From contig CATLOT010000001.1 in assembly GCA_950054155.1 (NCBI GenBank), forward strand, positions 62,001 to 126,000: a DNA stretch of 64,000 nt, written 5' to 3'. This stretch comes from an uncultured Bacteriovoracaceae bacterium. Its GTDB lineage: Bacteria > Bdellovibrionota > Bacteriovoracia > Bacteriovoracales > Bacteriovoracaceae. This document shows, piece after piece, positions 1-64,000 of this stretch. The notes below the pieces were generated by a model that worked only from the letters and a program-made list of their open reading frames with translations, had not been told where the DNA came from and did no database searches. Made by a program: the position numbers and the translations under genes. Every line of letters begins with the position of its first letter. Within the stretch, counting starts at the first letter, position 1.

Positions 1-155
1 GAGCTCATGCGATGATTAGAGCCATTAAAGCTTCAAATGAGCTGGAAGATAAAACATACTGCCTTAAGCATAAGGCCCTTTATTTAGATTTGATCGCTGA
101 TGACTCAAAAGAGGATTTAGCACAAGCTCTTGATAACTGTACTGCTCAAAACTAG
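1..155 (+). CDS. C-terminal end of an unidentified protein (cut by window edge)
   Basis: An open frame enters at base 3 and runs about 50 codons to a TAG at 153-155. The visible part is rich in Ala, Leu, Asp and Lys and looks helical, with no motif I can name. The next gene starts 9 bases after the stop, so the two are probably cotranscribed. Because the neighbour is a TPR protein, another helical-repeat protein is possible, but 50 residues do not allow a family call. Confidence 0.6.
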   Translation, partial: AHAMIRAIKASNELEDKTYCLKHKALYLDLIADDSKEDLAQALDNCTAQN

Positions 156-164
156 GAGAGATAG

Positions 165-908
165 GTGAGATCTTTGAGAAGAAACGAAAGCTATAGAAAA
201 GCAAAAGAGTTCTTTGATCAACAAGAGTATAAAAAGGCAATTATCCTCCTCAACGAAATTATTGAAGAAGAGAAGGACGATAAAACACTTCTTGCTAAGA
301 CCTACTTCTTAATGGCGAATATATTTCATCTTAAGGGTGAGGTCGGAAAAGCAATCAAAGGCTTTAATAAATGCCTGAGTTTGGACCCAACTCACACCGA
401 TGCTTCCATCAGTCTTTCAGTACTCTACAACGATATCGGACAGTACGAAGAAGCAAAGAGAATCTTTGAGGTTGCGAACCAGAGAGTAAAGTCAGGCAAT
501 GATAATAGCTTCTTAGAAGATGGGCATATTAATAAGAAGTTTGCGGCTAAGCACTTTGAATTAGCAGAAATGTACTTTACCTATAATAGGTTAGATGAGG
601 CACTCTTTGAATATAATAAAGTCAAAAACCTCGATGCAACAAACTTGGAAGTAAGAATAAAAATAGCAAAGACTTATGCTAAGAAAGGCTTTGTGAATAA
701 GGCTTTCGATGAACTTCAAAAGCTCAAGAATGAAGAGCCAAATTTTATTCCCGCAAGAGTCGCTCTAGGTGTTCTTCTTTATGGAACAGGGAAAATTCTA
801 GAGGCACAATCTGAATGGGAAAAGATTTTAACAAAAGACCCAAGAAATGATGAGGCCCTCATGTACTTGAATCTCTCTCGTACGGCCACAGAAACATCGC
901 TTAGCTAA
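165..908 (+). CDS. Tetratricopeptide-repeat (TPR) protein
   Basis: A 247-residue soluble protein built almost wholly of TPR-like helical pairs. Repeats are visible near residues 8-37, 42-72, 76-105, 127-157, 161-190 and 195-228, each with the family's Ala/Gly/Tyr spacing and a recurring acidic-Pro turn (for example LDPTHTDA and EKDPRNDEA-like turns). There is no signal peptide and no catalytic motif, so a scaffold or binding role is the limit of inference. The start is GTG at 165, chosen because an AGGAGAG SD lies at 154-160. The gene ends 24 bases before a strong hairpin terminator shared with the oppositely transcribed flagellar operon. The partner is unknown; the head-to-tail position does not by itself link it to flagella. 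Confidence 0.85.
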   Translation: MRSLRRNESYRKAKEFFDQQEYKKAIILLNEIIEEEKDDKTLLAKTYFLMANIFHLKGEVGKAIKGFNKCLSLDPTHTDASISLSVLYNDIGQYEEAKRIFEVANQRVKSGNDNSFLEDGHINKKFAAKHFELAEMYFTYNRLDEALFEYNKVKNLDATNLEVRIKIAKTYAKKGFVNKAFDELQKLKNEEPNFIPARVALGVLLYGTGKILEAQSEWEKILTKDPRNDEALMYLNLSRTATETSLS

Positions 909-931
909 GTTCGAAAATAGAAATCAGAAAT

Positions 932-961
932 AAAAAAGCCTGCTCGTAAGCAGGCTTTTTT
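932..961. terminator. Bidirectional intrinsic terminator between TPR gene and fliW
   Basis: A 12-bp perfect inverted repeat (AAAAAAGCCTGC at 932-943 and GCAGGCTTTTTT at 950-961) with a 6-base loop. It has a T-tract on the plus strand and the complementary A-tract gives a T-tract on the minus strand. It sits between two convergent genes and can stop transcription from both sides. Confidence 0.92.
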
Positions 962-982
962 TTATTGTGTTAAATAAACTTC

Positions 983-1552
983 TTATAAATCTTTAGTGGG
1001 ACCTTGCTCTTCAGTAACAGAAGGCTCAGTTGAGGATATTTGTGCGTCTGATGGAGATGTAACAGAAGGAGCGCTAGCAGTAGTTCTGTTGCTATCATCT
1101 GAAGCATAGCTCACAATGTATTTCTTAAGTTCTTTATACATCTTACAACGTACTTCTAACTTGCTGTCTTGAAGGACAATTTGACGAGCTACTTTAGTTT
1201 TGTTGTTAATTACGATTGGAGCTTTAAGGTTTGCAGACATCTCTGTGACAACTTTTGGAATTGTAAGGATGGTGTAAACACTAGCATCGTTAATACTTTC
1301 AAGGTCTAGTGAATTAAGTTCGGCAGGAAGAAGCTTAACTACGTAGTTAGGTTGAAAGATTTTAGGTTCAATAATTGGGAAAGCAGTTGCAGGATCTTCT
1401 GCAGACTGAAACCAAAGAATAAGAGTTTGATCACCTGGATCAACAATAAAAAACTTTTTAAGGTTTTCGAAACCAAGTAGACCTTCTTTGAAGACGATAA
1501 CGTCCTTTTTTTCTACTTCAAGTTCTCCGAAACGTGTGGTGTTGATTTTCAC
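983..1552 (-). CDS. fliW: FliW, flagellar assembly factor (CsrA antagonist)
   Basis: FliW binds flagellin and, when free, sequesters CsrA and so releases flagellin mRNA translation; it acts in the cytoplasm. The first about 145 residues match the family: start MKINTTRFGELEV, then the VIVFKEGLLGFENLKKFF segment and the PKVVTEMSANLKAPIVIN core with the conserved APIVIN stretch. The protein is 189 residues, longer than the usual 130-155. The extra about 40 C-terminal residues are Ser/Thr/Pro/Glu rich and probably disordered. It is the last gene of the leftward flagellar operon, about 80 bases downstream of csrA. That adjacency is the classic FliW-CsrA pairing, although here flagellin itself is not in the window. 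Confidence 0.95.
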   Translation of the reverse strand: MKINTTRFGELEVEKKDVIVFKEGLLGFENLKKFFIVDPGDQTLILWFQSAEDPATAFPIIEPKIFQPNYVVKLLPAELNSLDLESINDASVYTILTIPKVVTEMSANLKAPIVINNKTKVARQIVLQDSKLEVRCKMYKELKKYIVSYASDDSNRTTASAPSVTSPSDAQISSTEPSVTEEQGPTKDL

Positions 1553-1631
1553 TTACCTGCCTCCAATATAGGACCAAACGGCCATGGTAATTGATTCTAG
1601 CAGTCAGCAAATCGAGAAAGCAAGTGGGAAT

Positions 1632-1862
1632 TTACTTCTTCTTAAGATCTGAAGTGAGGTCGGATAAGCTACTTAAATCACTTTGGGAGGCTTCGGTGTT
1701 TTGGTCTTGAATGGCCTGGTAAACCTCTTCTCGATGGATTTTGGTCTCTTTAGGAGCCTTGATCCCAAGTCTTACTTGCTTACCTTTAATTTGCACCACA
1801 ACAATCTTAATGTGATCGTCAATTGCAATACTTTCGCCTAGCTTCCGTGTCAAAACTAACAT
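1632..1862 (-). CDS. csrA: CsrA, carbon storage/flagellar translational regulator
   Basis: CsrA is a small RNA-binding dimer that recognises GGA motifs near ribosome sites. The 76-residue product starts MLVLTRKLGESIAIDDHIKI and continues with the beta-strand core VVVQIKGKQVRLGIKAPKE and the helix IHREEVYQAIQ; R-L-G-I and the I-H-R-E-E-V motif are both present. A longer reading from 1931 exists, but the family start and a GAGGG SD seven bases upstream fix the ATG at 1862. The C-tail is Ser/Asp/Lys rich and slightly longer than in E. coli. Its own leader holds four GGA triplets, the last in the SD, which suggests self-repression. It is cotranscribed with flgL and fliW. Confidence 0.95.
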   Translation of the reverse strand: MLVLTRKLGESIAIDDHIKIVVVQIKGKQVRLGIKAPKETKIHREEVYQAIQDQNTEASQSDLSSLSDLTSDLKKK

Positions 1863-1915
1863 AAATGTTCCCTCAAATAGGATTCCTGAACCTTCCTGAT
1901 TCGGTCCGAAACCTT

Positions 1916-1944
1916 CATATATTACCTGCAAAACTTAAAGGCAA
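1916..1944 (-). promoter_or_regulatory. Candidate sigma-70 promoter for csrA-fliW
   Basis: On the minus strand TTGCCT (1939-1944) is followed after 17 bases by TATATG (1916-1921). Transcription would begin near 1909, giving a leader of about 47 bases that contains GGA triplets. Both boxes are imperfect, so this is a proposal only. It would allow csrA-fliW to be expressed apart from the long operon. Confidence 0.35.
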
Positions 1945-2010
1945 GTAAAAAAATTAAGTTTGAGGAGTACTATCTAAAGAGTTAAGACATTTAAAGAGCT
2001 GGTGTAAATT

Positions 2011-3048
2011 TTACCTAAGAAAGTCGAGGAGTCTCTGGTTCATGAATCCACGGCTGGATTGGTAGGTCGCCTTGAGAATATTTTGCTGACGCGAGATGTC
2101 GCTAAAGAGTTCAGTAATATCGGCGTCCATAAGATTACTTTTACGGGTCGCTGCACCAATTTTCTCGTCCTCATTAGCAATCTTAGAGGTCTCGATACTA
2201 TTCATTATCGAGCCTATTTTTGTGCGCATAGTAACGAGTCTATTTGTCGCTGTGTCGAATTTCTCAAGAAGACTTTGCGTATACGAGGGATCGTTATTTT
2301 CAAGGGAGGAGGTGAGTCCATCAAGAAGAGAGAAGATATTTTCTCGGGTTTGATATTTGGAATCCTGTTCTTGAACGCTGGCAAGGTCGCGCTCGTTCAT
2401 CATCTCTTGGTCTACATCCCTATCTTTTCGATACTCTGGAGGGATACCATCTTGAGGACTAACTTTTTCAAAGGGGTTTGGCTGCTTGCTTGAGGTGTCG
2501 TCGCTTGCATAGAAAACTTCTTTACCATTGAGATTGATGGGTATGAAGAAGTCTTTACTGATTTCTACAGTGATCTTTCCTTGGTCGCCCTGGTAGTCAC
2601 CCTCTTGGGTGAAGGGTTTTGTGAGAGTCTTATAGCCGCCAAAGAGATATCGGCTTCCTACTCTTTTATTGGCGATGGAAAGAGCTTGATTTCTAAGTTG
2701 TCTTATTTCGTTAGAGACATTTTTTCGAATATTTTCGTCATAGAAATCACTCGATTGCGCGATGGCGATTTCTTTTGCTTTATTTAAGATCTCAATAGTT
2801 TGCTCAAGAGACTTTTCGGTTGAAGTTAAATAGAGTTCGGCATATTCAGAGTTTCGAATATATTGCTCGTTATTTTTGATTCGCGATTGAAGGCTCATAG
2901 CCTCAATATTTGAGATCGGATTATCACTAGGGCGAGTAATACTTTTAAGAGTGGAACCTTTCAGTTGAAGGTTCTCCATTTTTTCCTTGGTTTTTCCAAG
3001 GCTGTATTTAAGAGAATGTGATGAACTATTTTCCGATACCCGTGTCAT
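2011..3048 (-). CDS. flgL: FlgL, hook-filament junction protein
   Basis: FlgL (HAP3) joins FlgK to the filament and is exported by the flagellar type III system. The 345-residue product has the flagellin-like N-terminal helix (MTRVSENSSSHSL..., then ...LKSITRPSDNPISNIEAMSLQSRI with the conserved R-P-S-D/N-P signature near residues 39-44). It also has the RVGSRYLFGGYKT motif typical of FlgL near residue 130 and a flagellin-like C-terminal helix (DADITELFSDISRQQNILKATYQSSRGFMNQRLLDFL). It follows flgK by three bases and has an AAGG SD overlapping the flgK stop. Length is usual for the family. Confidence 0.95.
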   Translation of the reverse strand: MTRVSENSSSHSLKYSLGKTKEKMENLQLKGSTLKSITRPSDNPISNIEAMSLQSRIKNNEQYIRNSEYAELYLTSTEKSLEQTIEILNKAKEIAIAQSSDFYDENIRKNVSNEIRQLRNQALSIANKRVGSRYLFGGYKTLTKPFTQEGDYQGDQGKITVEISKDFFIPINLNGKEVFYASDDTSSKQPNPFEKVSPQDGIPPEYRKDRDVDQEMMNERDLASVQEQDSKYQTRENIFSLLDGLTSSLENNDPSYTQSLLEKFDTATNRLVTMRTKIGSIMNSIETSKIANEDEKIGAATRKSNLMDADITELFSDISRQQNILKATYQSSRGFMNQRLLDFLR

Positions 3049-3051
3049 CTC

Positions 3052-4515
3052 TTACCTTTTAATACTCAGAACAGTGTCAAACATCTCGTTTGCCGTGGCC
3101 ATAACTTTTGCTGCAGCATCGTAGGCATGTTGAAAGCGAACCATGTTGGCAGTCTCTTCATCGAGGGAAACACCACTAACGCGCTCTTTGATTGGCTCAA
3201 CTTGAACGCGGATACCTTCCATTTGCTCAGAGTCGAGCCGTGCTTTCCCTACCTCGACACCGACATTGCCAACCGTTTTTAAATATTGCTCTTCAAGTGT
3301 TGCCGTGCCACCAGCGACAAACTTCTCATGCTGAAGTTTAGAAATTGCAAGGGAGACACGATTATCACCGGGAGAGTTTGGATCAAGTGCTGTAACGATA
3401 TTGGAAATATCTTCTTCAACATCTTGGCTTAATTTAAGTGCATTGATTGAACCTTTAGCGACGGGGCCAATTTCAAAAAAGTTGACTCCCGTAGTTGCTC
3501 CCTTTCTATCATATTGAGGAACTTCACCATTTGGCCCAGTTTCTATTGGGCGACTGACATAACCTTTTTTATGAATGGCATTTACAGAGCTTGCAAAGTC
3601 AAAGGCGACTTGATCCATTTCTGTGCGAAGGTTTTTAATGTCATCATTCCGAACGCGGATAAGGGATGTGAGCCTTCCGCTTTTAAATTTATGAGTAATC
3701 TTTTGTGAGGGACGTGATTTAAAGAAAACCTCTGTAGAGCCATCTAATCCACTTCCACTATCCTTTACACTAGCTGCTGCGGTAGCCAGCTCTTGATAAT
3801 TACCGCCAGCTACAATAGTCCCGACACCCACGGCCGAAACAATAAATTGATCTTTATCGTCTACATAGGTGTGCACTTTGAAACTCTTAGACATCTCGCG
3901 AATAGCTAAATCTCTTTGGTCTCTAAGGTCACCAGTTTGGTTACCAGAGGCTTCAAGATTAGCGATCCGAACGTTGAGTTCTGTAATATTCTTGGCAATA
4001 GCGTTGACGTCTTTTACTTCACCAATGATTTTTTGATCAATACTCCTGGCAAGAGTTTCGAGTCCATCACCGATGCGTTTAAAGTCTTTAACGACAAGAT
4101 TAGCAGTGTCGCGAACAACTGAGCGCATTGTCTCGTTGTCAGGCTGTGAACTAAGTTCTCTAAAGGCATTGTAAAAGCGGTTGATAATATTGTTAAGGCC
4201 TTCGCCATCGACTTCGTTAAAAATATTCTCTACCTGGCCCATTTCTTCATAGCGAAAGCGAGAATAGTTTTCTTGACTCGTTGTCTTTTGCAGTCTCTTT
4301 TCAATAAAAGGATCGTGGGTTCTGTTAACGCCACGAACACGGGCACCTGTCCCTTGAATGATTCCGGCTTTATTAATTGGGGTAGAGGTCGTTTGATGGA
4401 CACGCTGGCGAGAATATCCCTCAGTGTTGACGTTGGAAATATTATGACCTGTCGTCTCAAGAGACTTCTTGGCTGCGATTAAACCTGAATTTCCAATCCC
4501 TAAGATATCAACCAT
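3052..4515 (-). CDS. flgK: FlgK, hook-associated protein 1
   Basis: FlgK forms the first junction ring between hook and filament. The 487-residue product begins with the rod/hook-family N-terminus (LGIGNSGLIAAKKSLETTGHNISNVNTEGYSRQRV) and has FlgK-specific segments such as NIINRFYNAFRELSSQPDNETMRSVVRD. It ends with the C-terminal coiled-coil helix (SLDEETANMVRFQHAYDAAAKVMATANEMFDTVLSIKR). There is no signal peptide, as expected for type III export. It lies between flgN (its export chaperone) and flgL, the order in many proteobacteria, with only 3-base spacers. Confidence 0.96.
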   Translation of the reverse strand: MVDILGIGNSGLIAAKKSLETTGHNISNVNTEGYSRQRVHQTTSTPINKAGIIQGTGARVRGVNRTHDPFIEKRLQKTTSQENYSRFRYEEMGQVENIFNEVDGEGLNNIINRFYNAFRELSSQPDNETMRSVVRDTANLVVKDFKRIGDGLETLARSIDQKIIGEVKDVNAIAKNITELNVRIANLEASGNQTGDLRDQRDLAIREMSKSFKVHTYVDDKDQFIVSAVGVGTIVAGGNYQELATAAASVKDSGSGLDGSTEVFFKSRPSQKITHKFKSGRLTSLIRVRNDDIKNLRTEMDQVAFDFASSVNAIHKKGYVSRPIETGPNGEVPQYDRKGATTGVNFFEIGPVAKGSINALKLSQDVEEDISNIVTALDPNSPGDNRVSLAISKLQHEKFVAGGTATLEEQYLKTVGNVGVEVGKARLDSEQMEGIRVQVEPIKERVSGVSLDEETANMVRFQHAYDAAAKVMATANEMFDTVLSIKR

Positions 4516-4518
4516 TTT

Positions 4519-5031
4519 CTAGCCAAGGTCTGGTCTAACAGACACACCCTTTTTGTTATAAGTATTATAATTCTTCACGCCGAGAGCTTCTTCGCGAATC
4601 TCTTTTAGACTGTTAATAGCCTTGTTTAAGAAGACTTGGTTCTTTTTGTTTTGAGTTTGAATTTTTTCAATAACATCAATAAGAAGAGCATTAAATCGAT
4701 AGAGATGTTGAGTGTTATTTTGTTTCTCAAAAAAATTCATAACTTCAATGAGTTCAGAAACAGATTCAACTTCTTTTTGATTGTTTTGTTTAAGGTACTC
4801 ATTAAGTTCGTTAATACAACGTTCTCTAGCGTGTTCGAGAAAACTAATATTTTTAATAATTTCTTGTTTCTCAGCAAGAAGGCTTTCAAGTTCATCGACA
4901 TCACTTTTTAAGAGTAAGGCATACTCTTCAAAAGTCTTGTCTAATAATTGAGTATGTTCTTCACAAAAACGCTTCCATATGTCCGTGACACGGAAATAAA
5001 TAAGATGAAGTGTTTGATCAGTATTCTTCAC
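4519..5031 (-). CDS. flgN: FlgN-like flagellar export chaperone
   Basis: FlgN binds FlgK and FlgL before export. The 170-residue product is almost entirely alpha-helical and charged, with heptad-like leucines (EYALLLKSDVDELESLLAEKQEIIKNI) typical of FlgN. It ends with the YNKKG motif followed by a short tail that is common in the family. The start is GTG at 5031, preceded by AGGAG at five bases. Sequence identity in FlgN is always low, so position carries much of the call: it sits directly between flgM and flgK. Confidence 0.85.
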   Translation of the reverse strand: MKNTDQTLHLIYFRVTDIWKRFCEEHTQLLDKTFEEYALLLKSDVDELESLLAEKQEIIKNISFLEHARERCINELNEYLKQNNQKEVESVSELIEVMNFFEKQNNTQHLYRFNALLIDVIEKIQTQNKKNQVFLNKAINSLKEIREEALGVKNYNTYNKKGVSVRPDLG

Positions 5032-5042
5032 TCGTACTCCTC

Positions 5043-5378
5043 TTAGAATTCACTCGATAGGATTTTATCTGCAAGAGAGTCATAGTCGACTTTGTAAGTT
5101 CCAGCGTTAATCTGCTCCTTGAGGCGAGCAATCTTTTCGCTGTTATCAACTTCAGGTGCCTGGTCGACAGCTTTTTTAATCTTTGCAAAGTCTCTTACAG
5201 CACTTGGGATCTCAACTTTCGCATGAGACCCAGTTGAATGATTAAGTTCCTTAATTCTCTTAGGCTCATTTCTTTGTATATAACCAGAGTTTAGACCATT
5301 GGTTCCGATTTTACTTTTTGCAGTCTTACTGCGGGGAAAGAAGCTAGAGCGTGATGCATTTGGATCTACTTTACTCAT
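5043..5378 (-). CDS. flgM: FlgM, anti-sigma-28 factor
   Basis: FlgM holds sigma-28 (FliA) inactive until the hook is complete and it is exported. The 111-residue product has a basic, disordered N-terminal half and the FlgM C-terminal helices: a V-R-D-F-A-K-I-K segment, then SEKIARLKEQINAGTYKVDYDSLADKIL, with the family's G-x-Y-x-V/I-D motif. The ATG at 5378 is preferred over an upstream in-frame start because GGGAGG lies six bases before it and the family start fits. It overlaps the flgJ stop by 8 bases (ATGAGTAA), indicating translational coupling. Its presence means a sigma-28 checkpoint operates in this organism. Confidence 0.93.
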   Translation of the reverse strand: MSKVDPNASRSSFFPRSKTAKSKIGTNGLNSGYIQRNEPKRIKELNHSTGSHAKVEIPSAVRDFAKIKKAVDQAPEVDNSEKIARLKEQINAGTYKVDYDSLADKILSSEF

Positions 5379-5829
5379 TATTTGCCTCCCGGCCGATAGA
5401 AACAGATTCGTGTTTCTCAATTTTAGTTGGGCTTGGTGGCCCTTCCATTTCGATATTATTCTTTTTAATTAAACCTTTATCCTTATGAGCTGCAAAAGCT
5501 GCTAACGCCTCAGGATTTCTAAATTTTTCAGGATAGATCTCATCTAGAATGAGTTTCTGAATTCCTAAGCCTGAATTAACTTCGCTAAGCATCTTTGCTT
5601 GCTCTGTTTGGTTTAAATCTTTGTAATAATTCATAGCAGAGTTATCTTCGCCGCTATTGCCGATGGTGGATTTCATTTGCTTAAGCATGTATTGAGCAAA
5701 TTGTTGCTCAAGTCCTTGAGCTACTTTTTTGTATTCTTGAGGAACATAACGAAAATCATCTTTGATTTTACGAGCTTTCTTAGCTTGTGAATTATTGTGA
5801 TTCTCAATGTGAGGACGATGTATTTTCAC
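5371..5829 (-). CDS. flgJ: FlgJ-type rod-binding protein (single domain)
   Basis: This matches the N-terminal rod-capping domain of FlgJ: residues about 30-105 contain YKKVAQGLEQQFAQYMLKQMKSTIG and a DLNQTEQAKMLSEVNSGLGIQKLI segment, equivalent to the F-E-x-x-F/L-x-x-x-M-L-K and G-x-G-I/L-A-x-x-I signature. At 152 residues it lacks the muramidase (glucosaminidase) domain of the gamma-proteobacterial protein, as in alpha and delta groups. A separate enzyme must therefore open the peptidoglycan for the rod. The C-terminal 45 residues are Pro/Glu/Lys rich and look disordered. A gap of 115 bases with a hairpin and a promoter-like sequence separates it from flgI. Confidence 0.88.
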   Translation of the reverse strand: MKIHRPHIENHNNSQAKKARKIKDDFRYVPQEYKKVAQGLEQQFAQYMLKQMKSTIGNSGEDNSAMNYYKDLNQTEQAKMLSEVNSGLGIQKLILDEIYPEKFRNPEALAAFAAHKDKGLIKKNNIEMEGPPSPTKIEKHESVSIGREANNE

Positions 5830-5885
5830 TGGCCTTCCTCTGCCTCAATTAAGCTTCCATTCCTTGAAAGCCCCATCTCATGGTT

Positions 5886-5914
5886 ATTTTAACATTTTTT
5901 CCTATTTTTGTCGT
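5886..5914 (-). promoter_or_regulatory. Candidate internal promoter before flgJ
   Basis: On the minus strand ACGACA (5909-5914), 17 bases, then TAAAAT (5886-5891) preceded by TGT, giving an extended minus-10 (TGTTAAAAT). It would start a transcript for flgJ-flgM-flgN-flgK-flgL-csrA-fliW. No sigma-28 (TAAAGTTT/GCCGATAA) or sigma-54 (GG-N10-GC) pattern is seen in this gap. Confidence 0.4.
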
Positions 5915-5926
5915 GCATAGGAAAAT

Positions 5927-5945
5927 ATACGAAAAAATTTCGTAT
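5927..5945 (-). terminator. AT-rich hairpin at the flgI stop
   Basis: An 8-bp perfect inverted repeat (ATACGAAA 5927-5934 and TTTCGTAT 5938-5945) with a 3-base loop touches the flgI stop codon. On the minus strand it is followed by ATTTT. The stem is AT-rich, so termination may be only partial, giving polarity between ring and junction genes. Confidence 0.4.
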
Positions 5946-6940
5946 TAAATTAGTTCGATATCTCCAATAAGCGCCCCGTTTCTTTTAAGTGCTTGAAATA
6001 TCGAAATTAAGTCCTCTGGTGTAGCACCAAAAGCATTTAAACTTTTAACGAGATCATTAAGTGTAGTTTTTTTGTCAATCATGTAGAGCCTTTCAGGGCT
6101 GTCGCTTTCGCCACCTTTAACCTCGAGGGTCAGATCCCCATGGCTTACAGCTACTGGGTTAATTGTGACTTCGCCTCCGGCAACGATAGTTCCTGTTCTT
6201 TCATTGATGACGATTTTGGCTTTTTGATCACTATGGACCTTAAAGTTTTCAAGAATTGCCATTAACTGTACGACTTTGCGTTGGTAGTGAACGGGAACAA
6301 TAAGGTCTATTGTTGTGGCATCTTTGCTTGTCGCATATTTTCCGCCAAGCTCCTGATTGATCGTTTTCTCAATTCGGGCTGCCGTCGTAAAGTCGGGATT
6401 CTTAAGACTAAGGCGGAGTGATTTCTTGTCGTGAAAAGCAAAGTTAATTTCTCTTTCAATAGTTGCTCCGTTTGCAATTGTTCCTGTCGTGGGGAATGCT
6501 TTTCCTCGATTGAGGCCACCAATGGAAACGTTTCCGCTTGCCACGGCGTAGACATTACCGTCCCCCCCTTTAAGTGGAGTAACGAGTAAGGTCCCACCTG
6601 CGAGGCTACTTGAATTACCAATACTGGAAACATTAATATCAATGGATTGCCCAATTCGCCCAAAGGCTGGAAGTTTAGCTGTAACAATAACTGAAGCTAC
6701 GTTTTTACTAGCAACCTCCTTTTGGGGATTAAGACCTAATTTTTGAAACATCATTTTAAGAGAAGAATCTACAATTTCGCCACCTCCATCACCAGTGCCA
6801 TTTAGTCCAATGACAAGACCGTATCCGATAACAGGGTTTTCTCGAACACCTTTAACATGAACGAGGTCCTTTAGGCGGCTCATTTTCGCTGAGGTGTGAA
6901 ACGAGAGGCAAAGCAATAGTGAGAGAAAAGTGATTTTCAT
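5945..6940 (-). CDS. flgI: FlgI, flagellar P-ring protein
   Basis: FlgI forms the periplasmic P ring around the rod in peptidoglycan. The 331-residue precursor has a Sec signal peptide (MKITFLSLLLCLSFHTSA) and the diagnostic start of the mature protein, RLKDLVHVKGVRENPVIGYG followed by LVIGLNGTGDGG. Downstream motifs include NVASVIVTAKLPAFGRIGQ and the C-terminal IFQALKRNGALIGDIELI. It is somewhat shorter than the usual about 365 residues, mostly through shorter middle loops. It follows flgH by four bases with an AGGTAAC SD. Confidence 0.96.
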   Translation of the reverse strand: MKITFLSLLLCLSFHTSAKMSRLKDLVHVKGVRENPVIGYGLVIGLNGTGDGGGEIVDSSLKMMFQKLGLNPQKEVASKNVASVIVTAKLPAFGRIGQSIDINVSSIGNSSSLAGGTLLVTPLKGGDGNVYAVASGNVSIGGLNRGKAFPTTGTIANGATIEREINFAFHDKKSLRLSLKNPDFTTAARIEKTINQELGGKYATSKDATTIDLIVPVHYQRKVVQLMAILENFKVHSDQKAKIVINERTGTIVAGGEVTINPVAVSHGDLTLEVKGGESDSPERLYMIDKKTTLNDLVKSLNAFGATPEDLISIFQALKRNGALIGDIELI

Positions 6941-6944
6941 AATG

Positions 6945-7727
6945 TTACCTAATGACCGTTACTTGGTTTTCAATAATACGATTACTATTGACTGTATCGT
7001 CAGTAAGGACATCTCTTCTTGTGACGAGAGCCTGTACTTCAACAACACGTTTTCTATTTTTGTAGAGAACATTCTTACGCCCTCTTAGAAGCAAGTGATC
7101 ATCATTGATTTCTTCAACAACGACACTTGAAATACGGTCATAAATCTTGTCCGTACTGTCATCAACCTTGTCATCCTCTTTGCTCGGCGCTGTCGCTGCA
7201 GATGCGGGTGCCTTACCTGGGTCACCCTCTTTTTGAGCACCCTCTTTAGCTTTGATCGGAGAGGGGAAAGCTCTTTTGAGTTCTGCTGTGATTTCGTTCT
7301 TAAGTTTTCCAGCTACTTTGATAAGAATGATGTCACCGTGAGACTTTTGATCTTCTTCAGTAAAGAGGTAGTTATTTCTTCCTTCCACACCTGACCAGAG
7401 AGAACCATCTCCTTGGTTGTCCGCCAGGTCATCAGCTTTGTAGCGTTTCTTATCTTCACTGGGATTACGGTAATCACGCTTAACCGCGGGTACGACATAG
7501 GGGTTACTTTCACTGTTGATCATCGGCTTACTTGAAAGAGAGCGGTGTGACTGTCGTCTCGGTTGCATGCTCTGTTGACCTCGGTACATGGCAAACTGAT
7601 CACGCTTTTGCGGAGGAGGATTGTAACCATCTTGTTGATCAAACTCTCTATGCATTTGAGCGATGTAATTTGAGCAACTTGCTAATGAAAGTGCTGCAAT
7701 AATGAGGGTAAGTTTAATCAAATTCAT
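6945..7727 (-). CDS. flgH: FlgH, flagellar L-ring lipoprotein
   Basis: FlgH forms the outer-membrane ring of the basal body. The 260-residue precursor has a lipoprotein signal with the lipobox SLASC (Cys about residue 18). The FlgH core contains SLWSGVEGRNNYLFTEEDQKSHGDIILIKVAGKL, corresponding to the family's S-L-W...L-F-x-D-x-R-A-x-x-v-G-D-i-l-t-V segment. It ends VEVQALVTRRDVLTDDTVNSNRIIENQVTVI, close to the usual G-x-V-R-P-x-D-I...N-T-I...I. About 60 residues after the lipobox are Gln/Arg/Pro rich linker, and a second Ala/Pro/Lys-rich linker lies near 165-190. The start overlaps the flgA stop (ATGA). FlgH shows that the flagellum crosses an outer membrane. Confidence 0.93.
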   Translation of the reverse strand: MNLIKLTLIIAALSLASCSNYIAQMHREFDQQDGYNPPPQKRDQFAMYRGQQSMQPRRQSHRSLSSKPMINSESNPYVVPAVKRDYRNPSEDKKRYKADDLADNQGDGSLWSGVEGRNNYLFTEEDQKSHGDIILIKVAGKLKNEITAELKRAFPSPIKAKEGAQKEGDPGKAPASAATAPSKEDDKVDDSTDKIYDRISSVVVEEINDDHLLLRGRKNVLYKNRKRVVEVQALVTRRDVLTDDTVNSNRIIENQVTVIR

Positions 7728-8596
7728 AGTTGAACCTCAACCTTGTTAAAGTCTACAATTTTTCCGATAACAGTTTTATTTGTGCGATTATTTTTCAGTC
7801 TGATGACCTGTCCAAGCTTTCCCGATTGATGAGGCGTTGCTTTCCCTTCAAGGCGAAGAGAGTTTTTCTTGAGAAGAATTGTAACGGGTTGTCCAACTCT
7901 TACCAGGTTTACAGGAGTGATATCACTGTAGTGAATAGCCTCTCCTTTGCTTTTCCCTTTGTTGAGCTTATAGAAAACAATTTGATTTATATTAGTAAAA
8001 AGTCGGTCCGGGTTTTTACTATAGATTGTTTTAACTTCAAGTTGAGAAGGGCTTAGAGGCTGATTAGAGACGCCAATATTTTCACTTACAACTAACGACT
8101 TTGTTTTAACGGCGAGATCACCTTTAAACCATAAGCTTTTATAGGAGTTGTCGATGGGATTAACGATGGTCCCCTTGATTGTCTTAGAACCGGTGTGGGA
8201 GCAATTATTGCATTCAAGAGAAAGAGTATCACTCTTATTAAGGGCAATTAACGTTTGGTTGGCATGAGAAAATTTTAAATTAGTTACTTTCCAGTCTTTG
8301 GGTTTAGTAAGACGACTGTTGATATAGTCTGAAAGTCTTGAAATGGTAACGCTCTTTTCAAGAGTAATGCTCGGTAGTTCTACACGGAGAATGTGGTGAT
8401 TTAAGTTTCCTTTGAAGTCAGAAAGGAAGTTTAAAAAGCGATTGCTTTGATCATCATTACAATTCTTAAATACGATATGTGATTTAAGTTCCTGGAAGTT
8501 AGGTTTGTTTTCAAAAACCAAAGTCTGAGGTGTACTAACAAGACAGCCAAAAGACTTGAATGAAATGAATAGGAAGGTGAGGGTTTTCTTTATCAT
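7724..8596 (-). CDS. flgA: FlgA, P-ring assembly chaperone
   Basis: FlgA is a periplasmic chaperone for P-ring polymerisation. The 290-residue product has an N-terminal hydrophobic signal (IKKTLTFLFISFKSFG). Its C-terminal half contains the SAF-like and FlgA_C pattern: ITPVNLVRVGQPVTILLKKNSLRLEGKATPHQSGKLGQVIRLKN followed by NKTVIGKIVDFNKVEV, matching the family's R-x-G-d/q...G-x-x-G-d/q-x-I-r-V-x-N...G-x-V. The family's N-terminal half is poorly conserved and cannot be aligned by eye. Position between flgG and flgH agrees with the distal rod/ring cluster. It starts one base after the flgG stop. Confidence 0.88.
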   Translation of the reverse strand: MIKKTLTFLFISFKSFGCLVSTPQTLVFENKPNFQELKSHIVFKNCNDDQSNRFLNFLSDFKGNLNHHILRVELPSITLEKSVTISRLSDYINSRLTKPKDWKVTNLKFSHANQTLIALNKSDTLSLECNNCSHTGSKTIKGTIVNPIDNSYKSLWFKGDLAVKTKSLVVSENIGVSNQPLSPSQLEVKTIYSKNPDRLFTNINQIVFYKLNKGKSKGEAIHYSDITPVNLVRVGQPVTILLKKNSLRLEGKATPHQSGKLGQVIRLKNNRTNKTVIGKIVDFNKVEVQL

Positions 8597-8597
8597 A

Positions 8598-9431
8598 TTA
8601 CCTAATTGTATTTACGGTTTGAAGTATTTCATCAGCGACTTTCATGACTTTACTGTTCATTTCATAAGCCCTTTGGGCCTTAATAAGTTCTGTCATTTCA
8701 TTCATAATGCTAACGTTTGAAGACTCAAGAGCCCCCTGTCTAATCGAGCCAGACTTAGCTTCCCCAGCAACATTTTGAATGGGAACACCACTAGAACGGC
8801 TTGGTTTATAGTTATTTCCACCAAGCGCAACGAGCCCAGTATTGTTCGTGAAGGTGAAGACAGGGATTTGACCAACGTTGGTCGGTTCAACTTGGTTTTT
8901 GATGAAGGCTTCAACAGTTCCTTCTTCAGTAATATTCACACTTATGGTTTCTGGCGGAAATTGAAGATTGGGAATGATCGCAAAGCCACTTCTGTTGACG
9001 AGGACTCCCTGACTATTTACATTGAAGCTTCCATCTCGTGTATAAGCAATCGTTTGATCAGGCATAATTACACCAAAGAAGCCCTCACCGTTGATCATAA
9101 GATCAAAGGGGTTATTTGTTATTTGAGGCGAACCTTGAGTAAATTCACGAGAGACGCCGGATACCTTAGAGCCACTTCCCACTTGATGACCAATGTTGTG
9201 ATAGCTATCGGCTCCGGTTTGTGAGCCTTGCGCTTTAATTGTTTGATAGTGAAGAGATTCAAATTCTACTCTCTCTTTTTTAAAGCCATTAGTATTAACG
9301 TTCGCGATATTATTGGAGATAGTTGAAACATGAGCCTCTTGAGCGGCCATTCCTGTGGCGGCAGTATTAAGAGCTCTTGAGAGGCCGAATGATGAATGAC
9401 TAAAAATAAAGAGAAGTAAGATAATTCTCAT
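8598..9431 (-). CDS. flgG: FlgG, distal rod protein with Sec-like leader
   Basis: FlgG builds the distal rod. After residue 16 the sequence is typical: SRALNTAATGMAAQEAHVST, then ISNNIANVNTNGFKKERVEF, the ITNNPFDLMINGEGFFGV motif and the C-terminal QGALESSNVSIMNEMTELIKAQRAYEMNSKV helix. What is odd is the first 16 residues, MRIILLLFIFSHSSFG, which look like a cleavable Sec signal where FlgG normally has only M-I. The ATG at 9431 has a GAGG SD six bases upstream, and no ATG, GTG or TTG occurs closer to the family start, so the leader appears to be translated. FlgG is usually exported through the flagellar type III gate without cleavage. It abuts flgF with no spacer. Confidence 0.95.
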   Translation of the reverse strand: MRIILLLFIFSHSSFGLSRALNTAATGMAAQEAHVSTISNNIANVNTNGFKKERVEFESLHYQTIKAQGSQTGADSYHNIGHQVGSGSKVSGVSREFTQGSPQITNNPFDLMINGEGFFGVIMPDQTIAYTRDGSFNVNSQGVLVNRSGFAIIPNLQFPPETISVNITEEGTVEAFIKNQVEPTNVGQIPVFTFTNNTGLVALGGNNYKPSRSSGVPIQNVAGEAKSGSIRQGALESSNVSIMNEMTELIKAQRAYEMNSKVMKVADEILQTVNTIR

Positions 9432-10274
9432 TTAGAACCTCGCGATATCGTTGTAGGCCTTGTTGGCCATATTGTCGTATGTCTTAATAACTCTTTGAAT
9501 AGATTCTAAATTTCGATGCGCCTTAATAAGATTACTCATCTCTTCGACGGTATTAACGTTAGAACCCTCAAGTGCACCTTGAATAATGGCTGTTTTTGGC
9601 TCGTTCTTTAGAATATTTCGGGTGTCATTATTCATAAAAAGAGAGTTGCCCTCTTTCATGAGAACCTCTGTGTTCTTGAATTCAACAACACTAAGCCTTG
9701 CAACCAAATTACCATTTTGAAAAACTTCGCCCTTCTGATTGATGTTGATTGGTCCCTTTTGAAGTTTGATGCTTCTTTCTTGGGGACTGGGAACCTGCTT
9801 ATTTACCTCAATAACTTCATTACCATTGCCAACTTCAGGAAGGTCTAACTTGGCCATGACTTTCATACCTTGGTCAGTAACCATTTCACCTTGTTGATTT
9901 ACGGAGAAGTTCCCACGTCTTGTGTAACGGATGCCGTTGGGACCGTGGACTTCTAAAAAGCCTTTGCCATTAAGAGCGATATCGAGCGGGTTATTGGTCG
10001 GGCGAATTTGACCTTGAGTGAAATTCGTAAAACTTCCATCAACTACAGGATGCGCATGTTCGGCCCCATAGCTACGGTAGAAGTCCTCTGGTGCCCATTC
10101 CTTATTAGGAAGATCGATATCTGTGCCTTTTTCATAAGCTGATAAGTATTCACGAAAGACCATACGGTCTTTCTTAAAAGCTGTTGTATTGGCATTGGCC
10201 ACGTTGTTGGCGATAGTCTCAACCTTCCTTTGCTGAGCTTTTGCGGCCGATAGGGGAACCCATAGTTCTTTCAA
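9432..10274 (-). CDS. flgF: FlgF, proximal/middle rod protein
   Basis: FlgF is a rod protein of the flg_bbr family. The 280-residue product from the chosen start reads KELWVPLSAAKAQQRKVETIANNVANANTTAFKKD, then GQIRPTNNPLDIALNGKGFLEV and the C-terminal QGALEGSNVNTVEEMSNLIKAHRNLESIQRVI helix. The start is taken as TTG at 10274 because GGAGG lies six bases upstream and the family begins here. A longer in-frame reading would add 14 residues with no similarity. It is the first gene of the leftward flagellar operon. FlgF versus a second FlgG-like rod protein is decided by the L-W-V-P-L/V-S start and the order flgF-flgG. Confidence 0.9.
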   Translation of the reverse strand: MKELWVPLSAAKAQQRKVETIANNVANANTTAFKKDRMVFREYLSAYEKGTDIDLPNKEWAPEDFYRSYGAEHAHPVVDGSFTNFTQGQIRPTNNPLDIALNGKGFLEVHGPNGIRYTRRGNFSVNQQGEMVTDQGMKVMAKLDLPEVGNGNEVIEVNKQVPSPQERSIKLQKGPININQKGEVFQNGNLVARLSVVEFKNTEVLMKEGNSLFMNNDTRNILKNEPKTAIIQGALEGSNVNTVEEMSNLIKAHRNLESIQRVIKTYDNMANKAYNDIARF

Positions 10275-10380
10275 ACGCACCCTCCATGGTGGTTTATTCT
10301 TCCTCCAATATAACAATAGGTGCCAAGGGATTCACACGGGCAAATTTATCCCCCCGCGTAACTTAGTGAATTTGTGTACA

Positions 10381-10409
10381 TTTAAAGGTGTTTAAGGCAA
10401 AATTTTCAA
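10381..10409 (-). promoter_or_regulatory. Candidate promoter of the flagellar operon
   Basis: On the minus strand TTGAAA (10404-10409), 17 bases, TTTAAA (10381-10386). Transcription would start near 10374 and leave a leader of about 100 bases before flgF. The region 10275-10468 is the divergent promoter region for flgF and xseB and also holds an 8-base direct repeat CCCCGCGT (near 10351 and 10442). A TGGCAC near the flgF leader lacks the GC needed for sigma-54. Confidence 0.4.
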
Positions 10410-10468
10410 TGTGTAAGTCAATGAAAGTGTCAGTTTTGTGACCCCGCGTCATGAATAGGGGAGAACTT

Positions 10469-10684
10469 ATGTCAAAAACTAAAGAGTCTTTTGAAGAATC
10501 ATTAAATAGCCTTGAGAAAATAGTGACTGACCTCGAGTCTCAAGAACTGGATCTAGAGAAAAGTCTTGAGATGTTTGAAAAGGGAGTTGGCCTTTATAAA
10601 GACTGCAAAAAACACCTAGAGAAAGTTGAGAAAAAGGTGGCTAAACTAACAGAAAGTTTAGAGGAAGAGGAAATTGACGATTAG
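10469..10684 (+). CDS. xseB: Exodeoxyribonuclease VII small subunit
   Basis: XseB is the small subunit of ExoVII, which degrades single-stranded DNA with several XseB copies per XseA. The 71-residue product has the family core SFEESLNSLEKIVTDLESQELDLEKSLEMFEKGVGLYKDCKKHLEKVEKKV, including the L-E-x-I-V...L-E-x-G-x-x-L-x-x-S/C pattern. The ATG at 10469 has AGGGGAG five bases upstream, which makes it preferable to the ATG at 10451. The large subunit xseA is not in the window. Its 3' end overlaps the next gene by 11 bases. Confidence 0.93.
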   Translation: MSKTKESFEESLNSLEKIVTDLESQELDLEKSLEMFEKGVGLYKDCKKHLEKVEKKVAKLTESLEEEEIDD

Positions 10685-11633
10685 AGCCCTCATTTTCATA
10701 TCAGTGGTGCTCTCCTTAATAGTATCTTGCCAGTCAAAGAGACAGCACGATCGAGGGGGAACTACTGAAGCAATGACTGTGAATTACGATAATTCACCAG
10801 TTAAGTCTGTGCCGAAAATTGAGGAACAACCGGTTAATGTAGCAGTTGGGCCGGTGCCGTTAAAGGGTCAAGAAAATATTATTAAAGAACGTAAGGAAAA
10901 AGCTGTTCTCGCCATGGTACTTGGAGCTGGTCTTTATCGATCAATAGCAGTGGTTCCCTTATTAAAAAAGTTAAAAGAAAACGCAGTCGACCCCATCGTT
11001 ATCATGGGTCATGGTCTCTCTGCGGTAATGGCAGCCTATTATAGTTTTGGTTATAAGCCAGATTATATAGAGTGGAAGTTTTTTAAATTCTTTAATGAAC
11101 TTGAAAATGAAAAGCCATTTACTAGTAAGTGGTTGAAGCTCTTGGATACAAAGCTGCTAGCTGATCTGGCAGATAAAAATATTGAAGATGGAAAGATTAC
11201 TCTTTTACTACCCCTATGGAATTCAGAGAAAAACAAGGTTGTCTTTTTAAAAAGAGGAAATCTTAGAAAAGCACTTCTTGCCTCTGTTGATCCGTATAAT
11301 AAGTTAAATCTTTTATATAAGCCTGCCTACACTCATGGAGTGGTGCCTTTAAAAGAGCTCAAAGACTTGGGCGTAACTAAAGTGTTGTCTGTGGATTATT
11401 TAAGTTCAGGTATTTCATGGAAACGAGGGGATGGTTTCTTAAATGGAACTTATCAAAAAGCAGCTTCCATCCAAAACAAAGAAAAAGAGAAGTTAAAAAA
11501 TAATATTTGGCTAACCTTTCCTCTTAAGGAATTTGCCCTTGATGATGTCTCGACTCTATCAGACCTCGTCCATAAGAGTAGAAGTTATTCAAATGAGGCT
11601 ATCGAGTTAATTAAAAAAGAAGAAAAATTATGA
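10674..11633 (+). CDS. Patatin-fold lipoprotein lacking catalytic residues
   Basis: A 319-residue precursor with a lipoprotein signal (lipobox LIVSC, Cys19) and a low-complexity linker to about residue 75. Residues 78-130 follow the patatin phospholipase pattern: AMVLGAGLYRSIAVVPLLKKL, D-P-I-V-I, then GHGLSAVMAAYYSFGYKPDYIE, aligned with the family G-x-S-x-G-A nucleophile elbow. Here the Ser position is Gly114. A second patatin block (LRKALLASVDPYNK...YKPAYTHGVVPLKEL) has His221-Gly where patatins have the catalytic Asp-Gly. Both members of the Ser-Asp dyad are therefore lost and activity as a lipase is unlikely. The start is TTG at 10674 behind GAGGAAGAGG. It overlaps xseB by 11 bases and the PBP gene by 4, which suggests coupled synthesis and perhaps a common role at the cell wall (inference). 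Confidence 0.75.
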   Translation: MTIRALIFISVVLSLIVSCQSKRQHDRGGTTEAMTVNYDNSPVKSVPKIEEQPVNVAVGPVPLKGQENIIKERKEKAVLAMVLGAGLYRSIAVVPLLKKLKENAVDPIVIMGHGLSAVMAAYYSFGYKPDYIEWKFFKFFNELENEKPFTSKWLKLLDTKLLADLADKNIEDGKITLLLPLWNSEKNKVVFLKRGNLRKALLASVDPYNKLNLLYKPAYTHGVVPLKELKDLGVTKVLSVDYLSSGISWKRGDGFLNGTYQKAASIQNKEKEKLKNNIWLTFPLKEFALDDVSTLSDLVHKSRSYSNEAIELIKKEEKL

Positions 11634-14377
11634 AAAAAATATTATTAAGACTAACTATTGGTGTCGTGAGCTTAGGCGTGATTGGGGGAATAATTGGAAT
11701 TTCAATCCTCGTCTATTTCTCATTCGATTTGCCTAAGATTAGTACGCTTAATGACTACAACCCGCCTATTCCTTCAAAGATTCTATCAAGGGATGGTACT
11801 GTCCTCGCCGATCTTGGTCAGGAAAACAGAGAAGTTGCAAAGTTTGAAGAAATTCCTAAGAGGATTGTCGATGCTTTCCTTTCCGCAGAGGATGACAGCT
11901 TCTATCAACATCGCGGTGTTGATTATATGGGGCTTTTTCGGGCTTTTATTGCAAATTTAAAGGCTGGTAGGGTAGTGCAAGGAGGAAGTACGATTACTCA
12001 GCAAGTAGCCAAATCCCTTCTTCTTACGAGGGAAAGGTCTCTTTCTCGTAAAATAAAAGACTTTCTCTTAGCTCAGCGAATTGAAGAAAAATTCACTAAA
12101 GAGGAGATTCTATTTCTCTATTTAAATCAAGTCTATCTTGGCGGAGGTTACTATGGAGTTAAGGCAGCATTTGAAGGCTACTTCGGAAAGTCTCTGTCGG
12201 AAGCTACGATCGCTGAGGCCTCACAAGTAGCTGGCCTTCTTGTGGCACCTGGAAAATATTCGCCCTATGTAAACCCGGAAAGGGCCAGAATAAGGCAAGG
12301 TTATGTCCTTAAGCGAATGAGAGATACTGGTAAAATAACAGAGGAAGAATACCAAGAAGCTCTCAAAGAAAAGACGAAGTTTAGAATACGAAAATCAAGT
12401 GGCTTTAAGGCAGGCCACTTTACCGACTGGGTAAGGCAAAGAGTGATTGCTCTCGTCGGTAATGATGAGTTTTTAAGAGAGGGATTTACTGTTCAAACAA
12501 CACTTGATTATGAACTCCAAAAGATTGCCGAAGAAGAAGTGTTAAAAACGGTTAAGGATGTGGATAAAAGACAAGGCTTTAAGGGTCCTTTAGGTCATAT
12601 TGAACTTGAGAAATTAGCAGATCATCGAAAAGAGTTCCTTACAAGCTTTTACAAGAATGAATCAACATTCTTCACTTTAAACGAAGAAAATGAAAAAGTT
12701 TATGAAGTTGAATTTAATGAAGAAGAGTTAGAAGCAGTTAACGACTACAAAAAGGAATTTAAGGAAGTCGTTAAAGATAAGAGATTTTTCCCTGGTATCG
12801 TTCCTGATTCAAAATTTCACTCTTATTTAAAGAAGAACGAAACCTACAAGGGTGTTGTTACTTACGTTGATGACTGGGCAAGGATTGTCTATGTTGATAT
12901 CGGTGGTGTACCAGGAATTATTCCCTACCTTGGTTTCTATTGGGCGCATGAACGTGTGATCTCTGACGAACGACAATATTTTAAAAGGATATATAAACCA
13001 TCTAAGATTCTTAAAGAGGGCGATATCATCCTGGTAAAGGTTGAGGATTTAAAAGGTCGCTTGAAAAAGCATGCGTTTAAAGGCTTTAACAAATACATAG
13101 AGCGTAAGAATAAGAAAGAACAAGCTCTCATCGCAAAGCAAAACTATGTGGTTCTTGAATTGGATCAAGTGCCTGAGGCGGAGGGTGCTTTAGTCTCTAT
13201 GAATCCAGACAATGGTGAATTAATCTCATTAGTGGGTGGTTCAGATTTTGGAAGAAGTCAGTTTAATAGAGCACTTCAGTCAAAGCGGCAACCAGGATCT
13301 GCCTTCAAACCGATACTCTTTGCTGCTGCTCTTGAGAATAACTATACTCCGTCGTCAATCATTATCGATAGTCCAGAGACTCTTGGTGGTGTTGATGAGA
13401 CGCTCAACTGGAAACCAAGAAATTATGACGGAAAGTTTAAAGGCCCAGTTACTTTAAGAAACAGTCTTGAGCACTCTCGAAATGTACCAACAGTCAAAAT
13501 TGCGAGTGACCTAGGAGTACAGCGTATTTTAGACTTTGTTGATCGCATTGGTTTTAACGCGAAATTGGATCAAGACCTTTCCCTCTCACTCGGATCTTTC
13601 GGTGTTACTCTTATGGATATCGTTAGCACTTACGCCATTTTTCCAAACGGTGGAAAGAAAATTGAGCCAAAAACAATTGTGAGTATTACGGATAGATTTG
13701 GAAATGCGATTCCCTTTGATGAAAGATTTGAAGATCTTAAGCCTAAATTAAAGGAAGAAGTTGTCGAAAAAACACCTGAACCAACTCCAACACCTGAAGA
13801 AGACCTCTCTTTAAAAGAAGTTCTAGGTGAGGAAGAGAAGAAGAAGGAAAATCCCTTCCTTATGACTCTTGGAGGAAATCAGGTGTATGACGAAAGGCTC
13901 GCCTATCTTATGACAAATCTACTTAAGGGGACTGTCCAGTATGGTACAGGGCGAGGAGCGCGTCATGTTTCAAACTATATTGGTGGTAAGACAGGAACAA
14001 CCAATAATTATGTAGATGCTTGGTTCATTGGATTTTCTCAGAACTTAGTTACAGGTGTTTGGACTGGCTTTGATGAGAATCAATCTCTCGGCTGGGGAGA
14101 AACTGGCGCAAAAGCAGCACTTCCGGTCTGGCGCGCCTTTATGGCCGCTGGTCTCAAAAAATACGGGGAGTATGACTTTAGGCCGCCTCAAGGGATCGTT
14201 AATGTCCTCATTGATAAGGAAACTGGACGCCCAGTGCCAGCAGGCTCTGAGAAGGGTTTTCTGGAAGCCTTTGTTGAAGGGACTGAACCAGGAAATAAAA
14301 AAGAGTCTGAGTTCTCTGCTCAAGAAGAAGGTAATGGGTTGATTTTAGAGGAAGATGATTACTACACGAATCAGTAA
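11630..14377 (+). CDS. mrcA: Penicillin-binding protein 1A (bifunctional class A PBP)
   Basis: The enzyme polymerises lipid II and cross-links peptidoglycan in the periplasm. The 915-residue product has one N-terminal membrane anchor (about residues 5-32). The GT51 domain carries catalytic Glu87 (SAEDDSFYQHRGVD) and GGSTITQQVAKSLLL. An inserted OB-like region (about 320-500) is typical of PBP1A. The transpeptidase has Ser557-x-x-Lys560 (GSAFKP), an S-R-N motif (HSRNVPTVKIA) and Lys787-T-G (GGKTGTTNN). A Pro/Glu/Lys-rich stretch sits at about 700-745. The acidic C-tail is probably flexible. ATG overlaps the stop of the patatin-like lipoprotein gene by four bases. mrcA is the functional name; the paralogue number cannot be known from one window. 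Confidence 0.95.
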   Translation: MKKILLRLTIGVVSLGVIGGIIGISILVYFSFDLPKISTLNDYNPPIPSKILSRDGTVLADLGQENREVAKFEEIPKRIVDAFLSAEDDSFYQHRGVDYMGLFRAFIANLKAGRVVQGGSTITQQVAKSLLLTRERSLSRKIKDFLLAQRIEEKFTKEEILFLYLNQVYLGGGYYGVKAAFEGYFGKSLSEATIAEASQVAGLLVAPGKYSPYVNPERARIRQGYVLKRMRDTGKITEEEYQEALKEKTKFRIRKSSGFKAGHFTDWVRQRVIALVGNDEFLREGFTVQTTLDYELQKIAEEEVLKTVKDVDKRQGFKGPLGHIELEKLADHRKEFLTSFYKNESTFFTLNEENEKVYEVEFNEEELEAVNDYKKEFKEVVKDKRFFPGIVPDSKFHSYLKKNETYKGVVTYVDDWARIVYVDIGGVPGIIPYLGFYWAHERVISDERQYFKRIYKPSKILKEGDIILVKVEDLKGRLKKHAFKGFNKYIERKNKKEQALIAKQNYVVLELDQVPEAEGALVSMNPDNGELISLVGGSDFGRSQFNRALQSKRQPGSAFKPILFAAALENNYTPSSIIIDSPETLGGVDETLNWKPRNYDGKFKGPVTLRNSLEHSRNVPTVKIASDLGVQRILDFVDRIGFNAKLDQDLSLSLGSFGVTLMDIVSTYAIFPNGGKKIEPKTIVSITDRFGNAIPFDERFEDLKPKLKEEVVEKTPEPTPTPEEDLSLKEVLGEEEKKKENPFLMTLGGNQVYDERLAYLMTNLLKGTVQYGTGRGARHVSNYIGGKTGTTNNYVDAWFIGFSQNLVTGVWTGFDENQSLGWGETGAKAALPVWRAFMAAGLKKYGEYDFRPPQGIVNVLIDKETGRPVPAGSEKGFLEAFVEGTEPGNKKESEFSAQEEGNGLILEEDDYYTNQ

Positions 14378-14477
14378 TTCTCATAATTTTCCGCCCCTAA
14401 GATAAAAGAAAAATTTTCATCAACTCTTGTATGAGTTTGTCGATAAGAAATTAAGACACTCATACAATGGTGGAAAT

Positions 14478-15449
14478 TTGAATCAAAATAGTGAGAAAGC
14501 CAAAAAATACATCCTGATCAGCTTGCTGGTCTCTTTTGTATTTCACATCGGTTTCCTCACCGTCCTTAAGTTTGATGACATTAAAAAATCTGTTTTTACT
14601 CCTGAGAAAAAAGAGGAAAAACGCTTAAGAATTGTTTTGAGAGATAACAAGCCCAAGTCTAACCCTAAGCAAATTGTTACCTCTGAAAAGTCTAAAAAGA
14701 AGGAACGTGATCCTAAGGCACGTTTTCTTTCTAAAAATACTCAAAAATTTGATCGTCAAACTACCGCTCGCAAAACGGGTGCTTTCAAGGAAGCAGGTAA
14801 AGGCGTTAAAGAAGGTAAGAAGCGCGTCGCTAAGAAACAAAAAGAACAACCAAAAAAGCAGCAGCAAGCAGTTCAGCCAAAGCGTATCGTAAAGGCTAAG
14901 AGCAAGAAGGCTAATGCACGCAAGAAAAAGAAGATTACTTTTGCTGACCTCACTATGGGGGCTAAGGCATTTAAGACACTCAAGAAGCGAGAAGTTGCCC
15001 AGCAATCCTCCAAAGCACTTGGCCTCAAAACTGGTGACAAGAAGAAAAGCGGTCTTTCGGCTAATAACGATTTTGTAGAAGATATTCCTCTTGGCGATAT
15101 GACTAAGCTAAATACCGTGGAATACAAGTATTATGGCTTCTATCATCGCATCAAGCAAAAGCTTGAGCAGTATTGGGGTCGTACCATTCAAAATAAAGCA
15201 CAGGCCTTATGGCGCTCGGGAAGAAGGTTCCCAGCCAGTGGTAAGAATAGAATCACTTCTTTGGTTATCCAGTTGGATAGTCGCGGAAATATCGTAAAAA
15301 TCAATGTTAAAGGAAGTAGTGGAGTCGAGGAGCTTGATGCCGCTGCTATCGATAGTTTCAATAAAGCTGGACCATTTCCTAATCCCCCAACAGGGATGAT
15401 AAAAAATGGACTTGCAACCATCGAGTGGGGCTTTGTCGTTAAATCTTAG
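14478..15449 (+). CDS. TonB C-terminal-domain protein, membrane anchored
   Basis: A 323-residue protein with an N-terminal transmembrane segment (KKYILISLLVSFVFHIGFLTVL). A long Lys/Gln/Ala/Arg-rich periplasmic linker (about residues 45-190) follows, and the C-terminal TonB fold reads YWGRTIQNKA...RITSLVIQLDSRGNIVKINVKGSSGVEELDAAAIDSFNKAGPFPNPP. The A-A-x-x-S/A-F-x-x-A-x-P-F-x-x-P-P segment is the TonB/TolA/AgmX signature. No exbB/exbD or receptor is adjacent, so it could be a TonB, TolA-like or gliding-type (AgmX/GltJ) linker. TTG at 14478 is preferred because GGTGG lies four bases before it; a TTG at 14427 has no SD. It overlaps the convergent downstream gene by four bases. Confidence 0.75.
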   Translation: MNQNSEKAKKYILISLLVSFVFHIGFLTVLKFDDIKKSVFTPEKKEEKRLRIVLRDNKPKSNPKQIVTSEKSKKKERDPKARFLSKNTQKFDRQTTARKTGAFKEAGKGVKEGKKRVAKKQKEQPKKQQQAVQPKRIVKAKSKKANARKKKKITFADLTMGAKAFKTLKKREVAQQSSKALGLKTGDKKKSGLSANNDFVEDIPLGDMTKLNTVEYKYYGFYHRIKQKLEQYWGRTIQNKAQALWRSGRRFPASGKNRITSLVIQLDSRGNIVKINVKGSSGVEELDAAAIDSFNKAGPFPNPPTGMIKNGLATIEWGFVVKS

Positions 15450-15742
15450 TGTTGATTTGGCGTTTTAAGAATATCTTTTAGCTTACTCAATCCTTCCATC
15501 ATGACATAGTCAGACCAGATAGAGTCGAGCTCACGTACTGTCTCTACGATATTCATAGCAGCTTGATCTCTTGAAATATTTTGGCTTTCAGAGAGATTTT
15601 CAATAGCAAGAGAAAGAGCTTTGATAGCAGGCTTCTGACATGTTTCAGAAAGTCTTTCTTCATAGGAACTATCAATACGCTTTTCTTTCGTTTTGATAAT
15701 TGCTGTATTTAATAATTGTACGAGTTCTTGATTTTCAACCAT
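15446..15742 (-). CDS. Small helical protein of unknown function
   Basis: A 98-residue, acidic, fully helical protein with no signal peptide, membrane segment or catalytic motif. It has two Cys-free halves apart from Cys34 and one Met-Met-rich segment near residue 80. Codon use resembles the neighbours, and the stop overlaps the TonB-domain gene tail-to-tail by 4 bases. I do not recognise the family. No conserved operon partner is visible: folD-gcvT-gcvH upstream ends in its own hairpin. Confidence 0.65.
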   Translation of the reverse strand: MVENQELVQLLNTAIIKTKEKRIDSSYEERLSETCQKPAIKALSLAIENLSESQNISRDQAAMNIVETVRELDSIWSDYVMMEGLSKLKDILKTPNQH

Positions 15743-15982
15743 ATCGAAAAATAACCTTGCGACATTCAGACTTGAGAACAGGAGCGAGTATCAGCGCTTT
15801 TCTATATTTCGTAAAGTAAATTTTTGGTGAAAAGGAAAAAAAGAAATGAAATTAAAACGTCAATATGAATGTAAACTATTGCCTATGAATTATTGTATTA
15901 AAAGTGAGTTTTCTATCTAAAATTTATAAATTAGCTGTATTGACTTTATTAATTCGGCCTCCTTTTGGAGGCCGAAATTTTA
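15743..15982. other. Intergenic stretch with one hairpin and one doubtful small ORF
   Basis: Between the small unknown gene and gcvH lie 240 AT-rich bases. They contain the hairpin at 15953-15976 and a 24-codon plus-strand ORF (15846-15920, two Cys) behind AAGGAAA. The ORF is too short and unsupported to call. No other element is seen. Confidence 0.4.
15953..15976 (-). terminator. Strong GC hairpin after gcvH
   Basis: A perfect 10-bp inverted repeat TTCGGCCTCC/GGAGGCCGAA with a TTTT loop, 7 bases beyond the gcvH stop. On the minus strand the downstream tract (TTAATAAAG) is only weakly T-rich, so it may act as a terminator or as a 3'-end stabilising stem for the folD-gcvT-gcvH message. Confidence 0.65.
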
Positions 15983-16366
15983 TTACTCTTCGCAGACTTC
16001 TTCGTATGACTTCGGATCAAGAAGTTCATTTAAGTCGTCAGTATTAGTGACCTTAAGCTTAATAAACCAGCTTTCGTATGGGGCTTCATTACACTTTTCA
16101 GGTGAATCAACAAGCTCCTCATTGATTTCAATGACTTCTCCTGAAATAGGTGCGTATAAGTCACTTACCGACTTAATAGATTCAACAACGCCAAATGTAG
16201 AGTTAAGCTCAAGCTCGGTTCCAACCTCAGGAAGCTCAACAAAGACAATATCTCCAAGCTGAGACTGGGCAAAGTCTGTGATACCAACAGTAACGGTATC
16301 TCCCTCGATGAGGGCCCACTCGTGTTCTTTCGTATATTTTAGGTTCTCTGGGATTTGTGATGCCAT
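15983..16366 (-). CDS. gcvH: Glycine cleavage system H protein
   Basis: GcvH carries the lipoyl arm that shuttles aminomethyl groups between the P, T and L proteins. The 127-residue product has the standard fold, with KYTKEHEWALIEGDTVTVGITDFAQSQLGDIVFVELP and the lipoylation motif GVVESIKSVSDLYAPISG with Lys65. The C-terminus (W-F-I-K-L...) is intact. Its ATG touches the gcvT stop (TAATG), so the two are coupled. GcvP is not encoded in this window. Confidence 0.97.
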   Translation of the reverse strand: MASQIPENLKYTKEHEWALIEGDTVTVGITDFAQSQLGDIVFVELPEVGTELELNSTFGVVESIKSVSDLYAPISGEVIEINEELVDSPEKCNEAPYESWFIKLKVTNTDDLNELLDPKSYEEVCEE

Positions 16367-17445
16367 TACTTGTGTCCTCCTACAACGAACGCTTTCGCGT
16401 GGTAATTTGCGGGCATAATATTTGCTCTTACTTTAATATTAAAAACTTTATCTTTTGGAAACTTATCCTTTTCAATCAAGGCGATACCAATTCCTTTGGA
16501 CAAGGTTACAGACATTGTTCCAGAGGTGATTTTTCCAATAACTTCATTTTGCTCATTGAGTACTTCGTAGCCTTCACGGGGAATTCCCTTGTCCAGGCTC
16601 AGTTTTGCAAGACGATAGTTGGGTTTATATTCGCTGAGAGTATTTTTGCCGATAAAGTCACCCTTATCAAGTTTGACTGTCCACTTAAGACCAGCGTCAA
16701 GAGGAGTGATGGTATCATTGAGCTCATGTCCATAGAGAGGATAGGCAACTTCCAGTCTGAGAACGTCCCTTGAGGCGAGACCGCAGGGGGTTACTCCTGC
16801 ACTTAAAAGCTGTGACCAAAGAGTTTTAATATCTTCATGGCCTCCAAAAACTTCAAAGCCATCTTCACCCGTGTAGCCTGTGCGAGCAAGAATGAATGAG
16901 CCTTTGGGCGATGTGATACGTCGAGCACTATAATAACTAAAATCTTGGTCTGGGAATATTTCGAGTTCTTTTAAAATACTCTCGCTCTTTGGGCCTTGAA
17001 GGGCGAGGAGGCTGTAATCATTGGACTCGTTTACAAGAGTGCAATCAAACTTTTCAACATGTGAGTTGATCCAGTTCCAGTCCTTTTCAATGTTAGCTGC
17101 ATTAACGCAAATAAGGATCTCCTCTTCAGAGAGCTTATAAGCAATAAGGTCATCAATTACAGTGCCATCCTCTCTACAAAGAGGTGAATAAACAGCTTTT
17201 CCAATGTCGGCACCTATGAAGTCATTTGGAATGAGGTAATCGACAAATTGAATAGCCTCTTTTCCACGAACAAAGAATTCTCCCATATGGCTAACATCAA
17301 AAACACCTGCACTGGAGCGAACGGCTAAGCTCTCCTCTTTTACTGAACTGTACTGAAGTGGCATGTCAAAACCTGCAAAAGGCGCCATTTTAGCTTTGAG
17401 TTCAAGGTGTTCTTGATGAAGTGATGTTTTCTTTATTTCAGACAT
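16366..17445 (-). CDS. gcvT: Aminomethyltransferase (glycine cleavage T protein)
   Basis: GcvT transfers the methylene group from the H-protein arm to tetrahydrofolate and releases ammonia. The 359-residue product starts MSEIKKTSLHQEHLELKAKMAPFAGFDMPLQY and has the family signatures RSSAGVFDVSHMGEF (folate site), LALQGPKS, ARTGYTGEDGFE and CGLASRDVLRLEVAYPLYGHEL. A longer frame exists, but ATG at 17445 has GGAG seven bases upstream and gives the family start. It overlaps folD by 8 bases. FolD next oxidises the 5,10-methylene-THF made here, so the order is metabolically coherent. Confidence 0.96.
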   Translation of the reverse strand: MSEIKKTSLHQEHLELKAKMAPFAGFDMPLQYSSVKEESLAVRSSAGVFDVSHMGEFFVRGKEAIQFVDYLIPNDFIGADIGKAVYSPLCREDGTVIDDLIAYKLSEEEILICVNAANIEKDWNWINSHVEKFDCTLVNESNDYSLLALQGPKSESILKELEIFPDQDFSYYSARRITSPKGSFILARTGYTGEDGFEVFGGHEDIKTLWSQLLSAGVTPCGLASRDVLRLEVAYPLYGHELNDTITPLDAGLKWTVKLDKGDFIGKNTLSEYKPNYRLAKLSLDKGIPREGYEVLNEQNEVIGKITSGTMSVTLSKGIGIALIEKDKFPKDKVFNIKVRANIMPANYHAKAFVVGGHK

Positions 17446-18313
17446 GGGAGTTCTCCATTTGTATTTTTGTTGCCTGGATAAGATTTTCTCCAAGGCTTAA
17501 AATTGTCATTTTTCCCACACCCCCTGGAACTGGAGTGAGGAGTGCGCAATGGTCTTCAACTGATGCTTGATCAATATCTCCGCAGAGTTTACCGGATTCA
17601 TCATGATTGATGCCCACATCAATTAAAATCTGATTCTTATCTTTATTGAGGAAGCTGTTATCTAAGAAACGTGCTTTGCCAATTGCAGCCACTATAATGT
17701 CGGCATTTTGGCAAACCTCTTTTAGGTTCTCTGTTCGCGAGTGGCAAAGTGTCACAGTGGCATTGTGATTCGTCATCAAAAGAGTCAAAGGCTTACCTAC
17801 AATTAGACTTCTCCCTATGATCGCCACTTTCTTCCCTTCAAGTGTCACATTATGTTCTTGAAGCATTGTGATGACCCCTTTTGGGGTGCAGGGGAGAAGC
17901 GAGTTGTCACCTTTGTCTCCACTGAGAAGAGAATAGAGGTTGTGAGCATGAAAGCCATCAACATCCTTTTCTGGAGGGACAAGTTGACCAACATCAATAT
18001 GACTTAAGTGAGAGGGTAGGGGGAGTTGGACAAAGAGGCCATTATTCTTTGGATTCGATCCATGGCCCTTTAAAATCTCGAGAAAGTCCTTCTCGCTTAT
18101 ATCCTCTGGCAATTTGTGAATGTCACAAGTCGCTCCCATATTCTCCATAAATTTCTTTTTATTTCTCGTGTAAATAACACTAGGAGGATGCTCTCCAACG
18201 AGAATAACTTGAAGGTGAGGGGTTAATCCCTTTTCCTTGAGTTGAGTACACTCGTAAGTTAAATCCTTAACAATTCGTTGGGAGATTGGTGCGGCCTTGA
18301 GAAGTGTTGCCAT
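17438..18313 (-). CDS. folD: Methylenetetrahydrofolate dehydrogenase/cyclohydrolase
   Basis: FolD interconverts 5,10-methylene-, methenyl- and 10-formyl-THF with NADP. The 291-residue product shows the catalytic Tyr/Lys region (VIYTRNKKKFMENMGA), VQLPLPSHLSH, the P-P-E-K-D-V-D-G-F-H segment, TPKGVITMLQEHN and the nucleotide motif GRSLIVGKPLTLLM. The C-terminal signature TPVPGGVGKMTI is also present. Length and order are standard. First gene of folD-gcvT-gcvH. Confidence 0.97.
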   Translation of the reverse strand: MATLLKAAPISQRIVKDLTYECTQLKEKGLTPHLQVILVGEHPPSVIYTRNKKKFMENMGATCDIHKLPEDISEKDFLEILKGHGSNPKNNGLFVQLPLPSHLSHIDVGQLVPPEKDVDGFHAHNLYSLLSGDKGDNSLLPCTPKGVITMLQEHNVTLEGKKVAIIGRSLIVGKPLTLLMTNHNATVTLCHSRTENLKEVCQNADIIVAAIGKARFLDNSFLNKDKNQILIDVGINHDESGKLCGDIDQASVEDHCALLTPVPGGVGKMTILSLGENLIQATKIQMENSHV

Positions 18314-18331
18314 TCTTTGGGTCCTTTGATT

Positions 18332-18360
18332 TATAGAATGTCCGTATAATAGATTATCAA
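18332..18360 (-). promoter_or_regulatory. Candidate promoter for folD-gcvT-gcvH
   Basis: On the minus strand TTGATA (18355-18360), 17 bases, TCTATA (18332-18337). A plus-strand TATAAT at 18345-18350 overlaps it and may serve the divergent small membrane gene, although no good minus-35 box accompanies that one. Confidence 0.3.
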
Positions 18361-18402
18361 TTGCCTTTAGACCATATGGCTTTTGAGAGAATGGGAGACG
18401 CT

Positions 18403-18582
18403 GTGCTTTTTTATATTGGATTTGGTTTGCAATTGATTGGCTTTGCTAGTGTTGGCCTGTGTCTTTTTTCGGGTATGAATAAGGGTGATTATGGTCAACT
18501 AGAGCTCATTCAACTCGTAGGCGGAGCGCTGCTCTTTTACGGCGGTCACTTTGTAAAAGTTAAAGGTGGCGGTGAGTCTTAA
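18403..18582 (+). CDS. Small two-helix membrane protein
   Basis: A 59-residue hydrophobic protein with two predicted membrane helices (about residues 2-22 and 36-50), separated by a short polar loop and ending in a basic Gly tail. GTG at 18403 is chosen because GGGAG lies five bases upstream. In-frame ATGs at 18376 and 18391 have no properly spaced SD. It is 40 bases upstream of ruvC. The family is not recognised, but small membrane proteins of this size next to ruvC may simply be hitch-hikers. Confidence 0.6.
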   Translation: MLFYIGFGLQLIGFASVGLCLFSGMNKGDYGQLELIQLVGGALLFYGGHFVKVKGGGES

Positions 18583-18622
18583 TTTATTCGACTAAGGTTC
18601 CTGATTAGGGCTAGAATGGATT

Positions 18623-19180
18623 ATGCTCTTTTTAGGAATAGATCCCGGTTCACGTAAGGCAGGTTTTGGCCTCATCGAAAAAAAGGGAAGAAGTTTTAAA
18701 TACTTAGAATCAGGATGTTTGTCATATGACAAAGTTCCCACCTTCATTGACCGATTGGGCTTAATCCATCAATCCTGTTTAGAGCTAATAGAAAAGTATA
18801 ATCCAGACGAAGTCGCTATCGAGTCGCTTATCTACGTCAAGTCTATTCCAAGCCTGGCTAAGCTTGCTCAAGCACGAGGGGCTATGATTTCGGCTTTTAT
18901 GGCGACCCATCAGGGTAAAGTATTTGAGTATTCACCTAACCTTGTTAAAAGTACTGTGACGGGTCATGGTCATTCAAATAAAGAGGGAGTTGATAAGAGC
19001 TTGAAGATGCTCCTTGGCTCACAGCTTGAGTTTAAAACTCATGATGAGTCGGACGCTCTAGCAATCGCGTTATGTCATGGCCTGATGAGGGGAACCCCTC
19101 TCACTAAAAAAGGGCATGCCAAAGGAAAGCGTTCGGGTCAAAGTCTAAAGCAAGCGTTTAAGCATTTGGAGAATTCATGA
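18623..19180 (+). CDS. ruvC: Holliday junction resolvase RuvC
   Basis: RuvC cuts four-way junctions processed by RuvAB. The 185-residue product has the RNase H-like fold with acidic catalytic residues Asp7 (FLGIDPGS), Glu67 (VAIESLIY) and a C-terminal H-D-E-S-D-A-L-A-I-A motif. The Q-A-R-G region (LAQARGAMISAF) is present. A basic C-terminal tail of about 25 residues is longer than in E. coli. Stop and ruvA start overlap as ATGA. Confidence 0.97.
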   Translation: MLFLGIDPGSRKAGFGLIEKKGRSFKYLESGCLSYDKVPTFIDRLGLIHQSCLELIEKYNPDEVAIESLIYVKSIPSLAKLAQARGAMISAFMATHQGKVFEYSPNLVKSTVTGHGHSNKEGVDKSLKMLLGSQLEFKTHDESDALAIALCHGLMRGTPLTKKGHAKGKRSGQSLKQAFKHLENS

Positions 19181-19821
19181 TTGGTTACTTAACAGGTGAA
19201 GTTTTATTTAGTGATGGTAAAGAAGTTGTTCTTAAAACGAAGGACGGGGTTGGGTATCAAGTTTATCTTCAAACTCTGTTAGTAGAGGGGACTGAAGCAG
19301 AGCTTTTCATCGCTCATGTCTTTAGGGATGCGGGACAGGAATTATTTGGTTTTACAACATTAAGAGATAAGAAACTTTTTGAGCTTCTTACTTCGGTGAA
19401 AGGTGTTGGTCCAAAGTCTGCCTATAGCCTTATTTCTTCACTTGGATCGGAGACAGTGATTCAAGCCATTCAACTTGAAAATAAAAAGACTCTAAGTAAA
19501 GCACCAGGTGTTGGTGCAAAAGCAGCAGCTCAAATCTGTTTGGATCTTGGAAATAAAATTCAAAATGTTTTGATATACAAAGGTAACAAAGAGGGAGACT
19601 TCCTCTCGGCTACAGAAGTAAGAGAGAATATAGGCGAAGCAAGTAACCTCTCTATGTTTAGTAGTGTTCACGCGACGCCAATCCTTGAGGAAGCACTCAT
19701 GGCCTGTAAGGAGCTTGGATTTAAGGAGGATCTCATACTTGCGAAAGCCCAGAAGATTCTCAACGAAAACGATATTCAAAGACCCGAGCAGCTTGTTCAC
19801 CTAGTTTTAAAAGAGGTTTAA
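19177..19821 (+). CDS. ruvA: Holliday junction helicase subunit RuvA
   Basis: RuvA binds the junction as a tetramer and loads RuvB. The 214-residue product has the OB-fold start (MIGYLTGEVLF), the helix-hairpin-helix LLTSVKGVGPKSAYSLISSLG and a second HhH, LSKAPGVGAKAAAQICLDL. The C-terminal domain III that contacts RuvB follows an acidic linker. Four-base overlap with ruvC, three-base gap to ruvB. Confidence 0.97.
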   Translation: MIGYLTGEVLFSDGKEVVLKTKDGVGYQVYLQTLLVEGTEAELFIAHVFRDAGQELFGFTTLRDKKLFELLTSVKGVGPKSAYSLISSLGSETVIQAIQLENKKTLSKAPGVGAKAAAQICLDLGNKIQNVLIYKGNKEGDFLSATEVRENIGEASNLSMFSSVHATPILEEALMACKELGFKEDLILAKAQKILNENDIQRPEQLVHLVLKEV

Positions 19822-19824
19822 TCC

Positions 19825-20817
19825 ATGGAAATGAATCGCTTCCTCTCGTCAGGTTCCGCAAATCAAGAAAGCCAATATGAAAGTCGTCTAAGACCACAGG
19901 GCTTCTCAGAGTATATTGGGCAGGAGAAAGTCGTTCAAAATATTAAGGTCATGGTGGAGTCGGCTAATATTAGAAAGCAGGCTATGGATCACTGTCTGCT
20001 CTCAGGTCCTCCAGGTCTGGGGAAAACTTCACTTGCTATGCTCATCGCTCAAGGTCTTGGAAGCGAGCTTCATCTCATCAGTGGGCCAGCTATTGAAAAG
20101 AAGGGTGATCTTGCAGCTATTCTAACGAACCTTCAGCCAAGAGATGTCCTCTTTATCGATGAGATTCACAGAATGCATATTTCAGTTGAGGAGATCCTCT
20201 ACTCGGCAATGGAAGACTATCGCCTTGATATTGTTCTTGGAGAGGGGCCAAGTGCGCGAACCATGCAAATTGAAGTCGCTCCTTTTGCTCTTGTTGGGGC
20301 GACAACTAAATCAGGACTTCTCTCAAATCCACTAAGAACACGCTTCATGGGTAACCTTCACTTTGATTACTATCAGGTTGAGGAGCTCGCTCAGATTGTG
20401 AAAAATAATGCTGTTAAGCTCGACATCTCAATAGATGAGGAGGCAGAGACTCTTATTGCGAAATGTTCGCGAGGCACCCCAAGAATTGCTAATAGGGTCT
20501 TGAGGAGAGTTCGCGATTTTGCTCTTGTTGAGGGAGTTGAAACCATTTGTAAAAGTCAGGTGCTAAAGTCACTAGACCTCATGGAAATTGATGATTGTGG
20601 TCTGGACAGAATGGACCGAAAGATTCTTCAGGTAATGGAGGAATATTATGGTGGTGGTCCTGTCGGTATCGAAGCGCTCTGTGCGACCTTAGGTGAAGAG
20701 CGCTCCACGATTGAAGATGTGTTTGAGCCTTACTTGTTAAAGGAAGGCTTTATTACGAGATCTCCACGTGGTCGAGAGTTAAGCGACAAGGGAAGAGAGC
20801 ATCTTCAAAAGTCATAA
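19825..20817 (+). CDS. ruvB: Holliday junction branch-migration ATPase RuvB
   Basis: RuvB is the AAA+ motor of branch migration. The 330-residue product contains RPQGFSEYIGQEKV, Walker A GPPGLGKTSL, Walker B DVLFIDEIHRM, sensor region GATTKSGLLSNPLRTRF and the arginine-rich sensor 2 GTPRIANRVLRRVRDFA. The C-terminal winged helix (EEYYGGGPVGIEALCATLGEERSTIEDVFEPYLLKEGFI) is complete. The T-T-K/R-x-G-x-L motif confirms RuvB rather than another clamp-loader ATPase. Confidence 0.98.
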   Translation: MEMNRFLSSGSANQESQYESRLRPQGFSEYIGQEKVVQNIKVMVESANIRKQAMDHCLLSGPPGLGKTSLAMLIAQGLGSELHLISGPAIEKKGDLAAILTNLQPRDVLFIDEIHRMHISVEEILYSAMEDYRLDIVLGEGPSARTMQIEVAPFALVGATTKSGLLSNPLRTRFMGNLHFDYYQVEELAQIVKNNAVKLDISIDEEAETLIAKCSRGTPRIANRVLRRVRDFALVEGVETICKSQVLKSLDLMEIDDCGLDRMDRKILQVMEEYYGGGPVGIEALCATLGEERSTIEDVFEPYLLKEGFITRSPRGRELSDKGREHLQKS

Positions 20818-20821
20818 GCCA

Positions 20822-21298
20822 TTAGGGTTTATCTATAATCGCCATCGTTAGCTTGCTAGTACAAACGAGCTTGCCTTGTTCGTTGGTAATCTCAATATCC
20901 CAAACTTGAGTTTTTGAACCAATATGTTGGGCGACCGCCTTGCCTGTAACCCTTGTTCCATTTAAGCCTGGTCTAATATGACTCGCTGTAATTGATAATC
21001 CAACGGCGACTGACTTTTGCGGATCAATCACCATATTAGCTGCAATTGAACCAAGGCTCTCTGCCAACACACAGCTTGCTCCTCCATGAAGAATACGAGC
21101 TGGTTGAACCGTTCTTTCATCAACAGGCATTGTGCCAACTAAAAAGTTAGGCCCTTTCTCCGTAACCACAATATCGACGTGCTCAACCAATGTTCCCTTG
21201 CCTCGGGCATTAATTGTTTCAAGATCGTAACTGTCACTGAACCAAATAGATTTATCGCTCAAGGTAAACTCCTCTTTAAAATCCTTAATCAAATTCAT
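20822..21298 (-). CDS. Hotdog-fold acyl-CoA thioesterase (PaaI/YdiI type)
   Basis: Hydrolyses an acyl- or aroyl-CoA; the natural substrate is unknown. The 158-residue product has the hotdog core ARILHGGASCVLAESLGSIAANM, where HGG and the catalytic Glu in L-A-E-S match the YdiI/MenI/EntH branch. VGLSITASHIRPGLNGTRVTGKAVAQHIGSKTQVWDIEI forms the beta-sheet. It could therefore be a 1,4-dihydroxy-2-naphthoyl-CoA thioesterase of menaquinone synthesis, but no men gene is near to support this. It is transcribed towards ruvB with only 4 bases between the stops. Confidence 0.88.
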   Translation of the reverse strand: MNLIKDFKEEFTLSDKSIWFSDSYDLETINARGKGTLVEHVDIVVTEKGPNFLVGTMPVDERTVQPARILHGGASCVLAESLGSIAANMVIDPQKSVAVGLSITASHIRPGLNGTRVTGKAVAQHIGSKTQVWDIEITNEQGKLVCTSKLTMAIIDKP

Positions 21299-21611
21299 AG
21301 CTTAGAAGAGCTATCAGTATAGGTGAAGCCCCTAAATAGTAGGCAGTTTTTAAATTAACTAATGGTTATTTTCTTATGAAATAAGCGAGAAGTGCTTGAA
21401 ATTGATACAATTTACAAGTTTAGGGATCTCTTAAGGCCAAATCACTTAGAATCTGTTAAAAGGTAGGACTTTGTATGATGCAGGTTGGGAAGATAATTTT
21501 GCCCACAGGAATCCAGAGTGATTCTATAGTCTATAATATTATTGTGTGTTGCCAAAATTCGTCTAAGAACTGTATCATTATTAACTGATTGAAATAATTA
21601 AGGTTAAGAAT
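21299..21611 (+). promoter_or_regulatory. lpxC upstream region (313 bases)
   Basis: AT-rich divergent spacer between the thioesterase gene and lpxC. It contains an extended minus-10 TGATACAAT (21403-21411, plus strand), a second TATAAT at 21532-21537 without a clear minus-35, and a 37-codon ORF with a good SD (21475-21588). No inverted repeat of note was found. Confidence 0.4.
21475..21588 (+). CDS. Possible leader peptide upstream of lpxC
   Basis: A 37-codon ORF begins with two consecutive ATGs and has AGGTAGGA six bases upstream, the best SD in the region. It ends 23 bases before the lpxC ATG. The peptide is Ile/Cys/Asn rich (…YNIIVCCQNSSKNCIII…) and not similar to anything I know. Placement behind an extended minus-10 makes a translated leader possible, but chance ORFs of this size are common. 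Confidence 0.3.
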   Translation: MMQVGKIILPTGIQSDSIVYNIIVCCQNSSKNCIIIN

Positions 21612-22532
21612 ATGTTGTATCAAAGGACCATTGCGAAAAAGGTAGAAGTTACTGGTATCGGGATTCACTCCGGTAAAAAGGTGACTTTGACGCTTCACCC
21701 AGCTGAGGCTGACTTTGGTATTCAGTTTAAAAGAACTGACCTTCCTAATGCAGAAGCCCTTAAGGCAACAGCACAAACTGTTGGTGCAACTGAAAATAAC
21801 ACGACGATTGGCGCAGGCGTAAACGCTGTTCACACGGTTGAGCATCTCCTTTCTGTATTTTATGGATTAGGGATTAATAACGTTTACTGCGAAATTGATG
21901 GCCCTGAGGTTCCTATTATGGATGGTTCTGGTGCCTCTTTTGTTTTTCTCCTCAAAGAAATTGGAATTACGACTCTTAATAAATCAAAAGAGTTCCTCGT
22001 TGTTCTAGAGCCAGTCAAGGTTGAGGTTGGCGATAAGTGGGCGATGATCGAGCCTTCATCAAAGCTTGTCATCGATTCAACAATTGTTTTTACTCATCCA
22101 ATCATTAAGACTCAGAAGAAATCTTTTGAGTTCTCTTGTGAGAACTACATTAGTGAGATCTCAAGAGCCCGTACTTTCGGTATGTTGAGGGATGTCGATA
22201 TGCTTAAGAGAAAGGGCCTTGCAAAAGGGGGATCTCTCGACAATGCTATCGTTCTTGATGATTTCAAAGTTATTAATGCCGATGGTCTTCGCTTTGGCGA
22301 TGAGTTCATCCGTCATAAGATTCTTGATACTATTGGGGATATTAGTCTTCTTGGCTATGAGATCGCCGGAAAAATTACGACCTTTAAGTCTGGTCATAAT
22401 CTTCATAACCTTCTTTGCCGTAAGCTTCTTGAAACTCCAAGTGCTTATCAAATCGTTTCGGCAAGCTCGCTTCAAAAAGAAGCGATTGAAGCTTTTGAGC
22501 TCCCGCGTGCCTTGGCACCGAGCTTTCACTAG
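21612..22532 (+). CDS. lpxC: UDP-3-O-acyl-N-acetylglucosamine deacetylase
   Basis: LpxC performs the committed, zinc-dependent step of lipid A synthesis. The 306-residue product has the zinc ligand motif VHTVEHLLS (His78) and the second zinc site RHKILDTIGDISLLG (His and Asp). Other family segments are TGIGIHSGKKVTLTLHPA, IMDGSGASF and ARTFGMLRD. Length is standard. The gene stands alone rather than in the mra/fts or lpx-fab clusters. Its presence means the organism makes lipid A. Confidence 0.97.
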   Translation: MLYQRTIAKKVEVTGIGIHSGKKVTLTLHPAEADFGIQFKRTDLPNAEALKATAQTVGATENNTTIGAGVNAVHTVEHLLSVFYGLGINNVYCEIDGPEVPIMDGSGASFVFLLKEIGITTLNKSKEFLVVLEPVKVEVGDKWAMIEPSSKLVIDSTIVFTHPIIKTQKKSFEFSCENYISEISRARTFGMLRDVDMLKRKGLAKGGSLDNAIVLDDFKVINADGLRFGDEFIRHKILDTIGDISLLGYEIAGKITTFKSGHNLHNLLCRKLLETPSAYQIVSASSLQKEAIEAFELPRALAPSFH

Positions 22533-22567
22533 TCTCAATTAAAGGTTTTCCACACCGAAGAAATTCA

Positions 22568-22600
22568 TATAATAAGAAGTGATCTAAGGGTTTAGATCAC
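22568..22600 (+). promoter_or_regulatory. proS promoter with operator-like palindrome
   Basis: A consensus TATAAT (22568-22573) is followed by a perfect 9-bp inverted repeat, GTGATCTAA (22579-22587) and TTAGATCAC (22592-22600), with a 4-base spacer. The repeat would cover the transcription start. The T-tract expected of a terminator is absent, so an operator or a 5' UTR stem is more likely. The minus-35 (TTTTCC, 16 bases upstream) is weak. Confidence 0.5.
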
Positions 22601-22622
22601 AATTCTTAATTAAGGACAGTTC

Positions 22623-24347
22623 ATGAAGCTTTCAAAATCCGTTTGGCAAACATACAAAGAAGTTCCTGCAGAGGCGGAAATTCCAAGTCATCAACTCATG
22701 GTCAGGGCCGGCCTTATTCATAAACTTGGATCGGGTCTTTATTCCTATATGCCTTTTGCGATGAAGGTAATTAAGAAAATTGAGGGGATCATCCGCGAAG
22801 AGCTCGACGCTATTGATTCACAAGAAGTGCAAATGACGGTCGTTACTCCAAGCGAGCTTTGGAAGGAGTCAGGTCGCTGGGATAAGATGGGTGATGAAAT
22901 GCTTCGCTGTACAGATAAAGGCGAACGAGAGATTTGTTTAAGCCCTACAAACGAAGAGGCCATCACCGATATTTTCAGAAAGTCAGTGAAGTCCTACAAG
23001 AGCTTGCCGACTTCTTTGTACCAAATAAATACTAAATTTAGAGATGAGCTAAGACCTCGCTTTGGTCTTATGCGCGCTCGTGAGTTTACGATGAAGGATG
23101 CCTATAGCTTTCATATGGATAAGGAATGTCTGGATAAAGGTTACGCTGAGTTTAAGGGTGCCTATGAAAGAATCTTTACGAGAATGGGGCTTAAATTTTC
23201 AGCAGTCGAAGCAGACGCTGGAAATATGGGCTCAGGAGATTCTCAAACTCATGAGTTCCAAGTTATTGCAGATACCGGTGAAGACACCATTATTTATAGT
23301 GAAGCAGGGTCCTATGCAGCCAATGTTGAGAAGGCGCAGACCATTAGAAAAGGTCTTGAGTTTGACCTGACTGGTGGAGAGTTAAAAGAGGTTCACACAC
23401 CAAAAATGGCTACGATTGCCGATGTTTGTGAATTCTTAAAAAAGCCACAACACCAATCAATTAAGTCATTGGTCTATACAATTACGAAAGAAGATAAAAG
23501 TGAAGAGGTACTTCTCCAAGTTCTTGGGGATGATGAGCTTAATCCTTTAAAGCTTAAAAATGCCCTCGGTGCAGAAGAAGTAGCACCTGCGCTAGAGCAT
23601 AAATTAAAGGAACTTGGTCTCCCCAAAGGCTTTATCGGTGCAGTTAATGCACCAAAAGGTATGAGGATTATCTTTGATAAGGCCATTAGTCTTGATGCCT
23701 TTTACGCTACAGGTGCCATGAAAGAGGATTATCATTTTGAGAATTTCAATCCTAAGAGAGACACTAGTGAATATGAGGTTTTAGACCTAAGGATGGCAAA
23801 GAAAGGTGACTTTACCGAAGATGGCCAGTTCGAAGTCGATGAAAAACGTGGTGTCGAAGTTGGTCATATTTTTCAACTTGGCGATAAATACACTCAATCA
23901 ATGAATGTAAATATTCTTGATCAAAATGGGAAAACCAAGAATCCTCTCATGGGCTGCTACGGAATTGGAGTCACTAGAGTAATGGCCGCAGCAATTGAGC
24001 AAAACCATGATGAAAACGGCATCATTTGGCCAAAAGCATTGGCTCCTTTTGATATTTATTTTGCTCTTATCGGAAAGAGTGAAGAGATTAAGGAAACGGC
24101 AACTGCTATCTATGAAGAGATGAAGTCAGAAGGTTTAGAGGTTTTGTTTGATGACAGAAAAGCAGGACCAGGCTTCAAATTTAAGGATTCAGACCTCCTT
24201 GGTCTTCCCCTTAGAGTAGTCCTTGGAGAAAGGGACTTCAAAGAAAGTGGAAACTTGGAAGTTGTCGACAGACGTACGAATGAAAAAACTTTCGTAAAGA
24301 AAGAAGAGCTTATCGCAAAACTAAAAGAGCAGCTCAGTAACTTATAG
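22623..24347 (+). CDS. proS: Prolyl-tRNA synthetase (bacterial type)
   Basis: Charges tRNA-Pro in the cytoplasm. The 574-residue class II enzyme has motif 1 (LGSGLYSYMPFAMKVIKKIEGIIREELDAI), motif 2 (FRDELRPRFGLMRAREFTMKDAYSFH) and motif 3 (GCYGIGVTRVMAAAIEQNHDENGIIWP). Between motifs 2 and 3, about residues 225-405, lies the INS editing domain (CEFLKKPQHQSIKSLVY... with ATGAMKEDYHF) that removes Ala-tRNA-Pro, so this is the editing, type I form. The C-terminal anticodon domain is complete. Confidence 0.97.
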   Translation: MKLSKSVWQTYKEVPAEAEIPSHQLMVRAGLIHKLGSGLYSYMPFAMKVIKKIEGIIREELDAIDSQEVQMTVVTPSELWKESGRWDKMGDEMLRCTDKGEREICLSPTNEEAITDIFRKSVKSYKSLPTSLYQINTKFRDELRPRFGLMRAREFTMKDAYSFHMDKECLDKGYAEFKGAYERIFTRMGLKFSAVEADAGNMGSGDSQTHEFQVIADTGEDTIIYSEAGSYAANVEKAQTIRKGLEFDLTGGELKEVHTPKMATIADVCEFLKKPQHQSIKSLVYTITKEDKSEEVLLQVLGDDELNPLKLKNALGAEEVAPALEHKLKELGLPKGFIGAVNAPKGMRIIFDKAISLDAFYATGAMKEDYHFENFNPKRDTSEYEVLDLRMAKKGDFTEDGQFEVDEKRGVEVGHIFQLGDKYTQSMNVNILDQNGKTKNPLMGCYGIGVTRVMAAAIEQNHDENGIIWPKALAPFDIYFALIGKSEEIKETATAIYEEMKSEGLEVLFDDRKAGPGFKFKDSDLLGLPLRVVLGERDFKESGNLEVVDRRTNEKTFVKKEELIAKLKEQLSNL

Positions 24348-24354
24348 GAAGGCT

Positions 24355-25116
24355 ATGAAAGACCTCATTTTTGGAATTCACTCAATTGCTGAAGCAATAA
24401 ACAACCCTGCCAGAGGGGGTCTTGAGCTCTTTTGTACGGAAGATGGAAAGAAGGACTTAATAAAACTTCACTTTAAAGGAAGTAAGATTCCTGAACGATG
24501 CAAAGTAAGAGTTCTCTCTAATCACCAATTAAAGGAAGAAGGAAAGTTTGCCTTAAGGGACTCTGGTGCGAAGGAGCAAAGAGTACCTTCACAACTATTC
24601 CTAAGGGCAGACAGTCTTCCTCATAAAAGTATCGCTGATATCTATAACGATCTTGAAAGTGGAAAAGCGTTAAAAATATTAGCACTAGATCAAGTTACAG
24701 ATGTTCATAATTTAGGAGCGATCTTAAGAACGACTGCTTTTTACGGAGTTGATTACGTTATTACTTCTAAGAAGAATCAGGATAATTATCCTCCGGGGTT
24801 TTTTCGAATAGCTTCTGGGGCCACAGAGCATGTCCCCATGGTTTCAGCATCGAGTTTAGGAAAGGCCATTACAAAGCTATCTGAAAAAGGTGTTTACTGT
24901 TTTGGTTTAGCTGAAGAAGCAACTCAAGAAAACCCAGAGAAATCAAAGGCTAAATCAATATGTATGGTGATGGGTGCGGAGGAAACAGGATTAAGTCATG
25001 CCACTCGCCGAGTGCTTGAAGAATTCGTCGCTTTACCGGCCCGCGGTCAAATAAAAAGTCTTAACGTTTCGGTCGCTGCAGCCCTTGCGATAGAAAAATT
25101 TATGTTTCTTTGTTAA
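24355..25116 (+). CDS. rlmB: SpoU-family rRNA 2'-O-methyltransferase (RlmB-like)
   Basis: Transfers a methyl group from SAM to a ribose 2'-OH; in E. coli RlmB modifies G2251 of 23S rRNA. The 253-residue product starts FGIHSIAEAI like RlmB/TrmH and has SpoU motifs 1-3: LALDQVTDVHNLGAILRT, MVMGAEETGLS and LPARGQIKSLNVSVAAALAIE. These form the trefoil knot SAM site. The N-terminal domain (about 95 residues) is more divergent than in E. coli RlmB, so another SpoU target cannot be excluded. Seven bases after proS, hence cotranscribed. Confidence 0.82.
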   Translation: MKDLIFGIHSIAEAINNPARGGLELFCTEDGKKDLIKLHFKGSKIPERCKVRVLSNHQLKEEGKFALRDSGAKEQRVPSQLFLRADSLPHKSIADIYNDLESGKALKILALDQVTDVHNLGAILRTTAFYGVDYVITSKKNQDNYPPGFFRIASGATEHVPMVSASSLGKAITKLSEKGVYCFGLAEEATQENPEKSKAKSICMVMGAEETGLSHATRRVLEEFVALPARGQIKSLNVSVAAALAIEKFMFLC

Positions 25117-25122
25117 AAAGCC

Positions 25123-25151
25123 TTGATTTTAGTTAGAACATCGTTTAAAAA
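25123..25151 (+). promoter_or_regulatory. Candidate promoter of the tRNA cluster
   Basis: TTGATT (25123-25128), 17 bases, TAAAAA (25146-25151), placing the start about 15 bases before tRNA-Thr, a spacing usual for stable RNA genes. Confidence 0.4.
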
Positions 25152-25172
25152 AATACACCTCAAAAGATGTGT

Positions 25173-25248
25173 GCTGGTGTAGCTCAGTTGGTAGAGCATC
25201 GGTTTTGTAAACCGGTGGTCGTAGGTTCAAATCCTATCACCAGCTCCA
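25173..25248 (+). tRNA. tRNA-Thr (anticodon TGT)
   Basis: Complete cloverleaf: acceptor GCTGGTG/CACCAGC, D arm GCTC/GAGC, anticodon loop TTTGTAA with TGT at 25206-25208, T arm with GGTTCAAATCC, and encoded CCA. It reads ACA. Confidence 0.97.
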
Positions 25249-25257
25249 CTTTTTTGA

Positions 25258-25343
25258 GGCGAGGTTGCCGAGTGGCCAAAGGCAGCAGACTGTAAATCTG
25301 CCGGGTTTTCCCTTCGATGGTTCGAATCCATCTCTCGCCACCA
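25258..25343 (+). tRNA. tRNA-Tyr (anticodon GTA)
   Basis: A class II tRNA of 86 bases: acceptor GGCGAGG, anticodon stem GCAGA/TCTGC with loop CTGTAAA (GTA), a long variable arm, T loop TTCGAAT and encoded CCA. It starts 9 bases after the preceding tRNA. Confidence 0.97.
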
Positions 25344-25349
25344 CCTTAA

Positions 25350-25425
25350 GCGGGTGTAACTCAGTTGGTAGAGTGCCAGCCTTCCAAGCTGGATGTCGCG
25401 CGTTCGAATCGCGTCGCCCGCTCCA
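25350..25425 (+). tRNA. tRNA-Gly (anticodon TCC)
   Basis: Acceptor GCGGGTG/CGCCCGC, anticodon stem CCAGC/GCTGG with loop CTTCCAA (TCC), T loop TTCGAAT and encoded CCA. A run of eight T (25426-25433) follows directly and may help end transcription. Confidence 0.97.
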
Positions 25426-25559
25426 TTTTTTTTCTCCCGATCATAAAGTTAGTGACAATCAACCATGCCGAAACAGGCTAAAGGCTAGCTCTCTCTTGTG
25501 CGGATTTGGTTAGGAATTAACTTTTTCGCCGGTTTTAGGGCCCTTGGGAGAGTTTATTG

Positions 25560-25588
25560 TTGCCATTGGGCACCAACTTTTTTAAATA
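25560..25588 (+). promoter_or_regulatory. Candidate promoter of tRNA-Thr(GGT)-tuf1
   Basis: TTGCCA (25560-25565) with TTAAAT at 16 bases or TAAATA at 17 bases, ending 22 bases before tRNA-Thr. It explains the 185-base gap inside the cluster and would drive tRNA-Thr together with tuf. The rest of the 25426-25610 gap shows no gene. Confidence 0.45.
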
Positions 25589-25610
25589 GGTTAGACGAAA
25601 ATTTAAGTTC

Positions 25611-25685
25611 GCTCGCGTAGCTCAGGGGTAGAGCGTTCCCTTGGTAAGGGAGAGGCCGCGGGTTCAATTCCCGCCGCGAGCTCCA
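25611..25685 (+). tRNA. tRNA-Thr (anticodon GGT)
   Basis: Acceptor GCTCGCG/CGCGAGC, anticodon stem TTCCC/GGGAG with loop TTGGTAA (GGT), T arm GCGGG/CCCGC and encoded CCA. A bulged stem (25686-25725, GCAAG...CTTGC) follows at once and is probably a processing or separation element before tuf1. Confidence 0.97.
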
Positions 25686-25831
25686 GCAAGTCCTAAATAA
25701 AGAGGCAAATACTCTTTAGGCTTGCCTAGAGCAAAGAAATAGATAATACTTTGGCAGTTATAAGCCAAATAAAGTTGAATATTAAAACGTTGTACCAAAC
25801 TAAAATTGGTTTGTTTTTATTTTAAGGAGTC

Positions 25832-27014
25832 TAGTAATGGCTAAGGAAAAATTTGACAGAAGTAAACCCCACGTAAACATCGGAACGATCGGTCACGTTG
25901 ACCATGGTAAGACGACGCTAACAGCGGCAATTACTATGACAATGGCGGCAGACAACGGTGGAGCGGCTAGAGACTATGCAGACATTGACTCGGCTCCAGA
26001 AGAAAAAGCACGTGGTATTACAATTAACTCAGCACACGTAGAGTACGAAACAAAAACTCGTCACTACGCGCACGTTGATTGTCCCGGACACGCTGACTAC
26101 GTAAAGAACATGATTACTGGTGCAGCTCAGATGGACGGTGCGATTCTCGTATGTTCAGCAGCAGACGGACCAATGCCACAAACACGTGAGCACATCCTTC
26201 TCGCACGTCAGGTTGGCGTACCTGCAATTGTTGTTTTCATGAACAAAGTTGATCAGGTTGATGATGAAGAGCTTCTTGAGCTCGTAGAAATGGAAATTAG
26301 AGAGCTTCTTTCTTCTTACGACTTCCCAGGTGACGATATTCCAATCGTAGCTGGTTCAGCACTTGCTGCAGTAGAAGACAGAGACGAAAATATTGGTAGA
26401 GCTAAGATCCGTGAGCTTATGGATCAAGTAGATAGCTACATTCCAGAGCCAGCACGTGATGTTGATCTTACTTTCTTGATGCCAGTAGAAGACGTATTCT
26501 CGATCTCAGGTCGTGGTACGGTTGTAACAGGTCGTATTGAGCGTGGTATCGTAAATGTTAACGAAGAAGTAGAGATCGTTGGTATTCGCGACACTGTAAA
26601 GACGACAGTAACAGGTGTAGAGATGTTCCGTAAGCTTCTTGATCAAGGTCAAGCAGGTGACAACGTAGGTCTTCTTCTTCGTGGTACGAAGCGTGAAGAT
26701 GTTGAGCGTGGACAGGTTCTTTGTAAGCCAGGTTCAGTAAAGCCACACAAGCACTTCAAAGGTGAAGTTTATATCCTTTCTAAGGACGAAGGTGGACGTC
26801 ACACTCCAATCTTCAAAGGTTACCGTCCACAGTTCTACTTCAGAACAACAGACGTAACTGGATCAATCAAGCTTCCAGAAGGTGTTGAGATGGTAATGCC
26901 AGGTGACAACACTTCTTTTGAAGTAGAATTGATCACTCCAATTGCGATGGAAAAAGGTCTTAAGTTCGCGATTCGCGAAGGTGGACGTACTATCGGAGCT
27001 GGTACTGTTTCTGA
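25832..27014 (+). repeat. Direct repeat, copy 1 (tuf)
   Basis: About 1183 bases that I read as identical, base for base, to 43425-44607. It begins five bases before the ATG and ends 13 bases before the end of the gene. Outside these limits the flanks differ. Confidence 0.9.
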
Positions 27015-27027
27015 CATTATCTCTTAA
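25837..27027 (+). CDS. tuf: Elongation factor Tu (copy 1)
   Basis: EF-Tu delivers aminoacyl-tRNA to the ribosome. The 396-residue product has G1 GHVDHGKTT, the effector/switch [12 protein letters not shown]3 DCPGHADY, G4 NKVDQ and G5 GSAL, then domains 2 and 3 ([37 protein letters not shown]). The protein is identical to that of copy 2 at 43430. It is preceded by tRNA-Thr(GGT) and a good AAGGAG SD. Codon choice is strongly biased (GGT, CGT, GAA), as in a highly expressed gene. Confidence 0.98.
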
Positions 27028-27044
27028 TTTTAAGCGATGAATAT

Positions 27045-27072
27045 AAAGGGGCCGGATCATCCGGCCCTTTTT
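27045..27072 (+). terminator. Intrinsic terminator after tuf1
   Basis: GGGCCGGA (27049-27056) and TCCGGCCC (27060-27067) form a perfect stem with a TCA loop, preceded by A-rich and followed by T-rich sequence (TTTTTCTTTT). Confidence 0.93.
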
Positions 27073-27101
27073 CTTTTCCTTTTCTAAGGAATTCTAAAAA
27101 A

Positions 27102-27177
27102 GGGTGTATAGCTCCAACGGTAGAGCGGCTGATTCCAAATCAGTAGGTTGGGGGTTCGAATCCCTCTGCACCCGCCA
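27102..27177 (+). tRNA. tRNA-Trp (anticodon CCA)
   Basis: Acceptor GGGTGTA/TGCACCC (one G-T pair), D arm GCTC/GAGC, anticodon stem GCTGA/TCAGT with loop TTCCAAA (CCA), T loop TTCGAAT and encoded CCA. tRNA-Trp ahead of secE is a common bacterial arrangement; here an extra gene lies between them. Confidence 0.96.
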
Positions 27178-27184
27178 CTTTCTC

Positions 27185-28303
27185 ATGTTTAAAAATTTAA
27201 TCATCTTCTTAGTGACTTCAATAATGCTTCTCTTAGGTGCTGAAGTCGTTTCTCGCTTTGCTGGGTTTGGAAAATTAGAAATAATGTCTGGAAGAGTGGT
27301 TGATTTTCACAACTTTTTCTGTGGTGAGGGGTGTGAAAGATTCCCTGGACTTGATTGGGTTAACGATCCAACTTATTTCGATAAAAACTCAGTGATTGAG
27401 ATAGGTGATCAAAAGGTAACTAAAGAGAAGAAAGATAATGAGAAGCGTGTGCTTTTTATTGGCGACTCAGCAACTTATGGTTTGGGAGTTGAAAAAGAGC
27501 AGCGGTTTTCCTCTGTCTTGAAAGCCAAATTCGATGACTCATGGAAAATGATCAATTCAGGGATACCTGGTTTTGATAATGTAGATGAGCTTTTTCAATT
27601 AAAAACAAATCTTTATAAGCTTTCCCCAGACTTTATTGTTTGGCAGATCTTCATGGCAAATGATTTGAATATTAATATTTCAATGGTCGTAAGAGAGAGT
27701 CGCAAAAAAGGGTTCCTTTTAAAGGCTTTTCCAAGCAGTGCCTTTTTAAAGCTTGTCTTCAGTGCTTTGACGCCCTTTGGTTTTGAGGGGCTTCTTTTAG
27801 AGTCAGTAAGGGAAGGGGAGAACAAATACCAAACTTCCAAGTCACCAATTGACCAAAGAGGCCTGAACTTCTTCAACTTTCATGAAGGCGAGTTTGCTCT
27901 TTATCATAAGGAGCCATCTTCACTTGAGCCTCTAGTGAGAGAGGTGTTCTATAAGGTTGCCTCGGAGTTTAATGAGTTTTGTAAAGCACTCAAAGTGCCT
28001 GTTTTCGTTGTTGTTGTCCCGACACGCTCTATGATTGAAAACAATCTTTCGATATTGCCAGACTTAGAAAACGCTAAAAAGCATTTTGGGAAGACTGAAG
28101 AATACTATCGGGAGAATTTAGACTTCTCTCGCCCGCACCGCTTTGTCGTCGAAACACTAAAAAAGCTAGCTATCCCATTCTATGACCCTGTAGAGGATGG
28201 GGTGGGGAGTTGGTTTTTAAAAGAGGGGGATGATCACCCAAGTGTAAGGGGTCATCAGAAGATAAGTGATGCCGTGGAAGTGTTTTTGCGCAGCGCACCC
28301 TGA
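27185..28303 (+). CDS. Membrane-anchored SGNH/GDSL-type hydrolase
   Basis: A 372-residue protein with an N-terminal signal-anchor (FKNLIIFLVTSIMLLLGA) and an SGNH fold. Block I is KRVLFIGDSATYGLG (Ser95), a Gly/Asn block sits near MINSGIPGFDNVDE, an N-containing block III is IFMANDLNI, and block V is D-D-H-P-S-V-R-G-H near residue 352. Such enzymes deacylate or transfer acyl groups on envelope polysaccharides or lipids; the substrate is unknown. The ATG is only 7 bases after the CCA end of tRNA-Trp and has no SD, so after tRNA processing the message would be almost leaderless. A longer reading through the tRNA is not credible. It interrupts the usual tRNA-Trp-secE neighbourhood. Confidence 0.85.
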   Translation: MFKNLIIFLVTSIMLLLGAEVVSRFAGFGKLEIMSGRVVDFHNFFCGEGCERFPGLDWVNDPTYFDKNSVIEIGDQKVTKEKKDNEKRVLFIGDSATYGLGVEKEQRFSSVLKAKFDDSWKMINSGIPGFDNVDELFQLKTNLYKLSPDFIVWQIFMANDLNINISMVVRESRKKGFLLKAFPSSAFLKLVFSALTPFGFEGLLLESVREGENKYQTSKSPIDQRGLNFFNFHEGEFALYHKEPSSLEPLVREVFYKVASEFNEFCKALKVPVFVVVVPTRSMIENNLSILPDLENAKKHFGKTEEYYRENLDFSRPHRFVVETLKKLAIPFYDPVEDGVGSWFLKEGDDHPSVRGHQKISDAVEVFLRSAP

Positions 28304-28455
28304 AGAAAGAACACATCTTTAGCTACATTTTTTGTTTATTGCAATAAAAAATTAGACTTTTTGCTATTTTTATTACATAAGGGAGTGCTAATGCATTAAT
28401 TACCCGTTTTTTGAACTCTTCAATGAGTGAAGAAAATCAACTTTTGTGGTGTTGT

Positions 28456-28842
28456 ATGTCAATAATCAAAGCAGAAGACAATAAGAAGTGGATTAACTTT
28501 TTTGTCGCTGTCATTGCTATTTTAAGTGGCTTTTTGGTCATTCGTTTTCTCGGTCAAATGGGAGAATGGTTTGATCTTGAAGCAAAAGTTCCTTATTTCA
28601 TTGGAGTATCCCAAGGTTTAGGAGCTTTAATTGGTTTGGTTGTTTTCCTTGTTGTTAAAGGTAATGAAGGTGCTCGCCAGCACTTAGATCAGGTCTACAG
28701 TGAGTTAGTTAAAGTTATATGGCCGGACTCTGAATCCGTAGTAAAGAGTACGATTGGAATTCTAATTGGCCTATCAATATTAAGTGTAATCTTTGTTGGC
28801 GTTGATTACGTCTTTAGATGGCTTCTTAATTTGATTTATTAA
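28456..28842 (+). CDS. secE: SecE, preprotein translocase subunit
   Basis: SecE clamps SecY in the inner membrane. The 128-residue product has three membrane helices, as in E. coli: WINFFVAVIAILSGFLVIRFL, a second near PYFIGVSQGLGALIGLVVFLVV, and the conserved third STIGILIGLSILSVIFVGVDYVF. The conserved cytoplasmic segment VYSELVKVIWPDSESVVKST (W-P-x-x-x-E/S-x-x-x-x-T) precedes helix 3. Start choice is uncertain: ATG 28456 with a weak GTGGTG, or ATG 28423 and TTG 28411 with none. Followed by nusG after 16 bases, the usual order. Confidence 0.92.
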   Translation: MSIIKAEDNKKWINFFVAVIAILSGFLVIRFLGQMGEWFDLEAKVPYFIGVSQGLGALIGLVVFLVVKGNEGARQHLDQVYSELVKVIWPDSESVVKSTIGILIGLSILSVIFVGVDYVFRWLLNLIY

Positions 28843-28858
28843 GGTTTGAGGTAAGTAG

Positions 28859-29536
28859 ATGAGCGACGAAATCAAAGACCCTTCAATGGAAGAATCAGTT
28901 GAGACAGTAGAGACTGCAACAGAAACTCAAGAGGTTTCTGCAGAAGCTACTGAGACTGCTGCCGACCCTCATGCAGATCCTGAGCTAGCAGATGGCTCAC
29001 AAGATGGCTTTAAGTGGTACATTGCAAAGACACTTACTGGTCAAGAAAATAAAATCGCAAAGTCACTTCGTGAAAGGGTGATCAATCATAAAAAGCAAGA
29101 GTTCTTTTCTAAGATCGTAGTTCCAGAGGAAACGGTTGTTAGTAATGCTAATGGTAAGAAAAGAACTATTAAGAAAAAGTTCTTTCCAGGTTATGTGCTC
29201 ATCAGAATGGTAATGAGTAACGATACTTGGCACCTGGTAAAAGACACTGACAAAATCACTGGATTTGTTGGTGGTACACCGACGAGCCCACAGGCACTTA
29301 CTGAAGAAGAAGCTGCTTATATGCTCGGTCAAGGTGAAGGACAGGCCAAGAAGCCTCGCTCAAGTGTTCAATTTGAAGAAGGCGAACAAGTTAAAGTTAT
29401 TGAAGGACCTTTTGCTTCATTTGTCGGAACTATTGAAGCCGTCAGTGACAAAGGGAAAATCAAGGTTAATGTATCAATCTTTGGGCGACCAACCCCTGTG
29501 GAATTGGACTTCTCACAAGTGGAAAAAATTTCATAA
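28859..29536 (+). CDS. nusG: Transcription elongation/antitermination factor NusG
   Basis: NusG binds the RNA polymerase clamp and links it to Rho or to ribosomal protein uS10. The 225-residue product has the NGN domain from about residue 51 (KWYIAKTLTGQENKIAKSLRERV, then KKFFPGYVLIRMVM and W-H-L-V-K-D-T-D...G-F-V-G). The C-terminal KOW domain is FEEGEQVKVIEGPFASFVGTIEAV followed by VSIFGRPTPVELDFSQVEKI. It has an additional about 50-residue acidic Glu/Thr/Ala N-terminal tail not found in E. coli NusG (181 residues). Confidence 0.96.
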   Translation: MSDEIKDPSMEESVETVETATETQEVSAEATETAADPHADPELADGSQDGFKWYIAKTLTGQENKIAKSLRERVINHKKQEFFSKIVVPEETVVSNANGKKRTIKKKFFPGYVLIRMVMSNDTWHLVKDTDKITGFVGGTPTSPQALTEEEAAYMLGQGEGQAKKPRSSVQFEEGEQVKVIEGPFASFVGTIEAVSDKGKIKVNVSIFGRPTPVELDFSQVEKIS

Positions 29537-29575
29537 AAGTTGGAAGATTGTAATCACAATCGTAAGGAGTAAAGC

Positions 29576-30004
29576 ATGGCTAAGAAAATCACTGGCTTTA
29601 TTAAGCTACAGATCGATGCTGGTAAGGCGAACCCTTCACCACCAATTGGACCTGCTCTAGGTCAAAAAGGTGTGAACATCATGGAATTCTGTAAGGCATT
29701 CAATGCTAAAACACAGAAGTCTGCTGGTATGGTTCTTCCAACTATCATCACAGTGTATTCAGACCGTTCATTTTCATTTGTTACTAAGACGCCTCCAGCA
29801 TCTTGGTACCTTAAAAACAAGCTTAAGCTTAAGTCTGGTGCTAACAAGCCTGGACATGAAGTAGCTGGGACTGTTTCTGAGAGTATCGTTAAAGAGATTG
29901 TTGAAGGTAAGAAGCCTGACTTAACTGCTGCTGATGAAGCTGCAGGTATGAGAACTATTGAAGGATCTATCCGTTCAATGGGTCTTAAGTTGGATTATAA
30001 GTAA
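29576..30004 (+). CDS. rplK: 50S ribosomal protein uL11
   Basis: uL11 is part of the GTPase-associated centre and binds the 1070 region of 23S rRNA. The 142-residue product has the proline-rich [31 protein letters not shown]-domain and the RNA-binding C-domain ([18 protein letters not shown]...[16 protein letters not shown]). A short hairpin (GATTGT/ACAATC, 29546-29561) sits just before its AAGGAG SD. It could take part in control by L1, which regulates this pair in E. coli. Confidence 0.97.
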
Positions 30005-30038
30005 TTAGGCTTTGTCGCTAATTTAGTGAGGTAATGAA

Positions 30039-30740
30039 ATGAAAAAGAAATCAAAAAAGTTTTTAGAAGCCTCTTCAAAAGTTGAAGAGCGTATTTATTC
30101 AATCGACGAAGCCATTAAGCTTGCAAAAGAAGTTTCTTACGCAAAGTTTGATGAGACTGTAGATCTTGCTTTCAATCTTGGTGTTGATCCAAGACACGCT
30201 GACCAGATGATCCGTGGAGCAATTGCTCTTCCAGCTGGTACAGGGAAAACAGTAAGAGTATGTGTGATCACTTCTGGAGACAAAATCACTGCAGCTGAAG
30301 AAGCTGGAGCTGACTTTGTTGGTGGTGATGATCTCGTTGCTAAAATTGCTGGTGGATGGCTCGAATTTGATCGTGTGATCGCATCTCCAGATATGATGGG
30401 GAAGCTCGGTCGTATCGGTCGTGTTCTTGGTCCACGTGGTCTTATGCCTAACCCAAAACTTGGAACTGTTACTCCAGATGTAGCTAAAGCTGTTACTGAG
30501 CAAAAAGCTGGTAAAGTTGAGTACAGAACTGAGAAGAACGGTATTATCCACGTTCCGGTTGGAAAGAAGTCTTTCGAAGACGGTAAGATTCGTGAAAACG
30601 TAAATGCAATTATCAATGCAATTGTTAAAGCTAAGCCAGCAAGTTCTAAAGGTACTTACCTTAAGACACTAACTCTTAGTACAACAATGGGTCCTGGGAT
30701 CGCTCTTGATACTCAAGAGGCATTAGGAATTGCTAACTAA
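30039..30740 (+). CDS. rplA: 50S ribosomal protein uL1
   Basis: uL1 forms the stalk that guides E-site tRNA and represses its own message in E. coli. The 233-residue product has [69 protein letters not shown] and [14 protein letters not shown]. The RGLMPNPK signature confirms identity. SD is GAGG before ATG 30039. Confidence 0.97.
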
Positions 30741-30753
30741 TAAATAAGTTGTG

Positions 30754-30772
30754 GGGGCATTTGCCCCTTTTT
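30754..30772 (+). terminator. Intrinsic terminator/attenuator between rplA and rplJ
   Basis: GGGGC (30754-30758), loop ATTT, GCCCC (30763-30767), then TTTTT. It separates the L11-L1 pair from the L10-L12-rpoBC genes, so transcription into rpoB needs either read-through or a downstream promoter. Confidence 0.8.
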
Positions 30773-30863
30773 ATAAATGTTGATGTTGTTTGAGGTTGAT
30801 GAAGGCCGGTGGCGAAAGCCATAAATCCTGCCAGAAATCTCCCTCCGAACACTGGAGGTGCTT
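30773..30863 (+). promoter_or_regulatory. rplJ leader, L10-binding type
   Basis: The 91-base leader contains a TGGC-GAAA-GCCA stem-loop flanked by GGC...GCC (about 30804-30832) and then CCTCC (30842-30846) seven bases before GGAGG (30854-30858), the rplJ SD. The 5-bp pairing hides the SD. This fits the known L10-(L12)4 autoregulated leader of other bacteria, although the exact kink-turn was not modelled. Confidence 0.65.
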
Positions 30864-31415
30864 ATGTTGAAGAGAGCTGAGAAAGATGCGATTATCTCAG
30901 GGCTAAAAACGGACATTGAAGCCGCAAGAGCCGTCTTTCTTACCAATCTAATCGGCATTGGTTCAAACGACGCAGTTAAGCTTAGAAAGGAAGTGCGCGA
31001 ATCACAGGGTAAAATCGTTGTGACTCGTAACACGCTTTTTAAGAAAGCTGCTGAGGGAACCGCTGCTGAGGCCATCGTGGCCGATCTAAAAGGACCGCAC
31101 GCACTAGCATTCGCTTTTGAAGATGCTGCTGCTGTGGCCAAAGCTTTGAAAGAAGCAGGGAAGGAATTCGAAGCTGTAGAGCTTAAAGGTGGTATTTTAA
31201 ACGGTGAGGTCTTATCACTTGAGCAAGTTACTGCTCTTGCTGAACTACCTTCTCGCGACGAAATGCTTGGTACAGTACTTGCTACTATGATGGCTCCTGT
31301 ATCCGCTTTTGCCCGTCTTACTAACTCGATTAAAGACGAGTGTGAGAAGCAGGGTGTTGAAAAGCCTGGTGACCTTAAGGTTGAAACTGCTTCAGAAGAA
31401 ACTGCTGAAGCTTAA
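30864..31415 (+). CDS. rplJ: 50S ribosomal protein uL10
   Basis: uL10 anchors L12 dimers in the stalk. The 183-residue product has MLKRAEKDAIISGLKTDIEAARAVFLTNLIGI, VTRNTLFKKAAEGT and the C-terminal L12-binding helix region SRDEMLGTVLATMMAPVSAFARLTNSI. ATG 30864 is used because GGAGG lies five bases upstream; a GTG six bases earlier lies inside the SD. The Glu/Ala-rich C-tail is slightly longer than in E. coli. Confidence 0.96.
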   Translation: MLKRAEKDAIISGLKTDIEAARAVFLTNLIGIGSNDAVKLRKEVRESQGKIVVTRNTLFKKAAEGTAAEAIVADLKGPHALAFAFEDAAAVAKALKEAGKEFEAVELKGGILNGEVLSLEQVTALAELPSRDEMLGTVLATMMAPVSAFARLTNSIKDECEKQGVEKPGDLKVETASEETAEA

Positions 31416-31466
31416 GAACAAAAATTGGTTAGAAAGTTAAAATTTTAAAAAAATTGGAGATAAAAA

Positions 31467-31835
31467 ATGTCTATTACAAATGAACAACTAATTGATCACA
31501 TTTCTCAAATGTCTGTACTCGATCTTGCTGAGCTTGTTAAAACAATGGAAGACAAGTTTGGTGTTTCTGCAGCTCCTGTTGCAGTAGCTGGTGCAGCTGC
31601 TGGTGGCGCTGCTGCTGAAGAGAAAACAGAATTTACTGTAGTACTTGCTGACGCGGGTGCTAAGAAAATCAACGTTATTAAAGAAGTTCGTGCAATCACT
31701 GGACTTGGTCTTAAGGAAGCTAAAGAGCTCGTAGAAGGTGCTCCTAAGCCAATTAAAGAAGACGTTGAGAAAGCAGAAGCAGAAGAAATCCAGAAGAAGC
31801 TTGAAGCTGCTGGTGCTAAAGTTGAGCTTAAGTAA
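31467..31835 (+). CDS. rplL: 50S ribosomal protein bL12
   Basis: bL12 recruits translational GTPases. The 122-residue product has the N-terminal dimer domain ([25 protein letters not shown]), an Ala/Gly/Val hinge (about residues 38-55) and the globular domain ([46 protein letters not shown]). SD GGAG precedes the ATG. Confidence 0.98.
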
Positions 31836-31866
31836 GCCCAGCTTATTATTTGCTTAAAAAAATAAA

Positions 31867-31897
31867 AGGTGTGAAGATGGAAGTCATCTTCACACCT
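31867..31897 (+). terminator. Long hairpin between rplL and rpoB
   Basis: A perfect 13-bp stem, AGGTGTGAAGATG (31867-31879) and CATCTTCACACCT (31885-31897), with a GAAGT loop. The 3' tract (ATTTGCGTTT) is only moderately T-rich. Position matches the E. coli rplL-rpoB attenuator/RNase III site, so partial termination or processing that sets the ribosome:polymerase ratio is likely. Confidence 0.7.
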
Positions 31898-31952
31898 ATT
31901 TGCGTTTATACGAATAAAATTTTCTCAAACTTCTCTACTAGGAGAACTAGAA

Positions 31953-34900
31953 ATGACCCAGGTTTTCAAGCCTAACGAATGGTTCCGAAAAAACTTTTCC
32001 TCTGTGCCAACGGTGTTAGAAACACCTCCTCTAATGAGACTCCAGACCAATTCATTTGATGAATTTCTCCAAAAGGATGTACCTCCTGCGAAAAGAGAAA
32101 TGATTGGTCTTCAGGCAGTATTTAATTCTGTCTTCCCGATTTATGATTTCAACAAGACGGTATCTCTAGAATTCGTGAGCTACGCACTTGAACAACCAAA
32201 ATATACAGTAAAAGAATGTCGTCAAAGAGGCCTTTCTTACGAAGCTCCACTTAAAGTTATCGTAAGACTTGTTTTCTATGATGTAGCTGTCGATAAAGAT
32301 GGAAACGAGCAAAAAACAGTTTCTTCTATTAAAGAGCAAGAAGTTTACCTCGGTAATATTCCTCTCATGGCTGAAACTGGATCTTTCGTTTACAACGGAA
32401 CAGAAAGAGTAATTGTTTCTCAGCTACACAGATCTCCGGGGATTATCTTCGAGCACGACGGTGGTAAAAAACACTCTTCTGGAAAACTCCTTTATAGTGC
32501 ACGTATTATCCCACATCGTGGTTCTTGGTTAGACTTTGAGTTCGACCACAAAAACATTCTCTTTGCGAGAATTGATAGAAAGAGAAAGCTTCACGCAACT
32601 GTAGTTCTCAAGGCCATGGGTTATTCGACACCTGAGCTACTTGATATGTTCTACAACAAAGAAGTCATTAAGTTTAACAAAGACGGTACCTACACTAGAG
32701 AGCTCGATATGAGCCTCCTTAACGGTACTCGTGCAAATACAGATATCCTTGACCCTAAAACTGGAAAACAACTTGTACGTAAAGGTAAGAAGTTTACTAA
32801 AGCTTCTATCCGTAAAGTTACAGAAGCAGGAATTAACACTCTTGAAGCTGAGCTTGATGAAATCGTTGGTAAAGTTGTTGCTGAGGATATTTTTGATGAG
32901 AACACTGGTGAGGTTCTTTGCCTCGCTAACGAAGCTCTCTCTGAAGCAAAAATCCAAGAGCTTTTTGCAGCAGGCGTAACTTCAGTAAAAGTTCTCTACA
33001 TTGATAATATCAATTTCGGTGATCAGGTAAGAAACACTCTACTTCTCGATAAGACTGATTCAAAAGAAGAAGCTCTTATTAAGATTTTTGAAAGACTAAG
33101 ACCTGGTGAGCCACCAACTCTAGAAGCTGCAGATACACTCTTTGAGAATCTCTTCTTCAATGAGGAAAAATACGACCTTTCTAAAGTTGGTCGTATGAAA
33201 ATCAATTACAAGTTTGGAACAGATATCCCTGTTGAGAATACTGTTCTAACTAGAGACGATATTATTATGACGGCTCGTTACCTTGTTGAACTAAACAATG
33301 GTAAAGGAAAAGTTGATGATATCGATCACCTCGGTAACAGAAGAGTTCGTGCCGTAGGTGAACTTCTTGAAAATCAATTCCGTGTTGGTCTTGTGAGAAT
33401 GGAAAGAGCTGTAAAAGAGCGTATGGCCATTCAAGAGATTGATACAATGATGCCTTACGATCTCGTAAACCAAAAGCCAGTTGCTGCTTCTATTAAAGAA
33501 TTCTTTGGTAGTTCACAGCTTTCTCAGTTTATGGATCAAACGAACCCACTCTCTGAGGTAACTCACAAGAGACGTCTCTCTGCACTTGGGCCAGGTGGTC
33601 TTACACGTGAAAGAGCTGGGTTTGAGGTACGTGACGTTCACTCCACTCACTACGGTAGAATGTGTCCGGTTGAGACTCCAGAAGGACCAAACATTGGTCT
33701 TATTACTTCACTTGCAACATATGCACGTGTTTCTGAATATGGTTTTATTGAGACTCCCTACCAGGTAGTTAATGAAGACCGTACTATTTCTGAGCCAAAA
33801 TACTTCACTGCTTTCCAGGAAGAAGGAAAAGTTATTGCTCAGATCGATACTGAGCATATTAAAGATGGAAAAGTAAGAGGGGAGCACATTCCTTCTCGTG
33901 ACTCTGGTGACTTTACGATTCGTTCGAAAGAAGAAATTGATCTTATGGACGTTTCTCCTAGCCAGATGATCTCGATTGCAACATCTCTTATCCCATTCCT
34001 AGAGCATGATGATGCCAACCGTGCTCTTATGGGATCGAACATGATGAGACAGGCAGTGCCTGTTGTGAAAACTGATGCTCCAATCATTGGTACTGGTGTT
34101 GAGGCCGTTGTTGCCCGTGACTCTGGTGCGATCTTGATTGCTAAAGCTGATGGTAAAGTTATCTTCGTTGACTCAAATAGAATCGTTATCCAAAGAGATA
34201 AGTTTCAAGAGGGTGAGTCAGGCGTCGATATCTACAAACTTATCAAGTACCAAAGAACTAACCAAAATACTTGTAACAACCAAAAAGCTCTCGTTAAAGA
34301 AGGCGATACGGTTAAGAAGGGAATGGTTATTGCTGATGGTCCAGGTACACATCTTGGTGACCTTGCTCTTGGGCAAAACGTTCTTGTGGCATTCATGCCT
34401 TGGGGTGGTTACAACTACGAAGACTCGATCCTGATCACTGAAAACCTTCTTGCAAGAGATGTTTTCACTTCTGTGCATATTGAATCTTTTGAAGTTGAAG
34501 CTCGTGATACTAAGCTTGGTAAAGAAGAAATCACTCGCGATATTCCAAACGTTTCTGAGGATGCTCTTGCTGACCTCGACGAAGCCGGTATTATCCGCGT
34601 AGGTGCCATTATTAAGCCAGGTGATATCCTTGTTGGTAAAATTACTCCAAAAGGTGAAACTCAACTTTCTCCTGAAGAAAAACTTCTTAAAGCGATCTTC
34701 GGAGACAAGGCAGGAGATGTAAAAGATACTTCTCTAAGAGTACCTTCATCTGTACGTGGTACAGTAATTGATGCGAAAGTTTACACTCGTGAGGGTGTTG
34801 AGCTTGATGCTCGCTCTAAAGAAATCATCGATCAAGAAACAACTCTTATTCGCAGAGACGAAAGAATTGAGATTAAAGCAATTCAAAACTCGGCGATTAC

Positions 34901-36080
34901 TCAGATTGCTAAGCTCCTTAAGGGTGCTACAACAACTGATAAGCTTGTTTCTGAAGATGGCTCAACAGAACTTCTTGCAAAAGGTGTTGAAGTAACAGCT
35001 GATACGTTAAAAGGAATTCCTTTTGAACTCATCGGTTACTTACCACTACAACCAGAGCTAGAAGAAAAACTTTCTGAGTACTTCGCAGATATCAGAAATA
35101 GAATCAACAGAGTTCGTACAAAAGCCAACGATGAAATCGCCATGCTTCATAGAGGCGATGAACTTCCTCCTGGTGTTATCAAGAAGGTTACAGTTTACGT
35201 CGCAATTAAGCGTAAGCTTCAGCCTGGTGATAAGATGGCCGGTCGTCACGGTAACAAAGGTGTTATCTCGAACGTTCTTCCTCAAGAAGATATGCCATAT
35301 CTCGCCGATGGTACTCCAGTTGAGATCGTTCTTAACCCTCTTGGTGTACCTTCTCGTATGAACATCGGTCAGCTACTTGAGCTCCACTTAGGTTGGGCCG
35401 GTCGTGGACTTGGTGAGAAAATTAAACTCATGATGGAAGAACAAGCTGAAATTCACCAGCTAAAAGATTTCATCTATGACATCTATAAAACAGACGAAGT
35501 TAAAGAGTTCTTGAAAAAGGCCTCTGACAAACGTGTTCGTGAAATTGCTGAGCAACTCGGCACTGGTGTCCGCTTTGCAACTCCATGTTTTGATGGTGCA
35601 AAAGAAGAGGATATCCGTGAGATGTTCCGCCTCGCTGACCTTGAAGAGACTGGTAAAACAACTCTCTTTGACGGGTTAACGGGTGATGCATTCGCCGAAG
35701 AAGTAACAGTCGGTATCATGTACATGCTTAAGCTTCACCACCTTGTTGATGAGAAAATTCACGCTCGTTCAACAGGTCCTTACTCTCTTGTTACTCAGCA
35801 GCCTCTTGGTGGTAAAGCACAATTTGGTGGTCAGAGACTTGGGGAAATGGAAGTTTGGGCACTTGAAGCCTATGGTGCAGCTTATACTCTACAAGAATTT
35901 CTCACAGTTAAGTCTGATGATGTGATCGGTAGAACAAGAATGTACGAGTCAATCGTTAAGGGTGAGCAGGTTTTAGAGCCTGGTCTTCCAGAGTCATTCA
36001 ACGTTCTTATCCGTGAGCTTCAGGCACTATGTCTTGATGTGAAACTTGAAGAGAATAACGAAGAAGAAAGCTTTAACTAA
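31953..36080 (+). CDS. rpoB: RNA polymerase beta subunit
   Basis: The 1375-residue beta subunit carries half of the polymerase active centre. The rifampicin region reads [32 protein letters not shown], with Asp, His and Ser at the classic positions as in sensitive enzymes. [12 protein letters not shown], the lysine-containing [15 protein letters not shown] and the C-terminal [28 protein letters not shown] are intact. A beta-inserted region around residues 255-360 is typical of proteobacterial length. Sixteen bases separate it from rpoC. Confidence 0.98.
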
Positions 36081-36096
36081 TTTTTGAGGGTAAAAA

Positions 36097-39000
36097 ATGA
36101 AAGACCTTTTAAACTTTTTTGATAAACCAAAAGATCCAATTAGCGTAGAAGCCGTCTCTATTAAGATGGCTTCTCCGGATACAATCCGTGAGTGGTCTTT
36201 TGGTGAAGTTAAAAAGCCAGAGACAATTAACTATAGAACCTTCAAGCCAGAAAAAGACGGCCTTTTCTGTGCAAAAATCTTTGGTCCAATCAAAGACTAC
36301 GAATGTATTTGTGGAAAATACAAGCGTATGAAGCACAGAGGTGTTGTTTGTGAGAAGTGTGGTGTTGAAGTAACACTATCAAAAGTAAGACGTGAAAGAT
36401 GTGGACACATTGAGCTTGCAGCTCCTGTTGCTCACATTTGGTTTCTTCGTTCACTTCCTTCAAGGCTTGGGGCACTTTTAAACCTTACTCTTAAAGAGCT
36501 TGAGAAAGTTCTTTATTATGAAGCGTTTATCGTAACTCAATCGGCAACCGATGAAGTTGAGAATGGTCTTAAAGTTGGTCAGGTGATCTCTGAGCAACAG
36601 TACTTTGAGCTAAAAGAGCAAGGTATTGAGTTCGAAGCCGGTATGGGTGGAGAAGTTGTTAAAGACCTTCTTAGAAAAGTTGACCTTGATATCGAAAATA
36701 AAGAGCTTCGTCGTGGACTTCAAAATGCTACGACAGAAATGGCTCGTACGAAGTTTATTAAAAGACTAAAAGTTGTTGAATCAATTTTAAAGTCAGACAA
36801 TAAGCCTGAGTGGTTCATGATGGACGTTGTTCCTGTGCTTCCACCAGATCTTCGCCCACTTGTTCCTCTTGAGGCAGGACGTTTCGCAACTTCTGATCTT
36901 AATGACCTCTATAGACGTGTTATTAACCGTAACAACCGTCTCAAGAGACTTAAGGAACTAAACGCACCAGAAATCATTATCAGAAACGAGAAGAGAATGC
37001 TTCAAGAAGCAGTTGATGCTCTTTTTGATAACGGAAGAAGAGGCAAAGTATTCACTGGTGCTAACAAGCGTCCATTGAGATCACTTTCAGATATGCTTAA
37101 AGGTAAGCAAGGTCGTTTCCGTCAAAACCTACTTGGTAAACGTGTCGACTACTCTGGTCGTTCGGTTATCGTTGTTGGTCCAAGCCTAAGACTTCATCAG
37201 TGTGGTCTTCCCAAGCTAATGGCGCTCGAACTTTTCAAGCCTTTTATCTACAATAAATTGATCGAAAAAGGTCACTGTACGACAATTAAAGTTGCAAAAC
37301 GTATGGTTGATCAGCAAAAAGAAGAAGTTTGGAATATTCTTGAAGAAGTTGTTCAAGAGCACCCAGTTCTTCTTAACCGTGCACCAACTCTTCACCGTCT
37401 TGGTATTCAAGCATTTGAACCTGTCCTTATCGAAGGTAAAGCTATTCAGCTTCACCCACTCGTTTGTACAGCCTTCAACGCTGACTTCGATGGTGACCAG
37501 ATGGCGGTTCACGTTCCTCTCTCTCTTGAGGCTCAAATTGAATGTCGTGTTCTTGCAATGTCGACTAACAATATTCTATCTCCTAAAGATGGGACGCCAA
37601 TCATTGTACCTTCTCAGGATATTGTTCTCGGGCTTTACTATATGTCACGAGTACGTCCATTCGCTCGTGGGTACGGGAAAACATTTTCTTCAAAAGAAGA
37701 GGCACAATTCGCCTTCCATAGTGGAAACCTTCACCTTCAAGCACCTATTAAGATTCGTGTTGACGGTGAAATCGTTGAAACAACTGTTGGTAGAACCTTC
37801 ATCTACAACGTTATTCCAAGCTGTCTAAACTACAAGGACATCAATAAAGTTCTTGGGAAGAAAGAGCTTGGGAAGTTGATTGACCTTGCTTACAGAGTTG
37901 GTACTGAGAAGGACACTGTTCTTCTTGCTGATGCTCTTATGAGACTTGGGTACTACTACTCAACGAAAGCAGGTATCTCGATTAACGTTAACGATATGAC
38001 TATCCCAGAAGATAAAGTTGGGATTCTTAATGACGCTTATGCTGAAGTTGATCGTGTAACCGAAGAATATAACGAAGGTTCTATTACAAACGGTGAAAGA
38101 TACAACAAAGTTGTCGACGTTTGGTCACAAACAAATGAGAAGCTTACTCAAGTTATGCTTGAGAAGATCTCAAAAGATACTTTTGTAAATGAGAAAGGTG
38201 AGACTGAAGAAGCTCCATCGTTCAACGCTATCTTTATGATGGCAAACTCAGGTGCAAGGGGTTCTACAACTCAGATGAGACAGCTCGCTGGTATGCGTGG
38301 TCTTATGGCCAAGCCGTCTGGTGAGATTATTGAGACTCCGATTACTTCAAACTTCCGTGAAGGTCTTTCGGTACTTCAATACTTCTCTTCTACTCACGGT
38401 GCTCGTAAAGGTCTTGCTGATACGGCCCTTAAAACAGCTAACTCTGGTTACCTAACTCGTCGTCTTGTTGATGTTGCTCAAGATGGTATTATCCGTAACT
38501 ATGACTGTGGTTCTACTGATGGGATTATCCTTAACTCTAGAATTGAAGCTGGTGAGATTGTTGAAGATGTAACTGAAAGAGTTATGGGACGTGTGACCGC
38601 AGGTCCAATCCTTAACGCTGACGGTGAAGAAGTTCTTCCATCAAGCTACATGCTAACAGAAAAGGATATCCCTCTTCTTAAAGAGCATGAAATTGACCAG
38701 ATTAAAGTAAGAACTGTTCTTACTTGTAAAGAAAGATACGGCTTCTGTGCTAAGTGTTTCGGTCGTGACCTTGCAAGAGGAACTCTTGTTAGCATCGGTG
38801 AAACAGTTGGTATTATTGCTGCTCAGTCAATTGGTGAGCCAGGTACACAGCTTACGATGCGTACTTTCCACGTTGGTGGTACTGCAACTGCTGGTGCACA
38901 GGTTAACAAGACTGAGATCCGTACTGCCGGTATCATCCACTTTGATAACGTAAAAGTGGCCAATACTGCTGATGGCGGAATGATTATCATGAACAAAGTC

Positions 39001-40218
39001 GGTGAGATCTTGATTAAAGATAACACTGGTGTTGAAAAAGAAAGATATCCTGCTGTTTATGGCGCTAAGATCTTCTTCAAGGAAGGTGACGAGGTTAACG
39101 TTGGTGATAAGATCATCGAATGGGACCCCTTCTCAATTCCAATCCTTACAGAAGTTGAAGGTACGATTAAATTTGAGGATATCCTTGTTGGTCAGACTAT
39201 CAATGAAGCAGTTGATCCTGTTACTGGTCTTACAACAAGAGTTGTTTCTGAGTCTAAGGACCCATCTCTACAACCAAGAATCTCGATTGTGGATGCTTCA
39301 GGTAACCCAATTCTTGTTCCTGGAACTAAGAGATATGCAACTTACCGTCTCCAGACTGGTGCCAATATCATGGTTCAGGAAGGCGAAAATGTTAGTACCG
39401 GTATGGCACTATCTAAAGTTGCTCGTGAAACGACAAAAACAAAAGATATTACGGGTGGTCTTCCAAGAGTTGCGGAGCTATTCGAGGCAAGAAAACCAGC
39501 AAATGCTGCACAGATTTCTGACGTAGCAGGTACTGTTGAGTTTGGTCCAGAGCTTAGAGGTAGCCGTCGTATTATTATTAAGCCTGATGATGGATCAGAG
39601 CCTGTAACTTATTCTGTCCCTAAAGGTCGCTTTGTAGTTGTAAACGAAGGTGACTACGTTCGCTCTGGTGAGCCAATTATGGATGGACCTTCTAACCCAC
39701 ACGATATCCTTCGTGTAAAAGGTATTAAGGAACTTGCTCGTTACATCGTAGATGAAATTCAAGAAGTTTACCGCCTTCAAGGTGTGAAAATCGATGACAA
39801 GCACATCGAGGTAATCGTTTCTCAGATGCTTAAGAAAGTAGAAGTAACTGAAATCGGTGACTCAAGCTTGGTTATTGGTGACACAATCACTAAGGGCGAG
39901 CTAGCTGAACTCAATGAGAAGCTCGAAGCTGAAGGCAGAGAACCTGCCCAAGCAAGATCACTTCTTCTTGGTATTACGAAAGCTAGTTTAACGACAGAGT
40001 CTTTCATCTCTGCCGCTTCATTCCAGGAGACAACAAAAGTTCTTACACAAGCTGCGCTTGAAGGTAAGAGAGATGCTCTTCGTGGCCTGAAGGAAAACGT
40101 TATTATGGGTCGTCTAATCCCTGCTGGAACGGGTCTATCTCGTTACAGAGACTTTGACGCAGCCGTTAGTGACGCGACAGAAGAAAATAATGAGGAATCA
40201 GTTACACTGATGTTTTAA
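36097..40218 (+). CDS. rpoC: RNA polymerase beta' subunit
   Basis: The 1373-residue beta' subunit has the N-terminal zinc ribbon ([23 protein letters not shown]). The catalytic [16 protein letters not shown] holds the three Mg-binding Asp. The bridge helix/trigger loop region is [26 protein letters not shown]. The second Cys cluster is [15 protein letters not shown] and the C-terminus is complete. Gene follows rpoB with its own GAGG SD. Confidence 0.98.
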
Positions 40219-40228
40219 TTAACTTGTG

Positions 40229-40262
40229 CTAGCTAGTTTGGTGTGCTACATCAACTAGCTAG
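40229..40262 (+). terminator. Hairpin between rpoC and rpsL
   Basis: CTAGCTAGTT (40229-40238) pairs with AACTAGCTAG (40253-40262) and the inner GGTGT/ACATC extends the stem by about five pairs with one G-T. TTTATGTATTT follows. It may terminate rpoC transcription in part or be an RNase III site; no clear separate rpsL promoter was found after it. Confidence 0.55.
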
Positions 40263-40317
40263 TTTATGTATTTACTAGTAGCGAAAGTAGAAGTGAATCG
40301 TAGGAAGGAGCTGTAGG

Positions 40318-40692
40318 ATGCCTACTATTAATCAATTGATCAGAAAAGGCCGTAAAGACAAGTTCGAGAAGACCAAGTCTCCGGCACTAAAAGCATGTCC
40401 CCAAAGACGTGGTGTTTGTACTCGTGTTTACACGACAACACCAAAGAAACCAAACTCAGCGATGAGAAAGGTTTGTCGTGTTCGTTTAACATCAGGATTT
40501 GAAGTTACTTCATATATTGGTGGTGAAGGGCACAACCTCCAAGAGCACAGTATTGTTCTTATCAGAGGTGGAAGGGTAAAAGACCTTCCAGGTGTACGTT
40601 ATCACACTGTTCGTGGTGCACTTGATGCCACTGGTGTTGATAAAAGAGGTCAGCGTCGTTCTAAGTACGGTGCTAAAAAACCTAAGAAATAA
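40318..40692 (+). CDS. rpsL: 30S ribosomal protein uS12
   Basis: uS12 sits in the decoding centre. The 124-residue product has the family signatures [33 protein letters not shown] and [17 protein letters not shown]. The lysines in TTTPKKPNS and [10 protein letters not shown] (the K43 and K88 positions of E. coli) are wild type, so streptomycin sensitivity would be expected. Strong GGAAGGAG SD. Confidence 0.98.
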
Positions 40693-40705
40693 GATTAATT
40701 TTAAA

Positions 40706-40759
40706 ATTACTCTTTAGCCTGACTCTTGGGTTAAAGAGAGTAATCCAGATTTGATCTGG
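40706..40759 (+). promoter_or_regulatory. Structured rpsL-rpsG intercistronic region
   Basis: Two hairpins: a bulged stem from ATTACTC (40706-40712) to GAGTAAT (40738-40744), and CCAGAT-TTG-ATCTGG (40745-40759), directly before the rpsG SD. In E. coli uS7 binds the S12-S7 intercistronic RNA, so this is a candidate S7 control site by position; sequence similarity was not tested. Confidence 0.5.
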
Positions 40760-40776
40760 GTGAAGAAGGAGTATTT

Positions 40777-41247
40777 ATGAGTCGTAAGCATAGAGCAGAA
40801 CCCCGTCAAGTATTACCTGATCCACGTTTCCAAGACGTTGTTGTAACTAAGTTCATCAACGCTCTTATGTACGGTGGAAAGAAGTCTACAGCCGAGAAAA
40901 TCTTCTACGGGGCTCTAGAACTAGCAGAATCAAAAACAGGTGAAGAGCCACTTAAGCTTTTTAAGAAAGCTCTTTCAAATGTTAAGCCAGCAGTAGAGGT
41001 TAAGTCTCGTCGTATCGGTGGTGCTACTTACCAAATTCCAGTTGAGGTTCGTCCAAACAGAAGACAATCTCTTGCTATCAGATGGCTCCGTGACTACGCA
41101 CGTGCGAGAAACGGTAAAACTATGACTGACAAACTAGCTGACGAGCTTATCGATGCAGCTGGTGGTCGTGGTGGCTCTGTTAAGAAGAGAGAGGACGTTT
41201 ACAAAATGGCTGAGGCCAACAAGGCGTTTGCTCACCTTAAGTGGTAA
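40777..41247 (+). CDS. rpsG: 30S ribosomal protein uS7
   Basis: uS7 organises the 3' domain of 16S rRNA. The 156-residue product begins [37 protein letters not shown] and has [32 protein letters not shown], both diagnostic. AAGGAG SD. A strong terminator follows, which splits the str operon here. Confidence 0.98.
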
Positions 41248-41271
41248 TTTCTTTTTAATTTTTGCATTTTT

Positions 41272-41313
41272 AAAAGGCTTCTTTGGTTTTATACTCGAGA
41301 AGCCTTTTTTTTT
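41272..41313 (+). terminator. Intrinsic terminator between rpsG and fusA
   Basis: AAAAGGCTTCT (41272-41282) pairs with AGAAGCCTTTT (41298-41308), loop of 15 bases, with nine T in a row (41305-41313). The fusA ATG is only 22 bases after it. Confidence 0.85.
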
Positions 41314-41335
41314 ACTTTTAATCAAGTGATTTTAT

Positions 41336-43417
41336 ATGTCTAAGAACTTGGAAAATATCCGTAATATTGGGATTATGGCCCATATTGATGCCGGTAAAAC
41401 AACGACAACCGAAAGAATTCTTTATTACACTGGAAAGAATTACAAAATCGGTGAAGTTCATGATGGTGCTGCAACGATGGACTGGATGGTTCAAGAGCAA
41501 GAAAGAGGAATTACTATTACCTCTGCAGCAACAACATGTAAGTGGAAGTCTGAGACTATTAACATTATTGATACTCCCGGGCATGTTGATTTTACGATTG
41601 AAGTTGAAAGGGCTTTAAGGGTCCTTGATGGTGCTGTAGGCGTCTTTGACTCAGTTCATGGTGTCGAGCCACAGTCTGAAACAGTATGGGCCCAGGCTGA
41701 TCGATACAAGGTTCCTAGGCTTGCATTTTGTAATAAGATGGATCGTGTCGGCGCCGACTTTAATAATTGTGTTGAAGAAATTAAATCAAAGCTCAATAAA
41801 GTCGCCGCTCCAATTCAGCTTCCTATTGGCGCTGAAGATGAGTTTGACGGAATTATTGATTTAGTTGAAATGACGGCCAAGAGATTTAAATCTGAAGACC
41901 TTGGTGCCTCTGTCGTATCAGAAGATATACCAGCGGAGTTAAGGGATGATGCTGAACTTGCACGCGAAACTCTAATTGAAACCCTCGCCGATTATGATGA
42001 TGACTTTGCTGAAAAATATTTAGGAGGCGAAGACCTAAGTGTTGAGGAAGTAAAAGCAGTTATTAGAAAAGCTACCATTCAAGACTTTTTTATTCCTGTA
42101 CTCTGTGGCTCTGCTTTTAAGAATAAAGGCGTACAGCCCCTTTTAGACGCTATTGGGGACTATTTACCTTCTCCCTTGGATCGTGGCGAAGTAAAAGGTG
42201 TGAGTGCAAAAGATAATGAAACTGAAATGACAAGAAAGCCTGAAGTAGGTGAGCTGTTTTCAGGTTTAGCCTTTAAAATTACGACGGATCCTTTTGTTGG
42301 ATTATTAACTTATGTGAGAATTTATTCTGGTGAAATTAAAGTTGGCCAAAATATTCACAACCCTCTCAAAAAGAAAAAAGAAAGAGTTAATAAAATTCTT
42401 CAAATGCACGCAGATAAAAGAACTGAGCTCGAAACTGCTAAGGCGGGTGATATTGTTGCCCTTTCTGGGATGAAGTTCACAACAACGGGTGAAACTCTTT
42501 GTACTGATCATAAGCCAATTATCTTTGATCTTATGGACTTTCCGGAGTCCGTTATCTCAGTGGCGATCGAACCAAAAACTGCAGCTGATGAAAAGAAACT
42601 TTTGGCGACTCTTGATCAGCTTCAAATTGAAGACCCAAGTTTTAGTTATAGAAATAATCCAGAGACAGGACAACTTCTCATTTTTGGAATGGGTGAGCTC
42701 CATCTTGAAATTATCGCTGATAGGCTTAAACGTGAGTTTAAAGTAGGTGTGAACGTAGGTAAGCCTCAAGTGTCTTATCGAGAAACGATATCGCAACCAA
42801 CTGAAGCAGAGAACCTATTTAATAAAGAACAAGCTGGGAAAATGCAGTTTGGGCATGCCAAGGTAAGAGTAGAGCCTTTTGATTGTGATGGCCAAATTGT
42901 CTTTGAGACTGAGCTTACAAAGAAAAATCTACCGGAAGATTATATTGCAGCTATTGAAAAAGGTATTCGTGACACTGCTCCAGGCGGTGCTCTTGCGGGC
43001 TATCCTCTTATCAACTTAAAGGTGACACTGTTAGAGGCAAAATTTAACGAGGAAGAGAGCTCTGAGGTTGCTTATGTAATTGCTGCTTCACAAGCCTTTA
43101 TGGATGCGGTAAGAAAGTCGACTCTTGAGCTTTTAGAGCCGATTATGAGTCTTGAAATTGTCACTCCTGCAGATTACACGGGAGATGTCATTTCAGATAT
43201 TAATCAAAAGCGTGGTCATATTAGCAGTATGGGTGCCAAGCAGAATAAAGAGCTCATTGATGCCGAGGTTCCCTTGTCTGAACTATTTGGTTACAGTACG
43301 GACCTGAGATCAAAATCCCAAGGAAGAGCTAGCTTCTCCATGGAGTTTTTGAAGTATCAAATTGTTGAAAAGAATCTTGCAAAGAAAGTATTAGAGTCAA
43401 AAGGTATTTATATTTAG
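41336..43417 (+). CDS. fusA: Elongation factor G
   Basis: EF-G translocates the ribosome with GTP. The 693-residue product has G1 [15 protein letters not shown], switch [19 protein letters not shown] and [16 protein letters not shown]4 [12 protein letters not shown]5 CGSAF, and the domain III-V signatures ([33 protein letters not shown]). Some stretches, for example [16 protein letters not shown] and [17 protein letters not shown], differ from the E. coli type and recall the secondary/spd-type EF-Gs. Codon use is less biased than in tuf or rpoB, with more ATT, TTA and GGA. There is no obvious SD, and a terminator lies just upstream. Located between rpsG and tuf as in the str operon. Confidence 0.92.
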
Positions 43418-43424
43418 AGGAGAT

Positions 43425-44607
43425 TAGTAATGGCTAAGGAAAAATTTGACAGAAGTAAACCCCACGTAAACATCGGAACGATCGGTCACGTTGACCATGG
43501 TAAGACGACGCTAACAGCGGCAATTACTATGACAATGGCGGCAGACAACGGTGGAGCGGCTAGAGACTATGCAGACATTGACTCGGCTCCAGAAGAAAAA
43601 GCACGTGGTATTACAATTAACTCAGCACACGTAGAGTACGAAACAAAAACTCGTCACTACGCGCACGTTGATTGTCCCGGACACGCTGACTACGTAAAGA
43701 ACATGATTACTGGTGCAGCTCAGATGGACGGTGCGATTCTCGTATGTTCAGCAGCAGACGGACCAATGCCACAAACACGTGAGCACATCCTTCTCGCACG
43801 TCAGGTTGGCGTACCTGCAATTGTTGTTTTCATGAACAAAGTTGATCAGGTTGATGATGAAGAGCTTCTTGAGCTCGTAGAAATGGAAATTAGAGAGCTT
43901 CTTTCTTCTTACGACTTCCCAGGTGACGATATTCCAATCGTAGCTGGTTCAGCACTTGCTGCAGTAGAAGACAGAGACGAAAATATTGGTAGAGCTAAGA
44001 TCCGTGAGCTTATGGATCAAGTAGATAGCTACATTCCAGAGCCAGCACGTGATGTTGATCTTACTTTCTTGATGCCAGTAGAAGACGTATTCTCGATCTC
44101 AGGTCGTGGTACGGTTGTAACAGGTCGTATTGAGCGTGGTATCGTAAATGTTAACGAAGAAGTAGAGATCGTTGGTATTCGCGACACTGTAAAGACGACA
44201 GTAACAGGTGTAGAGATGTTCCGTAAGCTTCTTGATCAAGGTCAAGCAGGTGACAACGTAGGTCTTCTTCTTCGTGGTACGAAGCGTGAAGATGTTGAGC
44301 GTGGACAGGTTCTTTGTAAGCCAGGTTCAGTAAAGCCACACAAGCACTTCAAAGGTGAAGTTTATATCCTTTCTAAGGACGAAGGTGGACGTCACACTCC
44401 AATCTTCAAAGGTTACCGTCCACAGTTCTACTTCAGAACAACAGACGTAACTGGATCAATCAAGCTTCCAGAAGGTGTTGAGATGGTAATGCCAGGTGAC
44501 AACACTTCTTTTGAAGTAGAATTGATCACTCCAATTGCGATGGAAAAAGGTCTTAAGTTCGCGATTCGCGAAGGTGGACGTACTATCGGAGCTGGTACTG
44601 TTTCTGA
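43425..44607 (+). repeat. Direct repeat, copy 2 (tuf)
   Basis: The second copy of the about 1183-base repeat described at 25832-27014. After base 44607 the last codons diverge by silent changes (copy 1 ends TAA, copy 2 TAG). Confidence 0.9.
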
Positions 44608-44620
44608 TATCATTTCGTAG
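43430..44620 (+). CDS. tuf: Elongation factor Tu (copy 2)
   Basis: The 396-residue protein is identical to copy 1. Only the final four codons and the stop differ at the DNA level. Twelve bases after fusA with an AGAGGAG SD, so it is the str-operon copy (tufA position), whereas copy 1 is the tRNA-linked tufB position. The strong codon bias changes abruptly at the fusA/tuf boundary. Confidence 0.98.
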
Positions 44621-44634
44621 TTTCAGTGACTTAC

Positions 44635-44671
44635 GGGGTCGTGGCCGCCGACCCCTAAAAAAAATGCGGCC
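44635..44671 (+). other. Possible H-type RNA pseudoknot downstream of tuf2
   Basis: Stem 1 is GGGGTCG (44635-44641) with CGACCCC (44649-44655). Its loop contains GGCCGC (44643-44648), which is complementary to GCGGCC (44666-44671) beyond an A-rich linker (TAAAAAAAAT). Geometry is 7-bp S1, 1-base L1, 6-bp S2 and 10-base A-rich L3. No T-tract follows, so it is not an ordinary terminator. The S10 promoter starts 25 bases later. Confidence 0.5.
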
Positions 44672-44696
44672 TAGCATAAAAAAAGGTTAAAAAAGT

Positions 44697-44725
44697 TTGA
44701 CATTGGGCCACAAAAAATTTACAAG
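44697..44725 (+). promoter_or_regulatory. S10 operon promoter
   Basis: Perfect TTGACA (44697-44702), 17 bases, TACAAG (44720-44725), with A-rich sequence around. The start would be near 44732, 27 bases before rpsJ, too short for an E. coli-like L4 leader. Confidence 0.7.
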
Positions 44726-44758
44726 TGTGCTTCAAAAAAAATTAGGAATAGGTTGAAG

Positions 44759-45067
44759 ATGAAAGCGTCAAGATTGCGAATCAAGTTGAGAGCGTACGAT
44801 CACAAGTTGTTAGATAATTCTGTTAATGAAATTGTACAGACGGCAAAGGAAACCGGAGCACGTGTTGCGGGTCCTATTCCACTACCAACAGAAATTAACA
44901 AGTTTACAGTTCTACGTGGACCTCACGTAAACAAAAAGTCTCGTGAACAGTTCGAAATGAGAACTCACAAAAGATTGATCGATATCGTCGATCCAACACA
45001 ACAAACCGTTGACAGCCTTATGAAGCTTGACCTGTCTTCAGGTGTTGATGTTGAAATTAAGTACTAA
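44759..45067 (+). CDS. rpsJ: 30S ribosomal protein uS10
   Basis: uS10 (NusE) is a ribosomal and antitermination protein. The 102-residue product has [43 protein letters not shown] and [21 protein letters not shown] 44759 is preferred to a TTG six bases earlier, with AGGAATAGG upstream. First gene of S10-spc-alpha. Confidence 0.97.
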
Positions 45068-45117
45068 ATAGAAAAATCGGGGTTTCGGCCCCATATTTAA
45101 ATTATTAACCCATGCAC

Positions 45118-45141
45118 GCATCCCTGAAGTCAGGGTGATGC
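45118..45141 (+). promoter_or_regulatory. Hairpin before the rplC ribosome site
   Basis: GCAT-CCCTG (45118-45126), loop AAGT, CAGGG-(TG)-ATGC (45131-45141): nine pairs with a 2-base bulge, three bases before GGAGG of rplC. A smaller GGGG/CCCC hairpin lies at 45079-45092. The 86-base spacer is the largest in this operon and may hold an autoregulatory site. Confidence 0.5.
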
Positions 45142-45153
45142 TGTGGAGGATGA

Positions 45154-45858
45154 ATGACCGAAGAAACGAAGTCAGTCGAAGAGACTGCGGAAAACACTTC
45201 TAAAGAAAATGCAGCGACCGCTGTAGAACTATCTTCCTTTTACGGTATTAAAGCTGGAATGACTCGTATTTTTGACGAGGCAGGTAACCACATTCCTGTA
45301 ACTGTTATTAAGCTTGAGCCAAATTACATTACTCAAGTTAAGACAGCAGAGAAAGACGGTTATGAAGCTTACCAAGTTGGTTATCAAGCAAAAAGAGATA
45401 AGCTTGTTAACAAGCCAACAAAGGGAAGACTTGCAAAAGCCAATGTAAAACTTGGTCTTACTAAGTTTGCTGAAATTAAAGCAGACGGAGTTTCGGCAGA
45501 CGCTCTAGGTAAAGAAGTTGCACTATCAGCATTTGCTCCACAAACATTTATTGATGTAACTGGTAAGTCTAAAGGTAAAGGCTTTCAGGGTGTAATCAAG
45601 CGTTACAACTTTGCTGGTGGTCCAGCATCACACGGTTCAAAATTCCATAGAACAACAGGTTCAATCGGTAACAGAGCGACTCCTGGTAAAGTATGGAAGA
45701 ACAAGAAGATGCCTGGTCACATGGGTTGTGAAGTAAAGACAGTACAAAACCTACAAGTTGTTGAGGTTAATGCTGACAAGGGTTACATGCTAATTAGAGG
45801 TTCTGTTCCTGGTGCGAAGAATAGCTGGGTAAAAATTTCTAAAGCAGTAAAAAAATAA
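45154..45858 (+). CDS. rplC: 50S ribosomal protein uL3
   Basis: uL3 nucleates 50S assembly. The 234-residue product has the core FYGIKAGMTRIFDEAGNHIPVTVIKLEP, the tip loop GPASHGSKFHRTTGSIGNRATPGKVWKNKKMPGHMG and QNLQVVEVNADKGYMLIRGSVPG. About 26 extra N-terminal residues (Glu/Thr/Ser/Ala) precede the usual start. GGAGG SD four bases upstream supports this start. Confidence 0.97.
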   Translation: MTEETKSVEETAENTSKENAATAVELSSFYGIKAGMTRIFDEAGNHIPVTVIKLEPNYITQVKTAEKDGYEAYQVGYQAKRDKLVNKPTKGRLAKANVKLGLTKFAEIKADGVSADALGKEVALSAFAPQTFIDVTGKSKGKGFQGVIKRYNFAGGPASHGSKFHRTTGSIGNRATPGKVWKNKKMPGHMGCEVKTVQNLQVVEVNADKGYMLIRGSVPGAKNSWVKISKAVKK

Positions 45859-45882
45859 TAAGCAAGTTAAGAGGATAAAGCG

Positions 45883-46500
45883 ATGACTGATATAACAGTT
45901 CTTAACTCCAAATTCGAAGATGCAGGAAAGCTTTCAACAAACGTTGAGCTCAATGCTGAAAATATTAAAGAAGCTACGGTTCATCAGGTTGTGAAAGCGA
46001 CACTAGCAGGCCGTAGACAAGGTACTCACTCTACTAAGACAAGAGCCTTTGTAAGCGGTGGTGGTGCTAAACCATTTAAGCAAAAAGGTACTGGTCGTGC
46101 TCGTCAAGGTACAAGCCGTTCAGGTCTTATGGTTGGTGGTGCTAGAGTTTTTGGCCCATTGCCAAGAAACTACGACCAAAAGGTTAATAAGAAGGTAACG
46201 AAGGTAGCTCTTCAATCAATCATTGCTGACAAGCTTCAAGCGGGCAAGTTAACAGTTGTTGATAGTTTTGAGTCTACTGGGAAAACTAAAGATATGTTCA
46301 AGACTCTTAACGATAAAGGTCTTCTACCAGCATTAGTTGTTACTCAAGATAAGAACGATCCAGCTCTTAAAGCTGCTCGTAACTTACAGTGGGCGACTTC
46401 TCTTCCTGTAGAGCACTTTAGCATCTATGCTGCTGTTAAGTATGAGAACCTAGTAATTGAAAAACAAGCATTGGAAACATTGCTAAATAGATTGGTGTAA
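45883..46500 (+). CDS. rplD: 50S ribosomal protein uL4
   Basis: uL4 lines the exit tunnel. The 205-residue product has QVVKATLAGRRQGTHSTKTRAFVSGGGAKPFKQKGTGRARQGTSRSGLMVGGARVFGP, the conserved basic loop, and a standard C-terminal half. In E. coli uL4 represses the S10 operon; the short rpsJ leader here makes that mechanism doubtful. Confidence 0.97.
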   Translation: MTDITVLNSKFEDAGKLSTNVELNAENIKEATVHQVVKATLAGRRQGTHSTKTRAFVSGGGAKPFKQKGTGRARQGTSRSGLMVGGARVFGPLPRNYDQKVNKKVTKVALQSIIADKLQAGKLTVVDSFESTGKTKDMFKTLNDKGLLPALVVTQDKNDPALKAARNLQWATSLPVEHFSIYAAVKYENLVIEKQALETLLNRLV

Positions 46501-46502
46501 TT

Positions 46503-46793
46503 ATGGCCGTATTAGAAGAAGTACTACAAAAACCACTTATTACTGAGAAAACATCAATCATTGGTGAAGCTACTAATAGGTATGGTTTTATCGTTGATTT
46601 AAAAGCTAATAAAAACCAAATTAAGAACGCAGTAGAAACTCTCTACAACGTTAAGGTACTTAACGTTAAGACAAGCATTCTCCCTGGTAAGCTAAAAAGA
46701 GCTGGAAGATTTGTAAAAAGAACTTCTAAGACTAAGAAAGCTTATGTTCAGTTGGCAGAAGGTCAAAAGATTGAGTTTTTTAAAGGCGTTTAA
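46503..46793 (+). CDS. rplW: 50S ribosomal protein uL23
   Basis: uL23 at the tunnel exit docks trigger factor and SRP. The 96-residue product has LQKPLITEKTSIIGEATNRYGFIVDLKANKNQIKNAVETLYNVKVLNVKT and a basic C-half. Two bases after rplD. Confidence 0.96.
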   Translation: MAVLEEVLQKPLITEKTSIIGEATNRYGFIVDLKANKNQIKNAVETLYNVKVLNVKTSILPGKLKRAGRFVKRTSKTKKAYVQLAEGQKIEFFKGV

Positions 46794-46818
46794 GAAGTCT
46801 TGAGATAAGGATAGAAAA

Positions 46819-47643
46819 ATGGGTATTCAAAAATTTAAGCCAACAACTCCATCTCAAAGAGAAAAAGCAGTTGTAAACAGTGCTGACCTTACAAAAGGTG
46901 CAAAAGTTTTAAAGTCTGCTATCGGTTCTTTGAAGTCAAAAGCTGGTAGAAATAATGCTGGTCGTATTACAACTCGTCATAAGGGCGGTGGTGTTAAGAG
47001 ACGTTACAGAGTTATCGACTTTAAAAGAAATAAGGAAAATATTCCTGCAACTGTTAAGGCGATTTCTTACGATCCAAATAGAACATGTAATATTGCTCTA
47101 CTTGCTTACGCTGACGGCCTTAAAACTTACATCCTTGCACCACAAGGACTTAAAGTTGGTGATGTAATCATCTCTTCAGCAGAAGCTGATATTAAAGTTG
47201 GCAACTCAAAGCAACTAAAGAATATTCCTGTTGGTACACTCGTTCACAACGTAGAGTTACACCCAGGTGCTGGTGGCCAGATGGCTCGTTCAGCAGGTGC
47301 TTATGTTCAAGTTATGGCAAAGGAAGGAGAAGAGATTCTTCTAAGAATGCCATCTGGCGAACTAAGAAGAGTTAAGCAAGATTGTAGAGCGACAATTGGT
47401 CAAGTTGGAAATATTGACCATGAGAAGCGAAACCTTGGTAAAGCAGGTGCATCTAGAAAACTTGGTATTCGTCCAGGTGTTCGTGGTGTTGCTATGAACC
47501 CAATTGATCACCCACATGGTGGTGGTGAAGGGAGAACTTCAGGTGGACGTCACCCAGTTACTCCTTGGGGTATGCCAACTAAGGGTTATAAAACAAGAAA
47601 GAATAAGAGAACTAACCGCTACATCGTAAAGCGTAGAAAGTAA
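46819..47643 (+). CDS. rplB: 50S ribosomal protein uL2
   Basis: uL2 is essential for peptidyl transferase assembly. The 274-residue product has [47 protein letters not shown] and [29 protein letters not shown], which includes the conserved His (H229 in E. coli). SD is weak (GATAAGGAT). Confidence 0.98.
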
Positions 47644-47659
47644 TTAGGGAGAAGTTAAT

Positions 47660-47938
47660 ATGGCCCGTTCACTTAAAAAAGGACCATTTGTAGATACGTC
47701 ACTTATGAATAAGGTTCTAGCAGCCGCTGACGATGCAAATAAGTCAAACAAAGTAATTAAAACTTGGTCACGTCGTTCAACAATCGTACCAGAGTTCATC
47801 GGACTTACGTTTGCAGTACATAATGGGAAAAAGTTTATTCCAGTTTATGTTACTGACAATATGATTGGACACAAGCTAGGTGAATTTGCACTGACTCGTA
47901 CTTTCAACGGTCACGGTGCAGATAAGAAGAAAAAGTAG
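47660..47938 (+). CDS. rpsS: 30S ribosomal protein uS19
   Basis: The 92-residue product reads [22 protein letters not shown], then [48 protein letters not shown]. It binds the 16S head next to uS13. GGGAGAAG SD. Confidence 0.97.
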
Positions 47939-47964
47939 AAGTTGATTAATAGGAGAGCCGGATC

Positions 47965-48300
47965 ATGGCCATTGTAGTAAAAAACAGTAGAGTTGGAATT
48001 GCACCTAGAAAAGTAAGACAGGTTTGCGATCTTATTAGAGATAAGAAAGCGTCTGAAGCACTTAAGATTCTTCGTTTCTCTGAGAAAAAAGAAATTGCAA
48101 TCATGCTAACGAAGCTTATCAATAGCGGACTTGCCATTGCAGCAGACTCAGAAAAATACGACATTGATAACCTTGTTATCAGCACAGTATTTGCTAACGA
48201 AGGACCTACTCTTAAGAGAATTCAGCCAAGAGCTCAAGGCCGCGCTTTTAGAGTAAGAAAAAGAACTAGTCACGTTACAGTTGAAATGAAGGAAGCATAG
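47965..48300 (+). CDS. rplV: 50S ribosomal protein uL22
   Basis: The 111-residue product starts MAIVVKNSRVGIAPRKVRQVCDLIRDKKASEALKIL and ends with the tunnel hairpin and LKRIQPRAQGRAFRVRKRTSHVTVEM. The R-A-x-G-R-A-x-x-x-x-K-R signature is present. Confidence 0.97.
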   Translation: MAIVVKNSRVGIAPRKVRQVCDLIRDKKASEALKILRFSEKKEIAIMLTKLINSGLAIAADSEKYDIDNLVISTVFANEGPTLKRIQPRAQGRAFRVRKRTSHVTVEMKEA

Positions 48301-48308
48301 GAATAGTT

Positions 48309-48938
48309 ATGGGACAAAAAGTACATCCATATGGGTTCAGATTAGGTTACATTAAGGGTTGGAATTCCAACTGGTACGCTGATAAAGCTACCTATGCGAA
48401 GACTCTTCAAGAAGATCTTGCGATCAGAAAGTACATTGAAAAGAACATGAAGAATGCTTCTGTTGCCAGTGTAGATATCGCAAGAACTAGTGATCAGGTA
48501 AAGGTTACTGTTTACACAGCAAAACCTGGTGTTGCTATCGGTAAGAAAGGTGCAGGGATCGAAAAGATCAGAAATGACCTTAAGAAACTTACTACAGGAA
48601 CACTTATCTTCAACATTGCTGAAGTTAAGAGACCTGATGCAGACGCTAAGCTTATCGCGGAAAATATCGCTTCTCAGCTTGAGAAACGTGTTGCTTTCCG
48701 TAGAGCGATGAAAAAAGTTATCCAATCAGCCTTTAGAGCTGGTGTTAAAGGTATCCGTGTTAGAACTGCTGGCCGTCTTGGTGGAGCTGAAATGGCACGT
48801 GCTGAAGGATATTCAGAGAGAAAGGTCCCTCTTCACACTCTTAGAGCTGATATTGATTACAATACAGCTGAAGCCCAGACAACATATGGGATTATCGGTG
48901 TGAAAGTATGGGTATATAAGGGAGAGATTTACAAGTAA
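48309..48938 (+). CDS. rpsC: 30S ribosomal protein uS3
   Basis: uS3 forms the mRNA entry channel. The 209-residue product has MGQKVHPYGFRLGYIKGWNSNWYA, the KH domain with GKKGAGIEKIRNDL, and RRAMKKVIQSAFRAGVKGIRVRTAGRLGGAEMARAEGYSERKVPLHTLRADIDY. Slightly shorter C-tail than E. coli (233 residues). Confidence 0.98.
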   Translation: MGQKVHPYGFRLGYIKGWNSNWYADKATYAKTLQEDLAIRKYIEKNMKNASVASVDIARTSDQVKVTVYTAKPGVAIGKKGAGIEKIRNDLKKLTTGTLIFNIAEVKRPDADAKLIAENIASQLEKRVAFRRAMKKVIQSAFRAGVKGIRVRTAGRLGGAEMARAEGYSERKVPLHTLRADIDYNTAEAQTTYGIIGVKVWVYKGEIYK

Positions 48939-48979
48939 GTAAATCCAGTTGACGACAATAGATTAGGTTGAGGTAGAAA

Positions 48980-49405
48980 ATGCTAAGTCCCAAAAAGGTA
49001 AAATGGCGTAAACAACAGAAAGGTCGTATGAAAGGTAAGGCCTACCGTGGAAATACTATAACCTTCGGTGATTTTGCTATACAAGCAACATCATGTGGGT
49101 ATATAACGAACCGCCAAATTGAAGCTGCTCGTATCGCTATGACCCGTAAAATTAAGAGGGGTGGTAACGTCTGGATTAAGATTTTTCCAGATAAGGTACT
49201 AACAAAGAAACCTGCTGAAGTCCGTATGGGTAAAGGTAAGGGTTCTCCAGATAGCTGGGTTGCTGTAATTAAGCCTGGTCGTGTTCTATTTGAAATCAGT
49301 CACTTAGACCATGATCTTGCACAGAGAGCATTGAAACTTGCATGTTACAAGCTACCTGTAAAAACGAAAATTATTAAAAAAGCTACAACTGAAGCCGCCA
49401 ACTAG
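48980..49405 (+). CDS. rplP: 50S ribosomal protein uL16
   Basis: The 141-residue product has [36 protein letters not shown] and [48 protein letters not shown]-type sequence (here [11 protein letters not shown]). It lies at the A-site tRNA elbow. GAGG SD. Confidence 0.97.
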
Positions 49406-49426
49406 TACGGCGACTGAGAGGAAGAC

Positions 49427-49624
49427 ATGGCTGACGTTCTAAAATATAACGAAATTAAAGACTTAGATGCTGCTGCGATTGATACAAAAGTGAATGAGAT
49501 GAGAAGAGAAATCTTCACTATGAAGATGGAAAAGTCTACAACTGGTTTAGAAAAGCCACACAATCTCAAAGTACTTAAGAAGAATATTGCAAAACTCTTA
49601 ACAGCTAAAGCAGCTAAGAAATAA
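49427..49624 (+). CDS. rpmC: 50S ribosomal protein uL29
   Basis: A 65-residue, two-helix protein at the tunnel exit, with VNEMRREIFTMKMEKSTTGLEKPHNLKVLKKNIAKLLTAK; the L-R-x-E-x-F/L-x-L-x-x-Q pattern is recognisable although several positions (TMKMEKST) vary. Correct place between uL16 and uS17. Confidence 0.93.
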   Translation: MADVLKYNEIKDLDAAAIDTKVNEMRREIFTMKMEKSTTGLEKPHNLKVLKKNIAKLLTAKAAKK

Positions 49625-49639
49625 GAATAGGGTACTAAG

Positions 49640-49891
49640 ATGACTGTAGAAAACACAAAATTTAAGAGAAAGCTTTACGGTGTAGTGGTAAGTGACGTTA
49701 ACGACAAGACAATTGTTGTAAACGTTGTGAGAAGATTTAAGCACAGAACTTATAACAAGTTCGTATCTAAGTCTAAGAAGTACCATGCTCATGATGTAGA
49801 CAATAAAGCTAAAGCTGGCGACAGAGTTACAATTATTGAATCACGTCCTTTCTCTAAGAAGAAGAAGTGGGAGCTCCTTAGTATTAACTAA
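49640..49891 (+). CDS. rpsQ: 30S ribosomal protein uS17
   Basis: The 83-residue OB-fold product has [43 protein letters not shown], then [24 protein letters not shown]. The G-D-x-V-x-I-x-E-x-R-P-x-S-K-x-K signature is intact. Confidence 0.97.
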
Positions 49892-49926
49892 GAAACTAAA
49901 GTTAAAGTGGTTGCGGAGATAGAATC

Positions 49927-50295
49927 ATGATCCAAATGCAGACAAAGCTAGATGTAGCAGACAATTCAGGCGCGAAAGTTGTTAAGTGTGTAAAAGTACT
50001 TGGCGGTTCAAAAAGAATGAGCGCAGGTCTTGGCGATATTATTGTTGTTGCCGTTCAACAAGCTCTTCCAGGTGGAAAGATTAAGAAAGGCGACGTTAAG
50101 AAAGCTGTTATTGTAAGAACATCTTACCCTATTAGAAGAGAAGATGGATCTTATATTCGTTTTGATAAGAACAGTGTTGTTATTTTAAATCCAAACAACG
50201 AGCCTGTTGGTACACGTATTTTTGGACCTGTAGCGAGAGAGTTACGTGGTCGTAACTTTACAAAGATCTGCTCTTTGGCACCAGAAGTACTATAA
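49927..50295 (+). CDS. rplN: 50S ribosomal protein uL14
   Basis: The 122-residue product begins [30 protein letters not shown] and ends [26 protein letters not shown]. uL14 is the docking site of RsfS. Start of the spc part of the cluster in E. coli; no separate promoter is visible here. Confidence 0.98.
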
Positions 50296-50316
50296 GGTTA
50301 TTAATAAGGTTGAGAT

Positions 50317-50628
50317 ATGCAAAAGCTAAAAGTGAATGATGAAGTTATTGTAATTGCTGGAAAAGATAAGGGTAAAACCGGATCTGTAGTCAAAATCAAT
50401 AGCAAGAAAAATGAAGTGATTGTTACTGGCATTAACCTAGTAAAAAAAGCTCTAAAGCCCTCTCAGGAAAATCCATCAGGTGGTTTTGCTGAAGTAGAGA
50501 GACCTCTTCATGTTTCAAATATTGCTGTTGTTAGTCCTAAGACAAAAAAGGCTACTAGAGTAAGAATTGAAAGCAAAGATGGAAAGAAGGTAAGAGTTGC
50601 AGTCGCTTGTGGAAGCGAACTCAGCTAA
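50317..50628 (+). CDS. rplX: 50S ribosomal protein uL24
   Basis: The 103-residue product has the KOW motif [39 protein letters not shown] and [22 protein letters not shown]. It is an assembly initiator of the 50S subunit. 17 bases before rplE. Confidence 0.97.
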
Positions 50629-50645
50629 GGGATATTGAGGCTATT

Positions 50646-51185
50646 ATGAGTAGATTAAGAGAAAAATACGATAGCGAAATTAAAAAAGCTATGCAGGATA
50701 AGTTTGGATACAATAATCCAAATCAAATTCCTAAAATTGAAAAAGTTATCGTTAATTGTGTAACAAAAGACTGTGTAACAAACTCAAAAGTTGTTGAAAG
50801 CATCAAGGCAGATCTTGCTGCAATCACTGGACAAAGAGCTGTTACAGCTAAGGCTAAAAAGTCAATTGCCTCATTTAAGGTAAGAGAAGGTCAGGCACTT
50901 GGTGCATCAGTTACTCTACGTGGCGAAAAAATGTACGAATTCCTTGATAGACTAATTTCAATTTCTCTTCCAAGAGTACGTGACTTCCGTGGTGTTTCTA
51001 GTAAGGCATTTGACGGTAAAGGTAACTACACTCTTGGTCTTAAAGAGCAGATTATTTTCCCAGAAATTAACTACGACAAAATTGACAAAGTTAGAGGCAT
51101 GGGGATTTCTATCGTAACAACAGCAAATAATAATGAAGAAGGCCGTGAGCTACTTACTCACTTTGGCATGCCTTTCAGAAAATAA
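50646..51185 (+). CDS. rplE: 50S ribosomal protein uL5
   Basis: uL5 binds 5S rRNA. The 179-residue product has [92 protein letters not shown] and a standard C-terminus. ATG 50646 with GAGG five bases upstream replaces a longer reading overlapping rplX. Confidence 0.97.
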
Positions 51186-51196
51186 GGTGTATTGAG

Positions 51197-51502
51197 ATGG
51201 CAAGATTAGCAGTAACCGTTAAAAACAACAAAAGAAAGAAGCAATCTCAAAAGCAACTTGCTTTGAGAAAAGAACTTCGTAAGAAAGTAAGAGATGAAAA
51301 ACTTTCTGAAGAAGAAAGATTTGAAGCTCAGCTTAAGCTTCAATCGCTTCCAAGAAATGCTTGTGAAAACAGAGTTAGAAACCGTTGTGAGCTCACTGGA
51401 CGTTCACGCGGATATTATAGAGCCTTTGGCTTATCAAGAATTCAATTTAGAGAGTTGGCCCTAAGAGGGATGATTCCTGGCGTAACTAAGTCAAGCTGGT
51501 AA
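51197..51502 (+). CDS. rpsN: 30S ribosomal protein uS14 (long, zinc-free form)
   Basis: The 101-residue product is the long form without the two CxxC zinc pairs. Cys occur only at C-E-N-R-V-R-N-R-C, not in ribbon spacing. The diagnostic [41 protein letters not shown] is complete. This suggests independence from zinc for the small-subunit head, in contrast to the Cys-type bL36 in the same cluster. Confidence 0.97.
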
Positions 51503-51519
51503 GGACGGAGAGTAGTATT

Positions 51520-51903
51520 ATGATGACAGATCCTATTGCAGATATGCTAACGAGAATGAGAAATGCCCTTCAGGCAGGTCATGACCGTGTAGAGTTCCCA
51601 GCGAGTAAGCTTAAGGCGAACGTTTGTAAAGTTTTAAAAGATGAAGGTTATATTCGTTCTTTCAAAATTATCGCAAAAGAAAAAGCGGATATTAGAATTA
51701 AAGTTCTTTTTAAAGATAACGCTATTGTTGGTCTTAAAAGATACTCGAAGCCAGGTCTAAGACAGTACCGTGGTTATAGAGAAATGCCTAAGGTACTTAG
51801 TGGTCTTGGTATCTCTGTTATCTCAACATCTCAGGGTGTAATGAGTACAAGAGAAGCTAAGGACAAGAAGGTCGGTGGAGAAATACTTTGTAGTGTATGG
51901 TAA
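51520..51903 (+). CDS. rpsH: 30S ribosomal protein uS8
   Basis: The 127-residue product has MMTDPIADMLTRMRNALQAGHDRVEFPASKLKANVCKVLKDEGYI and the C-terminal GISVISTSQGVMSTREAKDKKVGGEILCSVW. Two adjacent ATG codons (51520, 51523) share the GGAGAG SD. uS8 is the spc operon repressor in E. coli. Confidence 0.98.
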   Translation: MMTDPIADMLTRMRNALQAGHDRVEFPASKLKANVCKVLKDEGYIRSFKIIAKEKADIRIKVLFKDNAIVGLKRYSKPGLRQYRGYREMPKVLSGLGISVISTSQGVMSTREAKDKKVGGEILCSVW

Positions 51904-51931
51904 TCACTACTGATAAAAAGAGGAAATAACG

Positions 51932-52471
51932 ATGTCACGTATTGGAAAGATGCCTGTTGGTTTACCAGACAAAGTTGAAGTGAAAGTGAATGGAACGCAT
52001 GTCAGCGTTAAAGGTCCAAACGGACAGCTTGATTATACTTTTTCTGAGAATGTAAATATTGAGCTAAAAGATAAAGAAGTTGTAGTTACACCTATTGATG
52101 AGTCTAAAAAGGCCGTTTCAATGTGGGGTACTGCAAGAACTCTTATCAACAACATGGTTACTGGTGTTACAACTGGTTTCACGAAAACTCTTGAGTTTAA
52201 TGGGGTTGGTTATAAAGCTGCGGTAAGTGGCTCAACACTGACTCTTAACTTAGGTTATTCTCACCCTATTGAGTACAGTCTACCAGAGGGTGTTAGTGCA
52301 AAAGTTACTAAAAACGTAATCGATATCAGCGGTGCAAACAAAGAACTAGTTGGATTTGTTGCAGCTAAGGTTCGCTCATTCAGACCACCAGAGCCATATA
52401 AAGGTAAAGGTGTTAAGTATGCTGATGAGCATATCATTAGAAAAGCTGGTAAGACCGGTGGCAAGAAGTAA
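51932..52471 (+). CDS. rplF: 50S ribosomal protein uL6
   Basis: The 179-residue product has MSRIGKMPVGLPDKVEVKVNGTHVSVKGPNGQL and the C-terminal KVRSFRPPEPYKGKGVKYADEHIIRKAGKTGGKK signature. It lies near the sarcin-ricin loop. Confidence 0.98.
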   Translation: MSRIGKMPVGLPDKVEVKVNGTHVSVKGPNGQLDYTFSENVNIELKDKEVVVTPIDESKKAVSMWGTARTLINNMVTGVTTGFTKTLEFNGVGYKAAVSGSTLTLNLGYSHPIEYSLPEGVSAKVTKNVIDISGANKELVGFVAAKVRSFRPPEPYKGKGVKYADEHIIRKAGKTGGKK

Positions 52472-52497
52472 GCGGTAAAGGTTGTAGGATAAAAATT

Positions 52498-52872
52498 ATG
52501 AGAAAGCCAAACGGAAAACTAAAAAGCGAATCTGCGAGAAAAAGACTAAGAAGAAAACTTTCGATTAGAAAGACTCTTATTGGTGATTCTTCAAGACCAA
52601 GAGTTTGTGTAACTAAGTCTAGCAAGAACCTATTTGTTCAGGTTATTAATGACGAAGAAAGCAAGACTCTCTTTTCTGTCCAGACTTTTGGTAAGAAAGG
52701 TGTTGAAGCTAAAGCAAATAAAGACGGTGCTAAGCTTGTTGGAGCAAAAATTGCTGAAGGCCTAAAGGAACAAAAGATTGAGTCTGTTGTTTTTGATAGA
52801 TCTGGATACAAGTATCACGGTGTAATTGCAGCCCTTGCTGATTCAATTAGAGAAAACGGAATTCAAGTTTAA
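52498..52872 (+). CDS. rplR: 50S ribosomal protein uL18
   Basis: The 124-residue product has a basic start (RKRLRRKLSIRKTLIGDSSRPRVCVTKSSKNLFVQVINDEESKTLFS) and the conserved YKYHGVIAALADSIRENGI end. It binds 5S rRNA with uL5. Fifteen bases to the rpsE start. Confidence 0.96.
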   Translation: MRKPNGKLKSESARKRLRRKLSIRKTLIGDSSRPRVCVTKSSKNLFVQVINDEESKTLFSVQTFGKKGVEAKANKDGAKLVGAKIAEGLKEQKIESVVFDRSGYKYHGVIAALADSIRENGIQV

Positions 52873-52887
52873 TCCTTGAGGAAAGAT

Positions 52888-53484
52888 ATGAGCGAAGAAA
52901 ATAATACTGAAAATACTGAAGTTAAAGCTGAAGCGACAGGGAAGAAGTCTGAAGGAAAAGGGAAGAAACGTTCTCAAGCTCCTAGAAAAAAGGCTCCTAC
53001 AGTAGCTCCTGAATTCGAAGAAAGAGTTGTTGCCGTTAACCGTGTTGCTAAGGTTGTTAAGGGTGGTCGTAGATTTTCTTTCTCTGCCCTTATGATCGTT
53101 GGTGATAAGAAAGGTAGAGTAGGTTTTGGACTTGGGAAAGCGAAAGAGGTTCCTGAGGCAATCAGAAAAGCTACTCAAGCTGCACAAAAGAACCTAATTC
53201 ACGTTCCACTAGATGGAGGAACTATTCCTCACGAAATTCTAGGTGAATTTGATGCTGGTAAGATCCTTTTTAAGCCTGCTGCTCAAGGTACAGGTGTTAA
53301 GGCTGCTGGTGCATGTCGTGCAATTTTAGAGCTTGCTGGTGTAAGAGATGTTCTTACAAAATCGCTAAGAGGTACAAATCCTCATAATGTTGTTAAGGCG
53401 ACTTTTACAGCTCTCTCTGATCTTAGATCAGTAGAAGATATTGCAAAAGTTAGAGGAAAAGAGGCTAAGGGCCTTAGACTTTAA
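52888..53484 (+). CDS. rpsE: 30S ribosomal protein uS5
   Basis: uS5 acts in mRNA unwinding and fidelity. The 198-residue product has the core [53 protein letters not shown] and [39 protein letters not shown]. About 45 extra residues at the N-terminus are Glu/Asn/Thr rich, then Lys rich. ATG 52888 with GAGG is used; a TTG four codons earlier is less likely. Confidence 0.97.
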
Positions 53485-53497
53485 TTAGGATATAAAA

Positions 53498-53680
53498 ATG
53501 ACTAGTAAAACAATTACAGTTACGTTGAAAAAAAGTGTTATTAGCTGTACTGACAAGCAAAAGGCATGTGTAAAAGGTCTAGGTTTAAGAAAAACTGGAT
53601 CATCTAAAACATTAGAAAACACTCCCGCTGTTCGTGGCATGATTAAAAAGGTCATTCACCTGTTGGAAGTTGCTGAATAA
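53498..53680 (+). CDS. rpmD: 50S ribosomal protein uL30
   Basis: The 60-residue product has ITVTLKKSVISCTDKQKACVKGLGLRKTGSSKTLENTPAVRGMIKKVIHLLEV, with the family's G-L-G/K-L-R-K/R and the N-T-P-A-V-R-G-M motif. AGGA SD. Confidence 0.96.
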   Translation: MTSKTITVTLKKSVISCTDKQKACVKGLGLRKTGSSKTLENTPAVRGMIKKVIHLLEVAE

Positions 53681-53695
53681 GTTCGAGAGGAAATT

Positions 53696-54148
53696 ATGCT
53701 TACTTTAAATAACTTAAAAAGCCCAAAGGGCGCACACCGTAACATCAAAAGAATTGGCCGTGGACAAGGTTCTGGTCAAGGTACTCAAGCTGGTAAAGGT
53801 CATAAAGGCCAAAAAGCTCGTGCTGGTGGTGGTGTTAGAACTGGTTTTGAAGGTGGCGCTATGCCACTTTATATGAGATTACCTAAGAAAGGTTTCTCTA
53901 ACGCACCATTCAAGACTGTTTACGCTGAAGTTTCACTTGCTCAGATCGATGCAAAATTTGACGGTGGGGAAGTAACTAAAGCAGCTCTTATTGAGAAAGG
54001 TCTCATTAAGGGTGCAAATAAGCAGCTTCCAGTTAAAATTTTAGCAAATGGGGAGCTTACAAAGAAGCTTACTTTTGTTAGCATAAGCAAGTTTTCTAAA
54101 TCTGCCCGTGAAGCTATCGAAAAGCTCGGTGGAGAGATTAAGGAATAA
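53696..54148 (+). CDS. rplO: 50S ribosomal protein uL15
   Basis: The 150-residue product has the basic Gly-rich N-tail KGAHRNIKRIGRGQGSGQGTQAGKGHKGQKARAGGGVRTGFEGGAMPLYMRLPKKGF and a Lys/Leu-rich core. This tail penetrates 23S rRNA. GAGAGGA SD, 15 bases after rpmD. Confidence 0.97.
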   Translation: MLTLNNLKSPKGAHRNIKRIGRGQGSGQGTQAGKGHKGQKARAGGGVRTGFEGGAMPLYMRLPKKGFSNAPFKTVYAEVSLAQIDAKFDGGEVTKAALIEKGLIKGANKQLPVKILANGELTKKLTFVSISKFSKSAREAIEKLGGEIKE

Positions 54149-54172
54149 TCTGCTACAAAAGGACCCAGAAAG

Positions 54173-55483
54173 ATGTCATCCGCTCAAGGAAAGATTGAAG
54201 AGCTAAAGAAAAAAATCTTCTTTACCCTTTTATTACTTTTTGTATATCGAATGGCAGCCCAAATACCTGTTCCAGGTGTTAATGGTGCTGCTGTTCAGTC
54301 TTATTTCGCTGAGTCGGGTGGTGGGATCTTTGATCTTATCAATACCTTCTCTGGTGGTGCATTCAAACGATTCTCAATTCTCGCATTGGGAATCATGCCT
54401 TATATTACAACATCAATTATCTTTAGCCTGCTAGGTGAAGTTATTCCTCAGCTTGCTGAGCTCCAAGAAGATGCTGATGGACATAAGAAAATTCAAAAAT
54501 GGACTCGTTATGCGACGGTACTTCTTTGCTGTGTGCAAGGTTATGGTATGGCCGCTGTATTTGAGACCTTCAAGAGCCAGGGTGGAGTTCCTGTAATTCC
54601 AGACCCAGGGATGCTCTTTAGACTAACAGCAATGATTACTCTTGCAGGTGGGACCATGTTCCTCCTTTGGCTAGGGGAGAGAATTACTGAGTTTGGTTTA
54701 GAAAATGGTGTCTCGTTGATTATCTTTGCAGGTATTGCTGTTGAGTTACCAACAGAGATCTTTCAAAAGCTCACACTTTTTAGAAATGGCGAATTAAGTG
54801 GCTTTAGCCTTCTCCTTTTCTTTGTTGTGATTGCTGTAGCCTTCTATGTCGTTACTTTTATTGAAAGAGCATTTAGAGGCATTCCAGTTCAATATGCTAA
54901 AAAAGTTGTTCACAATCGTGTTTATGGTGGGACTCAAACTCTACCAATGAGAGTTGATACTGGTGGTGTAATGCCAGCCATCCTTGCCTCTTCGTTACTT
55001 GCTGCACCAGCTACTTTTGCTAGTTTTGTTCCTGCTGAGTCTTGGGTAAAGCCTTATGTTGATCAAATCCAGCAATCACTCTATCCTGGACAGCTACTAT
55101 TCAATGTCCTTTTTGGTCTTCTCATTGTTTATATGGCTTACTTCTATGCGCCAATCCAGTTTAAGACCAAGAAAGTCTCAGAAATGCTACAGAAGAATAA
55201 TGCTTTTATTCCTGGATATCGCCCAGGGAAGCAGACGAAAGAATACTTAGACTATCTTCTCAATAGGCTAACGTTTTTTGGGTCAATTTTTCTTGTTGTA
55301 ATCTGTATTACCCCTACATTGATAAGCGGTGCACAGACGAGATTTGGTGGAACAGCGATGCTTATCCTTGTTTCTGTCTCGATTAGGGTAATGATGAACA
55401 TTCAGTCATTTATGTATGCCGATAAGTATGAAACCTCTTACAAGTCTAAGGGGAAATACAAAGGCGCTAATAGAAGGTTCTAA
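54173..55483 (+). CDS. secY: SecY, preprotein translocase channel
   Basis: The 436-residue inner-membrane channel has ten predicted helices. The N-terminus KKIFFTLLLLFVYRMAAQIPVPGV, the plug/helix 2 FSGGAFKRFSILALGIMPYITTSII and the C5 loop with the SRP/SecA-contacting R-x-x-Q-Y-A-K-K (RGIPVQYAKKVV) are present, as are the TM7 PMRVDTGGVMPAILASSLL and C-terminal FIPGYRPGKQT. Complements secE at 28456. Confidence 0.98.
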   Translation: MSSAQGKIEELKKKIFFTLLLLFVYRMAAQIPVPGVNGAAVQSYFAESGGGIFDLINTFSGGAFKRFSILALGIMPYITTSIIFSLLGEVIPQLAELQEDADGHKKIQKWTRYATVLLCCVQGYGMAAVFETFKSQGGVPVIPDPGMLFRLTAMITLAGGTMFLLWLGERITEFGLENGVSLIIFAGIAVELPTEIFQKLTLFRNGELSGFSLLLFFVVIAVAFYVVTFIERAFRGIPVQYAKKVVHNRVYGGTQTLPMRVDTGGVMPAILASSLLAAPATFASFVPAESWVKPYVDQIQQSLYPGQLLFNVLFGLLIVYMAYFYAPIQFKTKKVSEMLQKNNAFIPGYRPGKQTKEYLDYLLNRLTFFGSIFLVVICITPTLISGAQTRFGGTAMLILVSVSIRVMMNIQSFMYADKYETSYKSKGKYKGANRRF

Positions 55484-55486
55484 AGT

Positions 55487-56122
55487 ATGAAACCACAGCT
55501 TATTCTTTTAGGTGCTCCTGGCTCGGGAAAAGGTACACAAGCTTCACGCCTAGTAAGTGAGCTTGGTTACAACCATATCTCGACAGGTGAACTCCTAAGA
55601 AAAGAAATTAAGTCCGGATCTGAGCTTGGTCAACGAGTTCAGGGGATTATGGACGCTGGTAAGTTAGTGGATGACAATACTGTCCTAGAACTCCTCAATG
55701 CTAACTGTGATTTAAGCTCGAATGCTTATATCTTTGATGGATTTCCTCGTAATGGGGAGCAGTCAAAGCTACTAGATGAAGTCGTTATTAAAGAGGCGTC
55801 AAGCAAAGCTGTTTACTTTGAGATTGACCTTGATATGTTAGCAGCAAGGCTAACAAATAGAAGAACTTGCTCAGGTTGTGGAGAGATTTACAACCTATTG
55901 AGCAAAGCCCCTAAAACAGAGGGCGTATGTGATCTTTGTGGTTCTTCCTTAACGCAAAGAAAAGATGACAATGAAGAGACTGTTAAAACACGTCTTCAAG
56001 TTTTTAAGGAAACAATTGAGCCCGTTTTGGCGCACTATGAGAGCACTGGTCGCTTGGCCAGAGTAGATGCCTCTCAGGCACCAGATGAGGTTTTTAAGGC
56101 TCTTAGAGCTATTACAGAATAA
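55487..56122 (+). CDS. adk: Adenylate kinase with zinc-binding LID
   Basis: Adk makes two ADP from ATP and AMP. The 211-residue product has the P-loop GAPGSGKGTQA, NMP-binding ISTGELLRKEIKSGSELG and DGFPRNGEQ. The LID contains four Cys as C-x2-C-x16-C-x2-C (RTCSGCGEIYN...GVCDLCGSSL), the zinc form found in Gram-positives and many others but not in E. coli. Three bases after secY. Confidence 0.98.
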   Translation: MKPQLILLGAPGSGKGTQASRLVSELGYNHISTGELLRKEIKSGSELGQRVQGIMDAGKLVDDNTVLELLNANCDLSSNAYIFDGFPRNGEQSKLLDEVVIKEASSKAVYFEIDLDMLAARLTNRRTCSGCGEIYNLLSKAPKTEGVCDLCGSSLTQRKDDNEETVKTRLQVFKETIEPVLAHYESTGRLARVDASQAPDEVFKALRAITE

Positions 56123-56157
56123 TTTTGTAACTATTTATATTACTTTTGTCGTCGGGC

Positions 56158-56186
56158 TTGCATAAAGGTGTATAACCGTATATATA
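56158..56186 (+). promoter_or_regulatory. Candidate promoter before infA
   Basis: TTGCAT (56158-56163), 17 bases, TATATA (56181-56186), in the 95-base gap after adk. It would give infA-rpmJ-rpsM-rpsK-rpoA-rplQ an independent transcript. Confidence 0.45.
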
Positions 56187-56217
56187 GGCTAGACGCGAAA
56201 AAGGGCTATTGTATTCT

Positions 56218-56442
56218 ATGGCAGATAAAGAAGTCATCGAAGTAGAGGGTGAAGTAACTGAACTTCTGCCCAATACTAAGTTTAAAGTGAAACTCCCAAA
56301 TGGGCACAGTGTAATTGCGCACATTAGTGGGAAGATGAGAATGCACTTTATTAAAATTTTGCCTGGGGACAAAGTTCTCGTTGAAATATCTAAGTATGAC
56401 CTTACTAAAGGTCGCATTACTTACCGTAGTAAAGGTAGATAG
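56218..56442 (+). CDS. infA: Translation initiation factor IF-1
   Basis: IF-1 blocks the A site during initiation. The 74-residue OB-fold protein has [70 protein letters not shown] 56218 is used; an in-frame TTG nine bases earlier lies too near the AAGGG. The SD is distant (12 bases). Confidence 0.97.
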
Positions 56443-56463
56443 CGGAAAGCAAAGGAAGTTGAA

Positions 56464-56580
56464 ATGAAAGTACGAGCTTCGGTTAAGCAAATTTGTAAAG
56501 ACTGCAAAATCGTTAAAAGAAAAGGCGTTTTGCGTGTTGTATGTAAGAAGAACCCTAAACACAAACAAAAACAAGGTTAA
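56464..56580 (+). CDS. rpmJ: 50S ribosomal protein bL36 (zinc form)
   Basis: A 38-residue basic protein, [21 protein letters not shown] followed by [17 protein letters not shown]. The ligands C-x2-C-x12-C-x5-H (Cys11, Cys14, Cys27, His33) form the zinc ribbon of the Cys-plus type. It is in the standard position after infA. The SD is GGAAG. Confidence 0.96.
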
Positions 56581-56603
56581 TCCCTTAAAATAGGAGTGTA
56601 GCT

Positions 56604-56987
56604 ATGGCTAGAATTCTTGGTGTTGATATTCCTAGAAATAAGGTTATGAGAGTTGCCTTAAGATACTTATACGGCGTTGGACCATCTGTCGCCCTAGAAG
56701 TTCTTGAGAAAGCTGGCGTTGATGCCAACAAAAGCTCGAATGATCTTACTGAAGAAGAAGTTCAAACCATTCGTAAAATTTTAGAAGAAGATTTCACCGT
56801 TGAAGGTGACCTTCGTAGAGAAATTGGTCTTAATATCAAAAGATTGAAAGACCTTGGTTGCTACAGAGGAATCCGTCACAGAAGAAGTTTACCACTTAGA
56901 GGACAGAGAACGCACACTAACGCTAGAACGCGTAAGGGTCCTGCTGTTTCAATTGCTGGTAAGAAATCTATTAAGTCGTTGAAGTAA
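56604..56987 (+). CDS. rpsM: 30S ribosomal protein uS13
   Basis: The 127-residue product has [68 protein letters not shown]. It contacts the P-site tRNA through its basic tail. AGGAG SD. Confidence 0.98.
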
Positions 56988-57001
56988 GGTAGGAGCTGAA
57001 A

Positions 57002-57388
57002 ATGGTTAAGAAAACTGCTTCGAAGAAGAAGGTAAAAAAGAATATTTCGTCTGGTATTTGTTATATTCAGGCGTCATTTAATAATACAATCGTAACTTTT
57101 ACGGATACTCAAGGTAATGCTTTAGCGTGGGCCAGTGCTGGTCAGCTAGGCTTTAGAGGATCTAAAAAGTCTACTCCATTTGCTGCTCAGTCTGCGTCTA
57201 TGGATGCTGCTAAGAAAGCTATGGAACATGGTTTGCAAACTGTTGAAGTTCGTGTGAAAGGTCCTGGTGCGGGACGTGAAAATGCTATCCGTGCTCTCGT
57301 TCAAGCTGGTTTGAAAATTACAGCTGTTGCCGACAAGTCGCCAATCCCTCATAATGGATGTCGTGCACCGAAAAGAAGAAGAGTATAA
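57002..57388 (+). CDS. rpsK: 30S ribosomal protein uS11
   Basis: The 128-residue product has [48 protein letters not shown] and the C-terminal [19 protein letters not shown]. In many bacteria rpsD follows; here only 30 bases separate it from rpoA. Confidence 0.98.
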
Positions 57389-57418
57389 GTAATTTAAGTT
57401 TCACAGGAGACTAACAGA

Positions 57419-58444
57419 ATGGATACATTTGTAGAAAAAAACTGGACTAATATGATTAGACCAGTAGCCCTAGAGAGTGATGCAGATGCTAGTAACACAA
57501 GCTATGGAAAGTTTGTTGCTCGTCCTCTTGAAAGAGGTTACGGACAAACTCTAGGCAACTCTTTAAGAAGAGTTCTCTTGTCTTCACTTCAGGGTGCAGG
57601 TATCGCTGCTATCCGTATCGAAGGTGTTGACCACGAGTTTGGTACAATTAATAACGTAAAAGAAGAAGTATCTGAAATTATCCTTAACCTTAAAGAAGTA
57701 GCTTTTAAGCTTAAGGGTAAAGAAGATGTTGTAATGGTTCTTGAGAAAACTGGAGAAGGTCCGGTTAAGGCTGGAGACATTACAGAAAGTTCAAGTGTAG
57801 AGGTTCTTAACCCCGATCACGTAATTTGTAACATCTCTTCTGGTGGTAGCATCAGAATGGAAATTAAAGTTGCTCGTGGTAAAGGTTATGTAACAGCTCT
57901 AGACAACAAAGAAGAATTTGATCTTCCTGTTGGCTGGATCTACCTTGATACACTTTTCTCACCAGTTCATCGTGTGAATTATACTGTTACCAACTCACGT
58001 GTTGGTAAGCGTACTGACTACGATAAACTGACTCTTGAAGTTTGGACTAACAGTGGAATTGACCCTACGGATGCTGTTGCTTACTCAGCAAAAATCCTTA
58101 GAGACCAATTAGCAGTTTTCCTTAACTTCGAAGATGAGGATGAAGCAGTTAGAGTTGAGACTACTCAGACTACAACTCAGCAATCTCCTGCAAACAACTT
58201 CTTGCTCAAGCCAGTTAGCGAGCTAGAATTGTCTGTAAGAAGTGCAAACTGCCTGCAAAATGCAAATATTAAGTATATATATGAGCTTGTTTCCAAGACT
58301 GAAGGTGAAATGCTTAGAACCAAGAACTTTGGTCGTAAGTCACTAAATGAGATTAAGGAAATCTTATCTCAAATGGGTCTTGGACTCGGAATGAAAGTTG
58401 ATAGCATCATGAAAGAGATGCAAGAAAAGAAGGACGCTGAATAA
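57419..58444 (+). CDS. rpoA: RNA polymerase alpha subunit
   Basis: The 341-residue product has the N-terminal dimerisation domain ([43 protein letters not shown]). The linker is acidic and Thr/Gln rich. The alpha-CTD ([52 protein letters not shown]) carries the UP-element contacts R-x-x-N-C-L. Complete and standard length. Confidence 0.98.
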
Positions 58445-58468
58445 AGCTGTTGTTGTAGGAGTTCCGTC

Positions 58469-58825
58469 ATGAGACATCAAAAAAGAAAATACAGAATTGG
58501 TACTTCACCAAGCCATAGAAGATCACTTCTCAGAAATTTGGCAATTGAAGTAATTGAGCACGAAAGCATCAAAACTACTCAAACAAAGTGTAAAGCTGTT
58601 AAAGGGTATGTTGAGAAGCTCGTAACACTTGCGAAAAACGACACTGTTGCTAATCGTCGTCTTGCTTTTAGTAAGCTAAATGACAAAGCAGCTGTAAAGA
58701 AGCTTTTCGAAGAAGTAGCACCACGTTTCAAAGAGAGACCAGGTGGTTACACTCGTGTTCTTAAGCTTGCTGATGGTCGTGTTGGTGATAATGCTCAAAT
58801 GGGCCTTATTACTTTCGTTGACTAA
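58469..58825 (+). CDS. rplQ: 50S ribosomal protein bL17
   Basis: The 118-residue product has MRHQKRKYRIGTSPSHRRSLLRNLAIEVIEHESIKTTQTKCKAVKGYVEKLVTLAK and RPGGYTRVLKLADGRVGDNAQMGLITFVD. Last gene of the cluster, followed by a terminator. Confidence 0.98.
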   Translation: MRHQKRKYRIGTSPSHRRSLLRNLAIEVIEHESIKTTQTKCKAVKGYVEKLVTLAKNDTVANRRLAFSKLNDKAAVKKLFEEVAPRFKERPGGYTRVLKLADGRVGDNAQMGLITFVD

Positions 58826-58865
58826 TAATCTTAGTTAGCCGAAAGCAACAAATTGATTTACATTG

Positions 58866-58899
58866 AAAGGGCCTTTCGTATTTGCGAAGGCCCTTTTTT
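58866..58899 (+). terminator. Terminator of the S10-spc-alpha cluster
   Basis: AAAGGGCCTT (58866-58875) pairs with AAGGCCCTTT (58887-58896), loop of 11 bases, T-run to 58899. The 3' arm includes GAAGG, the only SD-like sequence before the next gene, whose ATG is at 58903. Confidence 0.92.
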
Positions 58900-58902
58900 A
58901 TT

Positions 58903-59526
58903 ATGACAACAGAATCTAAAAAACCATTTCCTCTAAGCTTCAAGTTGGGCATGATCGCTTTGATTGTGGCGTCTACACTTGCCTATTCAATAGTTGAGAA
59001 ACGAAAGATTGAAGCTTTAACTAGTGCTGAGAACCATATTATTCTTAAGTCACTACCTGACTTTGAGATTCCCTTTATTAAAAAAGAATTAGGAATTCTT
59101 AATTCTTCGAATGTTTTCGATGGTGGGTATGAAGCCGTCCTTGTTCATTTTTGGGGGACATGGTGTGCTCCTTGTGAAGCAGAGTTGCCTGAGTTTTTAG
59201 AGTTTGTTGAGTCTTTCAAAGCTCAAAAAGTGAAGGCCGTTCTATTGGCCGTTCAAGACGACGACACTAAAATAAAAAAGTTTTTGCGCCGTTTTGGTGA
59301 TTTACCAGAGAATGTTGTAGTTGTTCACGATCAACCAGGTAAATCGATGTTAACTTTTGGCACAGTTAAGGTTCCAGAGACCTATCTTTTTGCAAAGAAT
59401 GGTAAAACTTTAAACAAATACGTGGGTCCTCAGGATTGGAAGCACAATTCTTACAAAGATAGGATGAAGTTTTACCTTAGTTCACTTGGTGGTGAACAGA
59501 CTTCCTACAAAATTGAGACTCATTAA
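58903..59526 (+). CDS. Membrane-anchored thioredoxin-like protein (TlpA/ResA type)
   Basis: A 207-residue protein with one N-terminal membrane anchor (about residues 13-31) and a periplasmic thioredoxin fold. The redox motif is W-C-A-P-C at 87-91 within LVHFWGTWCAPCEAELPEF, the cis-Pro motif is VKVPETYLF, and the TlpA-type segment AVQDDDTKIKKFLRRFG is visible. Such proteins reduce periplasmic cysteines, for example in cytochrome c maturation (CcmG/ResA), but no ccm gene is adjacent and the substrate is unknown. The ATG is three bases after the terminator T-run of the ribosomal cluster; expression probably relies on read-through. Confidence 0.9.
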   Translation: MTTESKKPFPLSFKLGMIALIVASTLAYSIVEKRKIEALTSAENHIILKSLPDFEIPFIKKELGILNSSNVFDGGYEAVLVHFWGTWCAPCEAELPEFLEFVESFKAQKVKAVLLAVQDDDTKIKKFLRRFGDLPENVVVVHDQPGKSMLTFGTVKVPETYLFAKNGKTLNKYVGPQDWKHNSYKDRMKFYLSSLGGEQTSYKIETH

Positions 59527-59625
59527 AAAAATCTGACACCCTTTGCCCTCCACTTAAGCTATTGAATTTACTATCAATTCTATTGATGGTGGCAAAAAAA
59601 TTATCAAATTGTTCTAATTTCTGAC

Positions 59626-59717
59626 TCAAGACATTTAGAGTGAGTGCCGAAAAGTTTTACAGAAACTAAGAGAAGCTTTGGTTTTGTGACTAAAGTTTTA
59701 TGAATTGCTGGCTATTC
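59626..59717 (+). promoter_or_regulatory. Candidate sigma-28-type promoter elements
   Basis: In the 207-base gap before the sigma-54 activator gene, TCAAG (59626-59630) is followed after 15 bases by GCCGAAAA (59646-59653), close to the GCCGATAA minus-10 of sigma-28. A second exact TAAAGTTT (59691-59698) has, at 11 bases, GGCTATTC (59710-59717), a 4/8 match. No sigma-54 site was found. FlgM in this window shows that sigma-28 exists in this organism. Confidence 0.4.
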
Positions 59718-59733
59718 CTATGAGGAGCTCAAA

Positions 59734-61314
59734 ATGATTAACTGGAAAGAAATGAAGAACCTTCATGTGATCTCAAAACTCTCTGAGATTCTGAATAAGT
59801 GGTATGGGACTGAGTTGATTTGGGCAGATGCTCAATCGAAAATACAGAGTGGACACCTTGATAAAGGAAAGGAGTTTAAGAGTCTTTTCTTTAAAGTCCA
59901 ATTTAATATGCCTCATGGACATGAATTCATTCATCAGGATATCGAAAATATTACTGAAGAGCTTAAGGCCGGTCATGACCAGACGATAGTTTTTGAAAGT
60001 TACTTTAAGCACATAAAGGGTGTCGCTTCAAAAGTTGTTGTAGACGGCGAATACATGGGAACTGTGATTGCTTATCCTTTTATGATGGATTCTGTGACAG
60101 AAAATGAAAAAGAAGAGCTTGTTGCCCAGATGGTTGAAGCGGGTACTAGCGAAAGTGATGCAAAGTCAGCAATTGCGCATCTTAGATTCATGAATCAAAC
60201 AGATGTTGAATACCTTCCAGAGCTAAACGAGCTGGTTTCTGAGGAAATTATTGAATTTCATGAGGAGATTAGTAAGCGTGAAGAGAGAATTCAGGAACTC
60301 AATTCCGAGCTTGGCGATAAGTACCGCTATCATATGATGATTGGTAAATCTAAGAAGATGCAGCAGATTTATAATCTACTTGAAAAGGTTTCAACTTCTG
60401 AAGCATCAGTATTTATTCAAGGTGAAAATGGTACTGGTAAGGAATTAGTTGCGAAGGCGATTCATTACTATTCTCCTCGTAAGGAAAATATGTTTCTTGC
60501 CGTTAACTGTTCGGCGTTTAACGATAACTTACTCGATTCGGAGCTTTTCGGTCATATGAAAGGCGCATTTACTGGTGCCATTAAAGATAAGAAAGGGCTT
60601 TTTGAGCAAGCGAATGGTGGAACTCTGTTTCTTGATGAAATTGGAGATACATCGCTTTCGATGCAGGTAAAGCTTCTTCGTGTTCTTCAGGAAGGTACTT
60701 TTCTACCAGTTGGTGCGACAGGGCCGAAGAAGACAGATGTGAGAATTATTGCAGCAACTAACCGTGACATCAAAAAGATGATGGAGACAGGGGAGTTTAG
60801 GGAAGATCTTTATTATAGAATTAACGTCATCAACGTAAACCTTCCACCTCTAAGGGATAGAAGAGAAGATGTGCCGATTCTTATGGATCACTTTCTTAAG
60901 AAAAGATGTGATGAAGCAGGTCTTCCGATGAAATCTTTCTCTAAGAAGTGTTTAGAGAAGATGCTTGATTATCATTGGCCTGGAAATGTTCGTGAGCTCG
61001 AGAACGAGGTTGAAAGACTAGTTGTTCTTGCTGGTGACGATAAGATCATTACTCCTGATCAACTTAGCCCAAGAATTATGGAAGCCGTAGGTGGACCAAG
61101 AGGGGGAGGAAGCGTTGTTCGTGGAATCAATACCAATGGGTCTCTCAAGGCGGCTCTTGAAGAGCTTGAGGCGCTAATGATTCGTGAAGGACTTAAGAGA
61201 TGTAACTTTAATAAGTCGAAGCTTTCTAAAGAGCTTGGTATTAGCCGGGCATCTCTTATTATGAAAGTTGATAAGTATGATCTCGATAAGAGAAAGAAAG
61301 CGGCTAACGAATAA
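59734..61314 (+). CDS. Sigma-54-dependent transcriptional activator
   Basis: A bacterial enhancer-binding protein that remodels sigma-54 polymerase with ATP. Residues about 206-440 form the AAA+ domain: Walker A GENGTGKE (230-237), sigma-54-contacting GAFTGA (277-282), Walker [10 protein letters not shown] and the R-fingers region [25 protein letters not shown]. The C-terminal Fis-type helix-turn-helix is about 480-520 ([24 protein letters not shown]). The N-terminal about 160 residues are not a receiver, PAS or GAF domain that I recognise; a helical linker (165-195) connects them. GAGGAG SD before ATG 59734. Targets are unknown; it could act on flagellar, attack-phase or carboxylase genes. 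Confidence 0.93.
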
Positions 61315-61326
61315 CCGCTAAGTTGC

Positions 61327-61379
61327 AACGCACGATAAAGGTTGTAATTTAAAAGAGTTAACGCACTTAATATAACGCA
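61327..61379 (+). repeat. Three AACGCA repeats in the carboxylase leader
   Basis: AACGCA occurs at 61327-61332, 61360-61365 and 61374-61379, spaced 33 and 14 bases. This may be a regulator-binding site; three 6-mers in 53 bases could also be chance. Confidence 0.3.
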
Positions 61380-61388
61380 TAGAAATAG

Positions 61389-61439
61389 CCTCCTAAGAGT
61401 CGACAGGGTAATATGCTCGGGCTTTTAGGAGGTTTTTTT
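61389..61439 (+). terminator. Terminator hairpin whose 3' arm is the next gene's SD
   Basis: CCTCCTAAGAG (61389-61399) pairs with CTTTTAGGAGG (61422-61432), 11 pairs with one G-T, loop of 22 bases, followed by seven T (61433-61439). AGGAGG in the 3' arm is the SD of the gene starting at 61440. When formed, the hairpin can end transcription or hide the SD; when open, the SD is ideal. Confidence 0.85.
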
Positions 61440-63005
61440 ATGACCACAGACGTACTGCAAGAAAAACGTAATCTTTTGGCCGAACTGAGAAAAGAGGCCG
61501 AATTGGGTGGTGGTGCTGCCCGTATCGAAAAACAACACGCTCAAGGGAAATATACGGCTCGAGAGAGAATCGAGCGCATCTTAGATCCAGGCTCTTTTAT
61601 TGAGTTTGATCGCTTTGTTGTTCATGGGTGTACTTCATTTGGAATGGAGAAGACCAAGTATCTTGGTGATGGTGTTGTCACTGGTATCGGTGAAATCAAT
61701 GGACAGAAAGTGGCCCTTTATTCACAAGACTTTACTTGTTGGGGGGGAGCACTTGGTAATGCTCATGCAAAGAAGATTTGTAAAATCATGGACTTTGCTC
61801 TTGAGAATAGAATACCGATTATTGGAATTAATGACTCAGGTGGTGCACGAATTCAAGAGGGCGTAGAGTCTTTGGCCGGTTATGCGGACATCTTTTATCG
61901 CAATGTTAAGTGTTCTGGGGTGATCCCGCAGATTTCACTTATTATGGGGCCGTGTGCTGGTGGGGCGGTTTATTCGCCTGCGATTACAGACTTCATTTTT
62001 ATGGTTGATAAGTCCTCTTATATGTTTGTAACTGGACCTGATGTCATTAAGACTGTGACTCATGAAGAGGTTACAAAAGAAGACCTTGGTGGGGCAGCCT
62101 CACATAATGAAAAGTCTGGTGTTGCTCAATTTAAGTGTGCTGACGAGGATGACTGTTTTGAACGCGTGCGTGAGCTCATGGCCTATGTACCTGCATCAAA
62201 CTATCGCAAGCAGACACTTAAGGAAACAGGTGACAATGTTTTCAGAGATAATACTAAGCTTAAGGATTTGATTCCAGCTAATCCTAAGAAACCGTATGAT
62301 ATGAAAGAAGTGATCATTGACGTCGTTGATGATGGCTCTTTTCTTGAGGTTCATAAAGACTTTGCGAAGAATATCATCTGTGGTTTTGCTTCAGTTGGTG
62401 GAATTAAAATAGGTATCGTAGCAAACCAGCCTCAAGTTCTTGCTGGGGTTCTGGATATTGATTCTTCAAGAAAGGCTGCGCGTTTTGTTCGTTTTTGTGA
62501 TGCTTTCGATATACCAATTCTAACACTTGTTGATGTCCCTGGTTTCCTTCCAGGTACAACACAAGAATATGGTGGAATTATTACTCATGGTTCAAAGCTA
62601 CTCTTTGCTTATGCTGAGGCCACTGTTCCTATGATTACGCTTATCACACGTAAGGCATATGGTGGTGCATATGATGTTATGGCATCAAAGCATATCAAGG
62701 CGGATGTAAACCTTGCTTATCCTACTGCTGAAATTGCTGTGATGGGTGCTGACGGGGCAGTAAATATTATTTTTAGAAATGAACTTAAGGGCCTTGAGGG
62801 TGAAGCTTATGACAAAAAGAAAGCTGAGCTTGTAAAAAATTACGAGGAAAGGTTTAACAATCCTTATCGTGCGGCAGAGCAAGGCTATTTGGACGCTGTT
62901 ATCTATCCTGAAGAAACACGTAAACGACTCTATGAGTATTTTACAGTTCTAAAAGATAAGAAGGTTGAGTTACCACAGAGAAAACACGGGAATATCCAGC
63001 TATGA
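61440..63005 (+). CDS. Acyl-CoA carboxylase, carboxyltransferase (beta) subunit
   Basis: The enzyme transfers carboxyl from biotin to propionyl-, acetyl- or methylcrotonyl-CoA. The 521-residue product has the crotonase-like halves: KQHAQGKYTARERIERILDPGSF, SQDFTCWGGALGNAHAKKI, INDSGGARIQEGVESLAGYADIF and IMGPCAGGAVYSPAITDF in the N half. DVPGFLPGTTQEYGGIITHGSKLLFAYAEATVP and RKAYGGAYDVMASKHI are in the C half, with oxyanion Gly-Gly/Ala-Gly pairs. The pattern is that of propionyl-CoA carboxylase PccB. ATG 61440 follows AGGAGG by seven T. Overlaps the next gene by ATGA. Confidence 0.95.
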   Translation: MTTDVLQEKRNLLAELRKEAELGGGAARIEKQHAQGKYTARERIERILDPGSFIEFDRFVVHGCTSFGMEKTKYLGDGVVTGIGEINGQKVALYSQDFTCWGGALGNAHAKKICKIMDFALENRIPIIGINDSGGARIQEGVESLAGYADIFYRNVKCSGVIPQISLIMGPCAGGAVYSPAITDFIFMVDKSSYMFVTGPDVIKTVTHEEVTKEDLGGAASHNEKSGVAQFKCADEDDCFERVRELMAYVPASNYRKQTLKETGDNVFRDNTKLKDLIPANPKKPYDMKEVIIDVVDDGSFLEVHKDFAKNIICGFASVGGIKIGIVANQPQVLAGVLDIDSSRKAARFVRFCDAFDIPILTLVDVPGFLPGTTQEYGGIITHGSKLLFAYAEATVPMITLITRKAYGGAYDVMASKHIKADVNLAYPTAEIAVMGADGAVNIIFRNELKGLEGEAYDKKKAELVKNYEERFNNPYRAAEQGYLDAVIYPEETRKRLYEYFTVLKDKKVELPQRKHGNIQL

Positions 63006-64000
63006 ATATACGATTACGTGAATCAGAGCCAAAAAGAATTCTCATTGTTAACCGCGGAGAGATTGCATCTCGAGTGGCCAAAGCTTGTCGCGAGCTAGGG
63101 CACACTGCTGTTGGTATTTTTACTGACAATGAAATGAATGCAGCTCACTTAGAGTTTTGTGATGAGTGGATTCACATGAAGGGCTCAACGAATGCTGAGA
63201 CTTATCTTAATGTGGAAGGTCTCCTTAAAATTATTAAAGATAATAATATCGATGGTGTTCATCCCGGGTATGGTTTTCTTTCAGAAAATGGTGCTTTTGC
63301 CAAAACTCTTGAGAAGGAAGGTGTGGCCTTTATTGGCCCTCATGCCGAAGCCATTCGTGTGATGGGAGATAAGGCCACTTCTAAAGCACTTGCTCGCGAT
63401 GCTGGAGTTCCTGTTGTTCCAGGAACAGCAGAAGCCGTGCCAACAGTGGAAAAGGCTTTAGAGGTTGCTCAAGAAATTGGTTACCCCGTACTTCTTAAGG
63501 CTGTTGCTGGCGGTGGTGGTCGTGGTATGCGTGCCTGCTTAAATGATGAGGAAGTGAAGGCCCAGTTTGAAGCTGTGGGAAGAGAGGCTGTGTCAGCCTT
63601 TGGTAATGGTGATCTTCTTGTAGAAAAGTTAATTGTTAATCCCCATCATATTGAAGTTCAAATCATGGCCGATAAGAATGGAAATGTTTTTCATTTCTAT
63701 GAGCGGGAGTGTTCGATTCAGCGTCGCCACCAAAAGATTGTTGAAGAGGCCCCTTCTCCTTTTATCGGTGAGGATGAGGAACTGAGAAAGCGTATTTGTG
63801 ATACTGCTGTGAAACTTGCGAAGGCCGTGAATTATGACAGTGCAGGTACTGTTGAATTCATTATGGGAGAAGATAAGAACTTTTATTTTCTTGAAATGAA
63901 TACTCGTATTCAGGTTGAGCATCCTATCACTGAAGAGATTACGGGAGCTGACCTCATTATTTGCATGATTCAATCTGCATTCGGTGAAGATCTTCAAATT
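63002..64000 (+). CDS. Biotin carboxylase subunit of acyl-CoA carboxylase (partial)
   Basis: Open from ATG 63002 to the window end (333 codons; the gene continues). Carboxylates biotin with ATP and bicarbonate. Visible motifs are KRILIVNRGEIASRVAKACRELG, HPGYGFLSENGAFA, the ATP-grasp glycine loop LLKAVAGGGGRGMR, ERECSIQRRHQKIVEEAPS and FLEMNTRIQVEHPITEEITG. It could be AccC-like or the N-terminal part of a PccA-type subunit with a C-terminal biotin domain; the missing end decides. Start overlaps the carboxyltransferase stop (ATGA). Confidence 0.95.
   Translation, partial: MNIRLRESEPKRILIVNRGEIASRVAKACRELGHTAVGIFTDNEMNAAHLEFCDEWIHMKGSTNAETYLNVEGLLKIIKDNNIDGVHPGYGFLSENGAFAKTLEKEGVAFIGPHAEAIRVMGDKATSKALARDAGVPVVPGTAEAVPTVEKALEVAQEIGYPVLLKAVAGGGGRGMRACLNDEEVKAQFEAVGREAVSAFGNGDLLVEKLIVNPHHIEVQIMADKNGNVFHFYERECSIQRRHQKIVEEAPSPFIGEDEELRKRICDTAVKLAKAVNYDSAGTVEFIMGEDKNFYFLEMNTRIQVEHPITEEITGADLIICMIQSAFGEDLQI

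Follow-up and report, generated by a model that had tools for sequence, protein, structure and literature searches.

The distal rod protein FlgG of an uncultured Bacteriovoracaceae bacterium is preceded by a Sec-type leader, and comparison of the homologous sequences confirms, beyond what the earlier note on this DNA had proposed, that such a leader is conserved in a large clade and coupled with decay of the motif by which rod and hook subunits dock at FlhB. The established teaching is that the type III gate, followed by the central channel, is the sole way in for flagellar axial proteins; in the leader-bearing group, however, FlgG has, on this evidence, probably changed its export route. The leader, its conservation and position, the accompanying shift in ribosome site and the decay of the docking motif can all be read directly from the sequences.

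The window (the whole stretch of DNA analysed: 64,000 nucleotides, positions 62,001 to 126,000 of contig CATLOT010000001.1, GenBank assembly GCA_950054155.1) encodes on its minus strand, in order, flgF, flgG, flgA, a flgH-like gene, flgI, a flgJ-type gene, two small genes and flgK (Table 1). The assignment of flgG rests on a full-length match to TIGR02488 (310.3 bits against a curated cut-off of 252.75; residues 20-275), on the gene order flgF-flgG-flgA-flgH-flgI and on its being the single copy in the genome. A phmmer comparison with solved structures aligns residue 21 of the query with residue 5 of Salmonella FlgG; the leader thus amounts to exactly 16 extra residues, with residue 17 falling at canonical residue 1. 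It has the positively charged n-region, the hydrophobic core and the small residues at -3 and -1 of a Sec / signal peptidase I substrate, with a signal peptidase I site predicted after G16.

Table 1. Features of the flgG locus, in window coordinates
Feature	Position	Strand	Remarks
flgG	8598-9431	minus	277 aa; begins MRIILLLFIFSHSSFG then LSRALNTAATGM
Shine-Dalgarno GAGGT	9437..9441	minus	spacing 5 bases to leader ATG
FlgG start codon ATG	9431-9429	minus	only candidate start
FlgG leader MRIILLLFIFSHSSFG	9384..9431	minus	n-region positive (R2); hydrophobic core IILLLFIF; C-region S-F-G
distal rod protein FlgG, mature part, from LSRALNTAATGM to the stop	8598..9383	minus	TIGR02488
degenerate gate-recognition motif FESLH	9249..9263	minus	mature residues 41-45; Salmonella FEDLL
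flgF	9432..10274	minus	no leader; intact motif FREYL; internal control
flgA, P-ring chaperone	7724..8596	minus	Sec-type leader; gene next after flgG
flgH-like L-ring protein	6945..7727	minus	lipobox-type leader (LSLASC); divergent
flgI, P-ring protein	5945..6940	minus	Sec-type leader; positive control for leaders
FlgJ-type protein	5371-5829	minus	152 aa; weak Rod-binding match below Pfam cut-off; no peptidoglycan hydrolase domain

The start of the gene leaves little room for an alternative. The flgF stop codon (TAA, 9434-9432) directly adjoins the flgG ATG; no ATG, GTG or TTG lies between this ATG and the canonical FlgG start in the window, the codon at canonical residue 1 being CTC, and no further methionine occurs before residue 12 of the conserved core. 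The earlier note's statement that the ATG has a good Shine-Dalgarno sequence and no closer competitor is thus borne out. Start assignment also bears on the upstream neighbour: flgF probably begins at a TTG (MKELWVPLSAAKAQQ) rather than at the start of the longer open reading frame, relatives supporting MKELWVPLSGA or MKNIWVPLSGA at this point. Downstream, the flgH-like gene has a best NCBIfam match of 28.5 bits, far under the cut-off, with its position and lipobox-type leader fitting FlgH. Elsewhere in the genome we find FlhA, FlhB and FliP, together with two signal peptidase I genes. FlgB, FlgC, FliE, FlgE, FlgD and FlgK of this genome are all leaderless, as is FlgF; the comparison with FlgF and FlgE that the earlier note called for sets FlgG apart from both. 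A second, leaderless FlgG exported by the type III route was considered and rejected, the genome having no other FlgG.

Gathering the flgG loci of relatives, and removing near-copies of more than 98.5% identity, gave 136 distinct Bdellovibrionota FlgG sequences. A hydrophobic leader stands before canonical residue 1 in 65 of these and is absent from the other 71; the leader is thus conserved and not private to this genome, in keeping with the earlier note's description of a Sec-like sequence ahead of the family start. Leader sequences differ freely from one another (MRTMIFLSFLLTTDCFA, MKYLILFSLLLSLKTFA, MKQFIALCSFFLAFNSQA), their design remaining constant. A small residue (A, C, G, S or T) occupies -1 in 60/65 and -3 in 53/65, whereas only six have one at -2, where F, H, Q and Y are frequent; in three of the five exceptions at -1 a small residue is found one place further on (TYA/M, SLA/M, IYS/M). 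The likeness to FlgI leaders that the earlier note had remarked on extends to length (median 20 residues for FlgG against 21 for FlgI of the same group), N-terminal net charge (+1.46 against +1.45) and hydrophobic maximum (3.04 against 2.94). In 43 of 61 leaders a home-made cleavage-site score peaks at canonical residue 1; in absolute value, 36/61 exceed the best FlgF N-terminus (the negative set), a separation that is incomplete, so that the case rests on the position statistics.

Ribosome-binding sequences follow the leader. In 59/65 sequences the leader start has a better Shine-Dalgarno match than the canonical start; four are ties, and in two the leader start is the poorer. The median length of the match is 5 both at the leader start and at the methionine of leaderless species, and 3 at the internal methionine. 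A start codon is missing from the canonical position in eight of the 65, the window's FlgG included, and most of the leader-bearing set keep a methionine at canonical residue 1 or 2. Residue 1 has changed ten times in leader-bearing and three times in leaderless lineages, as expected if its role as a start has gone. Judged from these start regions, the ribosome site moves with the leader and the long form is the form translated.

On a FlgG tree from which the leader columns were excluded, the leader follows the branching more closely than chance allows: it changes state five times, where shuffled labels need 41 changes on average. It is present in 54 of the 55 rows of one Bacteriovoracaceae clade (SH-aLRT 97), a large group of predatory-type relatives of Halobacteriovorax. 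Halobacteriovorax marinus and Bacteriovorax sp. BSW11_IV are among the leader-bearing isolates. In a second small clade (L103, L086, L090, L155) leader-bearing and leaderless rows are mixed, and in a 75%-complete assembly from another family (L116) MITVIICLMINSSFA precedes FlgG; the leader apparently arose once or twice more outside the large clade, more than one origin being likely, with moderate support. In Bacteriovorax stolpii-like genomes, as in the other families sampled, FlgG begins at the canonical methionine. Leaderless homologues, which the earlier note had raised as an objection, do therefore exist, but they form separate lineages with a start and Shine-Dalgarno sequence of their own at the canonical methionine.

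Several further observations belong with this survey. One sequence within the leader clade (L142, genome G048) is leaderless (L/MFQALNT), has a strong Shine-Dalgarno sequence at the canonical methionine and an intact FEDLL motif; it has apparently lost the leader, a reversal to the ordinary form. The flagellar sheath was rejected as a cause of the leader, since leaderless Bacteriovorax stolpii and Bdellovibrio are sheathed too (PMC7175336). Two genomes carry a seventh rod/hook-family gene, apparently a second FlgE-like hook protein (422 and 437 aa; G008, C1:1503775-1503864; G016, C3:707437-707523). Lastly, a FlgG match is absent from several near-complete genomes of one genus of the family (G038, G129-G131), which is probably non-flagellated.

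Docking of rod and hook subunits at FlhB relies on a gate-recognition motif, small hydrophobic residues close to their N-terminus serving to open the gate (PMC8983047; PMC10936197). The motif corresponds to residues 39-43 of FlgE (PMC10936197), and in Salmonella FlgB its phenylalanine, F45, fits a hydrophobic pocket by which FlhB reads it and on which secretion critically depends (PMC9307174). Our own alignment places the equivalent in Salmonella FlgG at F41-E-D-L-L45; its distance of seven residues from the preceding conserved F34 matches that in FlgB and FlgE. In the window's FlgG a histidine replaces the hydrophobic fifth residue, such that the sequence departs from the motif of early type III substrates. 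This is part of a wider pattern: Fxxx[hydrophobic] at residues 41-45 is intact in all 71 leaderless FlgG and broken in 46 of the 65 with a leader, where altered forms include IDDLG, MEDLL, SEDLL, IQDLS and LQDLH; the remaining 19 are intact.

To place these changes we used a tree built without the motif columns, with a total length of 19.1 for leaderless and 14.6 for leader-bearing lineages. At position 41 we count 12 changes among leader-bearing lineages and none among leaderless ones, despite the greater length of the leaderless tree. This is the top-ranking column of about 260 (binomial P = 8e-5, or about 0.02 when corrected for all columns), with positions 39, 43 and 45 also within the top seven. 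A phylogenetic-pairs test of leader against motif yields three to five independent contrasts, too few for a significant sign test. FlgF keeps the motif in 61/61 leader genomes, and in this genome FlgB (FEAAL), FlgE (FQDVL) and FlgF all have it intact where FlgG does not, indicating a loss specific to the leader-bearing protein rather than a general change in the gate. A C-terminal export signal has also been reported in FlgE (PMC10936197); its residues (I, R and Y at FlgE 376/380/382) are kept in the window's FlgG (ELIKAQRAY), a point against a change of route, though they may be structural there.

We consider it likely, from the sequence comparisons, that Sec exports FlgG, that signal peptidase I trims it back to the usual N-terminus and that the mature subunit enters the rod from the periplasmic side. 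FlgG would be made only in the long form and targeted to SecYEG; cleavage after G16 would restore the normal FlgG N-terminus and, falling exactly at the old N-terminus, would leave the packed D0 helices of the rod unchanged. The mature protein would then join the rod tip from the periplasm, bypassing both the FlhAB-FliPQR gate and the rod channel, with FliE, FlgB, FlgC, FlgF, FlgE and the junction and late proteins staying with type III export. After such a switch the FlhB-docking motif of FlgG would be free to decay. We infer Sec targeting, cleavage and outside-in assembly from the small-x-small pattern at the canonical N-terminus, the FlgI-like features of the leader and the decay of the docking motif, which together favour the Sec option of the two that the earlier note had offered. 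It is also likely, we think, that FlgG has left the type III route altogether in most of the clade, that its distal rod is built of Sec-delivered subunits which signal peptidase has processed and which join the tip from the periplasm, that the motif decayed in consequence and that the switch took place more than once. We know of no rod subunit that adds from the periplasm, which counts against this account. In Salmonella the P- and L-ring proteins arrive by Sec and rod/hook subunits enter the periplasm at this stage (PMC13344023), such that a periplasmic FlgG would not be foreign to the system.

The other option of that note was a hydrophobic type III signal. In a fuller version of this reading the signal would be a strong one that opens the gate and replaces the lost docking motif, FlgG then passing through the rod channel with its leader attached. 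For gate opening, early subunits require small hydrophobic residues near the N-terminus, separated from the motif by at least about 27 residues (PMC8983047), and a hydrophobic extension could supply this and explain the decay of the motif. It would, however, leave unexplained both the small-x-small pattern fixed at the canonical junction and the FlgI-like charge, length and hydrophobicity, and the mature N-terminus has kept hydrophobic residues of its own. Moreover, an uncut hydrophobic tail of 16-30 residues would have to fit within a rod whose N-terminal helices are tightly packed along the axis, around a channel 13 angstrom wide (PMC5288503); such packing makes it hard to see how the finished rod could accommodate a leader left uncut, and we regard this explanation as distinctly unlikely. 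The leader could alternatively be an uncut anchor holding FlgG at the inner membrane, in line with its hydrophobicity and with signal peptidase cleavage being a prediction; yet the small residues at -1 and -3 are fixed at the junction, the core lengths are FlgI-like and a rod subunit has to leave the membrane, making an anchor hardly credible.

Dual routing, with FlgG travelling partly by Sec and partly by type III and a short form arising from the internal methionine where one is kept, is distinctly unlikely. The methionine retained by most leader-bearing sequences and the 19 intact motifs speak for it; indeed, some of those 19 proteins may still use, or have only recently left, type III export, and their motifs fit recent or incomplete switches as well as dual routing. 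Against this, the internal methionine seldom has a matching Shine-Dalgarno sequence, a short form is impossible in the eight sequences lacking a start there, the window's among them, and the motif is broken in the majority. Automatic annotation often calls over-long starts, which raises the prospect of an ordinary FlgG with a mis-called start or, as the earlier note allowed, a sequencing error. The chance of either is negligible: the window offers no alternative start, the Shine-Dalgarno sequence tracks the leader, and conservation of the leader across loci, in 65 distinct sequences, refutes both.

Should delivery of FlgG by Sec hold, part of the flagellar axis can be assembled from the periplasm, and export and assembly are separable in the building of the rod. 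The leader-bearing clade would then amount to a natural experiment, distinguishing FlgG residues that serve gate docking from those that serve the rod. Two matters become testable: the need for channel delivery in rod growth, and how the rod-to-hook order holds when FlgG does not compete at FlhB.

Our search of the open-access literature found no report of a rod with Sec-exported FlgG, or of such a switch in any flagellar axial protein. The nearest precedent is FlgG of Candidatus Liberibacter asiaticus, listed with a signal peptide and positive as a PhoA fusion in E. coli (PMC5167687); compared here by its published description, that work is a prediction screen with admitted false positives, and, unlike the case of the window's FlgG, describes no added leader and draws no tie to rod export or motif loss. 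FliP (PMC12403130) likewise belongs to the flagellum and has a signal peptide whose cleavage site is known, but is a membrane component of the gate rather than an exported rod subunit. The Sec-exported FlgI and FlgA resemble FlgG in the length, charge, hydrophobicity and end pattern of their leaders, differing in that they are non-axial and have never been users of the type III gate. Salmonella FlgG, finally, agrees with the window's protein in its full-length TIGR02488 match, its domains and the alignment of mature residue 1; the known protein, however, is a leaderless type III substrate with the motif FEDLL, to which the window's FlgG has added a leader and in which the motif now reads FESLH.
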